NCBI GenBank assembly: GCA_947652925.1
Contig: CANTEW010000017.1
Location: forward strand, 1-49,162
Source: an uncultured Lachnospiraceae bacterium
GTDB taxonomy: Bacteria > Bacillota > Clostridia > Lachnospirales > Lachnospiraceae
Length of the DNA: 49,162 nt
Direction of reading: 5' to 3'
Shown here one piece after another: positions 1 to 49,162 of this stretch; positions within the stretch are counted from its first letter, which is position 1; every line of letters starts with the position of its first letter. The notes beneath the pieces are model-generated. The model saw only the letters and a list, made by a program, of their open reading frames with translations, did not search any database and was not told the DNA's origin. The position numbers were made by a program, and so were the translations under genes.

Positions 1-1014
1 AAGGATCAGAAGAAAGGGGTAAGATCCAGCGTGATCCAGTGGATCCAGATGCTCTTTTTGGCGATCATAGTCGCCCTGCCTTTTACACTGCAGTTTGACA
101 GCGGTATGGCCCAGGGGGTGCGGCTGGCCGAAAACCATTCGGCTTTTTATCAGTTCTGTATCTTATGGGCGTTCCCTGTGGTGATGGTCTTGTCTTATCT
201 GGTGATGCTCTTCCTGGAGAGAGGCAGATGCAGGCCTCTGAGATGGCTGGCACGCACGAAGAGGCCGGATCTCTTTGTGGCGGTCTTGAGCTTGTGTGCG
301 CTGGGGCTGATCTTACTGCCGGAGATCGTCTATGTGCGTGATATATACGAGGAGACTTCGGCCCGTTCCAATACCATGTTCAAGCTGACCTACCAGGCGT
401 TTATCTTATTTGGCATCAGTCTGGGCTTTATCACGATCCGCTTCCTGGCGGCGCGGACCCGGAGGTGGATCCGTGCCGTCGGCGTGGTGGGCGTGGTGGG
501 CGTGCTGGCCACGGCCGGATACACGGTGACGTCGATCGGGCAGTGGAGCGGCCAGGTGTGGAAAGTCCAGGAGTACAAGGGGCTGAACGCAACGGCTTAT
601 CTGGAAGACCAGTATCCGGAAGACGCGCCGGCTATCTGCTGGCTGCAGGCGAATGTGAGAGGGACCCCGGTGGTCTTGGAGGCAAATGGGGAGAGCTATA
701 CGGACTACTGCCGGGTATCGGCCATGACGGGCCTGCCCACGATCCTGGGATGGAAGGTCCATGAATGGCTCTGGCGCAATGATCTGGAGGCGGTGGAGGA
801 AAGATCGGCACAGGTCGAGACGATCTATACCTCCACAGACGAGGCGCAGGTGCGCAGCCTTCTGGACGAGTATCATGTGTCGTATATCTTTATCGGAAAG
901 ATGGAGAGGGAGAAGTATCCTGCTCTGAACGAAGATCTGCTCAGGAGTCTGGGGACACCAGTGTTTGATGACGAAGCTACGGTCATCCGGCTGGACGGGA
1001 CTTTAGGAGGATGA
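1..1014 (+). CDS. DUF2298 multi-pass membrane protein, C-terminal part (5' truncated by window)
   Basis: The reading frame is open from the first base, so the GTG at 31 is probably internal and this is the C-terminal third of a larger protein. Visible are hydrophobic segments near residues 5-20, 45-62, 80-98 and 120-138 (counted from GTG 31). A soluble tail follows, with the family-like motifs RSNTMFK, GTPVVLEANG and GLPTILGWKVHEW. These match my memory of the DUF2298 ('YYY') family of large polytopic membrane proteins, which sometimes resemble glycosyltransferase-C enzymes. The substrate is unknown. It stops 31 bases before the Sua5 gene and may be co-transcribed with it. Confidence 0.7.
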   Translation, partial: KDQKKGVRSSVIQWIQMLFLAIIVALPFTLQFDSGMAQGVRLAENHSAFYQFCILWAFPVVMVLSYLVMLFLERGRCRPLRWLARTKRPDLFVAVLSLCALGLILLPEIVYVRDIYEETSARSNTMFKLTYQAFILFGISLGFITIRFLAARTRRWIRAVGVVGVVGVLATAGYTVTSIGQWSGQVWKVQEYKGLNATAYLEDQYPEDAPAICWLQANVRGTPVVLEANGESYTDYCRVSAMTGLPTILGWKVHEWLWRNDLEAVEERSAQVETIYTSTDEAQVRSLLDEYHVSYIFIGKMEREKYPALNEDLLRSLGTPVFDDEATVIRLDGTLGG

Positions 1015-1045
1015 TATAGAGGATGGGATATAGAGGAAATGAGCG

Positions 1046-2116
1046 ATGAGAGCAAAGATGATCAAGATCGATCCGGCGGATCCGGATCGGCAGGCGATCA
1101 AACGAGCGGGAGAGATCATCCGCAGCGGCGGGTTGGTGGCTTTTCCCACAGAGACGGTATATGGTCTGGGCGGAGATGGCCTGGATGCCGGATCTTCATC
1201 CAGGATCTACCGGGCGAAGGGGCGTCCTTCGGATAATCCGCTGATCCTCCACATCGCACGGCTGGAGGATCTTTATAAGGTGGCGGCGCAGGTGTCTGCC
1301 AGTGCGCTGAGACTGGCGCAGGAGTTTTGGCCCGGTCCGCTGACCATGATCTTTCCCAAGACACGGGAGGTGCCCTATGAGACGACGGGAGGGCTTGACA
1401 GTGTGGCTGTCCGGATGCCGGATCACCCGGCGGCCCTGGCCCTGATCCGGGCTGCGGGCGGGTTTGTGGCAGCGCCCAGCGCCAACCGTTCAGGACGGCC
1501 CAGCCCTACGATGGCGGCTCATGTGGAGGAAGATCTGGGCGGGGAGATCGATATGATCCTGGACGGCGGGATGGTGGGGATCGGATTGGAGTCTACCATC
1601 GTGGATCTTACAGAAGATCCTCCGGCGATCCTGCGTCCGGGAGCTGTGAGCCAGAAGATGCTCAGCGCCTGTCTGGGGCGGGTGGAGATGGATCCTGGTC
1701 TTGAGAGAGAGGATGGAGGACTGCGGCCCAGAGCGCCGGGCATGCGTTACCGGCACTATGCACCCCGGGCGCCCCTTACCATTGTGGAGGGGGAGAGGGA
1801 GAGAGTCGCCGCCTATGTGGACAGTCAGGTGAGAGAGAAGATACAGCAGGGGCAGCAGGCGGGCGTCCTGGCCTGTGAGGAGACGAAGGATCTTTACCAG
1901 GCGGGTCTGGTCAAATGTATCGGGAGCCGGGAGGCGGACGATACCATTGCCCGCCATCTGTACCAGGCCCTCCGGGAATTTGACCAGGAACAGGTAACTT
2001 GTATATATTCGGAGTCTTTTGACACGCCCCGGATGGGACAGGCGATCATGAACCGATTGCTGAAAGCGGCGGGGCATCGTATCATAAAGCTCCCGGATGG
2101 TGGAGATAGAGATTGA
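1046..2116 (+). CDS. Threonylcarbamoyl-AMP synthase, Sua5 long form
   Basis: Makes threonylcarbamoyl-AMP from threonine, bicarbonate and ATP, the first step of t6A37 modification of ANN-decoding tRNAs. The N-terminal YrdC-type domain (about residues 10-200) shows [32 protein letters not shown] and RPGAVS. A linker with [12 protein letters not shown] leads into a C-terminal Sua5 domain, giving 356 residues, the normal size of the two-domain form. ATG 1046 is preferred over the shorter out-of-frame ATG at 1039 because it continues the conserved frame and lies about 8 bases after AGAGGA. Its last bases overlap the ribosome binding site region of proS, so translational coupling is likely. Confidence 0.93.
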
Positions 2117-2130
2117 GAGAGGAGAAGCAA

Positions 2131-3570
2131 ATGGCTAAAGAGAAGAAATTCGTGGAGGCGATCACTTCCATGGAGGAGGATTTTGCCCAGTGGTATACAG
2201 ATGTGGTGAAGAAAGCCGGGCTGGTGGGTTACACCAGCGTCAAAGGGTGCATGGTGATCAAACCTGCCGGATACGCGATCTGGGAAAATATACAGGCAGA
2301 GCTTGACAGGCGTTTTAAGGAGACAGGTGTGGAAAATGTGTCCATGCCTATGTTCATACCGGAGAGCCTGCTCCAGAAAGAGAAGGACCATGTGGAAGGC
2401 TTCGCACCGGAAGTGGCCTGGGTGACCCATGGGGGACTGGAACCGCTGCAGGAGCGTCTGTGCGTACGGCCTACTTCTGAGACCTTATTCTGTGATTTCT
2501 ATGCAAAAGACATCCAGTCCCACAGGGATCTTCCAAGAGTCTATAATCAATGGTGTTCTGTGGTGCGCTGGGAGAAGACCACGCGGCCTTTCCTGCGTTC
2601 CAGGGAATTTTTATGGCAGGAGGGCCATACAGCCCATGCCACGGCGGAAGAAGCCCAGGAGAGGACGATCCAGATGCTGCACGTCTACGCGGATTTTTGT
2701 GAGGAAGTCCTGGCCATACCGGTGATCCGGGGCAGGAAGACAGATAAAGAGAAATTTGCCGGAGCGAACGCCACATATACGATAGAAGCGCTGATGCATG
2801 ACGGGAAAGCGCTGCAGTCCGGCACCAGCCATAATTTCGGCGACGGATTTGCCAGGGCTTTCGGGATCCAATATACGAACCCTGAAAATAAACTGGAATA
2901 CGTCCATCAGACCTCCTGGGGACTGTCCACCCGGATCATCGGAGCGCTGATCATGGTCCACGGGGACAACAGCGGGCTGGTGCTGCCGCCTAAGATCGCG
3001 CCCACGCAGGTGATGGTCATCCCCATCCAACAGGCGAAAGAGGGCGTCCTGGATAAAGCCCAGGAGATCTGTCAGGCGCTCAAAGAGGCAGGCCTGCGGG
3101 TCAAAGTAGACGATACAGATAAGAGCCCCGGATGGAAATTCTCCGAGCAGGAGATGCGTGGGATCCCTGTGCGGGTGGAATGCGGGCCGAAAGATATCGC
3201 TGCGGGCCAGGCGGTCATCGTGCGCAGGGATACCAGGGAGAAGATCGGGGCGTCTATTGATAAGATCGGAGAATGCGTCTGCCAGGTGCTGGAGACCATG
3301 CAGCAGGAGATGCTGGGGAGAGCCAGGGAACACCGGGACGCCCACACGTACACGGCTGCAGATTACGAGAGCTTCAAGAAGACCATAGAGGAGAAGCCGG
3401 GATTTGTGAAAGCTATGTGGTGCGGCAGTCTGGAGTGTGAAAAGAAGATAAAGGAAGACGTACAGGCCACCTCCCGCTGTATCCCCTTTGAGGAGGAGCA
3501 TCTGTCGGATACATGTGTCTGCTGCGGGAAGCCGGCGAAGAAGATGGTCTACTGGGGACGGGCGTACTGA
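2131..3570 (+). CDS. proS: Prolyl-tRNA synthetase, archaeal/eukaryotic-type (short form)
   Basis: Charges tRNA-Pro. The class II core shows motif 2 ([20 protein letters not shown]) and motif 3-type sequence around [16 protein letters not shown], followed by an anticodon-binding domain. The C-terminal zinc-type domain has paired cysteines (CGSLEC, CVCCGK) and the protein ends WGRAY. At 479 residues it lacks the INS editing insertion of the long bacterial ProRS, so it belongs to the archaeal-like 'type 3' class common in Clostridia. ATG 2131 is chosen over an upstream TTG at 2113 because GAGAGGAGA sits at proper distance. The cca start codon follows the stop after a single base. Confidence 0.95.
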
Positions 3571-3571
3571 T

Positions 3572-4777
3572 ATGCGTCTGAAACTCCCTCCGAAGGTGGT
3601 CCGGATCATCCAGGTCCTGCAGGCCCACGGCTATGAGGCCTTTGCCGTGGGCGGCTGTGTCCGGGATATGATCCTGGGGCGGGAGCCGGACGACTGGGAT
3701 ATCACCACATCCGCCCGTCCCCGGCAGGTGAAAGAGCTGTTCGCCCGCACAGTGGACACCGGGCTGGCCCACGGGACAGTCACAGTGCTGCTGGGGGAGG
3801 ACAGTTATGAGGTGACGACCTATCGGATCGACGGAAGATATGAAGATCACAGACATCCGGCCCAGGTGGAATTTTCGGCGAGATTGGCGGAGGATCTGAG
3901 GAGGCGGGATTTTACCATCAATGCCATGGCCTATAACCGGGAGCAGGGGCTGGTGGATCTGTTCGGCGGTATGGGAGACCTGCAGAAAAAGAGGGTCTGC
4001 TGTGTGGGGGACGCCCGGGAGCGTTTCCGGGAGGACGCCCTGCGCATCTTGCGGGCGGTGCGCTTCTCAGCCCAGCTGGGGTTTTCCATAGAGGCCCATA
4101 CACAGGAGGCGCTGGGGGAGCTGGCCGGCGACCTGGCCTATGTGAGCGCGGAGCGGATCCAGGTGGAGCTGGTAAAGCTCCTGGTATCTGCCCATCCGGG
4201 TTCTATCCTGCAGGTCTTTGAGGCAGGCATCGCGGGAGTGATCCTGCCGGAGATGGACGAGAGCGTCCTCGGACCCGGCGATCTGGAGGACATTGCCGCC
4301 AGCCTGGGGAGAGTGCCGCCGGAGAAGACCCTGCGCCTGGCGCTCCTTTTGCATCCTTTGGGAGAACAAAAGAGCGGGAAACTGCTGCGCAGGTTGAGAT
4401 TTGATAACCACACGGTGGACACGGTGCGCAGGCTGGTGCGCTGGTACGGCCATCCTCTGGGCGGGACGCCGGCAGAGGTGCGGCGGGCGGCCGCCTGCGT
4501 GGGCGGCGAGCTGTTCCCGAAGGTCCTGCAGATCCAGGGGACGTACAGGGATGTCTCACAGACGCGGGCAGTCTGGGAGGGGATCTTGGAAAGAAAAGAG
4601 TGTATCTCTCTAAAGACCATGCGTATCACCGGGGACGACCTGATCCGTCTGGGGATGGAGCCGGGCCGGGCTGTGGGCGATCTGCTCCGGGAACTCTTCC
4701 AGGATGTGCTGGAGGAGCCGGGACATAATAAAAAAGAATATTTGTTGGAATGTGCGAAAAGAAGAGCAGCGCAGTGA
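3572..4777 (+). CDS. cca: CCA tRNA nucleotidyltransferase / poly(A) polymerase family
   Basis: Adds or repairs the 3' CCA end of tRNAs. The nucleotidyltransferase head carries GGCVRD (about residues 27-32), DDWDITTSA with the metal-binding aspartates, RRDFTINAMA and REDALRILRAVRFSAQLGF. The helical neck has YVSAERIQVEL. The length (401 residues) fits class II CCA enzymes. The ATG at 3572 begins one base after the proS stop, with GGGGACGGG inside the proS end acting as ribosome binding site. The longer upstream frame inside proS is spurious. No metal-dependent HD motif is evident, as usual for Gram-positive enzymes. Confidence 0.95.
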   Translation: MRLKLPPKVVRIIQVLQAHGYEAFAVGGCVRDMILGREPDDWDITTSARPRQVKELFARTVDTGLAHGTVTVLLGEDSYEVTTYRIDGRYEDHRHPAQVEFSARLAEDLRRRDFTINAMAYNREQGLVDLFGGMGDLQKKRVCCVGDARERFREDALRILRAVRFSAQLGFSIEAHTQEALGELAGDLAYVSAERIQVELVKLLVSAHPGSILQVFEAGIAGVILPEMDESVLGPGDLEDIAASLGRVPPEKTLRLALLLHPLGEQKSGKLLRRLRFDNHTVDTVRRLVRWYGHPLGGTPAEVRRAAACVGGELFPKVLQIQGTYRDVSQTRAVWEGILERKECISLKTMRITGDDLIRLGMEPGRAVGDLLRELFQDVLEEPGHNKKEYLLECAKRRAAQ

Positions 4778-4806
4778 CATTTTCAATTTATCCCCCTCAT
4801 AGAATA
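4778..4806 (+). promoter_or_regulatory. Candidate mother-cell sigma-E/sigma-K type promoter
   Basis: CATAGAATA at 4798-4806 fits the CATANNNTA (sigma-K) and nearly the CATACAHT (sigma-E) -10 element. A weak -35-like CATTTTC lies about 14 bases upstream. It stands 38 bases before the CotS-like gene, a family normally made in the mother cell. The -35 match is poor, so this is a suggestion only. Confidence 0.35.
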
Positions 4807-4843
4807 GAAAGTACGAAGTTACGGGAAAGTGAGGGGGATTTTA

Positions 4844-5812
4844 TTGTATGACCGCGGATTGAGCGTGTTGGGACAATATGGTTTACAGGCAAAGTCGTCC
4901 TATCGAGGGAGAGGGGCGCTGCTCTGCCAGACGCAGGCGGGGCTGGTGATCATCCGGGAATTTACGGGATCGGCCAGGAAATTACAGAAACAGCAGGAAC
5001 TTTTGGCCCAGCTGGAGGAGGGCTGTCCCCACCCGGTGGATCAGATCCTGGCGAACCAGGAAGGGGGGCTGGTCACTGTTGATAAAGACGGTGTGTCGTA
5101 TGTGGTGCGCAGGTGGTTCGAGGGGCGGGAGTGCGACACCAGATCCCGTGAGGATATATGCAGAGCTGTCGCCACATTGGGGACTATACATAGATCTATG
5201 TGCCTGGAGACGGAGCAGGAACATGTGCAGATCTCTCTGGTGGAGGAGTATGAGAAACATAACAGGGAACTGCGCAAGATCCGGAAATTCATAAGGTCCA
5301 AGAGGAAACAGAATGTTTTTGAGCAATGTTACCTGGAGAGCGTCCAGTGGTTCCTGGAGCGGGGAGAGGAGGCCCTGGAGAGGCTCTCAGCCAGCCGCTA
5401 TGAGCAGCTGCGCGCCCAGGCCCTGGAAAAAGGCGAGGTCTGCCATGGGGAATATAACCAGCACAATGTACTCCTGTGCGGCGGCCAGACGGCGGTGACG
5501 AATTTTGACAGATTCCACTATGACACACAGGTGGCGGATCTCTATTGTTTTATGAGAAAGATCCTGGAGAAGAACGGCTGGAGCCGGGAACTGGCAGCTG
5601 AGATGGTGGACTGCTATGACCGGGTGCGCGGCCTGTCGGATGCCCAGCATGAAAATCTGAAGATACGCTTCCTCTATCCAGAGAAATACTGGAAGCTGGC
5701 GAACCATTATTATAACCATAATAAAGCGTGGATATCTGAGAAGAATATTGAGAAGATAACAAAGCTGATAAATAGTAAAAAGGCTTGGCATGACCTGGGA
5801 AACGGGTTATAA
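4844..5812 (+). CDS. CotS-family spore coat protein (kinase-like fold)
   Basis: Resembles the CotS/YsxE/YutH family of aminoglycoside-phosphotransferase-like proteins associated with the endospore coat. Visible motifs are VLGQYGL at the start, YVVRRWFEGRECDTRS, then HGEYNQHNVLL (catalytic-loop equivalent) and VTNFDRFHYD (metal-loop equivalent), in a 322-residue protein of normal family length. The catalytic Asp of HGD is replaced by Glu, so kinase activity is uncertain. TTG 4844 is chosen because GAGGGGGA lies 6 bases before it; GTG 4829 is the alternative. A possible sporulation promoter is just upstream. Confidence 0.8.
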   Translation: MYDRGLSVLGQYGLQAKSSYRGRGALLCQTQAGLVIIREFTGSARKLQKQQELLAQLEEGCPHPVDQILANQEGGLVTVDKDGVSYVVRRWFEGRECDTRSREDICRAVATLGTIHRSMCLETEQEHVQISLVEEYEKHNRELRKIRKFIRSKRKQNVFEQCYLESVQWFLERGEEALERLSASRYEQLRAQALEKGEVCHGEYNQHNVLLCGGQTAVTNFDRFHYDTQVADLYCFMRKILEKNGWSRELAAEMVDCYDRVRGLSDAQHENLKIRFLYPEKYWKLANHYYNHNKAWISEKNIEKITKLINSKKAWHDLGNGL

Positions 5813-5846
5813 TGAGGAAAGATGATAAAATACGGAGGTAGCAGAT

Positions 5847-7553
5847 ATGGACTATAAGGCAATATACGATCAATGGCTGCAAGATCCCTATTTTGACGCT
5901 GAGACGAAAGCGGAGCTGGAGAGGATCGCAGAGGATGACAAAGAGATCAAAGAACGGTTTTATAAAGATCTGGAATTCGGGACGGCCGGGCTCAGAGGGA
6001 TCATCGGGGCAGGAACGAACCGCATGAACATCTATGTGGTGAGGAAAACGACCCAGGGCCTGGCAAATTATATCCGTTCGGTGGGCAAAGAAGGACAGGG
6101 GGTGGCGATCGCATACGATTCCAGGAATATGTCTCCGGAATTTGCAGATGAGGCAGCCCTCTGCCTGGCTGCAAACGGTATCAAAGCCTATGTGTTCGAG
6201 ACGCTGAGGCCCACACCGGAACTTTCCTTTGCACTGCGCCATCTTGGATGCGCAGCGGGCATCAACATCACAGCCAGCCATAACCCGCCGGAATACAATG
6301 GTTATAAAGTATACTGGGAGGACGGCGCACAGATCACGCCGCCCCATGACAGCGGTATCATGGAGCAGGTCCAGAAAGTGACGGACTACAGCCAGGTCAG
6401 GACTATGGATAAAGAGACGGCCATCGCCCAGGGTGTGTACCAGGTGATCGGACAGGAAGTAGACGACGCCTATATGGGAGAACTGAAAAAACAGGTCCTT
6501 CATATGGATGCGATCCAGGCAGAGGGCAAGGACCTGAAGATCGTCTACTCTCCTCTGCATGGGACAGGCAATATCCCGGCGCGGCGTATATTGAAAGAAC
6601 TGGGATTCGAGAATGTCTATGTGGTCCCGGAACAGGAACTGCCGGACGGTGATTTCCCCACAGTCAGCTATCCCAATCCGGAAGCGGACGAAGCCTTTGA
6701 GCTGGGGCTGAAACTGGCAAGAGAAGTGGATGCAGACCTTATCCTGGCCACGGATCCGGACGCTGACCGGCTGGGCGTGCGGGTCAGGGACAAAGACGGG
6801 GAGTACCATACGCTCACCGGGAATATGTCCGGCTGCCTGCTGGCAGATTATGAGATCGGACAGCGCAAAGCCCTGCATGGCATCCCGGAGGACGGCGTCC
6901 TCATAAAGACCATCGTGACCACCAACCTGGCAGACGCCATCGCAAAAGGATACGGCATCGGACTGATCGAGGTGCTGACCGGGTTCAAGTTCATCGGACA
7001 GCAGATTCTGGGGTTTGAGCAGGGGAAGAAGGGCACGTATCTCTTCGGTTTTGAGGAGAGCTACGGCTGTCTGATCGGCACCTATGCCCGGGATAAAGAC
7101 GCCATCGTAGCGACGATGGCATTGTGCGAGGCGGCCGCTTATTATAAGACCCAGGGGAAGACGCTGTGGGATGCCATGGTAGATCTGTATGAAAAACATG
7201 GATATTACAAAGACGATATCCAGTCCATCACCCTCAAAGGCATCGAGGGTCTGGAGAAGATCCAGAATATCATGGAACTGTTGCGCAAAGAGCCGCCTGC
7301 CAAGATCGGGGACTACAAAGTGACGGCGGCCAAGGACTACAAGACAGGCATCAACGGGCTTCCAAAGTCCAATGTCCTGTATTATGAGCTGACCGATGAT
7401 TCCTGGGTATGTGTCCGTCCCTCAGGCACAGAGCCGAAGGTGAAATTCTACTATGGGATCAAAGGCACTTCCCTGGCGGATGCGGATGCCAAGTCGGCGG
7501 ACCTTGGGAAAGCGGTGCTGGCTATGGTAGACGATATGATGCAGCGTCTGTAA
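5847..7553 (+). CDS. Phospho-sugar mutase (phosphoglucomutase/phosphomannomutase)
   Basis: Interconverts hexose 1- and 6-phosphates. All four domains of the alpha-D-phosphohexomutase family are visible: the phosphoserine loop ITASHNPPEYNGYKVYW (about residues 142-158), the Mg loop DPDADRLGVRV (about residues 305-315), the sugar-binding loop GFEESYGCL and the C-terminal phosphate loop RPSGTEPKVKFYY. The length of 568 residues matches the long Gram-positive PgcA-type group. GGAGGT ends 7 bases before ATG 5847. Glucose-1-phosphate would feed glycogen or cell-wall precursor synthesis; the in vivo substrate cannot be read from sequence. Confidence 0.93.
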   Translation: MDYKAIYDQWLQDPYFDAETKAELERIAEDDKEIKERFYKDLEFGTAGLRGIIGAGTNRMNIYVVRKTTQGLANYIRSVGKEGQGVAIAYDSRNMSPEFADEAALCLAANGIKAYVFETLRPTPELSFALRHLGCAAGINITASHNPPEYNGYKVYWEDGAQITPPHDSGIMEQVQKVTDYSQVRTMDKETAIAQGVYQVIGQEVDDAYMGELKKQVLHMDAIQAEGKDLKIVYSPLHGTGNIPARRILKELGFENVYVVPEQELPDGDFPTVSYPNPEADEAFELGLKLAREVDADLILATDPDADRLGVRVRDKDGEYHTLTGNMSGCLLADYEIGQRKALHGIPEDGVLIKTIVTTNLADAIAKGYGIGLIEVLTGFKFIGQQILGFEQGKKGTYLFGFEESYGCLIGTYARDKDAIVATMALCEAAAYYKTQGKTLWDAMVDLYEKHGYYKDDIQSITLKGIEGLEKIQNIMELLRKEPPAKIGDYKVTAAKDYKTGINGLPKSNVLYYELTDDSWVCVRPSGTEPKVKFYYGIKGTSLADADAKSADLGKAVLAMVDDMMQRL

Positions 7554-7570
7554 AGGCCTTTGCAAAGTTT

Positions 7571-7969
7571 ATGACCGATACGTTTACAGAAGGCAAAAGA
7601 TACGGCCTGGAAGACCTCCGGCAGATCATAAGGATCTTGAGGAGCGGGCAGGGATGCCCCTGGGACAGGGAACAGACGCATACGAGCCTGAAAGAGTGTA
7701 TGAGGGAAGAAGCGCAGGAGGCTCTGGACGCCATTGATATCTATGCGCGGACCGGGGCGTGGGACAACCTGTGCGAGGAGTTGGGGGACGTGCTCTTACA
7801 GGTGGTGATGCACAGTGTGATCGCCCAGGAAGAGGGGATCTTTACCCTGGAAGATGTGATCCAGGGGATCTCAGAAAAAATGATACGCAGGCATCCCCGT
7901 GTATTCGGAGGCGCAGAGGCTGACTCCGCATTGAGCTGGGAAGAGATCAAGGAGCGGGAAAGGGGATAA
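7571..7969 (+). CDS. mazG: MazG-type nucleoside triphosphate pyrophosphohydrolase (single domain)
   Basis: A single MazG domain of 132 residues. The family signature CPWDREQTHTSL is followed by the metal-binding helices EEAQEAL and EELGDVLLQV, then KMIRRHPRVFG and SWEEIKERE. The enzyme hydrolyses (d)NTPs, with a house-cleaning or stress role. In Bacillus the homologue in this same neighbourhood is the C-terminal half of YabN, fused to a methylase-like domain; that domain is absent here. ATG 7571 is the first in-frame ATG after pgm but has no clear ribosome binding site, so it may depend on reading through from pgm, whose stop is 17 bases upstream. Confidence 0.88.
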   Translation: MTDTFTEGKRYGLEDLRQIIRILRSGQGCPWDREQTHTSLKECMREEAQEALDAIDIYARTGAWDNLCEELGDVLLQVVMHSVIAQEEGIFTLEDVIQGISEKMIRRHPRVFGGAEADSALSWEEIKERERG

Positions 7970-8008
7970 GGCGGCTATGAAAGTTTTGTAAATTATCCGG
8001 GAAATTCC

Positions 8009-8037
8009 TTGACAAAGCAGCGAAAACAGTTTATAAG
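8009..8037 (+). promoter_or_regulatory. Sigma-A promoter for hup
   Basis: TTGACA (8009-8014), a 17-base spacer, and TATAAG (8032-8037) lie 76 bases before the HU start codon. Both boxes and the spacing are near consensus, in the expected place for a highly expressed gene. Confidence 0.8.
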
Positions 8038-8113
8038 TATATCCTGAGACGTTTTTTAGAGCGTGTTGTGGATGGAGTAGGGTTGGTAAGGATCATCATT
8101 AGGAGGAGATACA

Positions 8114-8389
8114 ATGAACAAGACAGAATTGGTGGCTGCGATGGCGAAGGAAGCTGATCTTCCCAAAAAAGATGTGGAGGCAGTCTTAAAGGCATTCATT
8201 GATGTAGTTTCAGAAGAATTGAAAAATGACGGTAAGATCCAGCTGGTGGGATTCGGTACTTTCGAGGTGACCCAGAGGGCAGCCAGGGAGGGGAGGAACC
8301 CGCAGACCGGAGAGACGATGATAATAGAAGCTTCCAAGGCTCCAAAATTTAAGGCCGGAAAAGCTTTAAAAGATATTGTGAACAGTTGA
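8114..8389 (+). CDS. hup: HU-family DNA-binding protein
   Basis: A 91-residue histone-like protein that bends and compacts DNA as a dimer. The HU fold is complete: MNKTELVAAMA at the start, the core VGFGTFEV, the arm sequence REGRNPQTGE and the final AGKALKDIVN. AGGAGG ends 7 bases before ATG 8114. It has its own strong sigma-A promoter and is followed by a stable hairpin, so it can be expressed above the level of the genes downstream. Confidence 0.97.
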   Translation: MNKTELVAAMAKEADLPKKDVEAVLKAFIDVVSEELKNDGKIQLVGFGTFEVTQRAAREGRNPQTGETMIIEASKAPKFKAGKALKDIVNS

Positions 8390-8406
8390 TTGAGATGTTT
8401 TGTCAT

Positions 8407-8438
8407 GACCAGGGGGGACGCAGGCGTTCCCCCTGGTC
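8407..8438 (+). terminator. Stable hairpin between hup and rqcP (attenuator candidate)
   Basis: A 13-bp stem (GACCAGGGGGGAC with GTTCCCCCTGGTC, one G-T pair) closes a 6-base loop. No T-run follows, so it is not a standard intrinsic terminator. It may act as an RNA 3' end stabiliser for hup mRNA or as a partial terminator before rqcP. Confidence 0.5.
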
Positions 8439-8469
8439 GATTATAGAGAAAGGATGTGTGTGGATCCCT

Positions 8470-8709
8470 ATGCGATTGGATAAATTTCTGAAAGTCTCCC
8501 GCCTGATCAAACGCAGGACTGTGGCGAACGAGGCGTGCGACGCGGGGCGGGTGCTGGTCAATGATAAGGCGGCGAAAGCTTCCGCAAATGTAAAGACGGG
8601 GGATATCATCGAGATACAGTTCGGCTCCCGCCAGACGAGGGTAGAGGTGCTGGAGGTCAAGGAGACGTCCAGGAAAGAGGAAGCGGAGAAGATGTTCCGC
8701 TACCTGTAA
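8470..8709 (+). CDS. rqcP: S4-domain RNA-binding protein RqcP (YabO)
   Basis: A 79-residue S4 domain protein. The conserved N-terminus MRLDKFLKVSRLIKRRT and the second part VNDKAAKASANVKTGD are typical of YabO/RqcP, which helps RqcH add C-terminal alanine tails to stalled nascent chains on the 50S subunit. The position between hup/mazG and yabP is the conserved Firmicutes order. ATG 8470 fixes the conserved N-terminus, although AAAGGA (8449-8454) is rather far from it and better placed for a GTG at 8458. Confidence 0.9.
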   Translation: MRLDKFLKVSRLIKRRTVANEACDAGRVLVNDKAAKASANVKTGDIIEIQFGSRQTRVEVLEVKETSRKEEAEKMFRYL

Positions 8710-8733
8710 GACGGACATCCGCACAGAGTATTG

Positions 8734-8762
8734 GCATATCCTCCGCTGTAAGGACATAAACT
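8734..8762 (+). promoter_or_regulatory. Candidate sigma-E promoter for yabPQ
   Basis: GCATATC (8734-8740), a 14-base spacer and CATAAACT (8755-8762) match the sigma-E consensus KMATATT-N14/15-CATACAHT at 6 of 7 and 7 of 8 positions. It is 34 bases before yabP, whose Bacillus homologue is a sigma-E gene. Confidence 0.6.
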
Positions 8763-8795
8763 TAGAAGAGAAAAAATAAAGAGCGGGGGAGATGT

Positions 8796-9083
8796 GTGGA
8801 AGAGAAAAGGACGCCAATGTCCCACAAGCTTTCTTTTACCAACCGTCGGCAGGGCATGGTCACAGGCGTCCTGGACGTGTTGTCCTTTGATGAAAAACTG
8901 GTGGTACTCCGGTCGCAGTGCGGCGTGATCACATTCAAAGGCGAAGAGATGCATGTCAAGCAGCTGGATCTGGAAAAAGGGGAGTTGGAGATGACAGGAA
9001 GGGTGGATCAGGTGATCTATACGGAGGAGAGCCCGGGCAGCCGGAAAAAAGGGAGATCCGTGCTGAAGCACTTGCTGCAGTAG
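8796..9083 (+). CDS. yabP: Sporulation protein YabP
   Basis: A 95-residue YabP/YqfC-family protein required for normal spore formation in Bacillus. Visible family features are the N-terminal HKLSFTNRRQG, the core VTGVLDVLSFDEKLV and ITFKGEEMHV. GTG 8796 is favoured because GGGGGA lies about 5 bases upstream and the resulting MEEKR start resembles relatives; ATG 8817 with AAAAGGA upstream is the alternative. It probably shares a mother-cell transcript with yabQ, which starts 4 bases after its stop. Confidence 0.88.
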   Translation: MEEKRTPMSHKLSFTNRRQGMVTGVLDVLSFDEKLVVLRSQCGVITFKGEEMHVKQLDLEKGELEMTGRVDQVIYTEESPGSRKKGRSVLKHLLQ

Positions 9084-9086
9084 CTT

Positions 9087-9575
9087 ATGAGTGCATATAT
9101 GAACCATGAGCTGCTCTTCTTTTTCCGGTCGCTCCTGTGGGGCGTGGTCTTACTGTTTTTCTATGATATACTGCGCATCGGGCGCAGGCTGTTCTCGCGG
9201 CGGGCGTTCTTTGTGAGCCTGGAAGATCTCCTGTATTGGACGCTGGCCGGCGTATTCTTATTTGGAAAGATGTACCAGGCGAATGAGGGGAGGCTGCGGG
9301 GGTATTCTGTGATCGCGGTGGTCTTAGGTATGGTCCTCTATTCCCGCACTGTGAGCAGCAGATTTGTGTCTACTGCGGTAAAGATCCTCATGATACCCAT
9401 GAGATTTTTAGTTTCTGTTAAAAAAAGGTTGCTATCTGCTGTAAGACATTGTAGAATCTTGGTAGCAAAGACCCTGAGAGCAAAAGGCCGTGTATGCAAG
9501 AGCATGCTGAAGGGGAGGATAGGCAAGTTACGAAGGGGCGGATCAGTTGAAGAGAAGAGCGGAGATAAGACGTAG
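9087..9575 (+). CDS. yabQ: Spore cortex biosynthesis protein YabQ
   Basis: A membrane protein of 162 residues with hydrophobic segments near residues 10-26 (FRSLLWGVVLLFFYDILR), 45-60 and 70-86, followed by a basic tail. The N-terminus and YDILRIGRR motif fit YabQ, a forespore outer-membrane protein needed for cortex formation in Bacillus. The start is close to the yabP stop, with no clear independent ribosome binding site, pointing to coupling. Its end overlaps the start of the DivIC/FtsB gene by 29 bases. Confidence 0.87.
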   Translation: MSAYMNHELLFFFRSLLWGVVLLFFYDILRIGRRLFSRRAFFVSLEDLLYWTLAGVFLFGKMYQANEGRLRGYSVIAVVLGMVLYSRTVSSRFVSTAVKILMIPMRFLVSVKKRLLSAVRHCRILVAKTLRAKGRVCKSMLKGRIGKLRRGGSVEEKSGDKT

Positions 9576-9855
9576 GAGGAGGGACCGGGCGGCGATGCTG
9601 AGCATCAGCCTGGTGGTCATGCTCCTGCTGGGCATATTGCTGTGGCAGGGGAAGGCTTTGGAACAGGAACTGGCCAGATATAAGGAGCAGGAACGTTCCC
9701 TCACAAAGAAGGTAGAGGAAGAGAAGGCCAGGACAGAAGAGATCGACAGACAGAAAGAATATATGCAGACAGACGAGTATATGGAGGAGACAGCCCGGGA
9801 TCGTCTGGGACTGGTAAAGGACAACGAGATCATCTTCAAGGAGGAGGGAGAGTGA
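9547..9855 (+). CDS. divIC: Septum formation initiator DivIC/FtsB family
   Basis: A 102-residue bitopic protein: a basic cytoplasmic N-terminus (RRRRRDR), one membrane segment about residues 17-35, then an extracellular coiled coil (residues 37-72), and the family ending TARDRLGLVKDNEIIF. Proteins of this type link early and late divisome parts with FtsL and DivIB. TTG 9547 is the apparent start inside the yabQ end, with AAGGGG upstream. The gene order yabQ-divIC is that of Bacillus. Confidence 0.85.
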   Translation: MKRRAEIRRRRRDRAAMLSISLVVMLLLGILLWQGKALEQELARYKEQERSLTKKVEEEKARTEEIDRQKEYMQTDEYMEETARDRLGLVKDNEIIFKEEGE

Positions 9856-9917
9856 CAGTCTCCCCCACAGAAAATACTCGGATCGTGTCTGGAAATTTTT
9901 ACCTCCATCCGTCGGCG

Positions 9918-9951
9918 TTTGACAAAGATTTTAACAAAGATCCTCTATAAT
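9918..9951 (+). promoter_or_regulatory. Candidate Spo0A-controlled sigma-A promoter of spoIIE
   Basis: TTGACA (9919-9924) and TATAAT (9946-9951) are perfect boxes separated by 21 bases, instead of 17. Over-long spacing is the known hallmark of the Spo0A-activated spoIIE and spoIIG promoters of Bacillus. The reverse complement of 9918-9924 is TGTCAAA, one mismatch from the 0A box TGTCGAA, and overlaps the -35 box as in those promoters. Confidence 0.6.
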
Positions 9952-9998
9952 CCTCTGTTAAATGGAAGATCGATCATTTATCAGGGAGGGGGACATAA

Positions 9999-11486
9999 AT
10001 GCATGTATGGATCGTTGCCATGCTCGTGATCAGTGCATTATTGATCTTACGGGACATGGCAAAAACTATTTTCTCTTTGCGCCAGAAGCCGGAAGATGTA
10101 CCGGCGGGGCAGATATTCGGGCAGCCGCAGAAAGAGCGGGTGGAGAGATATGCCCAGGCGTTCAGGAAGCTGGCGGATACTTTTTACGGGATGCCCTACA
10201 GGAGGGATTATCTGTCCAATGAACAGGCGGAGGATGTGGTCTGGCAGACATATGGACAGGTATGCGGGAATTGCCACCAGCGGCAGGAGTGCTGGGAGGG
10301 CGACGACCGTCTGCGCCTGGGCGAGCGGCTGGTGCGCGCCATGGAGAGCGGACGTGAGGAGAAACGCAAGGAGCTGACGAAGCAGTGGAAGAGCCAATGT
10401 GTGCATTCGTATCAGTTCACCCAGGAGCTGGACCATTTTTTCCGGAAGGAACGGGAAAAGCTGGTGTGGGATAACCGGATGATCGAGAACCGTTTGGCGT
10501 CGGCCCAGCAATTTTCAGAGATATCGGGGATGCTGGAGAGAGTGGCCTGGGAATTGTCACAGATCGTACAGCCATCCCGGGAATTTGCGGACGAGCTCCG
10601 GTACAGCCTGAGAAAGAAAGGCGTCCTGATGAAAGCGGTGTGGATCATGGAGCGGGAGGGCAGCAGGAGACAGGCCTATCTGACCCTGCGGGCGAAGAAC
10701 GGGCAGTGCGTGTCCACCCTGGAAGTGGCGGAGGTCTTGTCTGAACTGTGGGGAAAGCCTATGATCCCGGTCAACACCAGTCGCTGTACCGTCAATGGGG
10801 AGATCCATACGGTACATTTTACGGAAAAGATGTGTTTCCAGGTGCTGCACGGGGTGGCCAAAGTGGCCAAAGACAAGGAACGGGTATCCGGCGACAGTTA
10901 TGCCTGCTGCCAGGAGGAAGAGGGGCAGTTCGTGCTGTGCCTGTCCGACGGTATGGGTTCCGGTATGGATGCCTGCAAGGAGAGCGGGATGGTGGTGGAA
11001 CTCTTGGAACAGTTCCTGGAGTCCGGCTTTACCAATGAGGCGGCGGCAAAACTGGTCAACAGCGCAGTGATACTGAAACGTCAGGATGATATGTTTTCCA
11101 CTATGGATCTGTGTACGATCGATCTGTACACGGGGATGTGTGAGTTTTTGAAAGCGGGAGCGTCTACCACATTCATCAAGCGCGACCAGTGGGTGGAGGC
11201 GATCACATCTACCAGCATGGCTCTCGGCATGGTGGACCAGATCGATCTGGAGGTGACATCAAGGAAGCTCTATCACGGTGATCTTCTGATCATGGTCACA
11301 GACGGGGTCCTGGACGCGCTGCCCCTGGAAAAAGAAGAGGAGACGATGAAAGAGATCATCTTGCAAGTACATAGCCAGTCCCCCAGGGAATTGGGCAGGG
11401 GGATCCTAGACCGGGTCTTGGCATACTGTGATTACAAGGCGAGGGACGATATGACTGTCCTGGTGGCCGGGATCTGGAAGAAATAG
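9999..11486 (+). CDS. spoIIE: SpoIIE-type PP2C phosphatase, short form
   Basis: A C-terminal PP2C domain (about residues 295-495) has SGDSYACCQE, LSDGMGSGMDA, TDGVLDALP and DDMTVLVAGIW, the metal-binding and catalytic motifs of SpoIIE. In Bacillus this enzyme dephosphorylates SpoIIAA-P to activate sigma-F in the forespore. Only one membrane segment (about residues 3-18) precedes the central region, against ten in the 827-residue Bacillus protein; this one has 495. A central helical region and paired Cys (CGNCHQRQEC, about residues 88-97) follow. GGGAGGGGG precedes ATG 9999. A Spo0A-type promoter is upstream. Confidence 0.85.
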   Translation: MHVWIVAMLVISALLILRDMAKTIFSLRQKPEDVPAGQIFGQPQKERVERYAQAFRKLADTFYGMPYRRDYLSNEQAEDVVWQTYGQVCGNCHQRQECWEGDDRLRLGERLVRAMESGREEKRKELTKQWKSQCVHSYQFTQELDHFFRKEREKLVWDNRMIENRLASAQQFSEISGMLERVAWELSQIVQPSREFADELRYSLRKKGVLMKAVWIMEREGSRRQAYLTLRAKNGQCVSTLEVAEVLSELWGKPMIPVNTSRCTVNGEIHTVHFTEKMCFQVLHGVAKVAKDKERVSGDSYACCQEEEGQFVLCLSDGMGSGMDACKESGMVVELLEQFLESGFTNEAAAKLVNSAVILKRQDDMFSTMDLCTIDLYTGMCEFLKAGASTTFIKRDQWVEAITSTSMALGMVDQIDLEVTSRKLYHGDLLIMVTDGVLDALPLEKEEETMKEIILQVHSQSPRELGRGILDRVLAYCDYKARDDMTVLVAGIWKK

Positions 11487-11505
11487 AGAGAAAACAGGTG
11501 TATAC

Positions 11506-12879
11506 ATGATCGAGAAAAGGGTATTGGGATATATTGAGAGATATCATATGATCGAAACAGGGGACAGGGTGCTGATCGGTTTGTCTGGAGGGGCGGACTC
11601 AGCAGCCCTGTTTCATATATTACGGAAATATCAGGAAGATCTTGGATTTGTGCTGATGGCCGTGCATGTGGATCACGGGCTGCGGGGGGCGGAGGCAGAG
11701 CGCGACCGGGAATTTGTGGAGGGCTTGTGCAGCCGCTACCATGTACCCTGCCGCTGTGAAAAGATGCCGGTGCGCCGGATGGCCGCCCAGGGCCGGCTCA
11801 GCCTGGAAGAGGCGGGGAGAGAGGCGCGCCGGCAGGTATTCTCAAAGTATGCGGGAGAATGGGGGTGCCAGAAACTGGCGCTGGCCCATCACAAGAACGA
11901 TCAGGCGGAGACGATGCTCCACAATCTGGCGCGGGGGACGGGCCTTGCAGGGCTGGCGGGGCTCTCTCCGGCGGATGGATTCCGGATCCGGCCTCTGTTG
12001 TGTTTAGAAAGGGGAGAAATTGAGCATTATCTACAGGAGGAGGGATTTGCCCATGTGGAGGACAGCAGCAACCGGGAAGATGCTTATACCAGGAACCGTA
12101 TCCGCCACGGGATCCTCAGAGATCTGGAGAGACAGGTGAATGGGAAGGCTGTGGACCATATGGCGCAGACGGCAAAGATCCTGCGGCAGACGGACGCATA
12201 TCTGAAAGGCCAGGGAAGGGCGCTCCTTGAGAGATATGGGAAGAGAGAGCTTTTCCTGGAGGAGGCTTTTTTTTATGAAGAGGCGGTCCCGGTCTATTAT
12301 GGGCTGCGGGGATTTTTGAATGAGAATTTCCATGGGGGAAAGGATATAGGCTATGGGCATTATGCCAGGCTGATGGACTGGATACACATGCCTGTGGGGA
12401 AAGTCCTGCAGCTGCCCCACGGGATACGTGTCCAGAGGGGATACGACGGTCTTTTGTTTTACAGGGATGAGGGGCCTGTGCAAGGTTTTTCAGTCCCGCT
12501 GGCGGTCCCCGGGGAGACGGAAGGGCCGGGGTTTCGGCTGCGCTGCCGGGTGATCCCAAATAATTTTGAGAAGGTTCCGCAAAAAACATATACGAAATGG
12601 CTAAACTATGATAAAATAAAAGGTATTGTTGAGGTACGGACCAGGCGTCCGGGGGATCATCTGGTGATCGATGCCTCCGGCGGGAGAAAGAAGTTAAAAG
12701 ATCATTTTATCGACTGTAAAGTGCCAAGACAGGACAGGGACCGGATCGTACTGGTCGCCCAGGGATCGGAAGTCTTGTGGGTGGTGGGCTTTAGGCTGAA
12801 TGGAGCGTATAAAGTACAGGCAGACACGAAAGAGGTCCTGGAGATGGTGTACGAAGGAGGATATGGGTATGGAGAATGA
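11506..12879 (+). CDS. tilS: tRNA(Ile)-lysidine synthetase
   Basis: Converts C34 of the CAU anticodon of tRNA-Ile to lysidine, changing its specificity from AUG to AUA. The PP-loop SGGADSAAL is at about residues 26-34, followed by AVHVDHGLRG, LALAHHKNDQAETML and ARGTGLAGLAGL. The C-terminal TilS domain includes VRTRRPGDHL. The length is 457 residues. A modest AGGTG lies 8 bases before ATG 11506. The stop overlaps the start of hpt, giving the conserved tilS-hpt-ftsH order. Confidence 0.95.
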   Translation: MIEKRVLGYIERYHMIETGDRVLIGLSGGADSAALFHILRKYQEDLGFVLMAVHVDHGLRGAEAERDREFVEGLCSRYHVPCRCEKMPVRRMAAQGRLSLEEAGREARRQVFSKYAGEWGCQKLALAHHKNDQAETMLHNLARGTGLAGLAGLSPADGFRIRPLLCLERGEIEHYLQEEGFAHVEDSSNREDAYTRNRIRHGILRDLERQVNGKAVDHMAQTAKILRQTDAYLKGQGRALLERYGKRELFLEEAFFYEEAVPVYYGLRGFLNENFHGGKDIGYGHYARLMDWIHMPVGKVLQLPHGIRVQRGYDGLLFYRDEGPVQGFSVPLAVPGETEGPGFRLRCRVIPNNFEKVPQKTYTKWLNYDKIKGIVEVRTRRPGDHLVIDASGGRKKLKDHFIDCKVPRQDRDRIVLVAQGSEVLWVVGFRLNGAYKVQADTKEVLEMVYEGGYGYGE

Positions 12880-13393
12880 TATCCGCATATTGATCACAGA
12901 AGAAGAAGTTGAAGAGAAGATCCGGCAGGTAGCGGCCAGGGTCAGCGCGGATTACAGAGGGAGGACAGTGCATCTGGTCAGCGTGCTCAAAGGGAGCGTT
13001 TTTTTTGCCTGTGAGCTGGCAAAACGGATCACAGGCCCGGTCACGATGGATTTTATGTCGGTGACCAGTTATGGAGATGATACGAAGTCCAGCGGGGTCG
13101 TGCGGATCGTGAAAGATCTGGACGATCCGCTGGAGGGCAAGGATGTGCTCCTGGTGGAGGATATCATAGATTCCGGCCGTACGCTGCATTATCTGATGGA
13201 TATATTAAAGGGCAGGAAGCCGGAGAGCCTGAAGCTGATCACGCTCTTAGATAAGCCGGACCGGCGGGTGAAGCCGGTCAGAGTGGATTATACTTGTTTT
13301 GAGATCCCTGATGAATTTGTGGTGGGGTATGGTCTGGATCATGCACAGAGATATCGGAACCTGCCTTTTATCGGAGTGGTAGAGCATGTATAG
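12869..13393 (+). CDS. hpt: Hypoxanthine phosphoribosyltransferase
   Basis: Purine salvage enzyme that makes IMP or GMP from PRPP and hypoxanthine or guanine. The 174-residue protein shows LVSVLKGSVFFACELA, the PRPP loop LLVEDIIDSGRTL and the C-terminal VVGYGLDHAQRYRNLPFIG. ATG 12869 is chosen because GAAGGAGG ends 8 bases upstream; ATG 12863 would be too close. The gene starts inside the tilS coding end, so the two are translationally coupled. Confidence 0.95.
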   Translation: MENDIRILITEEEVEEKIRQVAARVSADYRGRTVHLVSVLKGSVFFACELAKRITGPVTMDFMSVTSYGDDTKSSGVVRIVKDLDDPLEGKDVLLVEDIIDSGRTLHYLMDILKGRKPESLKLITLLDKPDRRVKPVRVDYTCFEIPDEFVVGYGLDHAQRYRNLPFIGVVEHV

Positions 13394-13413
13394 GAAAAGG
13401 AGGGTAAAGGATC

Positions 13414-15225
13414 GTGTATAGACAATCTACGAGCAGGATAGGTCTGTACCTGGTGCTGATCATCGCACTGATCGCCGGGTATCTGTTCCTGAGCCAGCAG
13501 ATGGAGGACAGCGAGAGCTACTCAAAAGCCCAGCTGGAAAATGCTGTGGAGATGGGCCGTGTGCTGGCTGTGAAGATCTACCCAAATAAAGAATATCCCA
13601 CCGGACAGGTGCGGGTAGAGTTAAAGGACGGCAGCCAGAAACATTTTTATGTGACAGATATCAAGGAAGTGGAGGCGTATCTGGAAGAGAAAGGGATGGA
13701 TCCGGAAGTTGCCGATGTGCCGCGGGAGAGTATCTTTTCCAGTATCTTTCCGCTGCTGGTCACCTGCGGCCTGGTGGTCTTTTTGTTCGTATTCATGAAC
13801 AGGCAGATGTCCGGGGGCGGGTCGAATACGAAGATGATGAATTTCGGAAAGAGCCGTGCCAGGATGTCCACAGAGGAAGATAAGAAGATCAATTTTTCCT
13901 ATGTGGCGGGACTGCAGGAGGAGAAGGAGGATCTGGTGGAGGTGGTGGATTTCCTGAAAAATCCACAGAAGTTCACGAAAGTAGGCGCAAGGATCCCGAA
14001 AGGCGTTCTGCTGGTAGGCCCTCCGGGGACAGGGAAGACCCTTCTCGGGAAAGCCGTGGCAGGAGAAGCCGGGGTGCCGTTCTTCTCCATCTCCGGTTCG
14101 GATTTTGTGGAGATGTTCGTGGGCGTGGGCGCGTCCCGTGTCCGCGACCTCTTTGAAGAAGGAAAGAAGAATGCGCCCTGTATCATCTTTATAGACGAGA
14201 TCGATGCAGTCGCCCGTCAGAGGGGGACGGGTATGGGCGGCGGCCACGACGAGCGGGAGCAGACATTGAACCAGCTCCTTGTGGAGATGGATGGTTTCGG
14301 CGTCAACGAAGGGATCATCGTCATGGCGGCCACCAACCGGGTGGATATCTTAGATCCCGCCATCCTGCGTCCGGGACGTTTTGACAGGAAAGTGGCGGTG
14401 GGCCGTCCCGATGTGAAGGGCAGGGAGGAGATCTTGAAGGTCCATGCGAAGGGCAAGCCTCTGGGGGACGATGTGGATCTGAAGCAGATCGCCCAGACGA
14501 CGGCCGGCTTTACCGGGGCGGATCTGGAGAACCTCCTGAACGAGGCGGCGATCGTGACCGCCAAGGACGACCGTTCCTATGTGACCCAGCAGGATATCCG
14601 GAAGTCATTTATCAAAGTGGGTATCGGTGCGGAGAAGAAGAGCAAGGTGATCTCGGATAAAGAAAAGAAGATCACGGCCTACCATGAGGCAGGACATGCG
14701 ATCTTGTTCCATCTCCTGCCGGATGTGGGCCCTGTGTATACAGTGTCGATCATCCCCACCGGGCTGGGCGCGGCGGGTTATACCATGCCGCTTCCGGAAA
14801 AGGATGAGATGTTCAATACCAGGGGCAGGATGCTGCAGGATATCACCGTGATGCTGGGTGGACGCGTGGCTGAAGAGCTTGTCTTTGACGACATCACCAC
14901 GGGCGCGTCCAGCGATATCAAGCAGGCGACACAGACGGCGAAGGCTATGGTGACTAAGTATGGGATGTCGGAGAAGATCGGTGTGATCGCATACGGAGAG
15001 GAAGGCGATGAGGTCTTTATAGGAAGGGATCTTGCCCATACGAGAGGATACAGTGAGCATGTGGCCAGCGCGATCGATGGGGAGATCAAGCGTATCATTG
15101 ACGAATGCCATGAGAGAGCCAGGAAGCTAATCCTGGAGCATAAAGATGTGTTGGAGCGTTGTGCCCAGCTGCTTCTAGAGAAGGAAAAGATCAACAGGGA
15201 TGAGTTTGAAAGCTTATTTGTATAA
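13414..15225 (+). CDS. ftsH: ATP-dependent zinc metalloprotease FtsH
   Basis: Membrane-anchored AAA protease for quality control of membrane and soluble proteins. Two membrane segments (about residues 9-27 and 108-127) frame a short extracytoplasmic domain. The AAA module has GPPGTGKT (about residue 203), [10 protein letters not shown] and the second region of homology with [11 protein letters not shown] and RPGRFDR. The peptidase domain has the zinc motif HEAGH (about residue 424). The length of 603 is standard. GTG 13414 follows AAGGAGGG at a proper distance. The transcription unit probably ends at the terminator near 15390. Confidence 0.97.
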
Positions 15226-15268
15226 TGTGCATAAATTTTATAAAGAGATCTTATGAAGTTTATGCACA
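15226..15268. other. Inverted repeat just after ftsH
   Basis: TGTGCATAAA (15226-15235) and TTTATGCACA (15259-15268) are a perfect 10-bp inverted repeat with a 23-base spacer, directly after the ftsH stop and ahead of a TATAAT at 15291. It could be a protein-binding site or a weak RNA hairpin. No T-run follows the second arm. Confidence 0.45.
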
Positions 15269-15361
15269 CTTTTAAGGGGAATCATGCTATTATAATACTC
15301 GTAAACCCCCATACATTATATAGTTTTTGCTACACCCCATAAGAGAGAAATACCTTCTCCG

Positions 15362-15391
15362 AAAGAGGCAGCCGGTCGGCTGTCTCTTTTT
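15362..15391 (+). terminator. Intrinsic terminator after ftsH
   Basis: A 12-bp stem (AAAGAGGCAGCC with GGCTGTCTCTTT, one G-T pair) with the four-base loop GGTC runs into a T-run. It closes the sporulation/ftsH unit. Between it and the ftsH stop lie the inverted repeat and CATACATTATA (15310), a sporulation -10-like string without a convincing -35. Confidence 0.8.
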
Positions 15392-15493
15392 CATGCGCTG
15401 TATCCTTTTTCACAGATCTTAAAGGATACAGGCCGCTATTTGCTCACAGCAGGAATACAATGGAACATGGGAAGAGAAAAGGAAAGTGGAGAT

Positions 15494-17617
15494 ATGTATC
15501 AAGAACACGAATACAGCAGGCAGAAAAAAAGACGACAAGAATATATCCTCCAGATGATGCCCGTATTTAGCAAAGATGCGCTTTTTAGCGACGACACGGA
15601 AAATTACCGGACCCCCATGGAGCCAGAGCCAGGCGATCGGGTGACCATCCGGTTCAGGACGCTCAGGAATAATGTGGATGAGGTCTATCTGGTGGTGCAG
15701 GGATTCAGGATCCCCATGCGTGTGGGGGCGAGAGAGGGCGGGTTCGATCACTATGAGACGGAGTTAGCGGTGGGTAAGGAGACTGTGGAGTATTTCTTCG
15801 AGATCGTAGCCGGGCAGATCCGCTGTTATTATTATCAGAATGGTGTATTCCCGGAGCAGCAGGACGATCATCTGTTTAGGATCGTACCGGGGTTCTCTAC
15901 GCCTGGATGGGCGAAAGGGGCCGTGATGTATCAGATCTATGTGGACCGCTTTTTCAACGGGGATCCGGGGAATGATGTGTTGACGGGGGAGTATTTCTAT
16001 ATCGGGGATACCAGTGTCCGTGTGGAAGACTGGAACAAACCTCCGGCTGTGATGGGCGTCCGGGAGTTTTACGGCGGCGATCTGCAGGGTGTGATGGATA
16101 AACTGGATTATCTGCAGGACCTGGGTGTGGAGGTGCTGTATCTGAATCCCATCTTCGTGTCTCCCAGCAATCACAAATATGATATCCAGGATTACGACCA
16201 TGTGGATCCCCATCTGGGTGTGATCGTCAAGGATGAAGGGGAACTCCTCCGTCCGGGGGATACAGATAACACGCATGCCACACGTTATATCTGCCGGGTG
16301 ACGGATAAAGAGAACCTGGAAGCCAGCGACCGGTTTTTTATCCGTTTGGTGGAGGAGATCCATAAGCGGGGGATGCGTGTGATCCTGGACGGCGTCTTTA
16401 ACCATTGCGGGTCTTTTAATAAATGGATGGACCGGGAATGTATCTATGAGGAGCAGGAAGGGTATGAGAAGGGGGCGTATGTCTCTGAAGACAGCCCTTA
16501 CCGCAGTTTCTTCCAGTTCCATGACGGTTATCACTGGCCATATAATGACAGTTATGACGGGTGGTGGGGCCATGACACGCTCCCGAAGCTGAATTATGAA
16601 CAGTCGCCGGAGTTGTACCAGTATATCCTGCAGGTGGCTAAGAAATGGGTGTCACCGCCTTTTAACGCGGACGGATGGCGGCTGGATGTGGCGGCGGACC
16701 TGGGGCACAGCAATGAGTACAATCACCAGTTCTGGAAAGATTTCCGGAAAGCGGTAAAAGAGGCGAACCCGGAAGCATTGATCCTGGCGGAGCATTATGG
16801 GAATGCGGAAAGCTGGCTGCAGGGGGATGAATGGGACAGCATCATGAACTATGACGCCTTTATGGAGCCGGTGACCTGGTTTCTGACAGGCATGGAGAAA
16901 CACAGCGATGAGTTCAGGGAGGATCTGTACGGCAACGGGACGTATTTTTTTGAGGCTATGGCCTATCATATGTCGGCGTTCCTGATGCCCTCCCAGCTGA
17001 CGGCGATGAACGAACTGTCCAACCACGATCACTCCCGTTTCCTCACCAGGACGAACCACAAAGTGGGCAGGCTGATCCATCTGGGCAGCGATGCGGCCCA
17101 AGAAGGTATCTGTGTGCCGGTGATGCGGGAGGCGGTGGTGATACAGATGACCTGGCCGGGGGCGCCCACGATCTACTACGGGGATGAGGCGGGTGTCTGC
17201 GGGTTCACCGATCCGGACAGCCGCAGGACGTATCCCTGGGGACGGGAGGATCAGGAGCTGATCCGGTTCCACAAGGAGATGATCGCCATCCACAAACAGT
17301 ATCAGGTCTTTGTCTCCGGTTCGATCAAATTCTTATGCTGCCAGTACCAGGGCATCGCCTACGGGAGATTTTCCAGGAAACAGCGGGCGGTCATAGCGGT
17401 CAATAACAGCCAGGAGACGATGCGTATGGAGATCCCTGTATGGCAGGTGGGCGTCAGCCGATTCCGGGATGTGGCGCTTGAGAGGATCATCCTCACCCAT
17501 CGGGACGGCTATACCCGTGAGGGAGCGGTCATGACGGCAAAGGGCGGGTATCTGGATCTGGAGCTTTTGCCCCTGTCAGCGGTGGTCTTGTATCACGCGG
17601 ACCGGGATGAGGGATAG
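15494..17617 (+). CDS. GH13 alpha-glucan hydrolase (neopullulanase/cyclomaltodextrinase-like), intracellular
   Basis: An N-terminal beta-sandwich (about residues 45-132) resembles the starch-binding module of neopullulanases. The GH13 barrel starts at AVMYQIYVDRF. The catalytic residues are visible: nucleophile Asp in GWRLDVAADLGH (about 397), acid/base Glu in LILAEHYG (about 432) and transition-state Asp in LSNHDHSRF (about 510), with IYYGDEAG near the barrel end. No signal peptide is present, so it should act on imported maltodextrins or glycogen. Length 707. ATG 15494 has GTGGAG just upstream; ATG 15467 is also possible. It overlaps or abuts the VWA gene. Confidence 0.85.
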   Translation: MYQEHEYSRQKKRRQEYILQMMPVFSKDALFSDDTENYRTPMEPEPGDRVTIRFRTLRNNVDEVYLVVQGFRIPMRVGAREGGFDHYETELAVGKETVEYFFEIVAGQIRCYYYQNGVFPEQQDDHLFRIVPGFSTPGWAKGAVMYQIYVDRFFNGDPGNDVLTGEYFYIGDTSVRVEDWNKPPAVMGVREFYGGDLQGVMDKLDYLQDLGVEVLYLNPIFVSPSNHKYDIQDYDHVDPHLGVIVKDEGELLRPGDTDNTHATRYICRVTDKENLEASDRFFIRLVEEIHKRGMRVILDGVFNHCGSFNKWMDRECIYEEQEGYEKGAYVSEDSPYRSFFQFHDGYHWPYNDSYDGWWGHDTLPKLNYEQSPELYQYILQVAKKWVSPPFNADGWRLDVAADLGHSNEYNHQFWKDFRKAVKEANPEALILAEHYGNAESWLQGDEWDSIMNYDAFMEPVTWFLTGMEKHSDEFREDLYGNGTYFFEAMAYHMSAFLMPSQLTAMNELSNHDHSRFLTRTNHKVGRLIHLGSDAAQEGICVPVMREAVVIQMTWPGAPTIYYGDEAGVCGFTDPDSRRTYPWGREDQELIRFHKEMIAIHKQYQVFVSGSIKFLCCQYQGIAYGRFSRKQRAVIAVNNSQETMRMEIPVWQVGVSRFRDVALERIILTHRDGYTREGAVMTAKGGYLDLELLPLSAVVLYHADRDEG

Positions 17618-17621
17618 TCTG

Positions 17622-19295
17622 ATGGACAGGGAGGAGAAGTTTTCCACTTCCCGTCAGGCAGCGTTGAAGCTGGATATTGCCCTGGAAAGGCTTCTGGAGG
17701 AGGGCGGGCAAGAGCTTTCGAAGGAGTGGGAACAGACATACTGCAGCTATCTTGAGCAGCGGGCGTATCCGGCTCTCATGCGCCTGGTCAGCCAGGGGGA
17801 TGCCCGGCGTCTCAGGCGTTTCCTCCAGTTGGGGCTGGTCGGGCGGGAGCAATGCCGCCGGGCTCTGGAACAGGCGGGGACACAGCATACAGAGATACGG
17901 CTGCTCTTGATGGGGTTGGATGCGCCGCCGGAGGCGCAGTCGGTCCGCACAAGAGAAGAGGCGGCCCGCAGAGCCTGGGAGCTGGCGGGCCAGTCATTGG
18001 CGCAGGAGATCCCTTATCTGCATCTGTTTTTTTCGGATCTTGAGACGGTCCTTGTCCCGTCCTGCGGGGACAGCGGCACGGACGGGGTGCAGGTCTATCT
18101 GGGGGTGCCCCATGTGCTCCGCTGCTTTCGGGAGGGCTTTTTGAGAGAGGTCTATCTACATATGATGCTCCATATCCTGTATGGGCATCTGCCGCCCGAT
18201 CCAGACTGTCCGCGTGGCTTATGGGATATAGCCTGTGATGTGGCGGTTTGGTATCTGCGCAGGAAGGCCTTTGGACTGCCCCTGGGTCTAAAAGATAAGG
18301 GGAAAAATGTGGATCTTCTGATGGGTGTCTTCCCAAGATCTATATCTCTGGAAGATCCAGTCTCTGTGTGTGCGTATCTGCGGAGAGAGCCTGAGAGACT
18401 GTCGGAGGCGGCGCGCATCCTCCAATGCCTGCCCGGGGATGTCCATGACCGCTGGTACAGGCGGCAGTCTCCATCGGGAGCCCTTGCGTCCGGGGAGGCG
18501 GGCGGTCCGGGGGATGGTCCCGGGTCCGGGGCAGAGGGACAGGCGGAGTATCTGCGGCGTCTGGGGGAAAAGCTCGCCCAGGCACGGGCCTGCCGGGAAG
18601 AGAGGATGCGCAGGCCAGCGGTCCGGCGTTTCGGGTGGACGCCGGGCAGCCGCAGGGAACTGCTGGAACTTAAAAAACAGGGGCAGTACGACCTGAGACG
18701 GTATCTGAAACGGTTCGCATCCGTGCGGGAAGAACTGCAGACGGATGAGGAGAGTTTTGACTATATCTATTATACGCTGGGGATGGAGCGCTATGGCAAT
18801 ATGCCCCTGATCGAACCTTTGGAATATATGGAGGCCCAGCGGGTGGAGGAACTGGTGATCGCCATTGATACATCCAGTTCCTGTTCCCTGTCTCTCGTGC
18901 GCCGCTTTCTGGAGGAGACAAGGGATATGCTCACCAGGAGAGAGGATTTTTTCCGCAAGATGAATGTCCATATCATCCAGTGTGATTCCATGATCCAACA
19001 GCATCAGGTGATCACCAGCGTGGAGGACTGGAAGCGGTATGAGCGGGGACTGACGGTGGAAGGCCGGGGCGGGACGGATTTTACGCCGGTGTTCCGTTTT
19101 GTGGAGCGTCTGAGGCGGGAAGGGGCTTTGAAGGCGCTGAAGGGTCTGCTCTATTTTACGGACGGCGACGGGATCTACCCAAGACAGCCCACGGATTATG
19201 AGACAGCGTTCGTATTTGCTGATAAAAAGGCTCTGGAAGGGGAACAGGCCGCGCAGGTGCCAGGCTGGGCGGTGAAGTTGTGTCTGGAGATATAA
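17622..19295 (+). CDS. VWA-like / putative metallopeptidase-domain protein (DUF2201 type)
   Basis: A 557-residue cytoplasmic protein. The middle contains a zinc-peptidase-like helix with HMMLHILYGH followed by WDIACDVAVW, as in the DUF2201 N-terminal domain. The C-terminal domain has IDTSSSCS, a MIDAS-like DxSxS motif at about residue 412, with GGTDFTPVF and YFTDGDG completing the VWA-like metal site. Such proteins work with a MoxR-type ATPase, and one is encoded next. ATG 17622 has GAGGGA 7 bases upstream; ATG 17607 overlaps the GH13 stop. The client protein is unknown. Confidence 0.8.
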   Translation: MDREEKFSTSRQAALKLDIALERLLEEGGQELSKEWEQTYCSYLEQRAYPALMRLVSQGDARRLRRFLQLGLVGREQCRRALEQAGTQHTEIRLLLMGLDAPPEAQSVRTREEAARRAWELAGQSLAQEIPYLHLFFSDLETVLVPSCGDSGTDGVQVYLGVPHVLRCFREGFLREVYLHMMLHILYGHLPPDPDCPRGLWDIACDVAVWYLRRKAFGLPLGLKDKGKNVDLLMGVFPRSISLEDPVSVCAYLRREPERLSEAARILQCLPGDVHDRWYRRQSPSGALASGEAGGPGDGPGSGAEGQAEYLRRLGEKLAQARACREERMRRPAVRRFGWTPGSRRELLELKKQGQYDLRRYLKRFASVREELQTDEESFDYIYYTLGMERYGNMPLIEPLEYMEAQRVEELVIAIDTSSSCSLSLVRRFLEETRDMLTRREDFFRKMNVHIIQCDSMIQQHQVITSVEDWKRYERGLTVEGRGGTDFTPVFRFVERLRREGALKALKGLLYFTDGDGIYPRQPTDYETAFVFADKKALEGEQAAQVPGWAVKLCLEI

Positions 19296-19462
19296 TGAAG
19301 AAAGGATGTGACTATCCAGTAGATCTATCCCACGGGGTGTCTTCCCACATCTTGTGGCAAGATCCTGAGACATACGGCTAAGATCCCATCGCTGAAAGCG
19401 ATCGCTATTGGGTCTTTGTGTGTGACTGTGAAGGGACTGGACAGTTACGAAAGGGATAAGAT

Positions 19463-20953
19463 ATGGATATCCAGGAAGCAAAAGAAGAGATCGGACGTAC
19501 CTTGCGGGCGTATACCAGGAAGGGTCCGGATGGTGTCTGTTACCAGATCCCTGTGGAAAAGCAGCGGCCCATCCTGCTGATCGGCCCTCCGGGTATTGGA
19601 AAGACTGCGATCATGGCGCAGATCGCACGGGAGGAGCAGGTGGGGCTTGTGTCGTATACCATGACCCACCACACCAGGCAGAGCGCCATCGGTCTGCCGG
19701 TCTTAAAGGAAAAAGAATACGGGGGACGGCTTTTTTCTGTGACGGAGTATACGATGAGTGAGATCGTCGCTTCTATATACGATGCGATGGAAGAGACAGG
19801 GCAGACGACGGGGATCTTATTTATCGATGAGATCAACTGTGTCTCGGAGACGCTGGCCCCTGTGATGCTGCAGCTTTTGCAGAATAAGACCTTCGGGAGC
19901 CATCCGATCCCCGGCGGCTGGCTGATCGTGGGGGCGGGGAATCCACCGGAATACAACAAGTCTGTCCGGGAGATGGACATCGTCACATTGGACAGGGTCA
20001 AATATATGGCGGTGGAGGCGGATCTTCAGATCTGGCAGGATTATGCGGCGGACAGCGGGATACATGCCTGTATCCAGACCTTTTTGACTGTCTATCCCCA
20101 GTATTTTTATCATATGGGGCAGACGGAGCTGGAGAGGTCCTTCGTCACCGCCAGGGGCTGGGAGGATCTGTCTTGTATCTTGTATGCCTATGAGGAGATG
20201 GGAGAGGCGGTCACGGAGCATCTGGTGGAGCAATACCTCCATTGTCCGGCCATTGCCCGAGGATTTTTCTTATTCTACGGGCTTTTCCATCACTATGAGC
20301 GGGAGTACCGGGAGAACTATCCGGCGGCAGTGCCGGAGAATATAGAGAGGATAAAGACAGCGGGAGCCGGGGAGTGCATGGCCGTGGCATCCGTATTGGC
20401 GGCGCAGGCGGCTGGGCGGGCAGGTGTTTGGGATGAGCAGAGTATCCTGACAGAATATATCGCCCAGGAGACGGGTGACTATCTGAAGGGCAGGAAGACC
20501 TGCCAGCCCCAGGAGATGGGGGAAGAGATCCTGCGGCGCAGGAGAGCGTTGGGGATCAAAGCCGGACATGGCCTGGTCACTTTGGAGGAGGAACAGAAAG
20601 AAGAGGCGTACCTGTGCTTTCTGGAAGAGTGGAGACAGGGGGCTGAACTGGAAAATGGGGGACGGACGCCCTGCCAGATCTTAGAGGAGCAGCTTGGTCT
20701 GTGGAGGGATAAGGAGAGCAGATCCGCAGAGAAGGCGGCAGAGTGTATACAGGAGGCGTATGGACTCCTGGCGCATGTCCCGGTGGGGGCGGCAAGGCAG
20801 TATCTCACAGCGTCCCTCGCCAGACATCCGGCATGCAGCAGATTCCTCCTCGCCCATCCCCAGGAAGCGTTCACCCGCCAGAGCCGGGAAGCGCTGGTGA
20901 GCCGCCAGGAGGAAGCATTGCGGCGGCAGGTGGGACAGATGACTGATCTATAG
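19463..20953 (+). CDS. MoxR-family AAA ATPase
   Basis: Walker A GPPGIGKT (about residues 42-49), Walker B ILFIDEIN (about 118-125), and sensor motif VGAGNPPEYNKS, followed by arginine-bearing sequence VTLDRVKYM, identify a MoxR-type AAA protein with a long helical C-terminal extension (496 residues in all). These ATPases remodel or insert cofactors into client complexes together with VWA partners, here the preceding gene. AAAGGGAT lies before ATG 19463. The 167-base gap to the VWA gene contains short hairpins but no recognisable promoter or terminator. Confidence 0.85.
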   Translation: MDIQEAKEEIGRTLRAYTRKGPDGVCYQIPVEKQRPILLIGPPGIGKTAIMAQIAREEQVGLVSYTMTHHTRQSAIGLPVLKEKEYGGRLFSVTEYTMSEIVASIYDAMEETGQTTGILFIDEINCVSETLAPVMLQLLQNKTFGSHPIPGGWLIVGAGNPPEYNKSVREMDIVTLDRVKYMAVEADLQIWQDYAADSGIHACIQTFLTVYPQYFYHMGQTELERSFVTARGWEDLSCILYAYEEMGEAVTEHLVEQYLHCPAIARGFFLFYGLFHHYEREYRENYPAAVPENIERIKTAGAGECMAVASVLAAQAAGRAGVWDEQSILTEYIAQETGDYLKGRKTCQPQEMGEEILRRRRALGIKAGHGLVTLEEEQKEEAYLCFLEEWRQGAELENGGRTPCQILEEQLGLWRDKESRSAEKAAECIQEAYGLLAHVPVGAARQYLTASLARHPACSRFLLAHPQEAFTRQSREALVSRQEEALRRQVGQMTDL

Positions 20954-21547
20954 CTGGTCTGATCTGGATCTGGTATATCTGTAGAAGAGGATGGTCTTAA
21001 GCAGGCCGCCAATGAAAAGTGATGTGGACGAGACCACCACTGTGATAAAGACATCGGGGACGAAAGCCTGTGCCACCCACAAGGGTGTTTCAAAAAATAC
21101 CGGGACGAGTGAGAGTATAAAGATCGGTAAAAATAAGTGGAGCGATAGGAGGGACAGCACCGTCAGGGATCCCCTGCGGTGTTCTGTCCTGTGTGCATAT
21201 CTGGGGAGCCGGCATAGAGGCAGGACCGCTATTGAAAAGAGTGCCAGCATGAGCAGATCGATCCACAGATGGTCCCAGAGATATGTAGCCTCCCCGATCA
21301 CAGAGGGAGTTTCCCCTAAGAGCATGGACACGGTACCCCAGTCCAAAGTGTCCATCATGCCATTTGTCACAAAATAGTCGTTCACATTGGCGGTGACGGC
21401 GATGCCGATCCCCCTTTCAGGAAGGATAAAAACACAGGAAGACCCTGTCCCTTCCCGGGCGTATACGGGCTGTGTATTGTATAAGATGATCGCTAGACAT
21501 GCGATGGATAAGAGCGCTCTATAGGCAGATGCTATCTTCTTGTCCAC
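20948..21547 (-). pseudogene. Serine hydrolase (beta-lactamase-like) remnant: signal peptide joined to C-terminal part
   Basis: A clear signal peptide (LLSIACLAIILYN, ending VYA) is followed almost at once by FILPERGIGIAVTANVNDYFV. In membrane-anchored serine hydrolases that sequence lies after the catalytic domain, and it is followed here by three hydrophobic segments. The SxxK and YxN motifs and most of the beta-lactamase fold are missing, so about 300 residues appear deleted in frame. GTG 21547 is preferred because GGGAGG is 6 bases upstream; ATG 21553 touches the ribosome binding site. Its end overlaps the converging MoxR gene by 6 bases. It may be translated as a membrane peptide. Confidence 0.6.
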
Positions 21548-21583
21548 AGGCATCCTCCCTTCCCTTTGGATCCATTTGGAAAG

Positions 21584-21603
21584 TTTTCAGAACACACTCT
21601 AAA
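21584..21603 (+). repeat. Solitary terminal repeat of the 166-bp MITE-like family
   Basis: TTTTCAGAACACACTCTAA matches the right end of the full copies (compare 26985-27002), but no left end is found nearby. It lies between the remnant serine hydrolase and the peptidoglycan-binding gene. Short, so chance similarity is possible. Confidence 0.4.
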
Positions 21604-21668
21604 ATGTACCATGTTGATGATATATGGATCAGGGCCATGAGCTTGTGCATAGGAAAGTTGATCTTTTT

Positions 21669-22163
21669 TCAGGAGATCCGCAGGGCTTTTAAGGTGGATC
21701 CGTTGATCACGCTGTTTGCTTTCAGGCCGTTTGTCCTTTTAAAATCTCTGAGGGCATTTTTAGTCTTCGCATTCATGATCCCATTGACTTTTCCACAGCG
21801 GTGACCGAGCTTGTTCAGTCTCCTCTGGACTTTTTTGATCGTGTTCTTTTTCGTGACGGCTTTTTTTGTAACGTTTTTTTTCACGACAGTATTTTGGACA
21901 GGAGCGGTGACAGCCCCTCTGCGCTGGCCGCGTCCCAGGCCAAGTCCTTGTCCGTATCCCTGTCCGTACCCAGGGCAGTTATCGTTGATCCCGTCCCCGT
22001 TCTCATCCACAAAATTGTCACAGATGCCGTCTCCGTCAGCATCTACATAGTTCTGGCCGCATTGGGGGCCTCTGCCGCCGCAATGGGGAGCCGCTGCCGC
22101 CGGAACAGCACTCCCGATGGTCAGGGTTGCCAGTAATAATACCAATATGCTCTTTTTTTTCAT
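21669..22163 (-). CDS. Secreted peptidoglycan-binding protein with acidic calcium-loop-like repeats
   Basis: A 164-residue exported protein. A signal peptide (residues 1-24) ends in AAAAP. Two DxDGDGxxD-type loops follow (DADGDGICD and DENGDGIND, about residues 42-62), like calcium-binding loops of EF-hand or thrombospondin type-3 repeats. A Gly/Gln-rich linker and a Lys-rich linker follow. The C-terminal 65 residues form a peptidoglycan-binding domain 1 (VQRRLNKLGHRCGKVNGIM, then LRDFKRTNGL). GGGAGGT precedes ATG 22163. It lies 50 bases downstream of the sensor kinase gene on the same strand and may be co-transcribed with it. Confidence 0.8.
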   Translation of the reverse strand: MKKKSILVLLLATLTIGSAVPAAAAPHCGGRGPQCGQNYVDADGDGICDNFVDENGDGINDNCPGYGQGYGQGLGLGRGQRRGAVTAPVQNTVVKKNVTKKAVTKKNTIKKVQRRLNKLGHRCGKVNGIMNAKTKNALRDFKRTNGLKANSVINGSTLKALRIS

Positions 22164-22213
22164 TGTGATACCTCCCAGATATGATGTGTTGTATGTTTGA
22201 TCTGATAGGTATC

Positions 22214-23683
22214 TTACATGTCCAATGTGTCATTTTGGTGGCGTTCATGGTACGATCCCGGGTAGATTTTTGTGGACTGGAGCGTGAAGATGACTTCTGT
22301 CCCCTGGCCGGGCTTGCTGCGGATCTTGAGGGCGATCGAATGCCTGTCCGCGATACTCTTCATGATCGCCAGACCCAGTCCGGAACCTTTTTCTTTTGCA
22401 TCTTTCGAACGGAAGAATTTTTCAAATATATGTTCCTGTTCGTCTTCGGGGATGCCGCAGCCCTCATCTTTGATGGAGATACCGTGGCCATCCTGCATTT
22501 TCCATGTTTTGATCCAGATGCTGCTCCCATTTGGTGAATATTTGATGGCGTTATCAAGGGCGGCTGTGAACATCTGGCGCAGACGGCCATAGTCTCCTTC
22601 CATATACCATTCTGTTTCCGGCCTTTTGTAGTGGAGGTGGATGTCTTTCTTCCCGGCGATGATCCGGGTCGCCCGCAGTGCATCATCCAGCACCATCAGA
22701 AGGTCCAGACCTGTTCTCTCGATGGGAAATTCTTTGTTCTGCAGGCGGGATAATTCCAGCATATCGTTTACCAGCCGTTGGAGGGATATGCTCTCTTTCA
22801 GGCTCTGTTCCTGGTATTCCTTCAATTTGTCGCCGGATACGATCCCATCGCAGATGGCCTCCAGTGAACTCCTGATCACAGTGACGGGTGTCCGCAGTTC
22901 GTGGGAGATATTGGCGATGTAGTCTTTCTGCATCTGCTCCAGCGCTTCGCGCTCCCGGCGGGCAGCCCCCAGCTTTTCTGCTAAGATGTCTGTTTCCCTG
23001 GCGAGTACGCCGATCTCGTTTTTGTCATAGACGTCTGTCTTCACCTGGTAATCCCCCTGTGCCAATTTTCGAGTGACAGAAGCGATCCTCTGGATCGGCA
23101 TCATAAAACGTCTGGACAAAAATGCGGAAAGGATCCCTGACACAGCCAGTGCGAACAGAAGGCAGCACCCCAGGATCGTGATGGACAGGAAGAAACTGTC
23201 CTGGTCCATATCCAGTGTATCGCGGATCACGATCGCCGCAAGGGTCTTATCATCTTTCTTGACCGGGAACCCCAGATAGAGGACACGTGCGCCCTGTGGA
23301 TCTTGGTCCTTTAACTGCTGGTCCTGCTCTGAAGCAAAGATGTCTTCTGCGATCGAGAGGATCTTTTCGGAGGGTTCCTTTTCAGGTCCTGTGCCATTTC
23401 CGCAGAAGAGCATCTCGTTCTCTCTGCTGATGATATGGGCGTCCGCCATGGAGATGTCGTCCAGGAACCGCAGATAAGCCCCCTGCCCGCGGTGGGGGCC
23501 TGTGGTGGTCATGAAAGTCTCCAACTGGGTCTTTATCGTCCTGGCCCGTTCTTTTAACTCATCTTCCTGAAAACGATAGTCATAAAATCGGAAGACGCTG
23601 TAAAAACCGATAAAGACGATGACCACCAGAAAAAGGGCCAGCATGGTAAAATACCCGAAGAGTTTCTTGGTGATCTTATTCAT
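22214..23683 (-). CDS. Sensor histidine kinase (HAMP-HisKA-HATPase)
   Basis: A two-membrane-segment kinase of 489 residues: segment 1 about residues 9-30, an extracytoplasmic sensor of about 140 residues, segment 2 about 167-190, HAMP region (RRFMMPIQRI), then the phosphoacceptor motif ISHELRTPVTV and ATP-binding boxes DNAIKYSPNGS, DEGCGIPED and GSGLGLAI. ATG 23683 is preferred to 23695 because GAGGT is 5 bases upstream; the start overlaps the stop of the regulator gene. The sensor signal is unknown. The next gene encodes an exported peptidoglycan-binding protein, which suggests envelope sensing. Confidence 0.93.
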   Translation of the reverse strand: MNKITKKLFGYFTMLALFLVVIVFIGFYSVFRFYDYRFQEDELKERARTIKTQLETFMTTTGPHRGQGAYLRFLDDISMADAHIISRENEMLFCGNGTGPEKEPSEKILSIAEDIFASEQDQQLKDQDPQGARVLYLGFPVKKDDKTLAAIVIRDTLDMDQDSFFLSITILGCCLLFALAVSGILSAFLSRRFMMPIQRIASVTRKLAQGDYQVKTDVYDKNEIGVLARETDILAEKLGAARREREALEQMQKDYIANISHELRTPVTVIRSSLEAICDGIVSGDKLKEYQEQSLKESISLQRLVNDMLELSRLQNKEFPIERTGLDLLMVLDDALRATRIIAGKKDIHLHYKRPETEWYMEGDYGRLRQMFTAALDNAIKYSPNGSSIWIKTWKMQDGHGISIKDEGCGIPEDEQEHIFEKFFRSKDAKEKGSGLGLAIMKSIADRHSIALKIRSKPGQGTEVIFTLQSTKIYPGSYHERHQNDTLDM

Positions 23684-24365
23684 GACATACCTCAAATCTG
23701 TATCCCACGCCCCGGACGGTCACGATCTTCCAGTCGGGGTGGCTGTATCTGTCCAGTTTTGCGCGCATCCTCTTGATATGTGTATCCACAGTCCGCTCGT
23801 CGCCATAGTAATCGTATCCCCAGACGGAATCCAGGATATGCCCTCTTGAGAATACGTTCCCTGTCTTTGAGACGAGGAGGAACAAGATCTCGATCTCTTT
23901 CTTTGTCAGGTGGACTTCTTCGCCGTGGACGTAGACCTGGAATTTTTCCATGGAGATCTCCAGGCTCCCTTTTGTCAGGTATTGCTGCTGTCCGTGGTCT
24001 GTCAGGTCCAGTCTCCGGAGGATCGCACGCAGCCGGGCCATCACTTCGGAGGGTGAAAATGGTTTGACTACATAATCATCAGCGCCGATATCCAGTCCCA
24101 TGATCCGTTCGAAATCCTCCCCGCGGGCGGTGATCATGATGATGGGGACCATGGATCTCTCCCGGATCTTCCGGCATACTGCAAATCCGTCTATCTCAGG
24201 CATCATGACGTCCAGAAGGATGGCATGATAACTGCGTTTTTCAAATTCTTCTAAAGCCTCTTTCCCAGTCTTTGCCGTGTAGACTGTATAATCTTCCCGG
24301 ATGGCATATTCTTTTAATACGTCCTGGATCTGTTCGTTGTCGTCAGCGATCAAAAGATTTTTCAT
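23676..24365 (-). CDS. OmpR/PhoB-family response regulator
   Basis: Receiver domain with acidic pocket (IADDNE), phosphoacceptor Asp in LLDVMMPEIDGF, Thr in MITARGED and Lys in VVKPFSPSE. The C-terminal winged helix has LTKKEIEILFLLVS, SRGHILDSVWGYDYYGDERTVDTHIKRMRAKL and VRGVGYRFE. Length 229. ATG 24365 has GAGGTG upstream; the longer open frame upstream is not supported. It is coupled to the sensor kinase gene by a short overlap and is divergent from trx. Confidence 0.95.
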   Translation of the reverse strand: MKNLLIADDNEQIQDVLKEYAIREDYTVYTAKTGKEALEEFEKRSYHAILLDVMMPEIDGFAVCRKIRERSMVPIIMITARGEDFERIMGLDIGADDYVVKPFSPSEVMARLRAILRRLDLTDHGQQQYLTKGSLEISMEKFQVYVHGEEVHLTKKEIEILFLLVSKTGNVFSRGHILDSVWGYDYYGDERTVDTHIKRMRAKLDRYSHPDWKIVTVRGVGYRFEVCHE

Positions 24366-24565
24366 ATCAGCACCTCTGCGATCTGTTGGATGATCTTGTC
24401 TCTTTTTCTCATTATACGCCATATATGGAAAAAAATCATCTGTTAATGGGACCAGAGATCTCCTCCGGTACGAAAAGATGGAAGGAAAAAATGATCCGAT
24501 CGTAAGATCCACCGCTAAAAATGGTCATACTAAGGATATCGACAAAAGAAAGGAAGGTAACAAAC

Positions 24566-24874
24566 ATGTCTGTACTCACTGTAGATAAAGATAATCTGGA
24601 TTCCATCAAGAATAGCAGCAGACCAGTACTCCTGGATTTCTATGCGGATTGGTGCGGTCCCTGCCGTATGGTGTCTCCTATCGTAGATGAGATCGCCGAA
24701 GAGAATCCACAGTATCTTGTAGGTAAGGTCAATGTGGATAGAGAACCGGAGCTGGCACAGGAATTTAAGGTCATGAGCATCCCCACACTGGCTGTGATCA
24801 AAGACGGAAAGGTCATCCAGCAGTCCACGGGTGCAAAGCAAAAGCCCCAGATCCTTGCCATGTTAGAAGGGTGA
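24566..24874 (+). CDS. trxA: Thioredoxin
   Basis: A 102-residue classical thioredoxin with active site WCGPC in FYADWCGPCRMVSP and the cis-proline loop MSIPTL. It reduces protein disulfides in the cytoplasm with thioredoxin reductase. ATG 24566 follows AAGGAAGGT. The gene stands alone between divergent response-regulator transcription and a possible short terminator. I see no strong promoter in the 200-base upstream region. Confidence 0.96.
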   Translation: MSVLTVDKDNLDSIKNSSRPVLLDFYADWCGPCRMVSPIVDEIAEENPQYLVGKVNVDREPELAQEFKVMSIPTLAVIKDGKVIQQSTGAKQKPQILAMLEG

Positions 24875-24880
24875 TCTGCA

Positions 24881-24903
24881 CAGACTGATCGTCTGGCGTT
24901 TTT
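24881..24903 (+). terminator. Short terminator candidate after trxA
   Basis: CAGAC and GTCTG form a 5-bp stem with loop TGATC, followed by GCGTTTTTG, just after the trxA stop. The stem is short, so efficiency is doubtful. Confidence 0.35.
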
Positions 24904-24999
24904 GATATGGCCGGGTGGACAGGGCACATATAGATGAGAACGCTCCCACCCGGCTGTGTGATGATGCTGGGATGGATCATTGTGGGTCTATCCCAGAGT

Positions 25000-25200
25000 C
25001 TACAGGTAATTCTGGTAGCATTTGACACATTTCGAGTCCCTGTTGCAGTGAAAATGCAAGATCACATCATCAACTCTGGTACAGGTAGCTTTTTGATAAA
25101 CGATCGTGTGGGTGACCTCAGAAGCATCTGTAGGGCACTTGCACTTATAGGTTTCTGTAAATTGGTTTTCGTTGTCAGTAGAGATATTTTCTGTTTCCAT
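25000..25200 (-). CDS. Small Cys-rich protein, unknown function
   Basis: A 66-residue protein with cysteines arranged as CKC, then single Cys, HFHC, and CVKC near the C-terminus, suggesting a zinc-ribbon-like metal site. Its N-terminus is acidic and Asn/Thr rich. ATG 25200 has GAGGTG 6 bases upstream, a good reason to call it real; an upstream GTG at 25209 is less well placed. I do not recognise a family. It lies between convergent trxA and rlmD, and nothing in the context gives a role. Confidence 0.5.
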   Translation of the reverse strand: METENISTDNENQFTETYKCKCPTDASEVTHTIVYQKATCTRVDDVILHFHCNRDSKCVKCYQNYL

Positions 25201-25368
25201 AGTCGTCACCTCATTCTTTAGACATGCTTTAGGATCAGATGTCTTCTTTTTGCGATTATATCAAATTTGAGGGAAAATTGATATATCTGTTTTTAAATAA
25301 TATATTTTTATTTTTCTGATCTTGGTTTCGGATCTTATAAAAAGAAAATTTTTTGCCTTTTTATGCTT

Positions 25369-25394
25369 TAGAACGTGTTTTAAAACACGCTCTA
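25369..25394. repeat. 26-bp palindrome built from two MITE terminal repeats
   Basis: TAGAACGTGTTTT (25369-25381) and AAAACACGCTCTA (25382-25394) are inverted copies with one mismatch. Each arm equals the end of the 166-bp repeat. The palindrome looks like an element that has lost its interior. It contains the rlmD stop codon (TAG) and can form a hairpin at that transcript's end. Confidence 0.65.
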
Positions 25395-26759
25395 GATATG
25401 TTTCCTTTGCATCCCCACCACACATTCTGTGTGGCATGTCATTGGGAAATTATCAAAAGGACACACTTTTTCCAAACTATATCTGCCCTCATGCAGATAG
25501 CGCACATCCCTGGCCAAGGTCGCGCTGTCGCAGCTCACATATACGATACGCTCTGGTTGCACTTGGAGGATCGTGTCCAGCAAGATCCTGTCGCATCCTT
25601 TCCGGGGAGGGTCTACGATGATCACGTCGGCATGTACTTTTCCGTTCTTATATCCAGCGGGCAGGATCTCCTCGGCTCTGCCTGCAAAGAACTCTACATT
25701 TTCCAGGTGGTTTGACTGGGCATTTGTCCGTGCGTCCTGGACGGCTTGGGGGATGACCTCCACGCCATAGACTTTTTTTGCGGATCTGGCCATAAAAAGG
25801 GAGATCGTACCGATGCCGCAGTACAGATCCCAGACGGTCTCATTGCCGGTCAGGGCGGCATATTCCAGGGCCTTTGCATACATCTTTTCTGTCTGCTGGG
25901 GGTTTACCTGGAAAAAAGACTGAGGGGATATATGGAAACGCAGGTCGCCGATCTGATCGGTGATGGTCGGTCGTCCCCAGACCAGCGTAGTTTTTTTGCC
26001 TAAGATGACATTGCTGCGTTCTTTGTTTATGTTCAGCATGATGCTGGACATGCCGGCCAGGGCGGATAGTCTTTCTGACAATCTGTCAACGTGGGGGTAA
26101 TGTTTTCCGTTTATGACCAGGCATACCATGATCTCTCCTGTGTGGAAGCCGTATCGGATCAGGATATGTCTGACAAGGCCTGACCCGTTGGCTTCGTTGT
26201 AGGGTGGGATGCGGTATTTTTCCATGTGGTCGATCACTATATCCAGTATCTGTCTGTTCTCGGGGATGCCCAGGAGACAGTCTCTGTTGGGGATGATCTG
26301 ATGTGTGCGACCGGCATAGAAGCCAGTGACGATCCGGCCGTTCTTATCCAGGGCTACAGGGAATTGGGCTTTATTGCGGTAATTGTATGGGGTCTCCATG
26401 CCCACGATCGGTTCCATGGGGATATCCTGTATGCCTCCGATATGTTCCAGGTTCCCGCGTACAGTTTTTTCTTTGAAAAGTAATTGCTGCGGGTAGGCGA
26501 GGGACTGCAGCTGGCATCCTCCGCATTGCCGGGCGATGGGACAGGGAGGGACCGTGCGGTGTATGGAAGGCTTTAAGATCTGTATCAGACGGGCATATCC
26601 GTGGCTCTTTTTTGTCTTGATGATCTTGGCCTGTACCGTATCGCCGATGACTGCATCCTTGATAAAGAGGGTATAGCCGTCGATCTTACCAATACCTTCC
26701 CCGTTCTTACCCATATCCCCAATGGTGACCGTGACTGACTGGTCTTTGTAAAATTCCAT
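25392..26759 (-). CDS. rlmD: 23S rRNA (uracil-C5)-methyltransferase RlmD/RumA family
   Basis: An N-terminal TRAM domain (residues 1-60) is followed by the Fe-S cysteines CPIARQCGGCQLQ and a later Cys in NRDCLLG. The SAM-binding domain has LYCGIGTISLFMA, IIVDPPRKGCD and the catalytic Cys in VYVSCDSATLARD. It methylates U1939-type uridine in 23S rRNA, though Gram-positive homologues may have other target uridines. Length 455. ATG 26759 has GGAGG 5 bases upstream. The last codon and stop lie inside the MITE-derived palindrome. Confidence 0.9.
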   Translation of the reverse strand: MEFYKDQSVTVTIGDMGKNGEGIGKIDGYTLFIKDAVIGDTVQAKIIKTKKSHGYARLIQILKPSIHRTVPPCPIARQCGGCQLQSLAYPQQLLFKEKTVRGNLEHIGGIQDIPMEPIVGMETPYNYRNKAQFPVALDKNGRIVTGFYAGRTHQIIPNRDCLLGIPENRQILDIVIDHMEKYRIPPYNEANGSGLVRHILIRYGFHTGEIMVCLVINGKHYPHVDRLSERLSALAGMSSIMLNINKERSNVILGKKTTLVWGRPTITDQIGDLRFHISPQSFFQVNPQQTEKMYAKALEYAALTGNETVWDLYCGIGTISLFMARSAKKVYGVEVIPQAVQDARTNAQSNHLENVEFFAGRAEEILPAGYKNGKVHADVIIVDPPRKGCDRILLDTILQVQPERIVYVSCDSATLARDVRYLHEGRYSLEKVCPFDNFPMTCHTECVVGMQRKHI

Positions 26760-26836
26760 AGAAACCTCCATGTATGTTGTGTTCTTGTATAAAAAATAGG
26801 GGCGGGGAGAAAATGTATGAGATAGGAGAGATGTTC

Positions 26837-27002
26837 TTAGAGTGTGTTTAAAAAATGCTTTATGTCAACCGTAAGTCACAATTTGTGGGAGATCTGCCCC
26901 GAATAAAGGCAACGTAGTGGGCTACGGCAACTGAATAAGGGACAGATATACCGCAAAGTGGGGCGTACGGATGGCGTGAATGATCTTTCAAACACACTCT
27001 AG
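26837..27002 (+). mobile_element. MITE-like element, full copy A (166 bp)
   Basis: Ends TTAG-AGTGTGTTTAAAAAATG and CTTTCAAACACACT-CTAG form an inverted terminal repeat. The interior, including CAATTTGTGGGAGATCTG and GGGCTACGGCAACTGAATA, is shared with the copy at 31705-31870 in reverse orientation at roughly 85-90 % identity by eye, with the same total length. It encodes no protein. It lies between rlmD and the two tRNA genes. Directly beyond its right end another reversed end-like string AGCGTGT follows. Confidence 0.75.
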
Positions 27003-27023
27003 AGCGTGTACAGAAATAAAAAA

Positions 27024-27096
27024 AGCGTGAGACGGGACTCGAACCCGCGACCCCAACCTTGGCAAGGTTGTACTCTACCAACTGAGCCACTCACGC
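27024..27096 (-). tRNA. tRNA-Gly (GCC anticodon)
   Basis: On the minus strand the 73 bases fold as a full cloverleaf: 7-bp acceptor stem GCGTGAG/CTCACGC, D-arm GGCTCAGTTGGTAGAG, anticodon stem CAACC/GGTTG with loop TTGCCAA, and T-arm GCGGGTTCGAGTCCCGT. Discriminator T, CCA not encoded. A run of T follows the gene, likely a terminator signal. Confidence 0.95.
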
Positions 27097-27099
27097 ACA

Positions 27100-27170
27100 A
27101 GCGGGTGATGGGAATCGAACCCACGTATCTAGCTTGGAAGGCTAGTGTTCTACCATTGAACTACACCCGC
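27100..27170 (-). tRNA. tRNA-Gly (TCC anticodon)
   Basis: On the minus strand 71 bases form a cloverleaf: acceptor GCGGGTG/CACCCGC, D-arm AGTTCAATGGTAGAAC, anticodon stem CTAGC/GCTAG with loop CTTCCAA, T-arm GTGGGTTCGATTCCCAT. It is transcribed first, three bases ahead of the other tRNA-Gly, from the promoter at 27200-27228. Confidence 0.95.
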
Positions 27171-27199
27171 AAGAAATATTTTCCTTGACGACAAAAATT

Positions 27200-27228
27200 A
27201 TTCTATATCAAAAGGCGCAGGATGTCAA
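27200..27228 (-). promoter_or_regulatory. Promoter for the two glycine tRNAs
   Basis: Read on the minus strand: TTGACA (27228-27223), 17 bases, TAGAAT (27205-27200), 30 bases before the first tRNA. Confidence 0.75.
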
Positions 27229-27278
27229 GGGATTTTTTGAAATTTTTTCATAAAACTAAAAAATCAGTATTGTAAAAG

Positions 27279-27307
27279 TTGACCCTCCATATGTTCTGTG
27301 TTACTAT
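27279..27307 (+). promoter_or_regulatory. Promoter for gntR-clpC
   Basis: TTGACC (27279-27284), 17 bases, TACTAT (27302-27307), 39 bases before the GntR start. No CtsR-type heptad repeat is seen around it. Confidence 0.65.
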
Positions 27308-27345
27308 GTGTATAACAATGCGAAAGATATAGGGGTTGAGAGCAG

Positions 27346-27717
27346 ATGGTGATCAAGATAGATTTTAACAGCGACGAAGCCATTTATATGCAGTTATGTA
27401 ACCAGATCGTCATAGGGATCGCTACGTCCAGGATCCGGGAAGGAGATGTCCTGCCTTCTGTACGGCAGATGGCGGAGCAGATCGGGATCAATATGCATAC
27501 TGTGAACAAAGCGTATTCTGTATTGCGCCAGGAAGGTCTGGTGACCATTGACCGCAGGAAAGGCGCTGTTGTCGCCATCGACGTTGATAAGATCCAGGCA
27601 TTGGAAGAACTAAAGGGGCAGTTGCGGATCTTATTGGCAAAGAGTTCTTGTAAAAATATAACCAGGGGAGAAGTCCATCAGCTGATCAATGAGATCTACG
27701 ATGGATACCAGTTGTAG
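27346..27717 (+). CDS. GntR-family (YtrA type) transcriptional regulator
   Basis: A 123-residue regulator: N-terminal winged helix-turn-helix with IYMQLCNQI, LPSVRQMAEQIGINMHTVNKAYSVLRQEGLV and IDRRKG, then a short helical dimerisation tail rather than an effector domain, as in the YtrA subfamily. It starts 39 bases after its promoter and ends 9 bases before clpC, sharing that gene's ribosome binding site over its stop codon. It stands where ctsR-mcsA-mcsB precede clpC in Bacillus, so it could regulate clpC; this is inference. Confidence 0.88.
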   Translation: MVIKIDFNSDEAIYMQLCNQIVIGIATSRIREGDVLPSVRQMAEQIGINMHTVNKAYSVLRQEGLVTIDRRKGAVVAIDVDKIQALEELKGQLRILLAKSSCKNITRGEVHQLINEIYDGYQL

Positions 27718-27726
27718 GAGGACGAT

Positions 27727-30183
27727 ATGCAGGAAAATTACACCAGGCAAGCGCAGGGAGCGATCAAACTCGCAGAAGAGATCGCCAAAAAATATAAGCA
27801 CAATTATGTAGGTACAGAGCATATCCTCATGGGTCTGCTCAAGCAAAAAGATGGGACAGCCAGTGCGGTGCTGTCTGATTTCCATATAGATGAAGAACGG
27901 CTGGCGGGGCTGATCGACAGACTGATCGCCCCTCCGGCATCTGTCTTGACAGACGGGCCCAGAGGGTATACGCCCCGGGCAGAGCGGGTGATCGGAGCCA
28001 GTTTCCAGGAGGCGGCTGATCTGGAGGGGGACAAAGTGGGGACAGAACATCTCCTGATGGCTCTCCTGAAAGAGACAGACTGTGTGGGGACCAGACTTTT
28101 GCACACGTTGGAAGTGAATATACAGAAATTATATGTGGCGGTGCTGGTAGCAGCCGGCGCAGCCGGGCGTTTTTCTAAAGAGGAGCTGAGCAGCGGCCGG
28201 GCCATGAAGATGACCGGGAACGGTACGAACAGCACACAGACACTGGATCATTACAGCCGTGATCTGACAGCCCTGGCGGAAGAAGGGAAACTGGACCCGA
28301 TCGTTGGGAGGGATGGAGAGATCAACCGGATCATACAGATCTTGAGCAGGAGGACGAAAAATAATCCCTGCCTGATCGGGGAACCCGGTGTGGGCAAGAC
28401 AGCCATCGCTGAAGGGCTGGCACAGAGGATCGTATGGGGCTTGGTGCCGGATACAGTCCAGGACAAGCGGATCGTAGTCCTGGATCTCTCCAGTATGGTG
28501 GCTGGCTCCAAGTACCGGGGAGAATTTGAAGAGCGTATCAAAAATGTGGTGCGCGAAGTCTCCCAGAATAAAAACATCCTGCTGTTCATCGACGAACTGC
28601 ATACGATCATCGGCGCAGGCGGTGCGGAAGGATCGCTGGATGCGTCCAATATCCTCAAGCCATCCCTCTCCAGAGGGGAGATCCAGCTCATCGGGGCGAC
28701 TACCATCGCGGAATACCGCAAATACATCGAGAAAGATGCAGCCCTGGAACGCCGTTTCCAGCCGGTGATGGTAGAAGAACCGGATGGTAAGGCTACGAAG
28801 GAGATCCTGCAGGGGCTGCGGCCGTATTATGAGGATCACCACGGGGTGACGATCCAGGATGAAGCCATTGACGCTGCGGTGAAAATGTCGGTGCGGTACA
28901 TCAACGATCGTTTTCTGCCAGATAAAGCGCTGGATCTGATCGATGAGGCAGCGTCCAAGGTACAGCTCTCAGGGTTCCAGATGCCGAAAGCTGTCCTGGA
29001 TGCGGAAAAACGTGTCCAGCAGTTATATATGGAAAAGGAAATGGCCGTGAAGAGCGGGGATTTTAAGAAAGCGAGAGTCTTGCAAAAAGAACAGGAAGAA
29101 AAAGAAGCCCAGGTGGAAAAAGAACGCCAGAAATATAGGAAAAGATCCAGGAACGGCGGCTTGGTGGTGGATGAAAATGCCATTGCGGATGTTGTGTCCG
29201 ACTGGACGAAGATCCCTGTCAAGCGTCTGGCGGAAGGGGAGTCCAAGCGTTTGGCAAAACTGGAGAGAGAACTCCATAAACGGGTGATCGGGCAGGAGGA
29301 AGCCGTCCGCGCCGTGGCCCAGGCGGTCAAGAGAGGGAGAGTGGGCCTGAAGGACCCGGGCCGTCCCATCGGTTCTTTTCTGTTCCTCGGCCCTACAGGT
29401 GTGGGCAAGACAGAATTGTGCAAAGCACTGGCAGAAGCTGTGTTTGGTTCCGATCAGTCCATGATCCGGGTGGATATGTCTGAATATATGGAAAAACACA
29501 GTGTCTCCAAGATGATCGGATCCCCTCCGGGATACGTGGGGTACGACGAGGGCGGGCAGCTGAGTGAGAAAGTGCGCCGGAACCCATACAGTGTGATCTT
29601 ATTTGATGAGATCGAGAAAGCCCATCCGGATGTGTTCAATATCCTGCTCCAGGTGCTGGACGACGGGCATATCACAGATGCCCAGGGACGGAAAGTGGAT
29701 TTTAAGGAAACGATCATCATCATGACGTCCAACGCGGGCGCCCAGTCCATCGTCGAGCCGAAGAAATTGGGCTTCATCACAGAAGAGAGCGAAGAAGAAG
29801 ATTATGAAAAGATGAAGTCCGGCGTTATGGAAGAGGTAAAGAGGATCTTTAAGCCGGAATTCATCAACCGTATCGATGATATCATCGTATTCCATGCGCT
29901 GAACAAAGACCATATCCGCAAGATCGTGACCCTGCTCCTGAAGAATCTGGTCAAACGCTGTAAAGAACAGATGTCGATCACTCTGAAAGTATCTACGGCA
30001 GTCAAGGACCATATCGCCCAGGAAGGTTATGACAGCAAATACGGGGCAAGACCCCTGCGGCGCCAGATCCAGTCCAAGATCGAGGATGCCCTGGCAAACG
30101 AGATCTTGGAGAAGCGTGTCAGCAATGGGGATGAGGTACAGGTGAAGCTGAGTAAGAATGAGATCATATTTATAACAGAATAA
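27727..30183 (+). CDS. clpC: ATP-dependent Clp protease ATP-binding subunit ClpC
   Basis: HSP100 unfoldase that delivers substrates to ClpP. Domain order: two Clp N repeats (residues 1-140), AAA1 with GEPGVGKT (about 218) and LLFIDELHTIIGAGGA, a middle UVR-type coiled coil (about 425-475), AAA2 with GPTGVGKT (about 555) and ILFDEIEKAHPD, and the D2 small domain with YGARPLRRQIQ. Length 818, as expected. AGGAGG precedes ATG 27727. It is encoded with a GntR regulator; no McsA, McsB or CtsR gene is in the window. Confidence 0.96.
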   Translation: MQENYTRQAQGAIKLAEEIAKKYKHNYVGTEHILMGLLKQKDGTASAVLSDFHIDEERLAGLIDRLIAPPASVLTDGPRGYTPRAERVIGASFQEAADLEGDKVGTEHLLMALLKETDCVGTRLLHTLEVNIQKLYVAVLVAAGAAGRFSKEELSSGRAMKMTGNGTNSTQTLDHYSRDLTALAEEGKLDPIVGRDGEINRIIQILSRRTKNNPCLIGEPGVGKTAIAEGLAQRIVWGLVPDTVQDKRIVVLDLSSMVAGSKYRGEFEERIKNVVREVSQNKNILLFIDELHTIIGAGGAEGSLDASNILKPSLSRGEIQLIGATTIAEYRKYIEKDAALERRFQPVMVEEPDGKATKEILQGLRPYYEDHHGVTIQDEAIDAAVKMSVRYINDRFLPDKALDLIDEAASKVQLSGFQMPKAVLDAEKRVQQLYMEKEMAVKSGDFKKARVLQKEQEEKEAQVEKERQKYRKRSRNGGLVVDENAIADVVSDWTKIPVKRLAEGESKRLAKLERELHKRVIGQEEAVRAVAQAVKRGRVGLKDPGRPIGSFLFLGPTGVGKTELCKALAEAVFGSDQSMIRVDMSEYMEKHSVSKMIGSPPGYVGYDEGGQLSEKVRRNPYSVILFDEIEKAHPDVFNILLQVLDDGHITDAQGRKVDFKETIIIMTSNAGAQSIVEPKKLGFITEESEEEDYEKMKSGVMEEVKRIFKPEFINRIDDIIVFHALNKDHIRKIVTLLLKNLVKRCKEQMSITLKVSTAVKDHIAQEGYDSKYGARPLRRQIQSKIEDALANEILEKRVSNGDEVQVKLSKNEIIFITE

Positions 30184-30187
30184 GTTA

Positions 30188-30216
30188 TTGACATATGTCG
30201 GAAATATCGCTATAAT
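30188..30216 (+). promoter_or_regulatory. Consensus sigma-A promoter with operator-like palindrome
   Basis: TTGACA (30188-30193), 17 bases, TATAAT (30211-30216): a perfect consensus promoter. The -35 box is part of the perfect palindrome GACATATGTC (30190-30199), a plausible repressor site, perhaps for the DUF134 protein encoded just after it. Confidence 0.75.
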
Positions 30217-30249
30217 ATGTGTATAGAAAGAGTTCCCGGAGGTAAGAGC

Positions 30250-31002
30250 ATGCCGAGACCATGTAAGAAGAGGCGTATCTGTGCAAAGCCGTCCTGTATA
30301 CAGTTTGGACCCCAGGACGGCGGCCAGCAGGGTGGGATCGTCACCATGACATTAGAAGAATATGAATGTATCCGTCTGATGGACTATGAAGGCCTGACCC
30401 AGGAGCAGAGCGCCCGGCAGATGGATGCGGCGCGGACGACCATCCAGGGGATCTACAGCAGTGCCCGGCGGAAGATCGCCCAGTGTCTGGTAAATGGGTA
30501 CACCCTGCATTTAGAAGGCGGTAATTTTGTCCTCTGTGAGAAGACAAAAGAATGCTGCCGCAGGCACTGCTGCAGCAACGATAAAGAGAAGAAAAGAGAG
30601 GGTATGGACATGAGGATTGGAGTTACTTACGAAAACGGACAGATCTTTCAGCATTTTGGACACACAGAACAGTTTAAGATCTATGATATCCAGGACAACA
30701 AGGTCACAGGCTCCACTGTGATCGATACGAATGGCAGCGGCCATGGTGCATTGGCAGGCTTTTTGCTTGACAATAAAGTAGATACATTGATCTGCGGCGG
30801 CATTGGCGGCGGCGCGCAGAATGCCTTGAATGGGGCGGGTATCCGTCTGTACTGCGGCGTGTCTGGGGATGCGGACGCAGCGGTAGAGGCGCTGCTCAAA
30901 AATGAGCTGGTATATTCCACAGAAGCCAACTGCAGCCATCATGAACATGGGGAAGGACACAGCTGCGGGGATCATGGCTGCGGTGACCATGGCTGTCACT
31001 AA
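30250..31002 (+). CDS. DUF134 - dinitrogenase iron-molybdenum cofactor (NifX/NifB-C) fusion protein
   Basis: The N-terminal 105 residues are a DUF134 protein: MPRPCKKRRIC, TLEEYECIRLMDYEGLTQEQSA and a helix-turn-helix-like AARTTIQGIYSSARRKIA. After a Cys-rich linker (CCRRHCC) comes a NifX/NifB-C-like domain (about residues 130-230: GQIFQHFGHTEQFKIYDI, ICGGIGGGAQNALNGAGI). The tail is His/Cys rich (HHEHGEGHSCGDHGCGDHGCH), a likely metal site. ATG 30250 is set by GGAGGT six bases upstream. Nothing nearby suggests nitrogenase; a metal-responsive regulator is a reasonable guess. Confidence 0.85.
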   Translation: MPRPCKKRRICAKPSCIQFGPQDGGQQGGIVTMTLEEYECIRLMDYEGLTQEQSARQMDAARTTIQGIYSSARRKIAQCLVNGYTLHLEGGNFVLCEKTKECCRRHCCSNDKEKKREGMDMRIGVTYENGQIFQHFGHTEQFKIYDIQDNKVTGSTVIDTNGSGHGALAGFLLDNKVDTLICGGIGGGAQNALNGAGIRLYCGVSGDADAAVEALLKNELVYSTEANCSHHEHGEGHSCGDHGCGDHGCH

Positions 31003-31603
31003 GATACGGGAAAACAGAGCCTTTGAAGAAATGCTCCTGCCAGCAAGAAAACGCCTGGAAAACAGGGGTCCGGCAGAACTCGCCAAAAATTCCGGAGCGG
31101 TCTACGACCCGCAGGCATCTCTATTAAAGATCGCCAGCTTGGGCCAGACTTTGGAGGTGGCATTTCCCGGAGCGATATGCAGACAGGGGCTGGAAGAATG
31201 GCATCACCTGCTCCTGCTGCATTATCTGGATCTGGCGGACGGGACGCCTGTCTCAGACCGTCTGATCTCTTTTGGTTCTTTAAAAGACGGGGTGATCCGG
31301 GGGACTCGGTTCGACCGGACAGTTGAGCAGGAGTTGGAGAGGTTCCTGAGAGATAAAGAGCTTGGAGAAGTGGAACGGATCTGCAGAACACTGGGTGCTG
31401 AGAAGGTGGAGTCGAAAGCCGACCTTACGATGGTGTTCCCGTTTTTCCCATATTATCCGGTAACGGTCAACATCTGGTCTGCCGATGAGGAATTTGCTCC
31501 GTCGGGGAAGATGCTCCTCTCTGAGAGTGCGGATCATTACCTGACTGTAGAAGATGCGGTCACGGTGGGGGAGGTATTGCTGAGACTCCTGGAGCGTGTC
31601 TGA
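30989..31603 (+). CDS. DUF3786 domain protein
   Basis: About 204 residues, cytoplasmic. Sequence features such as LLLLHYLDLADGTP, ISFGSLKDGVIRGTRFD and FPFFPYYPVTVNIWSADEEF fit the DUF3786 family, often found beside corrinoid or Fe-S proteins in Clostridia. The exact start is unclear: ATG 30989 or 30974, both inside the end of the preceding gene, and neither with a strong ribosome binding site, so coupling is likely. The last codons (GAG CGT GTC TGA) belong to a MITE-like terminal repeat, which therefore supplies the C-terminus ERV and the stop. Confidence 0.75.
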   Translation: MAVTKIRENRAFEEMLLPARKRLENRGPAELAKNSGAVYDPQASLLKIASLGQTLEVAFPGAICRQGLEEWHHLLLLHYLDLADGTPVSDRLISFGSLKDGVIRGTRFDRTVEQELERFLRDKELGEVERICRTLGAEKVESKADLTMVFPFFPYYPVTVNIWSADEEFAPSGKMLLSESADHYLTVEDAVTVGEVLLRLLERV

Positions 31604-31650
31604 AAACCCATTCACGCCACTGGCACGTCCCACTCCATGGTATGACCAGG
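31589..31650 (-). mobile_element. Half copy of the 166-bp MITE-like element
   Basis: The first 60 or so bases correspond to one end of copy B (31705 onwards): GAGCGTGTCTGAAAA, then ATTCACGCCAC, CCCACT and TGGTAT are shared in order. The rest of the element is missing, replaced by GGGATCC-containing sequence. It begins inside the coding end of the DUF3786 gene. Confidence 0.6.
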
Positions 31651-31667
31651 GATCCATATAGCATATG

Positions 31668-31704
31668 AAAAAGCCCAGCGGGGAGATACCCGACGGGCTT
31701 TTTT
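31668..31704 (+). terminator. Intrinsic terminator (bidirectional) after the DUF3786 gene
   Basis: AAAAAGCCC (31668) pairs with GGGCTTTTTT (ending 31704), with an inner GCGGG/CCCG stem. The A-run and T-run on opposite sides let it work from both strands. It lies between the half and full MITE copies. Confidence 0.8.
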
Positions 31705-31870
31705 CTAGAGCGTGTCTTAAAAATCATTCACGCCACCCGCACGCCCCACTTTGTGGTATATTTGGCCCGTATTCAGTTGCCGTAGCCCGCTACGCCGCCT
31801 TCATTCGGGACAGATCTCCCACAAATTGTGACGCACGGTTGACATAAAGCATTTTTCAGACACGCTCCAG
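31705..31870 (-). mobile_element. MITE-like element, full copy B (166 bp)
   Basis: Ends CTAG-AGCGTGTCTTAAAAAT and ATTTTTCAGACACGCT-CCAG form the inverted terminal repeat. The reverse complement matches copy A (26837-27002) along its whole length. Internal blocks GACATAAAGCATTTTT, CCCACAAATTGTGA and GCCGTAGCCCGCTAC are shared. It separates a plus-strand unit from the minus-strand transporter operon and may help end both transcripts. Confidence 0.75.
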
Positions 31871-31887
31871 TGATCGTCTGAGTGCAG

Positions 31888-33261
31888 TTACATAGAGATG
31901 ATCCCCAATACGTTTGCGATGGAACTGACCAAGATGATCCCAATGCAGACAGAGGCCAGATATTTCATGAACAGGTTATATATCTTCTTGCGTTTAAAAG
32001 CAGAAGACTGTTCGATCTCCTGGGCAATCTTGTCCAGTCCCACCACCTGGGTGATCAAAAGACAGGTGGCCAGGGCCGCGATCGGCATCAGGATCGAATT
32101 TGTCAGGAAATCAAAAAAGTCCAGGATGGACATGCCCAGGATGCTCACAAAATCCAGCACATTAGATCCAAGGGCAGAAGCCGAACCGATGACGATGATC
32201 AGGACGCCCATCAGGATGCTGGCTCTTGTACGGTCCCATCCCAATTGGTCTTCAAATGTAGAGACGCCTGATTCTGCCAGGGAGATCGCGCTTGTGAGCG
32301 CTGCGAACAGTACCAGCAGGAAGAACATGATGCCTGCCACTGTACCAAACCCCATATTGGCAAAAACTTTCGGGAGGGTGATGAACATCAGGGAAGGCCC
32401 GGCCTGCAGCATATCCGGGTCCCCGCCGGAAAAAGCGAATACGGCTGGGATGATCATCAGACCGGCCAGCATAGCGATGGCCGTGTCAAAGACCTCGATC
32501 TGGGCGGTAGCCTTCTCAAGATCTACGTCTTTTTTGATATAAGAGCCATAGGTGTACAAGATCCCCATGGCGATGGACAGGGAGTAGAACATCTGTCCCA
32601 TAGCGGCCACGATCGTCATCCATGAAAAATGGCTGAGATCCGGGATGAGGAAATATCTGACCCCTTCCAGTGCGCCCGGGCGGGTCACTGAATATATTGT
32701 GACAAAAATCGCCAGGACGATCAATATGGGCATCATGATCTTGGAGACACGCTCCACGCCGTATTTTACCCCCGTGATGATGACCAGGATCACGATCAGG
32801 CTGAACCCGATGAACCAGGATTCCACACTGCTGCCCGTGGAGATAAAATCAGTAAAGTAAGAGTCCTGTGCCAAAGAACTTGTATTTCCCTTGATATACT
32901 CAAATAGATACTTTGCGACCCATCCTCCGATCACGCTGTAATAGGGTACGATCAGCATGGGGATGATCGCATTGATCCATCCGCCCAGCCGGAACGGGAG
33001 CTTTTTGCCGAAGGAGGCAAAAGCCCCCACGGGACTCCTCCTGGTCATACGGCCCAGCGCAGTCTCCGATACGATCAGCGTATAGCCGAAGGTGAGCATC
33101 AAGATCAGATAGACCAGAAGGAAGATCCCTCCGCCGTATTTTGCTGCCAGATACGGAAAGCGCCAGATATTGCCCAGTCCCACTGCTGAACCTGCAGCCG
33201 CCAGGACATACCCCAGCCTTCCCGAAAAACTACTGCGTGCTACAGTTGTATCTTTTTTCAT
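31888..33261 (-). CDS. Sodium-dependent neurotransmitter/amino-acid symporter (NSS, LeuT type)
   Basis: A 457-residue polytopic membrane protein with 11-12 hydrophobic segments. TM1 has the unwound ion-site motif AAAGSAVGLGNIWRFPYL typical of LeuT-like NSS carriers. TM6-type sequence FSWMTIVAAMGQMFYSLSIAMG and TM8 TSAISLAESGVS complete the signature. It imports amino acids with Na+. ATG 33261 has AGGAGA just upstream. It starts 27 bases after the ABC ATPase stop, so it seems to be the last gene of that operon. Confidence 0.92.
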   Translation of the reverse strand: MKKDTTVARSSFSGRLGYVLAAAGSAVGLGNIWRFPYLAAKYGGGIFLLVYLILMLTFGYTLIVSETALGRMTRRSPVGAFASFGKKLPFRLGGWINAIIPMLIVPYYSVIGGWVAKYLFEYIKGNTSSLAQDSYFTDFISTGSSVESWFIGFSLIVILVIITGVKYGVERVSKIMMPILIVLAIFVTIYSVTRPGALEGVRYFLIPDLSHFSWMTIVAAMGQMFYSLSIAMGILYTYGSYIKKDVDLEKATAQIEVFDTAIAMLAGLMIIPAVFAFSGGDPDMLQAGPSLMFITLPKVFANMGFGTVAGIMFFLLVLFAALTSAISLAESGVSTFEDQLGWDRTRASILMGVLIIVIGSASALGSNVLDFVSILGMSILDFFDFLTNSILMPIAALATCLLITQVVGLDKIAQEIEQSSAFKRKKIYNLFMKYLASVCIGIILVSSIANVLGIISM

Positions 33262-33288
33262 TTCTCCTAAACCCCCTGTGTTTTTGTG

Positions 33289-34050
33289 TTATCCTGCGAA
33301 TTTTCCGATAAATTCCCTGACCCGGGCGTTGGGTGCCGTGAAGATCTCTTCCGGCGTGCCCTGCTGTTGTATGATGCCCTGTTCCATAAAAATGATCCGG
33401 TCTGAGAGTTCCCTGGCAAACTGCATCTCATGGGTCACGATGATCATGGTCATATGCTGTTCGGCCAGTTCCCGGATGACCCGCAGGACTTCTCCGGTCA
33501 GTTCCGGATCCAGCGCGGATGTGGGCTCGTCAAAAAACAAGATCTCCGGCTGCAGCGCCAGCGCCCGGGCGATGGATACCCGCTGCTGCTGGCCGCCGGA
33601 GAGCTGATAAGGGTATACATCCGTCTTATCTTCAAGCCCCAGCTGTCTCAGCAGAGAGAGAGCCCGCTCCTTAGCCTCCTTTCTGGGGACTTTTTCCACA
33701 CTCACCGGGGCGTCTATGACGTTTTTTAACACGGTATAATGGGGAAAAAGGTTAAAGTTCTGGAACACCAGGCCAAAATGTTTGTGGATCCTCTTCAGAT
33801 CCGCTTTCGGTGCATAGACACACTTCCCGTTTTCCTCGTAGGCGGCTTTTTCATTCAGATAGACCAGTTCCCCGCCGTCCATCTTCTCCAGCATAGTGGC
33901 GCAGCGCAGGAGGGTCGATTTCCCTGAGCCGGAAGGACCGATGATCGATACGACTTCTCCCTTGTGTACTGACAGGGAGATATCCTTTAACACGACCAGA
34001 TCGCCGTAAATCTTTTTCATATGACTGATCCCTAATACTTTATCTTGCAT
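33289..34050 (-). CDS. Polar amino acid ABC transporter, ATP-binding protein
   Basis: A 253-residue GlnQ/HisP-type ATPase: Walker A GPSGSGKST (about residues 39-47), Q-loop FQNFNLFPHYTV, signature LSGGQQQR, Walker B ILFFDEPTSALDPE and switch His in IIVTHEM. It follows the permease by 11 bases in one operon with the binding protein upstream. A single ATPase with a single permease gene implies homodimers of both. Confidence 0.94.
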   Translation of the reverse strand: MQDKVLGISHMKKIYGDLVVLKDISLSVHKGEVVSIIGPSGSGKSTLLRCATMLEKMDGGELVYLNEKAAYEENGKCVYAPKADLKRIHKHFGLVFQNFNLFPHYTVLKNVIDAPVSVEKVPRKEAKERALSLLRQLGLEDKTDVYPYQLSGGQQQRVSIARALALQPEILFFDEPTSALDPELTGEVLRVIRELAEQHMTMIIVTHEMQFARELSDRIIFMEQGIIQQQGTPEEIFTAPNARVREFIGKFAG

Positions 34051-34061
34051 CGCAGTTCCCC

Positions 34062-34712
34062 CTATCTGTAATAGTCCAGGCGTTTTTCTACATATTCCAT
34101 GACCGCGGCGACCACCAGATTGAAGAGATAGTAGAAAAGTCCGGCGGCCATCAGCGGCAGGATCGAAGTCTCTTTCGCCGCGATCTGTTTTGCAGCTGTG
34201 AACATCTCCACCTCGGTCAGCACGAAGGCCAGCGAAGTGTCTTTGACCAGTGTGATCATCTCATTGGTGACCGGCGGCAGGATCCGTTTGACCACCTGGG
34301 GCAGGATGATCTTCACGAAAGTCTGTGCCTTACTGTAGCCCAGGACTTCCGCAGCTTCATACTGCCCCTTGGGGATGGACTCGATACCGGAACGGTAGAT
34401 CTCAGCAAAATAGGCCGCATAATTCAGCACAAATGCTAAGATCACAGCTGTAAAACGGTATCCTGATGAGATCCGTATCCCAAACACATAATAAGGTGCA
34501 AAATACACCACGATCATCTGCAGCATCAGCGGGGTCCCTCGCATGACAGAGATATAAAATTTAGAGATGCCCCTGACCACTCCGGTGCCGGACATCCGTC
34601 CGAAGGAAAAGATCAATCCCAGCGGCAGGGAAAATAATAGTGTCAGAAAAAAGATAGCCGCAGTCTTAAGCATTCCGCTGCCTAACAGCTGCAGCATGGT
34701 CGTTGTACTCAT
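34062..34712 (-). CDS. Polar amino acid ABC transporter, permease
   Basis: A 216-residue HisM/GlnP-type permease with about five membrane segments, the family motif RGTPLMLQ near residue 75 and the EAA loop EAAEVLGYSKAQTFVKIILPQ. It is flanked by the binding-protein gene upstream and the ATPase gene downstream, on the minus strand. A strong hairpin with a T-run between it and the binding-protein gene should reduce its expression. Confidence 0.94.
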   Translation of the reverse strand: MSTTTMLQLLGSGMLKTAAIFFLTLLFSLPLGLIFSFGRMSGTGVVRGISKFYISVMRGTPLMLQMIVVYFAPYYVFGIRISSGYRFTAVILAFVLNYAAYFAEIYRSGIESIPKGQYEAAEVLGYSKAQTFVKIILPQVVKRILPPVTNEMITLVKDTSLAFVLTEVEMFTAAKQIAAKETSILPLMAAGLFYYLFNLVVAAVMEYVEKRLDYYR

Positions 34713-34740
34713 ATCCCCACTCCTCTTTTGTCATAGAATG

Positions 34741-34819
34741 GAAAAAGGGACGGAATCTTTCCATCCCTTTTTCTCATGACCATCTTTTTTACGATGATCG
34801 GGTCCATGGCCCGATCATC
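34741..34819 (-). terminator. Two hairpins between binding-protein and permease genes (operon attenuator)
   Basis: Read on the minus strand, GATGATCGGG pairs perfectly with CCCGATCATC (34819-34793) right at the stop codon. It is followed by a 15-bp stem GAAAAAGGGATGGAA with TTCCGTCCCTTTTTC (34773-34741). The second is a typical intrinsic terminator. Such an arrangement leaves excess solute-binding protein over permease. Confidence 0.75.
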
Positions 34820-35757
34820 TATTTACCCAGGCAGACAGCGTCCACAAGGCCGTAATCTGCATATTTTTCTGTGATTTCTTTAAATGTGCCGTCGTCTACC
34901 ATCTGCATCAGGGTAGATTCCACGGTGTCTTTCAGCTCGTCATTCCCCAGCTGGAACCCGATCGCATACTGTTCTGTAGCCAGGTACTCTTCTCCGTTGT
35001 CTCCAGTGAGGATCGTATAGCCTTCCCGCTGTTTCAGCTGATAGTTGGCTACGCCGATATCCATGGCCAGCGCATCGATGGAGCCGGCTTCCAGTTCCAT
35101 AAATGCGGTATTATAATCGGCAAACTGATCCAGAGAAGCGAAAGACGCGGCCAGGTCTAAGTTTTCCGGACTCTCTTCATCTTCCAGCGCCGCCAGCGCG
35201 GAGGAGTCGGCCTGCACGCCCACGGTCTTTCCTGCCAGATCTGCTTTCGTTGCGATGCCGGAATCTTCCGCCACGATAAATACCTGGCTGTTATCTACAT
35301 AGGGGACTGACCATGTATAGGCATCTTCCCTGCCGTTCATCGTGAACCCGTTCCAGATACAGTCGATGGAACCAGAAGACAATTCCATATCTTTGGTATC
35401 CCAGTTGATGGGCTGTTTTACCAGTTCCCAGCCCTGGCGCTCACAGACTTCTGCGGCCAGATCCAGATCAAAGCCCACATATTCTCCGTCCCCATCCATA
35501 AATCCATAGGGCGGGAATTCCGCGTCGAAGCCCACTGTAAAAGTCTTCTTATCCCCTGTATCTGTATCTTTATTTTTGGCAGCATCCTCGCCCGTCTCGG
35601 CAGGCGTAGCTTTCTCAGTCTCAGCAGCCTCGGTTTCCGCGGCCGCCGTCTCAGTGGCGGCTGCCCCTTCTGCTCCTTGGGTGTCCTTGTCTTGCCCACA
35701 CGCTGCCAGTCCCAATACCATCACGGCGGCTGTGAACAGTGCCAATCCCTTTCTCAT
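34819..35757 (-). CDS. Polar amino acid ABC transporter, solute-binding lipoprotein
   Basis: A 312-residue lipoprotein: signal peptide with lipobox LGLAACG (Cys about residue 21), a Thr/Ala/Glu-rich linker to about residue 70, then a family-3 binding domain starting FTVGFDAEFPPYGFMDGDGEYVGFDLDLA, with INWDTKDMELSSGSIDCIWNGFT and AGKTVGVQADSSA. GGAGGG precedes ATG 35757 and a TATAAT-like -10 lies further up. The fold and motifs suggest a polar amino acid or cystine-type ligand, not determinable here. Confidence 0.94.
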   Translation of the reverse strand: MRKGLALFTAAVMVLGLAACGQDKDTQGAEGAAATETAAAETEAAETEKATPAETGEDAAKNKDTDTGDKKTFTVGFDAEFPPYGFMDGDGEYVGFDLDLAAEVCERQGWELVKQPINWDTKDMELSSGSIDCIWNGFTMNGREDAYTWSVPYVDNSQVFIVAEDSGIATKADLAGKTVGVQADSSALAALEDEESPENLDLAASFASLDQFADYNTAFMELEAGSIDALAMDIGVANYQLKQREGYTILTGDNGEEYLATEQYAIGFQLGNDELKDTVESTLMQMVDDGTFKEITEKYADYGLVDAVCLGK

Positions 35758-35942
35758 GGTCTTTTTCCCTCCACTTTATCAATTTATTATACTAAGATCT
35801 TTCAACAGGGTTATCCTACCATGGACGTTCATTGTTTGTCAATCCTTTGGGAGGATCACTATGGAAAAAACAGATGGCAGGGGAGATAACGAAGATCCTT
35901 CTTTTGACATATGATATAAAAGCATTTAAGATAAAGATTGTA

Positions 35943-35971
35943 TTGTTTCGACAGAAAGTGTAAGATATAGA
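35943..35971 (+). promoter_or_regulatory. Promoter candidate for the amidohydrolase gene
   Basis: TTGTTT (35943-35948), 17 bases, TATAGA (35966-35971), 59 bases before the start codon. The 272-base divergent region to the binding-protein gene holds no other clear feature apart from that gene's -10-like TATAAT. Confidence 0.4.
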
Positions 35972-36029
35972 AAGACCGGCCCATGAAAGTCTGATGGGCA
36001 GATACATGCGAGAGAGAAAGGGGAGGGCT

Positions 36030-37313
36030 ATGCGGATACGGTTTTATGATTGTAAGATCCTATCGATGGATGGGACTGACGGGACTTTGGACGTGGAACA
36101 GGGGGAGGTGTGGGTGGATGGGCGGTATATCACTTATGTGGGGGAGAAAAGAGCGTCCGATCAGGCGTTTGACAGGGAAATCGATGTGCGGGGGGATCTG
36201 GTCATGCCGGGATTCAAGGATGCCCATACACATTCTTCCATGACATTCCTGCGCAGTTATGCGGATGATCTGCCATTACAGGAATGGCTGTATGAGAAGG
36301 TGTTCCCCCTGGAGGCCAGGCTGACTGGCGCAGATATGTATCAGCTGGCGAAAGTGGCGATCTTAGAGTATCTGACCAGCGGGATCACCTGTAATTTTGA
36401 TATGTACCTGGATCCCTGCCAGGTGGCGCGGGCGTCGGTGGATCTGGGGTTCCGTACGGTGCTGGTGGGGGCGGTGAACGATCACAGCCAGTCACCGGAG
36501 GCGCTGGAGACCTGGTATGAGGACCTGAATGCGTACGATCCCCTGGTAAGTTTCCGTCTGGGATTCCATGCGGAATATACCACGAGCCGGGAACGGCTGG
36601 GAGAGGTGGCGGGGCTGGCGGAAAAATATAAAGCCCCTGTATATTGTCATAATGCGGAGACAAAGGCAGAGGTGGAGCAGTGTATAAAGCGTTACGGCAA
36701 GACACCCACAGCTTTTTTGGATGGGCTGGGGATGTTCCGTTATGGGGGCGGAGGGTATCATTGTGTCCATCTCACCCGGGAAGATATGGAGATCTTCCGC
36801 GAACGGGGTCTCTATGTGGTGACGAACCCCGGTTCCAATGCGAAACTGGCCAGCGGTATCGCGCCTGTCGCCGAGATGCTGGAGATGGGCATACCCATAG
36901 CATTGGGGACAGACGGGCCGGCGAGCAAGAACTGCCTGGATATGTTCCGGGAGATGTTCCTGACCACTGCCCTGGCAAAGTTAAGGGAAGAGGATGCGTC
37001 CGTGGTAGATGCCCGGGAAGTGCTGCGCATGGCTGTCAGCCAGGGCGCCCACGCCATGGGTCTGCCGGAATGTGACTGCTTAAAAGAGGGGAAACTGGCA
37101 GATCTGATCATCATCGATCTGCACCAGCCCAATATGCAGCCAGTCAACCATATCCCCAAGAACCTGGTCTACAGCGGCAGCAAACAGAATGTCAGACTGA
37201 CCATGGTAGACGGGAAGATCCTCTACGAAGAGGGGACATTCTATGTGGGAGAGGACCCGGAAGAGATCTATGCCCATGCAAATGAGATCGCCAGGCGGAT
37301 CCAAAAAGTATGA
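36030..37313 (+). CDS. Amidohydrolase of the SsnA/TrzN/MtaD deaminase-like group
   Basis: A 427-residue metal-dependent hydrolase. The TIM-barrel metal ligands are visible: GFKDAHTHSS (HxH), GFHAEYTTS (His), CHNAETKAEV, HCVHLT and GTDGPASKNCLDMF (Asp). A typical C-terminal small domain ends GSKQNVRLTMVDGKILYEEG. Such enzymes deaminate or dechlorinate purines, S-adenosylhomocysteine or methylthioadenosine, or act in selenium/purine catabolism; the substrate is not clear. ATG 36030 follows AAGGGGAGG; upstream ATG 36006 lacks a site. It is divergent from the ABC/NSS operon. Confidence 0.88.
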   Translation: MRIRFYDCKILSMDGTDGTLDVEQGEVWVDGRYITYVGEKRASDQAFDREIDVRGDLVMPGFKDAHTHSSMTFLRSYADDLPLQEWLYEKVFPLEARLTGADMYQLAKVAILEYLTSGITCNFDMYLDPCQVARASVDLGFRTVLVGAVNDHSQSPEALETWYEDLNAYDPLVSFRLGFHAEYTTSRERLGEVAGLAEKYKAPVYCHNAETKAEVEQCIKRYGKTPTAFLDGLGMFRYGGGGYHCVHLTREDMEIFRERGLYVVTNPGSNAKLASGIAPVAEMLEMGIPIALGTDGPASKNCLDMFREMFLTTALAKLREEDASVVDAREVLRMAVSQGAHAMGLPECDCLKEGKLADLIIIDLHQPNMQPVNHIPKNLVYSGSKQNVRLTMVDGKILYEEGTFYVGEDPEEIYAHANEIARRIQKV

Positions 37314-37349
37314 GTCCAGAAGATTGGGAACAAATCTTAAGATCTATAC

Positions 37350-37378
37350 TTGACCAATCATGTGAGTATTGATATAGT
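37350..37378 (+). promoter_or_regulatory. Promoter for the chemoreceptor gene
   Basis: TTGACC (37350-37355), 17 bases, TATAGT (37373-37378). It stands 118 bases before the start codon, leaving a long leader without a recognised riboswitch. Confidence 0.6.
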
Positions 37379-37496
37379 AGAGAGTAAAAGAAGATAGATG
37401 GGATCCATGACATCAGCTATCTAAAAAATCAGCAGAAACGGGGGCGTCGTCTGTGATAGACTGTATACAGACAGCTCTCAAAAGAGGGATGGTGAA

Positions 37497-39290
37497 ATGA
37501 AGAAGAAAAAGATTGATTCTATCCGTAAACAGATCCTGACAGGATACAAATGTGTGATCCTGGTGATGTGCCTGTTGGTGGTGATCTCTTTGATCTCCTT
37601 GATCCAGATCGGGCGTGATTATCATGTGGTCTCCGACAACCGAGACCATCAGGCAGATACTCAGTCAGCGCTGGCCAAACATTATGAATGGCTGGAGATG
37701 TATAAGGAGAGCATCTTGAATGGGACTGATTTTCAGGGGAGTCTGGATCCGACCACATGTCTCCTCGGGAAATGGATGGCCGGACTGGACGATAAGGATC
37801 TCGAGGATTCGATGATCAGCAACACACTGACGGTGATCAAAGAACCCCATCAGAACATGCACGAACGGGCCGCTGAGGTCCTGACACTGGCAGAGACAGA
37901 CAAGGAAGCCGCCAATGAGAGGTTTACCCAGGAGATCAAGCCATTGACGGAGCAGGTGATCGATGGGCTGGATAAGATCTCGACACGGTATCAGGAGATC
38001 GCGAACCAGGCTTCTGAAGAGTTGGATCGGCTGATCTTGATCATGATCATCTTGAATATCGTGAGCGCCCTGTTCGGGTTCGGGATTGCTGCATTCTATG
38101 GGAACCGATCTGCAAAACAGATCTCTGCGCCGATCACTGCTGTGGCCGAATGGTCAGAGAAACTGTCCATGGGCGCGGATCAGATCGTCTTCGATCAGGA
38201 GATCCTCAAAGGAAATGAAGATAATGAGATCGGGTCGATGATCTGTTCGTTCCAGCGGATGGTGGAGAGTATCCACGAGAATGTGGAAGTCGTGAAACGT
38301 CTTGCCCAGGGCGATATGACTGTGTTTGTGAATATCCGTTCTGACGAGGATTCTCTGGGGAGGAACCTGTATCATCTCGTGCAGTCTAATGATTTTATGT
38401 TCGCCAAGATCATCAAGATCGCTATGGCTGTGGCTTCTGCTTCCCAGGATATCGCGGATGCCAGTCAGAAATTGGCGGATACGGCATCGAAGCAGGCTTC
38501 GGCGGTCAATGAGCTGAACAGTTCTACGGATGAGACGAAGGAACTTGTGAAACAAAACAGCATCGAGATGCAGCATGCCACGGATCTTTCCCAGTCGATC
38601 CGGCAGGATATGCAGGACAGCAATGCGAAGATGGGATTGCTGGTGGAGTCGGTGGATGAGATCAACAGATCTTCCCAGAAGATCGCAAATGTCATCAAGC
38701 TGATCGACGATATCGCTTTCCAGACAAATATCCTTGCGCTGAACGCAGCAGTGGAGGCTGCCCGCGCCGGGGATGCCGGAAAAGGATTTGCCGTTGTCGC
38801 GGACGAGGTACGTGTCCTTGCACTTAAGAGCGCGGATGCTGCGAATGAGAGTAAGCAGCTGATCGAAGCCACGATGCATGCCACCAAGGATGGGAGCCAG
38901 ACCAGCTCAGAGGCGTTTGAGACATTCCGGCGTGTTGTGGAAGACCTTGACAGTATCATCGAGACGGTGGCCAATATCTCAAGATCCTCCCAGAAACAGG
39001 AGGATGCGATCTCACGTATACATACACAGGTTGAATTCATCAATGAATCCATCACATCGAACCTGTCTGTGAACCAGGAGGCAGCTGTTGTGAGCGGTGA
39101 GATGAGGAAGAATGCAAGCCTGCTGGAGGATGAGATGAACAAATTCAATCTCCGGCAGAGGACTATGGGGCATGCGTATATCCCGCCTGAAAAACAAAAT
39201 GACCAGGAGTTCATCCGCCAGGCGAATGAAAATTATCAGAAAGCTGTCAAAGGCGGCAATGGTGATATCTTTGGGACGCTGGATGTGTAA
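37497..39290 (+). CDS. Methyl-accepting chemotaxis protein with extracytoplasmic CZB zinc domain
   Basis: Membrane segment 1 is at about residues 17-37 and segment 2 at about 177-199. Between them is a chemoreceptor zinc-binding (CZB)-like region: His62, Cys88 in CLLGKW, and His118/His122 in EPHQNMH, the 3His-1Cys pattern of the family. HAMP (SAKQISAPI onward) is followed by a signalling coiled coil with hairpin tip [39 protein letters not shown]. Length 597. The protein probably senses zinc or an oxidant. It has its own promoter and terminator. Confidence 0.9.
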
Positions 39291-39306
39291 AAAAATATGG
39301 GATGGA

Positions 39307-39337
39307 GACTGTCGGGATGATTTTCCGGCAGTCTTTT
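39307..39337 (+). terminator. Intrinsic terminator after the chemoreceptor gene
   Basis: GACTGTCGG pairs with CCGGCAGTC (one G-T pair), a 9-bp stem with a 9-base loop, followed by TTTTC. Confidence 0.8.
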
Positions 39338-39387
39338 CATTTACTATAAGATCATGGTATATTATAGATGGATACTGCTTGAAGAAA

Positions 39388-39855
39388 ATGAAGAAACTTA
39401 TGGATAAATACAATACACAGATATCAAAAAATAACTATGCCAAAATCAAAGGGCAGGATATGACCCCGGAGGAGATGATCGGATTTCTGGAAGAAGGTGC
39501 GCTTTTCAGAAAATTTAGAAATATCCTGGAAACGGCTTATCCCGGGGAAGACCTCCCTTATAAACTTGCGAGAGGGTTATCTGAGATCACTGGGGTGGCA
39601 TACTCCAACGTGTTGCGCAAAGTGAATAACTGGCTGAAGAAAGACTGTGGGCCGAAGAGCCGGGAAGACCTTTTTCAGATCTGTTTTGTGCTGGGTCTTG
39701 GAGAGGAGGATTCCAGCCGTCTGTTGGCCAGTTCCTCTGAGAGCGGGATCCACTACAGAGATCCTAAGGAACTTATCTATGCGTTCGCGTTGCAGACAGA
39801 CCAGGATTATGATACGGCCGTCCGTTTGACAAAAGAGCTGGAGCCTATTTATTAG
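39388..39855 (+). CDS. Small helical protein of the kinase cassette (possible DNA-binding), unknown function
   Basis: 155 residues, cytoplasmic, no family recognised. The segment LARGLSEITGVAYSNVLRKV could be a helix-turn-helix. It is followed by SREDLFQICFVLGLGEEDSSRLL and by a motif GIHYRDPKELIYAFAL. A similar motif recurs in the next protein (GMELLDPGNAFDCLVLYAL), so the two share a domain. ATG 39388 is the first plausible start after the chemoreceptor terminator; ATG 39400 is possible too. No strong ribosome binding site is seen. It is followed after 6 bases by the 224-residue gene. Confidence 0.65.
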   Translation: MKKLMDKYNTQISKNNYAKIKGQDMTPEEMIGFLEEGALFRKFRNILETAYPGEDLPYKLARGLSEITGVAYSNVLRKVNNWLKKDCGPKSREDLFQICFVLGLGEEDSSRLLASSSESGIHYRDPKELIYAFALQTDQDYDTAVRLTKELEPIY

Positions 39856-39861
39856 GACCAG

Positions 39862-40536
39862 ATGAAAAAAGCGAAAAAGGGCTATACGCTCTATACCAAA
39901 CAACTCTGGAAAGAGTTCGCGGATATCCGGACGGAAGAAGCCCTCCGGAGTTTTTTTGTAGAACATGGAAGCTCTCTGGGCTCGATCCATGAGACGGCAT
40001 ATGAAAAATTCATGGGACTGCTGGGCAAGCTCCAGCGGCCAGCGGAGGACGAGGAAAAATACCCGATGGAGAGGGTGGTGGATGAATATTTCCAGATGCA
40101 TGTGCCGAAGACGAGAAAGTCAAGGGATTTTTCTTATCTGCAGAAAGTGATCAAGAAGAATTGGCCTTCCGAGAGCGAACTGACGAAGATGAAGAACCGG
40201 AAGATGGACGTGAGTAGGAAAGTGATGCTCCTTCTGTTCCTGATCACGGAGGATTATGGATATGATATGGTCGATGACGATTATTACGAAGACATGCTGG
40301 AGGAAGATCCAATGGAGTCTCTGGAGATACGGCTAAACAAGATTGACATTTTCCTGGGGAATTATGGGATGGAACTCTTGGATCCTGGCAATGCTTTTGA
40401 TTGTCTCGTCCTCTATGCACTGCGGGCTCAGGAACCAGAAGGGGCAGCCAGCGAGATGGTGGAGTCTGCCCTTAGGATCCTCTTTGACGGAATCGACATG
40501 CAAGATCCGCCATCGGACGATGATACAGTAGGATAA
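39862..40536 (+). CDS. Helical protein of the kinase cassette, unknown function
   Basis: 224 residues, mostly helical, no signal or membrane segment. The middle is basic (VIKKNWPSESELTKMKNRKMDVSRKVMLLLFLI). A stretch of acidic residues follows (DDDYYEDMLEEDP). The C-terminal half has LNKIDIFLGNYGMELLDPGNAFDCLVLYAL, a motif I associate with uncharacterised Lachnospiraceae proteins near kinases. ATG 39862 has TAGGA five bases upstream, overlapping the stop of the preceding gene. It leads by 22 bases into the kinase gene, so all three are likely one transcript. Confidence 0.7.
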   Translation: MKKAKKGYTLYTKQLWKEFADIRTEEALRSFFVEHGSSLGSIHETAYEKFMGLLGKLQRPAEDEEKYPMERVVDEYFQMHVPKTRKSRDFSYLQKVIKKNWPSESELTKMKNRKMDVSRKVMLLLFLITEDYGYDMVDDDYYEDMLEEDPMESLEIRLNKIDIFLGNYGMELLDPGNAFDCLVLYALRAQEPEGAASEMVESALRILFDGIDMQDPPSDDDTVG

Positions 40537-40558
40537 AAAATATATGGAGGTATATAAT

Positions 40559-41731
40559 TTGGACTATGAACGTCGTTTAAGGCAGCCGGGGGATGAGCTG
40601 GTGCTGGGTGGGATCGCCTATCGCCTGGAAGGAGTGGAAGGAAAAGGCGGCAGCGCCGTCATGTATCGGGCGGGATATGAGGATGAGCTGAATCGGGGTG
40701 TTTTTCATCAGGTTTACATAAAGGAGCTATTCTCAGTACAGGTAAACGGCTGTATATACAGGGATGAGGACGGGAATATCGTCTGTAGAGGAGAAGGACG
40801 TAAGCTCATGGAGTTTTCCAAGACACGCTTTAGGCAGGGAAATGCCGCTAACCTGGAACTTTTGCGGGAGATGCCTGCTGATATCTCGGGTAATATCAAT
40901 TCCTTTGAAAGTTATGGGACTTATTATTCAATCCTGTCGATCCATGGTGGGGAGGAGATGCAGCAGAAGCTGGAGAATGGTGGTGTGGTCGACCTGCGGG
41001 AAGCGGTTATGATCGTATGGAAGATCCTAGATGCGCTGGAGTGTTTCCATAGCCACGGACTCCTCCATCTGGATATCAGTCCGGATAATATCCTGTTGAC
41101 ACCCACTCAGGCGCTGCTCATCGACTACAACAGTATATGGCTGGCTTCGGATATAGAAAATCCAGATTTTGTCTTCAGTAATAAAGAGGGGTATTCTGCT
41201 CCGGAGGTCTTGTTGAGGAACGTGAGCTGTCTGGGGAGGGCTACGGATCTGTATTCTGTCTGTGCGGTCTTTTTCAGGATGCTGGCGGGCCGGATGTTGT
41301 CAGAAGAGGAGATTGTCGGGAACGGTCTAAAACGTTGTTTTGCAGAGGGTTTTCCTATCCTGGAGAGAGAACCGGGTTCGGCTAGACATAAAGTCATGCA
41401 GATATTGGCCAAAGGGCTCCACACTCTTGCAAAGAAGCACTATCAGACTGTCAAAGAGTTGCGTGCAGAGATACGGGAGCTCATAGATAGGATTGACAGA
41501 AAAGGCGTTTCGGAAGCTGCGATCTGGGAGAGCAGCCGGGCAGTCTTTCGCAGGATGAGAAAGGGCGGGGGAGACTTCCTGCCGCGTGTCCTCCGGGACA
41601 AAGAAGGACAGACTGGTCCGCTGCAACAGCTGAAAGACCGGCTGGAAGAGGGAGGGCTCTATCTGTTAAGAGGCGCTGGAGGCGTCGGAAAGACAAGGCT
41701 TTTGTCAGAAATCTGGGAACAGGGTGTATAG
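40559..41731 (+). CDS. N-terminal fragment: Ser/Thr protein kinase domain plus P-loop
   Basis: 390 residues from TTG 40559, chosen because GGAGGT is 7 bases upstream (ATG 40544 has none). The kinase domain is intact: Gly loop GKGGSAVMY, Lys in VYIKELF (about 55), catalytic loop HLDISPDNIL (about 170-179), metal motif IDYNS instead of DFG, and SAPEVLL. Helices follow, then LRGAGGVGKTRLL, where the fragment stops. Kinase activity could survive; NTPase activity cannot. See the pseudogene entry for the whole locus. Confidence 0.75.
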   Translation: MDYERRLRQPGDELVLGGIAYRLEGVEGKGGSAVMYRAGYEDELNRGVFHQVYIKELFSVQVNGCIYRDEDGNIVCRGEGRKLMEFSKTRFRQGNAANLELLREMPADISGNINSFESYGTYYSILSIHGGEEMQQKLENGGVVDLREAVMIVWKILDALECFHSHGLLHLDISPDNILLTPTQALLIDYNSIWLASDIENPDFVFSNKEGYSAPEVLLRNVSCLGRATDLYSVCAVFFRMLAGRMLSEEEIVGNGLKRCFAEGFPILEREPGSARHKVMQILAKGLHTLAKKHYQTVKELRAEIRELIDRIDRKGVSEAAIWESSRAVFRRMRKGGGDFLPRVLRDKEGQTGPLQQLKDRLEEGGLYLLRGAGGVGKTRLLSEIWEQGV

Positions 41732-41916
41732 AGATACCGTCCCAGAGCGGCGGTGGTCACATATATCTCCTTAAAGGAATACCAGACGGCGGGCGGTACG
41801 GCGGGATATATCCAAAACGTGCTGCTTAAGCGTCTGGATTTTGGCCGGGAGCATGAATATTACGAAGACGCTAGGCATATGCCCTACAGTCCTTTCGACT
41901 CGTTGAACTGCTCCCA

Positions 41917-44487
41917 TTGGAAGAAAAAGCCGTAAAGCAGGAGCTAAAGAAACAAGGACTCGCGATGCCGGAAAAGGAAGAAGTCACACAGCTCCTTGGA
42001 AATCCCATGATGCTCGCTCTCTATAAAGACATTATGAAGATGGGCAGGGAAAACCACGATCATTCCGTAGAAGAACAGATCCTCTGTTCGGCAGACGGGA
42101 TGGTGGAACTGTATCTGCAGGGCCTGTGCAGGACCCAGATGCGGGTAGACGCTGGGGATGAGAAGATACAGCTTGACCATCGGTATGTCATAGAGTATCT
42201 CCTGCCTAAGATTGCGGACGTGATGGCACAGAAAGACCGCACGGTGTTGTCCTTTGACGAACTGTACAAGATAGTCAGACAGAGTTGCCGTGATCTGCAG
42301 AAAAATATATTTGGGATTTGTTTTAGGGAATATCTGGGGAAATCCAGGGTAATGCTGGAAGGGATCGCTAATGAGTCAGAATGGTTCGATCTTACAGTGG
42401 GGGAGTTTCTCATCCGGGATCTGGATCTGTTGATACGGGGAGAAGGAGACAACTATCGGCTGCTCCATGACAGTTTTCTCCCATTTCTCGCAGAAAAAGG
42501 AAAAGAGCAGAGAAAGCTTCTTAAAAAACACAAAAACAGGAAGGATTTCTTTGTGGGTGTTCTTGCGCTGGCCGTCCTGCTCCCCTGTCTTTTGATCCTG
42601 CTGGATAAATGGCAAACTGCTGAAGATTACCGGGATATTGAAGAAAAGACCAGGCAGATCCAGGCGGACATTGAAGATGAAAAAATGTTCAGCGCCCTGT
42701 ACAAGATGAAAGATCTCCATATCTCTTACCCTGAAGAAAGATACTTTGGCCACATCCAGGAGCAGATCGGGCAAGATTATCTGAAGGCTGTTTACCGTGC
42801 CGCATTTACCCAGATGGAAGAAGTGGAGACCACGGGGCAGTACATAACCTTCGACCAGAGTGAGCAATATGTGATCGGATACGACTCCCCGGAAAATGGG
42901 ATTTTGTGTGTAGATATCTATGACCTTGAGTTGCAGCCGGTCAAGCAGATCGTTTTGAGATACAACTCTTTTTCAAGCAGGAGGCTTGTGGATCTTATTT
43001 CAATAAAAGAAAAAGAAATCCGGTTCGCCTATCGCGAAGCGGCACAGGAGATCCAGGTGACACTCCCTCGGAAAAAACTCATCTTCAATCTGCAGGGGGA
43101 GCTGCAGGGAGAATTTTTTGCCGAAGAAAAGGAAGAGGGTACATATGACTGGATCTTAGAGGCCTTTCCAGAGATCCTCAGTAAAAGATACAAATGGGAC
43201 AGTGCCTGTATCACTTTGGACAAACAGTATGCGATCGGAGTCAAAAATAAAGGGATCTATGCTTCAGATATTGAGATCCTTAATTTGGATACAGGGGAGA
43301 TGGAAGGATGTGTGTCAGATAATATAGGTTCCGTTAAGATCGATCTTACTTATTATGATACTTACGGCTGGGTCATGGCGGGCAATAATGGACATGATAA
43401 AAAACTCATATTGTCCGGTTTCACGATACCAGAAGGCAATATGCTGCGGGATTTTCGCAGTTTTACGTCTGAGTTGGAAGACGCCTTGACTCCGCAGTAC
43501 TTATACGGTAAAAACGGTATGGCCTATATCCTGGAACACCAGGCAGACCCAGAGCAGAAAAACACACTCCGTATGGTCACGACCAGGAATTGTTCTCTTG
43601 CAGAACGTTTTGATCAGAATGGTACGGATGCAAAGATAGACTTGGATCCAAATAAAAATTGTCTGATACCAGAAGAAAAAAAGAAAAGTATGAGCATAAA
43701 TGCCGTTGCTGACTATGAGTATAAAGCAAAAAGCACTGCGTTGACTGTCTCTTCCACGGCAGAGGTGCATAGATTTGGCTATGGGAGCAGTCAGTACAGC
43801 GGTGTGGATTTCTTATGTGCGATCGAAGGGTCTAACGGAGAGCAGTTGGTAGGATTTATGGCAGAGGGATTTTGGAATCCTTATTATAATGAAAAGGACC
43901 AGGTGTTTGGTTTTGTTGATCATAAAGCGGGCGAACAAAAAGAGGCGTACCGTCTGTATCCGTACCAGGAACTGGCTGGGATGCTCCAAGCGTCCGAGAC
44001 ACTTAAGCTGGGATCCTCCGTAGATCAGAGGGAAGAGCCGCTGCTTGAGAGCCGTCTGGACGAGAAGACAAAAATATTGCGTCTCAACGGGTATAGCGGG
44101 ACGGAAGGAGAGTCGGTCATCCTGATATCTAGCACGGTGGATGGCGTGGAAGTACGGGATATAGTGTCTGAAAACATGCCAAAAGGGCTGACCTATGCTC
44201 ATTATATCCATGACAGTGAGCTCACATATGAAGAGACAAAATATGGAGCGGGACTCGAGCTTACCGGATATGATGGATCATGTACCGGAGCATACACGCA
44301 CCTGATCATCCCGGACTCGGTGTTTGAGGGATGTTCTTTTTTGGAAAAGGTGGCCATACCAGAAAGTGTGAGCAAGATTGGTCCAAAGGCATTTCAAGGG
44401 TGTGCATTGACAAAAGTGGCCGTCAACAGAGAGTGTAAAGTGAATCCGACTGTGTTTGACGGACAGGTGGTCATCGACTATTATTAA
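41917..44487 (+). CDS. C-terminal fragment: NTPase helical part, membrane segment, sensor and BspA-like LRR end
   Basis: 856 residues opening at TTG 41917, which has no ribosome binding site. It begins in the middle of the NTPase (LPLEEKAV, LLGNPMMLALY), continues through helical repeats with LLHDSFLPFLAEK, one membrane segment at about residues 211-230, and a large extracytoplasmic region of beta-rich repeat-like sequence (about 270-790). The last 65 residues (LIIPDSVF, KVAIPESVSKIGPKAF) resemble a BspA-type leucine-rich repeat. Translation is doubtful because of the upstream stop and frameshift. Confidence 0.6.
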   Translation: MEEKAVKQELKKQGLAMPEKEEVTQLLGNPMMLALYKDIMKMGRENHDHSVEEQILCSADGMVELYLQGLCRTQMRVDAGDEKIQLDHRYVIEYLLPKIADVMAQKDRTVLSFDELYKIVRQSCRDLQKNIFGICFREYLGKSRVMLEGIANESEWFDLTVGEFLIRDLDLLIRGEGDNYRLLHDSFLPFLAEKGKEQRKLLKKHKNRKDFFVGVLALAVLLPCLLILLDKWQTAEDYRDIEEKTRQIQADIEDEKMFSALYKMKDLHISYPEERYFGHIQEQIGQDYLKAVYRAAFTQMEEVETTGQYITFDQSEQYVIGYDSPENGILCVDIYDLELQPVKQIVLRYNSFSSRRLVDLISIKEKEIRFAYREAAQEIQVTLPRKKLIFNLQGELQGEFFAEEKEEGTYDWILEAFPEILSKRYKWDSACITLDKQYAIGVKNKGIYASDIEILNLDTGEMEGCVSDNIGSVKIDLTYYDTYGWVMAGNNGHDKKLILSGFTIPEGNMLRDFRSFTSELEDALTPQYLYGKNGMAYILEHQADPEQKNTLRMVTTRNCSLAERFDQNGTDAKIDLDPNKNCLIPEEKKKSMSINAVADYEYKAKSTALTVSSTAEVHRFGYGSSQYSGVDFLCAIEGSNGEQLVGFMAEGFWNPYYNEKDQVFGFVDHKAGEQKEAYRLYPYQELAGMLQASETLKLGSSVDQREEPLLESRLDEKTKILRLNGYSGTEGESVILISSTVDGVEVRDIVSENMPKGLTYAHYIHDSELTYEETKYGAGLELTGYDGSCTGAYTHLIIPDSVFEGCSFLEKVAIPESVSKIGPKAFQGCALTKVAVNRECKVNPTVFDGQVVIDYY

Positions 44488-44497
44488 ATGAGGATAG

Positions 44498-44548
44498 AAA
44501 AAAGAGCTTATAAAGTGCGTTTGTGACTGCATTTTATCGGCTCTTTTT
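44498..44548 (+). terminator. Intrinsic terminator after the kinase cassette
   Basis: AAAAAAGAGC and GCTCTTTTT form the base of a long hairpin with inner ATAAAGTGC / GCATTTTAT pairing, ending in a T-run. Confidence 0.75.
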
Positions 44549-44674
44549 GTTTGGGGTCTGATGGGGCTTGGAGGCGGAATGAAGATGCAGGATGTGTAAG
44601 ATACAGAATGTAAGATAGGTCCATACGGACCAAAGGTTCCAAGAACACTTGGAAATGGAAGAGGAGAGGACAGG

Positions 44675-44938
44675 ATGGATAAAGAGAAGATCGTGGATAA
44701 AATATTTGAAATGTTAGAAAATGAGAAAGCGTTTAAGGAGTTGAGCAGTGTGCTCACAGCCCAATGTGAGAAACGGATGCAGCCCTTTAAAGGGAGGTTA
44801 TCCCTGCAGGAATATGAACAGATACGGGATGTGGTGTTTTCCGTTGCCTATCTTGTTCAGAAGCCTGCGTTTGGGATTGGTTTCCGGACTGGTATAGAGC
44901 TGCTCTTGGAATGCAGAGAAGATAGTCGTTTTACATGA
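44675..44938 (+). CDS. Small helical protein, unknown function
   Basis: 87 residues, helical. The C-terminal FGIGFRTGIELLLE resembles a motif seen in small helical proteins of Clostridia mobile regions, though I cannot name a family with certainty. GGAGAGGA lies upstream of ATG 44675. A 6-bp inverted repeat TTCCAA/TTGGAA (44637-44654) lies 20 bases before the start and could be an operator. The gene converges on the XRE regulator gene, overlapping its end by 8 bases. Confidence 0.6.
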   Translation: MDKEKIVDKIFEMLENEKAFKELSSVLTAQCEKRMQPFKGRLSLQEYEQIRDVVFSVAYLVQKPAFGIGFRTGIELLLECREDSRFT

Positions 44939-45251
44939 TCTCGATCATCTTCAGTATTTTTTCTTTTTTCTGGCAGTCGCAGTCCTCTAGGACCCTCATG
45001 ATCTCTCTGTCCAGGGCCAGGGATGGATCTTCGTACTGGTCGGACAGGAGAAAATCGATGGAGGTATGGAGAGGATTTGCCACTGCCAGGAGGGTGTTAA
45101 GGCTGACTTTTGTATGGTTATTTTCAATATTGCTGATGTGTGATGTATTGCAGCCTACCATTTCTGCGAGATTGTCTTGGGTCAGCCCTCTGTGTTGGCG
45201 AATTTCTTTTATCCGGAGACCAAGATTGCCATAATCAATTTCCTGCCGCAG
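44931..45251 (-). CDS. XRE-family transcriptional regulator with probable CTG start
   Basis: The visible ATG at 45161 would cut the HTH domain. The frame continues upstream with RIKEIRQHRGLTQDNLAEMVGCNTSHISNIEN, a complete Cro/C1-type helix-turn-helix, to a stop just before CTG 45249-45251. AAGGTG sits 6 bases before that CTG, so I call CTG as start (106 residues). ATT at 45239 would give the usual MDYGNLG-like beginning and may be the degenerated ancestral start. It is convergent with the 87-residue gene and divergent from the large secreted protein. Confidence 0.65.
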   Translation of the reverse strand: MRQEIDYGNLGLRIKEIRQHRGLTQDNLAEMVGCNTSHISNIENNHTKVSLNTLLAVANPLHTSIDFLLSDQYEDPSLALDREIMRVLEDCDCQKKEKILKMIEIM

Positions 45252-45386
45252 TTAGAACACCTTCTTTCGTGTATATTTTTGTCTGCAAATAATAAAAGGG
45301 GGCAAAAGATGAGAGGAAAAAGAAGGATGTGGAGATACAAAAAATTTATGGAAAATATCCATCAAAAGATAGGGAGGAGAGAGGAT

Positions 45387-48086
45387 ATGAGAAAGGAAAA
45401 GATGAAAAAGAGGATAATGGCAGCAATGATAGTATGTACGATGTGTGCAGAGACATTACCGACAGTTACATATGCGGGAGAGCTGGGAAATGGGGGAACA
45501 CAGATCATTGAAAATGAAGACGCATCTGCTGAAATGTCGGGAGTCGTTGAAGATATAGAGTCTCAGGCATCCGGGTCGACTGAACATTACAGCATGTCTG
45601 TAGGGGATATAAAATATCTTTATACAAACGCGAGCGGAAAAGCGGTCACTGATGCAGTATGGACTTCCAGCGATATGGAGAGCGTGGAGATCCTGGAGCA
45701 GAACAGCGTTTCTTGCCGGATCCAGGTAAAAGCTTACAGATCCAGTACACCGGTCATCATCCAGTGCTTATATTACTATAATGAATTGCGCAATGGCTAT
45801 ATCTATCGCCGAAGTGATATCACAGATTATTACATCGATGTCCAGAGACCAAAAGACATAACAGTCTATTTGGAAGCAAATGGAGGAGACATCTCAACAG
45901 AGAGTCTGTCTTTCCAGCCGGGAGAAGCTTACGGAAATCTCCCTGTACCCTCCAGGTACGGATATACTTTCAAAGGCTGGTATACTGAAAGTACAGGCGG
46001 GACCAGAGTGAGCAAAACGACTAAGAGTAAAACAGTCGACCATACTATATATGCACATTGGGATGAAAATGTCTATTCTATAGTGTTTGATGGAAATGGG
46101 AATACGGGTGGGAGTATGTCCGATATGACAGGATGTCTGTTTGGGAGTAGTTATACATTAAGAGTTAATTCGTTTACTAGGGAAGGGTATATATTTTCAG
46201 GGTGGAATACAGCTGCTGATGGGACAGGAAAGAGTTATGAAGATAAAGGATCGGTATTAGACCTGGCATCGGGTGGGAGCGTTACCTTATATGCTGTCTG
46301 GAAGTTAGAGACTAAGGATATCGCAGAGTGTGAGGTCACGCTGGAGTCAAGATCTTACATATATGATGGAACGGCTAAAGTCCCTCAGGTCGTTGTGAAA
46401 GATGGAGAGACTGTCCTCCTAGAAAATGAAGATTATACATTGTCTTATTCAGATAATACAAAGGCAGGCACCGCCAGTGTTACTGTTACGGGCATAGGGA
46501 GTCATTCTGGACAGATAACAAAAAATTTTACGATCTATAAAGCAGCTCAGGATCTAGAAGTGAGTTTGGATCGGTCTTCGATTAAAATAGGGGAGAGTGC
46601 CATGTTCACAGTCCATGGGAAGGGGGCGCTCTCATTTCTGTCTGAGGATCCATCGATCGCTGATGTTGACTCGGAAGGAAAAGTCACCGGCATTTCAGCA
46701 GGGCAGACAAAGATCACGGTGCAGGCGACTGGTGATGATGATCACGAAGAAGCGAGCTGCTCGATCACAGTAAATGTTACGGTAGATAGAACGGAGAGCG
46801 GAACGGCGCTCTCGACCTGCGAGATAACTTTGGATATATCCAGTCATACCTACGATGGAACAGCTAAGACTCCTGAGGTATCTGTAAAAAGTGGAAATAC
46901 AATATTGAAAAAAGATATTGATCATAGAGTAGGATATTCAAATAATACAAATGTCGGGACAGCGTCTGTCATAATCAAAGGTTTGGGTTCTTATAGCGGG
47001 ACTGTTACAAAAACATTTGTGATCAATAAAGCAAAACAAAAGATTAAAATAAACATATCGGCCGCACAGGTCATTGTTGGAAAAACGGTGGTGATCAAAG
47101 CTTCTGGCTATGGGACTATTTCCTACAGATCGGACGACAGTAGTATAGCCAAGGTAGATGGTTCCGGGACTGTTACAGGCATTGCGCCGGGTACGACGGA
47201 TATTACAGTGAGGGCAGAAGGGGGGCGGAATCATCAAGCTGGTATAAAAAAGGTCACAGTGACAGTGAAAGATACTGCAGAAAATCTCAGCAGTCCTTCA
47301 TTGAAAACTGTAGTCAATAAAAATGGCGGGGTCTTCTTCCGTTGGGGTAAGGTAAAAGATACAGAAAAATATTATATATATCGGAAAATAGGAACTCAAA
47401 ATTGGAAATATATAGGGAATACAACAGATACATCATATTTTGACAGGCAAGTATCAAGTGGGACTGCCTATGTATACACGGTGGCGGCAGTTGCTGGGGA
47501 TATGCAGAGTGCCTATGATAGGAAGGGGCTTGATATTGTATACTTATCTGTTCCATCCATATCTTCCATATCCAGCTTGTCTTCGGGGGTGTCTATTACC
47601 TGGGATACTGTGAAAGGGGCATCTGCTTATCAGATCTATAGAGATAACAGATGGGTCAAAACAGTCTATCCAAATGATAAGAACAATTATATAGATCGGA
47701 CTGCCCGGAAAAATGGTAGAAAATATACGTACAAGGTACGTGCATGCAAAGGGGATTCGCAAAGCGTTGTCTCGCCTGCAAAGATCACATATTATCTGCG
47801 CCGTCCATCCGCCTTAAAATTGAAGAGGTCATCTAGACAGAGATTTTTGCTCACGTGGAGTCGGGATAGAAAGGCGACAGGATACGAGGTCGTGTATAGT
47901 ACAAATAGGTATTTTACCAGTGGAGTGACCAGAAAGACTATATATAAGAACAGGATAACATCTATGAAAAGCCCCAGACTGTCTAAAGGGCAGACATATT
48001 ATGTGAAGATCCGGGCTTATAAAAAAGTTTTCGGGATCAAGTATTATTCTAAGTGGATGCAGACAAGGGTTAGGATCGCAAAATGA
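45387..48086 (+). CDS. Secreted multi-domain repeat protein (InlB B-repeats, Ig-like domains, FnIII)
   Basis: 899 residues with signal peptide (cleavage after VTYA, about residue 31). Domain order: two Listeria-Bacteroides (InlB B-type) repeats about residues 155-310 (GYTFKGWYTES, GYIFSGWNTAADG); two tandem units about 310-480 and 480-630, each of a YDGTAK-type module and a Big_2-like Ig domain (VTGISAGQTKITV, VTGIAPGTTDITV); and three FnIII-like domains to the end. No LPxTG, SLH or other anchor is visible. ATG 45387 has GGAGGAGAGAGG upstream; ATG 45309 is possible. A cell-surface or adhesion role is likely. Confidence 0.8.
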   Translation: MRKEKMKKRIMAAMIVCTMCAETLPTVTYAGELGNGGTQIIENEDASAEMSGVVEDIESQASGSTEHYSMSVGDIKYLYTNASGKAVTDAVWTSSDMESVEILEQNSVSCRIQVKAYRSSTPVIIQCLYYYNELRNGYIYRRSDITDYYIDVQRPKDITVYLEANGGDISTESLSFQPGEAYGNLPVPSRYGYTFKGWYTESTGGTRVSKTTKSKTVDHTIYAHWDENVYSIVFDGNGNTGGSMSDMTGCLFGSSYTLRVNSFTREGYIFSGWNTAADGTGKSYEDKGSVLDLASGGSVTLYAVWKLETKDIAECEVTLESRSYIYDGTAKVPQVVVKDGETVLLENEDYTLSYSDNTKAGTASVTVTGIGSHSGQITKNFTIYKAAQDLEVSLDRSSIKIGESAMFTVHGKGALSFLSEDPSIADVDSEGKVTGISAGQTKITVQATGDDDHEEASCSITVNVTVDRTESGTALSTCEITLDISSHTYDGTAKTPEVSVKSGNTILKKDIDHRVGYSNNTNVGTASVIIKGLGSYSGTVTKTFVINKAKQKIKINISAAQVIVGKTVVIKASGYGTISYRSDDSSIAKVDGSGTVTGIAPGTTDITVRAEGGRNHQAGIKKVTVTVKDTAENLSSPSLKTVVNKNGGVFFRWGKVKDTEKYYIYRKIGTQNWKYIGNTTDTSYFDRQVSSGTAYVYTVAAVAGDMQSAYDRKGLDIVYLSVPSISSISSLSSGVSITWDTVKGASAYQIYRDNRWVKTVYPNDKNNYIDRTARKNGRKYTYKVRACKGDSQSVVSPAKITYYLRRPSALKLKRSSRQRFLLTWSRDRKATGYEVVYSTNRYFTSGVTRKTIYKNRITSMKSPRLSKGQTYYVKIRAYKKVFGIKYYSKWMQTRVRIAK

Positions 48087-48187
48087 AGTTTCTAAATATA
48101 AGCAGTATGGAGGATATATCAGAATAAAGTTGATGAAACAGTTCTTTTTGATCTGTATGATGCAAAAAAGGAAAGAGAGGAGATCAG

Positions 48188-48319
48188 ATGAAAAATAAGA
48201 CTGTCTTAATGACATTAGCAACGTTGGCAGTGGTTGTTTTGGGGATTGCGGGAATTGGAGGGTGTGTTTTAAAGCACACCTTTCCTACTGTTAGCGGACA
48301 ATTGTTCTGCCACAGATAA
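48188..48319 (+). CDS. Truncated lipoprotein-like leader (43 aa)
   Basis: GAGAGGAGATC precedes ATG 48188. The first 26 residues are a signal peptide with hydrophobic core (LATLAVVVLGIAGIGGC), a lipobox-like end. After the Cys the frame runs into the 20-bp palindrome at 48261 and stops at 48317-48319. The rest of the gene is missing, so this looks like a gene cut by insertion or rearrangement. It could still be translated as a small peptide. Confidence 0.45.
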   Translation: MKNKTVLMTLATLAVVVLGIAGIGGCVLKHTFPTVSGQLFCHR

Positions 48320-48541
48320 TAAATACCGTGTCCAGTATCAGGACAGCGGCGGTGGCGGCAGGGGACAGTCCCGCTGTCGGTAACACGATAGGATCACTTT
48401 CCCTGAACCAGAAAACCAGATTCCCTGTGTGACACTGGTGTGACGGCATCCTGCTATCTACTGGCAGGGTGGGGAAAGCGCCGTAAAACGGGCATCTGTG
48501 GGGAAGAGAAAGGATTTCAAGGTGTGCTTTTAGCGCGCCTT
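48261..48541. repeat. Region bounded by 20-bp imperfect repeats, no gene seen
   Basis: GGTGTGTTTTAAAGCACACC (48261-48280) and GGTGTGCTTTTAGCGCGCC (48521-48539) are similar and each nearly palindromic. Between them no open frame of weight or known RNA is seen. A further hairpin, GTGTTTCTAACAC, follows at about 48567. The first repeat interrupts a lipoprotein-like gene; the second is 75 bases before the phage protease. The palindromes recall the MITE ends but with a different flank. Confidence 0.45.
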
Positions 48542-48613
48542 ATTTCAATTGTGGCAAAAGTAACGTGTGTTTCTAACACAGTATTTTTCAGGAGACAGGA
48601 AGGAGGGATAGGA

Positions 48614-49162
48614 GTGAAGAGGAAGTTCTGGAACTGGATCAAAAATGACGCGGGAGGGGAGGAAGAGCGCACCCTCGTGCTGAACGGTGAGATTTCGGAT
48701 GAGACGTGGTACGGGGATGAAGTGACCCCGGCACTGTTCGCAAAGGAACTGAATGCCGGGAGCGGCAACATCACCGTGTGGATCAATTCACCGGGCGGCG
48801 ATGTGTACGCCGCGGCACAAATCTACAACATGCTCATGGAGTACAAGGGCGATGTGACCGTGAAGGTGGACGCGCTGGCGGCATCCGCAGCCTCCGTCAT
48901 CGCTATGGCGGGTACCACGGTGCTGATGTCCCCGGTGGCAATGATGATGATCCACAATCCCATCACCGTGGCGATAGGTGATTCCAAAGAAATGCAGAAG
49001 GCGGGGGAGATGCTGGAGGAAGTGAAAGAGGGCATCATGAACGCCTACGAGATCAAGACCGGGATGGACCGTAAGAAGATATCCCACCTCATGGATGCGG
49101 AGTCGTGGTTCAATGCGAAGAAGGCCGTGGAGCTTGGCTTTGCGGACGGCATCCTGCATGAA
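48614..49162 (+). CDS. Phage-type ClpP-like head maturation protease (3' truncated by window)
   Basis: An open frame of 183 codons runs off the window. It shows the S14 ClpP fold: LVLNGEISDETWYGDE, VWINSPGGDVYAAAQIYN, the nucleophile Ser in AASAASVIAMAG (about residue 94) and the His in MMIHNP (about 114). The later MDRKKISHLMDAESWFNAKKAVELGFADGI is typical of the protease fused to or next to phage capsid genes in Clostridia. GTG 48614 follows GGAGGGATAGGA. Base composition differs from the AT-richer gene before it. It points to a prophage extending beyond the window. Confidence 0.85.
   Translation, partial: MKRKFWNWIKNDAGGEEERTLVLNGEISDETWYGDEVTPALFAKELNAGSGNITVWINSPGGDVYAAAQIYNMLMEYKGDVTVKVDALAASAASVIAMAGTTVLMSPVAMMMIHNPITVAIGDSKEMQKAGEMLEEVKEGIMNAYEIKTGMDRKKISHLMDAESWFNAKKAVELGFADGILHE

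Follow-up and report, generated by a model that had tools for sequence, protein, structure and literature searches.

The locus described here is a damaged copy of a unit conserved in gut Clostridia, in which the gene of a helical, DNA-binding-like protein adjoins that of a membrane protein kinase. It lies in a window of 49,162 nucleotides (the whole stretch analysed, from contig CANTEW010000017.1 of an uncultured Lachnospiraceae bacterium), and this copy has probably decayed. An earlier sequence-only reading proposed a three-gene cassette; there are instead two genes, both broken in this genome. It is probable, in our judgment, that the window holds the remains of a two-gene operon encoding a helix-turn-helix (HTH) partner and a receptor kinase, and that intact copies signal through the kinase to the partner. 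The window copy itself is of little importance because it is broken. A hairpin sets the operon apart from the upstream chemoreceptor gene, and another provides the terminator that the set had been said to possess at its end; both are absent from the pattern-scan list. The features of the locus are as follows.

39300..39342, + strand: terminator-like hairpin, 3′ of the chemoreceptor gene that precedes the operon (-21.6 kcal/mol, z -6.1)
39388..39855, + strand: partner gene, N-terminal half with the HTH-like domain (ORF1, 155 aa), matching the single-domain family model
39853..39855, + strand: in-frame TAG splitting the partner gene; the family match contains one TAG
39862..40536, + strand: C-terminal half of the partner gene (ORF2, 224 aa), 57% identity with intact relative L022
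40544..41731, + strand: receptor piece 1, Ser/Thr kinase domain then P-loop, stopping at the in-frame TAG 41729-41731
41732..41935, + strand: receptor piece 2, NTPase continued in the frame of piece 1, to a deletion and frame change near 41875
41875..44487, + strand: receptor piece 3 in a different frame, with the NTPase end and next helical region, membrane segment and ectodomain
42547..42603, + strand: single membrane segment (mean hydropathy 3.01) after a basic stretch
42604..44487, + strand: predicted extracellular sensor, with LRR_5 near its end (about 44308-44433)
44496..44553, + strand: terminator-like hairpin of the operon (-22.3 kcal/mol, z -5.7)

The partner gene

ORF1 and ORF2, taken earlier for two small genes, form a single gene interrupted by a TAG. 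They have a common frame, with only the TAG and two codons between them; a single ORF of 371-473 aa occupies the partner position in all seven relatives first found, and one complete partner ORF is present in 74 of 79 further loci. The first half falls within a family of ~150-aa proteins that has no name and whose members resemble repressor-type HTH domains, in keeping with the possible helix-turn-helix noticed in the first small protein. ORF1 matches the model of this single-domain family with an E-value of 4.2e-5 (in a search of ORFs from 12 loci). A modelled fold, of residues 58-137, tentatively resembles that of XRE / lambda-repressor-like proteins. No Pfam HTH model exceeds its cut-off for ORF1, and the best Pfam HTH score among 10 single-domain relatives (20.4 bits, HTH_31) lies below the cut-off of 27. 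The ORF2 half is all-helical in its predicted model (pLDDT 86).

The motif that the two small proteins were said to share represents, at most, an ancient and degenerate repeat inside a single protein. Support from comparing the two halves as profiles is weak, with hhalign probabilities of 6.6%, of 1.2% for a shorter C-half and of 12.3% for another cut. The single-domain family aligns to the C-half at 38% locally and 10% when forced over the full length (48% and 5% with a shorter cut), and its local alignment falls on the shared motif. Column shuffles scored equal to or higher than the real half-against-half alignment in 1 case of 100 and reached the real family score in 0 of 100, both against a null that is lenient because shuffling destroys helix periodicity. 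In one distant relative both halves match the single-domain family (E-values relative to about 90 sequences), and a profile search of the genome set found two matches within apparently one ORF in five genomes. The second half of the partner is probably a degenerate repeat of the first.

The receptor gene

The large kinase-STAND-membrane-sensor protein of the sequence-only reading is recognisable in its parts, but it lies in three pieces interrupted by a TAG and a frame change. The kinase domain matches Pkinase with an E-value of 4.4e-18 (66.1 bits against a Pfam cut-off of 31.7) and retains the catalytic motifs VYIKEL, HLDISPDN and LIDYNS; the P-loop GAGGVGKT follows. The ectodomain is predicted to lie outside since a basic stretch precedes the membrane segment, and it carries an LRR_5 match near its C-terminus (E 5.8e-7). 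The sensor has no homologue among the ORFs of the 79 loci; in the genome of one relative it is shared with a TIR-membrane gene.

About 60 residues are lost at the frame change (53-64 by comparison with 28 relatives, median 60; 40-74 by a cruder estimate). The lost stretch includes Walker B, which is kept, by pattern, in 43 of 48 long relatives; a Walker B-like pattern is absent from the window pieces and from every forward frame of 41681-42100, and the NACHT model finds no match in the pieces. As this genome cannot produce the receptor as a single protein, the pathway is probably dead here; no more than a soluble kinase and the partner halves, as two separate products, could remain. Amber recoding of the two internal TAGs is rejected because, among non-overlapping window ORFs 150 aa or longer, 11 of 35 stop at TAG (a figure that includes the two suspect stops and may include ORFs that are not genes), and because the deletion with frame change is also present.

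The intact unit in relatives

A kinase gene lies directly 3′ of the ~400-aa partner in 69 of the 79 loci, against 7 of 693 control genes. The suggested tie between the small proteins and the kinases thus holds, their homologues not lying mostly elsewhere. These loci are drawn from the best 80 of 107 relatives, from which records of the window's own genome were possibly left out, and they include some close pairs; partner sets A4 and A6 omit 4 of the 74 proteins (L034, L057, L064 and L085), judged near-duplicates. By motifs, the commonest kinase type is kinase-NACHT-membrane-ectodomain. All three catalytic motifs are recognised by pattern in 55 of 64 relatives and the P-loop in 42 of 48 long relatives, while among six long relatives scanned NACHT passes its cut-off in three (L017, L027, L041) and NB-ARC in a fourth. 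Intact relatives have the proposed architecture of kinase, NACHT, membrane segment and sensor. In many relatives a third gene encodes a product predicted to be exported, according to home-made lipobox and hydropathy rules in an analysis that used the 64 complete kinases. Breakage recurs in the window and in L030, L044 and L046; in L030 the partner and kinase genes are both broken.

The association extends to the single-domain family. Of 38 single-domain loci, which are mainly those with the highest scores, 33 have a kinase within 700 nt, and the head-to-head arrangement is the commonest orientation there (20 of the 33). These counts, which omit L141 and L142 (same places as L139 and L137), come from a kinase model built only from operons with ~400-aa partners; this narrower model was preferred because a wider one was partly built from ORFs of the same loci and would be circular. 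In a control, the wider model gave no kinase match either in the initial 39 kb of the window or in 11 other loci. Within the window's family, 78 of 150 genomes matched the partner profile, some matches being longer proteins, and the loci came from the 30 best-scoring of these 78 genomes, kinase adjacency being checked for part of them. Similar HTH-partner/kinase pairs recur in gut Clostridia and are apparently uncharacterised; no description of such a pair was found in the literature searched, which lay largely outside subscription journals.

Proposed mechanism

The intact unit is most likely a receptor-kinase pathway whose target is a dedicated HTH partner. Gene 1 would encode a ~400-aa helical protein with a repressor-like HTH first half and a probable degenerate repeat as its second half, and gene 2 a protein comprising a cytoplasmic Ser/Thr kinase, a NACHT-type NTPase switch, one membrane segment and an extracellular sensor. 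An extracellular ligand would bind the ectodomain, in many cases assisted by the exported third protein, and alter nucleotide-dependent assembly of the NACHT part. The kinase would then be activated and phosphorylate the HTH partner, whose DNA binding, and with it transcription, would change. One candidate phosphorylation site is a Thr that is invariant across 70 of 70 partner rows (residue 201 in L022). Gene order, co-occurrence, architecture and breakage are observed here, and ligand sensing, the NACHT switch, partner phosphorylation and DNA binding are inferred.

A broader proposal is more tentative: Clostridia may possess a large unnamed class of one-to-one Ser/Thr pairs, in which an HTH-like partner, single or doubled, lies beside its own kinase, many of these kinases being receptors with a NACHT switch. 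If this is true, such pairs would be the Ser/Thr equivalent of two-component systems. According to PMC4601284, a bacterial genome encodes few Ser/Thr kinases, and their targets are pleiotropic, not exclusive; a kinase with a fixed, linked, DNA-binding-like partner would allow signal, kinase and target to be tested as one simple pair. It would also place a NACHT module within a membrane receptor kinase of gut bacteria.

Alternative explanations

The same genes could be read as an NLR-like conflict or anti-phage system, in which the NACHT receptor senses an invader, the kinase is an effector that halts growth and the HTH partner represses the kinase. The combination of kinase, NACHT and variable sensor resembles the effector-STAND-sensor plan (PMC10907252), the sharing of the window sensor with a TIR-membrane gene points the same way, and sensor turnover with recurrent breakage would fit an arms race. 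The kinase piece also matches PADLOC kinase models, for example PD-T4-6 (E 1.1e-21), through the kinase domain only and with no cut-off given. This reading is nevertheless unlikely. The neighbourhood shows no clear defence system of the kind earlier suspected: for the seven neighbouring window proteins tested, the PADLOC matches were only a small protein with an HTH and an ATPase that looks like part of an ABC transporter (mad3, E 9.5e-41). The intact L022 partner matches none of 50,697 phage and 72,556 plasmid records at E 0.001, and a predicted outside sensor with an often exported next gene suits external signals better than intracellular phage proteins. A HipBA-like toxin-antitoxin module is highly improbable. 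HipB is an HTH protein. In the hipBA plan, too, a small gene for the antitoxin adjoins that of a Ser/Thr kinase toxin (PMC6581861), but Pfam places the window kinase and the relatives scanned in Pkinase and lists no HipA family for them, receptor parts are present, and single-domain pairs are most commonly head-to-head.

Two further readings concern the defects themselves. The locus might comprise three working genes, the partner having been fissioned into two subunits at the domain boundary and the receptor divided into a soluble kinase of reduced length and a membrane sensor of its own; the TAG sits in a variable linker between the partner halves, an AGGA stretch lies just 5′ of the ORF2 ATG, and the kinase domain is whole, catalytic residues included. 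We regard this as quite unlikely, given the single partner ORF in most relatives, the simultaneous breakage of both genes in L030, and the receptor's second stop, frame change and Walker B loss, which together fit decay. Assembly or sequencing errors masking an intact operon in the living strain are very unlikely: the evidence is one draft genome in 100 contigs and other species do have intact copies, yet the locus has three distinct defects, among them the loss of some 60 residues, and the genome is rated 98% complete with 0.7% contamination.

Relation to known systems

In its inferred working, the favoured receptor-kinase pathway resembles two-component pairs, where a sensor kinase also stands beside one dedicated DNA-binding-like partner; here, however, the kinase is of the Ser/Thr type and Pfam lists no receiver domain in the partners scanned. 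The partners are tentatively likened to XRE / lambda-repressor-like proteins by a modelled fold, and differ from them in scoring below Pfam cut-offs, in carrying an extra conserved motif after the HTH, in being often doubled and in lying beside kinases. With Hanks-type Ser/Thr kinases that bear extracellular sensors (PknB/PrkC, PASTA kinases) the receptor has in common a cytoplasmic kinase with its catalytic residues kept, one membrane segment and a predicted outside sensor. It differs in its inserted NACHT module and dedicated HTH-like neighbour, the described targets of known Hanks-type kinases being pleiotropic and not exclusive (PMC4601284), and the PknB_PASTA_kin model scores relative L017 at 64.4 bits, far below the cut-off of 450. 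For the same relative the equivalog model of the MADS kinase MAD6 gives 78.5 bits against a cut-off of 460.

The NACHT and NB-ARC matches in relatives recall STAND/NACHT NTPases (antiviral STANDs and bacterial NACHT systems), from which the present proteins differ by an N-terminal kinase that is apparently active, by spanning the membrane and, in the window copy, by the missing Walker B. NTP-dependent conflict-system kinases likewise bring kinase and NTPase modules together in one system; their description (eLife 2020, PMC7159879) places them in actinobacteria, rarely chloroflexi, with mostly disrupted catalytic residues, whereas the present kinases are clostridial and usually retain all three motifs.

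One partner gene, interrupted by a stop codon

The sequence-only reading had placed two small genes and one large gene at 39388-44487. The parts that it named (both small ORFs, kinase, P-loop, membrane segment and LRR end) are all borne out; its gene count is wrong, the small ORFs being one gene and the large gene being broken.

39388-39855, + strand: ORF1, first half of the partner gene
39862-40536, + strand: ORF2, second half of the partner gene

Both ORFs lie in the same frame, with only the TAG at 39853-39855 and two further codons between them. Homologues of ORF2 occur in 7 of 199 other genomes of the family searched, and in all seven both halves form a single ORF of 371-473 aa. A contig-database scan returned 107 partner relatives, apparently belonging, where the group is named, to Lachnospiraceae, Oscillospiraceae and other Clostridia; the best 80 were kept and represent 79 loci. 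Among these, the partner is one complete ORF in 74, truncated by a contig edge in two (L045, L050) and split in three (L030, L044, L046). A profile search matches the window partner as one continuous stretch with one internal TAG. ORF1 and ORF2 are thus one gene. A second, distant partner homologue is found in the window's genome (L101, 3489-4856, contig C87), with no kinase detected on its 6.2-kb contig.

Breakage of the receptor gene

The receptor gene that follows is in three pieces. Piece 1 stops at a TAG (41729-41731) 3′ of the P-loop, piece 2 continues in the same frame to 41935, and piece 3 (41875-44487) uses a different frame. At this break, all 28 relatives in which the three pieces align carry 53-64 extra residues (median 60); in L016 and L017, as aligned, the Walker B motif falls within this stretch. 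By motif pattern search, a Walker B-like motif is present in 43 of 48 kinases longer than 900 aa and absent from the window receptor. Decay of this copy is the best reading, and partner and kinase genes are likewise both broken at L030; the defects may instead be mistakes in what is a single draft genome. Recoding of TAG is unlikely because it serves as a normal stop in the window: of 35 ORFs with 150 aa or more, 11 end in TAG, a count that takes in both suspect stops.

A conserved kinase-partner unit

Across the 79 loci (best 80 of 107 relatives), a kinase ORF lies directly downstream of the partner in 69, with a median gap of 69 nt, directly upstream in one, and 2.8-4.2 kb downstream in six; two loci end too early to show it and one (L036) has none within 8 kb. 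As a control, 7 of 693 other genes of these loci have a kinase in the equivalent position. The 64 complete kinases are mostly of ∼980 aa; 55 show by pattern all three kinase motifs (Lys, HxD..N, DxN/DFG), also present in the window kinase, and 35 have a membrane segment over a simple hydropathy threshold. Six long kinases were scanned with Pfam: three pass for NACHT (L017, L027, L041) and L016 for NB-ARC, L080 stays below the cut-off, and no match is listed for L023. For a second group, of ∼640 aa, Pfam lists no NACHT in the three scanned, two of which carry Big_2.

The kinase and NACHT parts are of already known kinds. No named family of Pfam or NCBIfam takes in the HTH-like partner above its cut-off, and PADLOC offers no convincing match for it. 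Text searches brought up no account of the pair among the results listed, and there is a fair chance that such pairs form an undescribed class.

Elsewhere in the window's genome, four of its ten Ser/Thr kinase matches (L174-L176, L179) sit on one 12.8-kb contig, C67, and an apparently intact single-domain HTH-like gene on contig C9 (L181, 4681-6263) is head-to-head with a 360-aa kinase gene.

Exported proteins and apparent exchange of sensors

In 51 loci the gene 3′ of the kinase was assignable, and its product was judged for export by simple rules: 45 of these proteins have a hydrophobic start and 28 a lipobox. Thirteen of the 51 products are homologous to the ectodomain of the longer kinase L080, and this fusion suggests that the exported protein acts together with the receptor. 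L080 (9325-13335) and its relatives L075, L081 and L087 are very long receptor kinases of 1264-1406 aa. None of the ORFs at the 79 loci (best 80 of 107 relatives) is homologous to the window ectodomain, yet it has a homologue on a TIR-membrane gene (L130, 5777-8067, genome G028, contig C1), and sensors therefore appear to pass from one type of receptor to another. That TIR-membrane gene is itself frame-broken between membrane segment and ectodomain. Other matches of the window ectodomain, in 61 of 200 genomes, are mainly short LRR-like stretches.

Signaling or defense

Gene order, co-occurrence, domains and breakage are what the sequences show. In the mechanism judged most likely, the ectodomain, often with the exported protein, would sense an outside signal that sets the NACHT part, whereupon the kinase would fire and phosphorylate the HTH partner, altering transcription. 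An invariant Thr (70/70 rows) marks where the partner's second half starts and could be a phosphosite or merely a helix cap. Genes near the partner in variant loci fit phosphorylation signaling, with PP2C (L057, L108) and FHA (L083) over the Pfam cut-off. By reading, PP2C- and/or FHA-like genes accompany kinase and partner in L053, L054, L055, L057, L083, L093 and L044, the L044 fragment and the L057 FHA-like gene not exceeding that cut-off. A defense role is possible; however, the suggested search for a defense island gave no clear system among seven neighboring window proteins, and the intact partner relative L022 has no match in phage or plasmid collections.

Second half of the partner

The motif reported as shared by the small ORFs fares unevenly. 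Profiles of the two halves match each other weakly (hhalign probability 1.2-12.3%), while the single-domain family aligns locally with the second half over that very motif (38-48%, above 100/100 shuffles). In one distant relative adjoining a kinase, both halves match this family (7.9e-12 and 1.2e-9, set of ∼90 sequences), and in five genomes two such matches apparently lie inside one ORF. The second half is probably a degenerate repeat; a structure model of ORF2 gave no confident fold match.

Borders of the set

The set is probably a separate transcription unit, since a strong hairpin lies 3′ of the chemoreceptor gene that precedes it and another 3′ of its own last gene. A pattern scan lists neither hairpin, and its promoter matches are at chance level (6 versus a mean of 7.0 in shuffles). 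The chemoreceptor, directly upstream (37497-39290, + strand), has a zinc-binding CZB domain. At 45177-48086 (+ strand), a large surface protein is encoded, with Listeria-Bacteroides repeats, Big_2 and a sub-threshold fn3 match.
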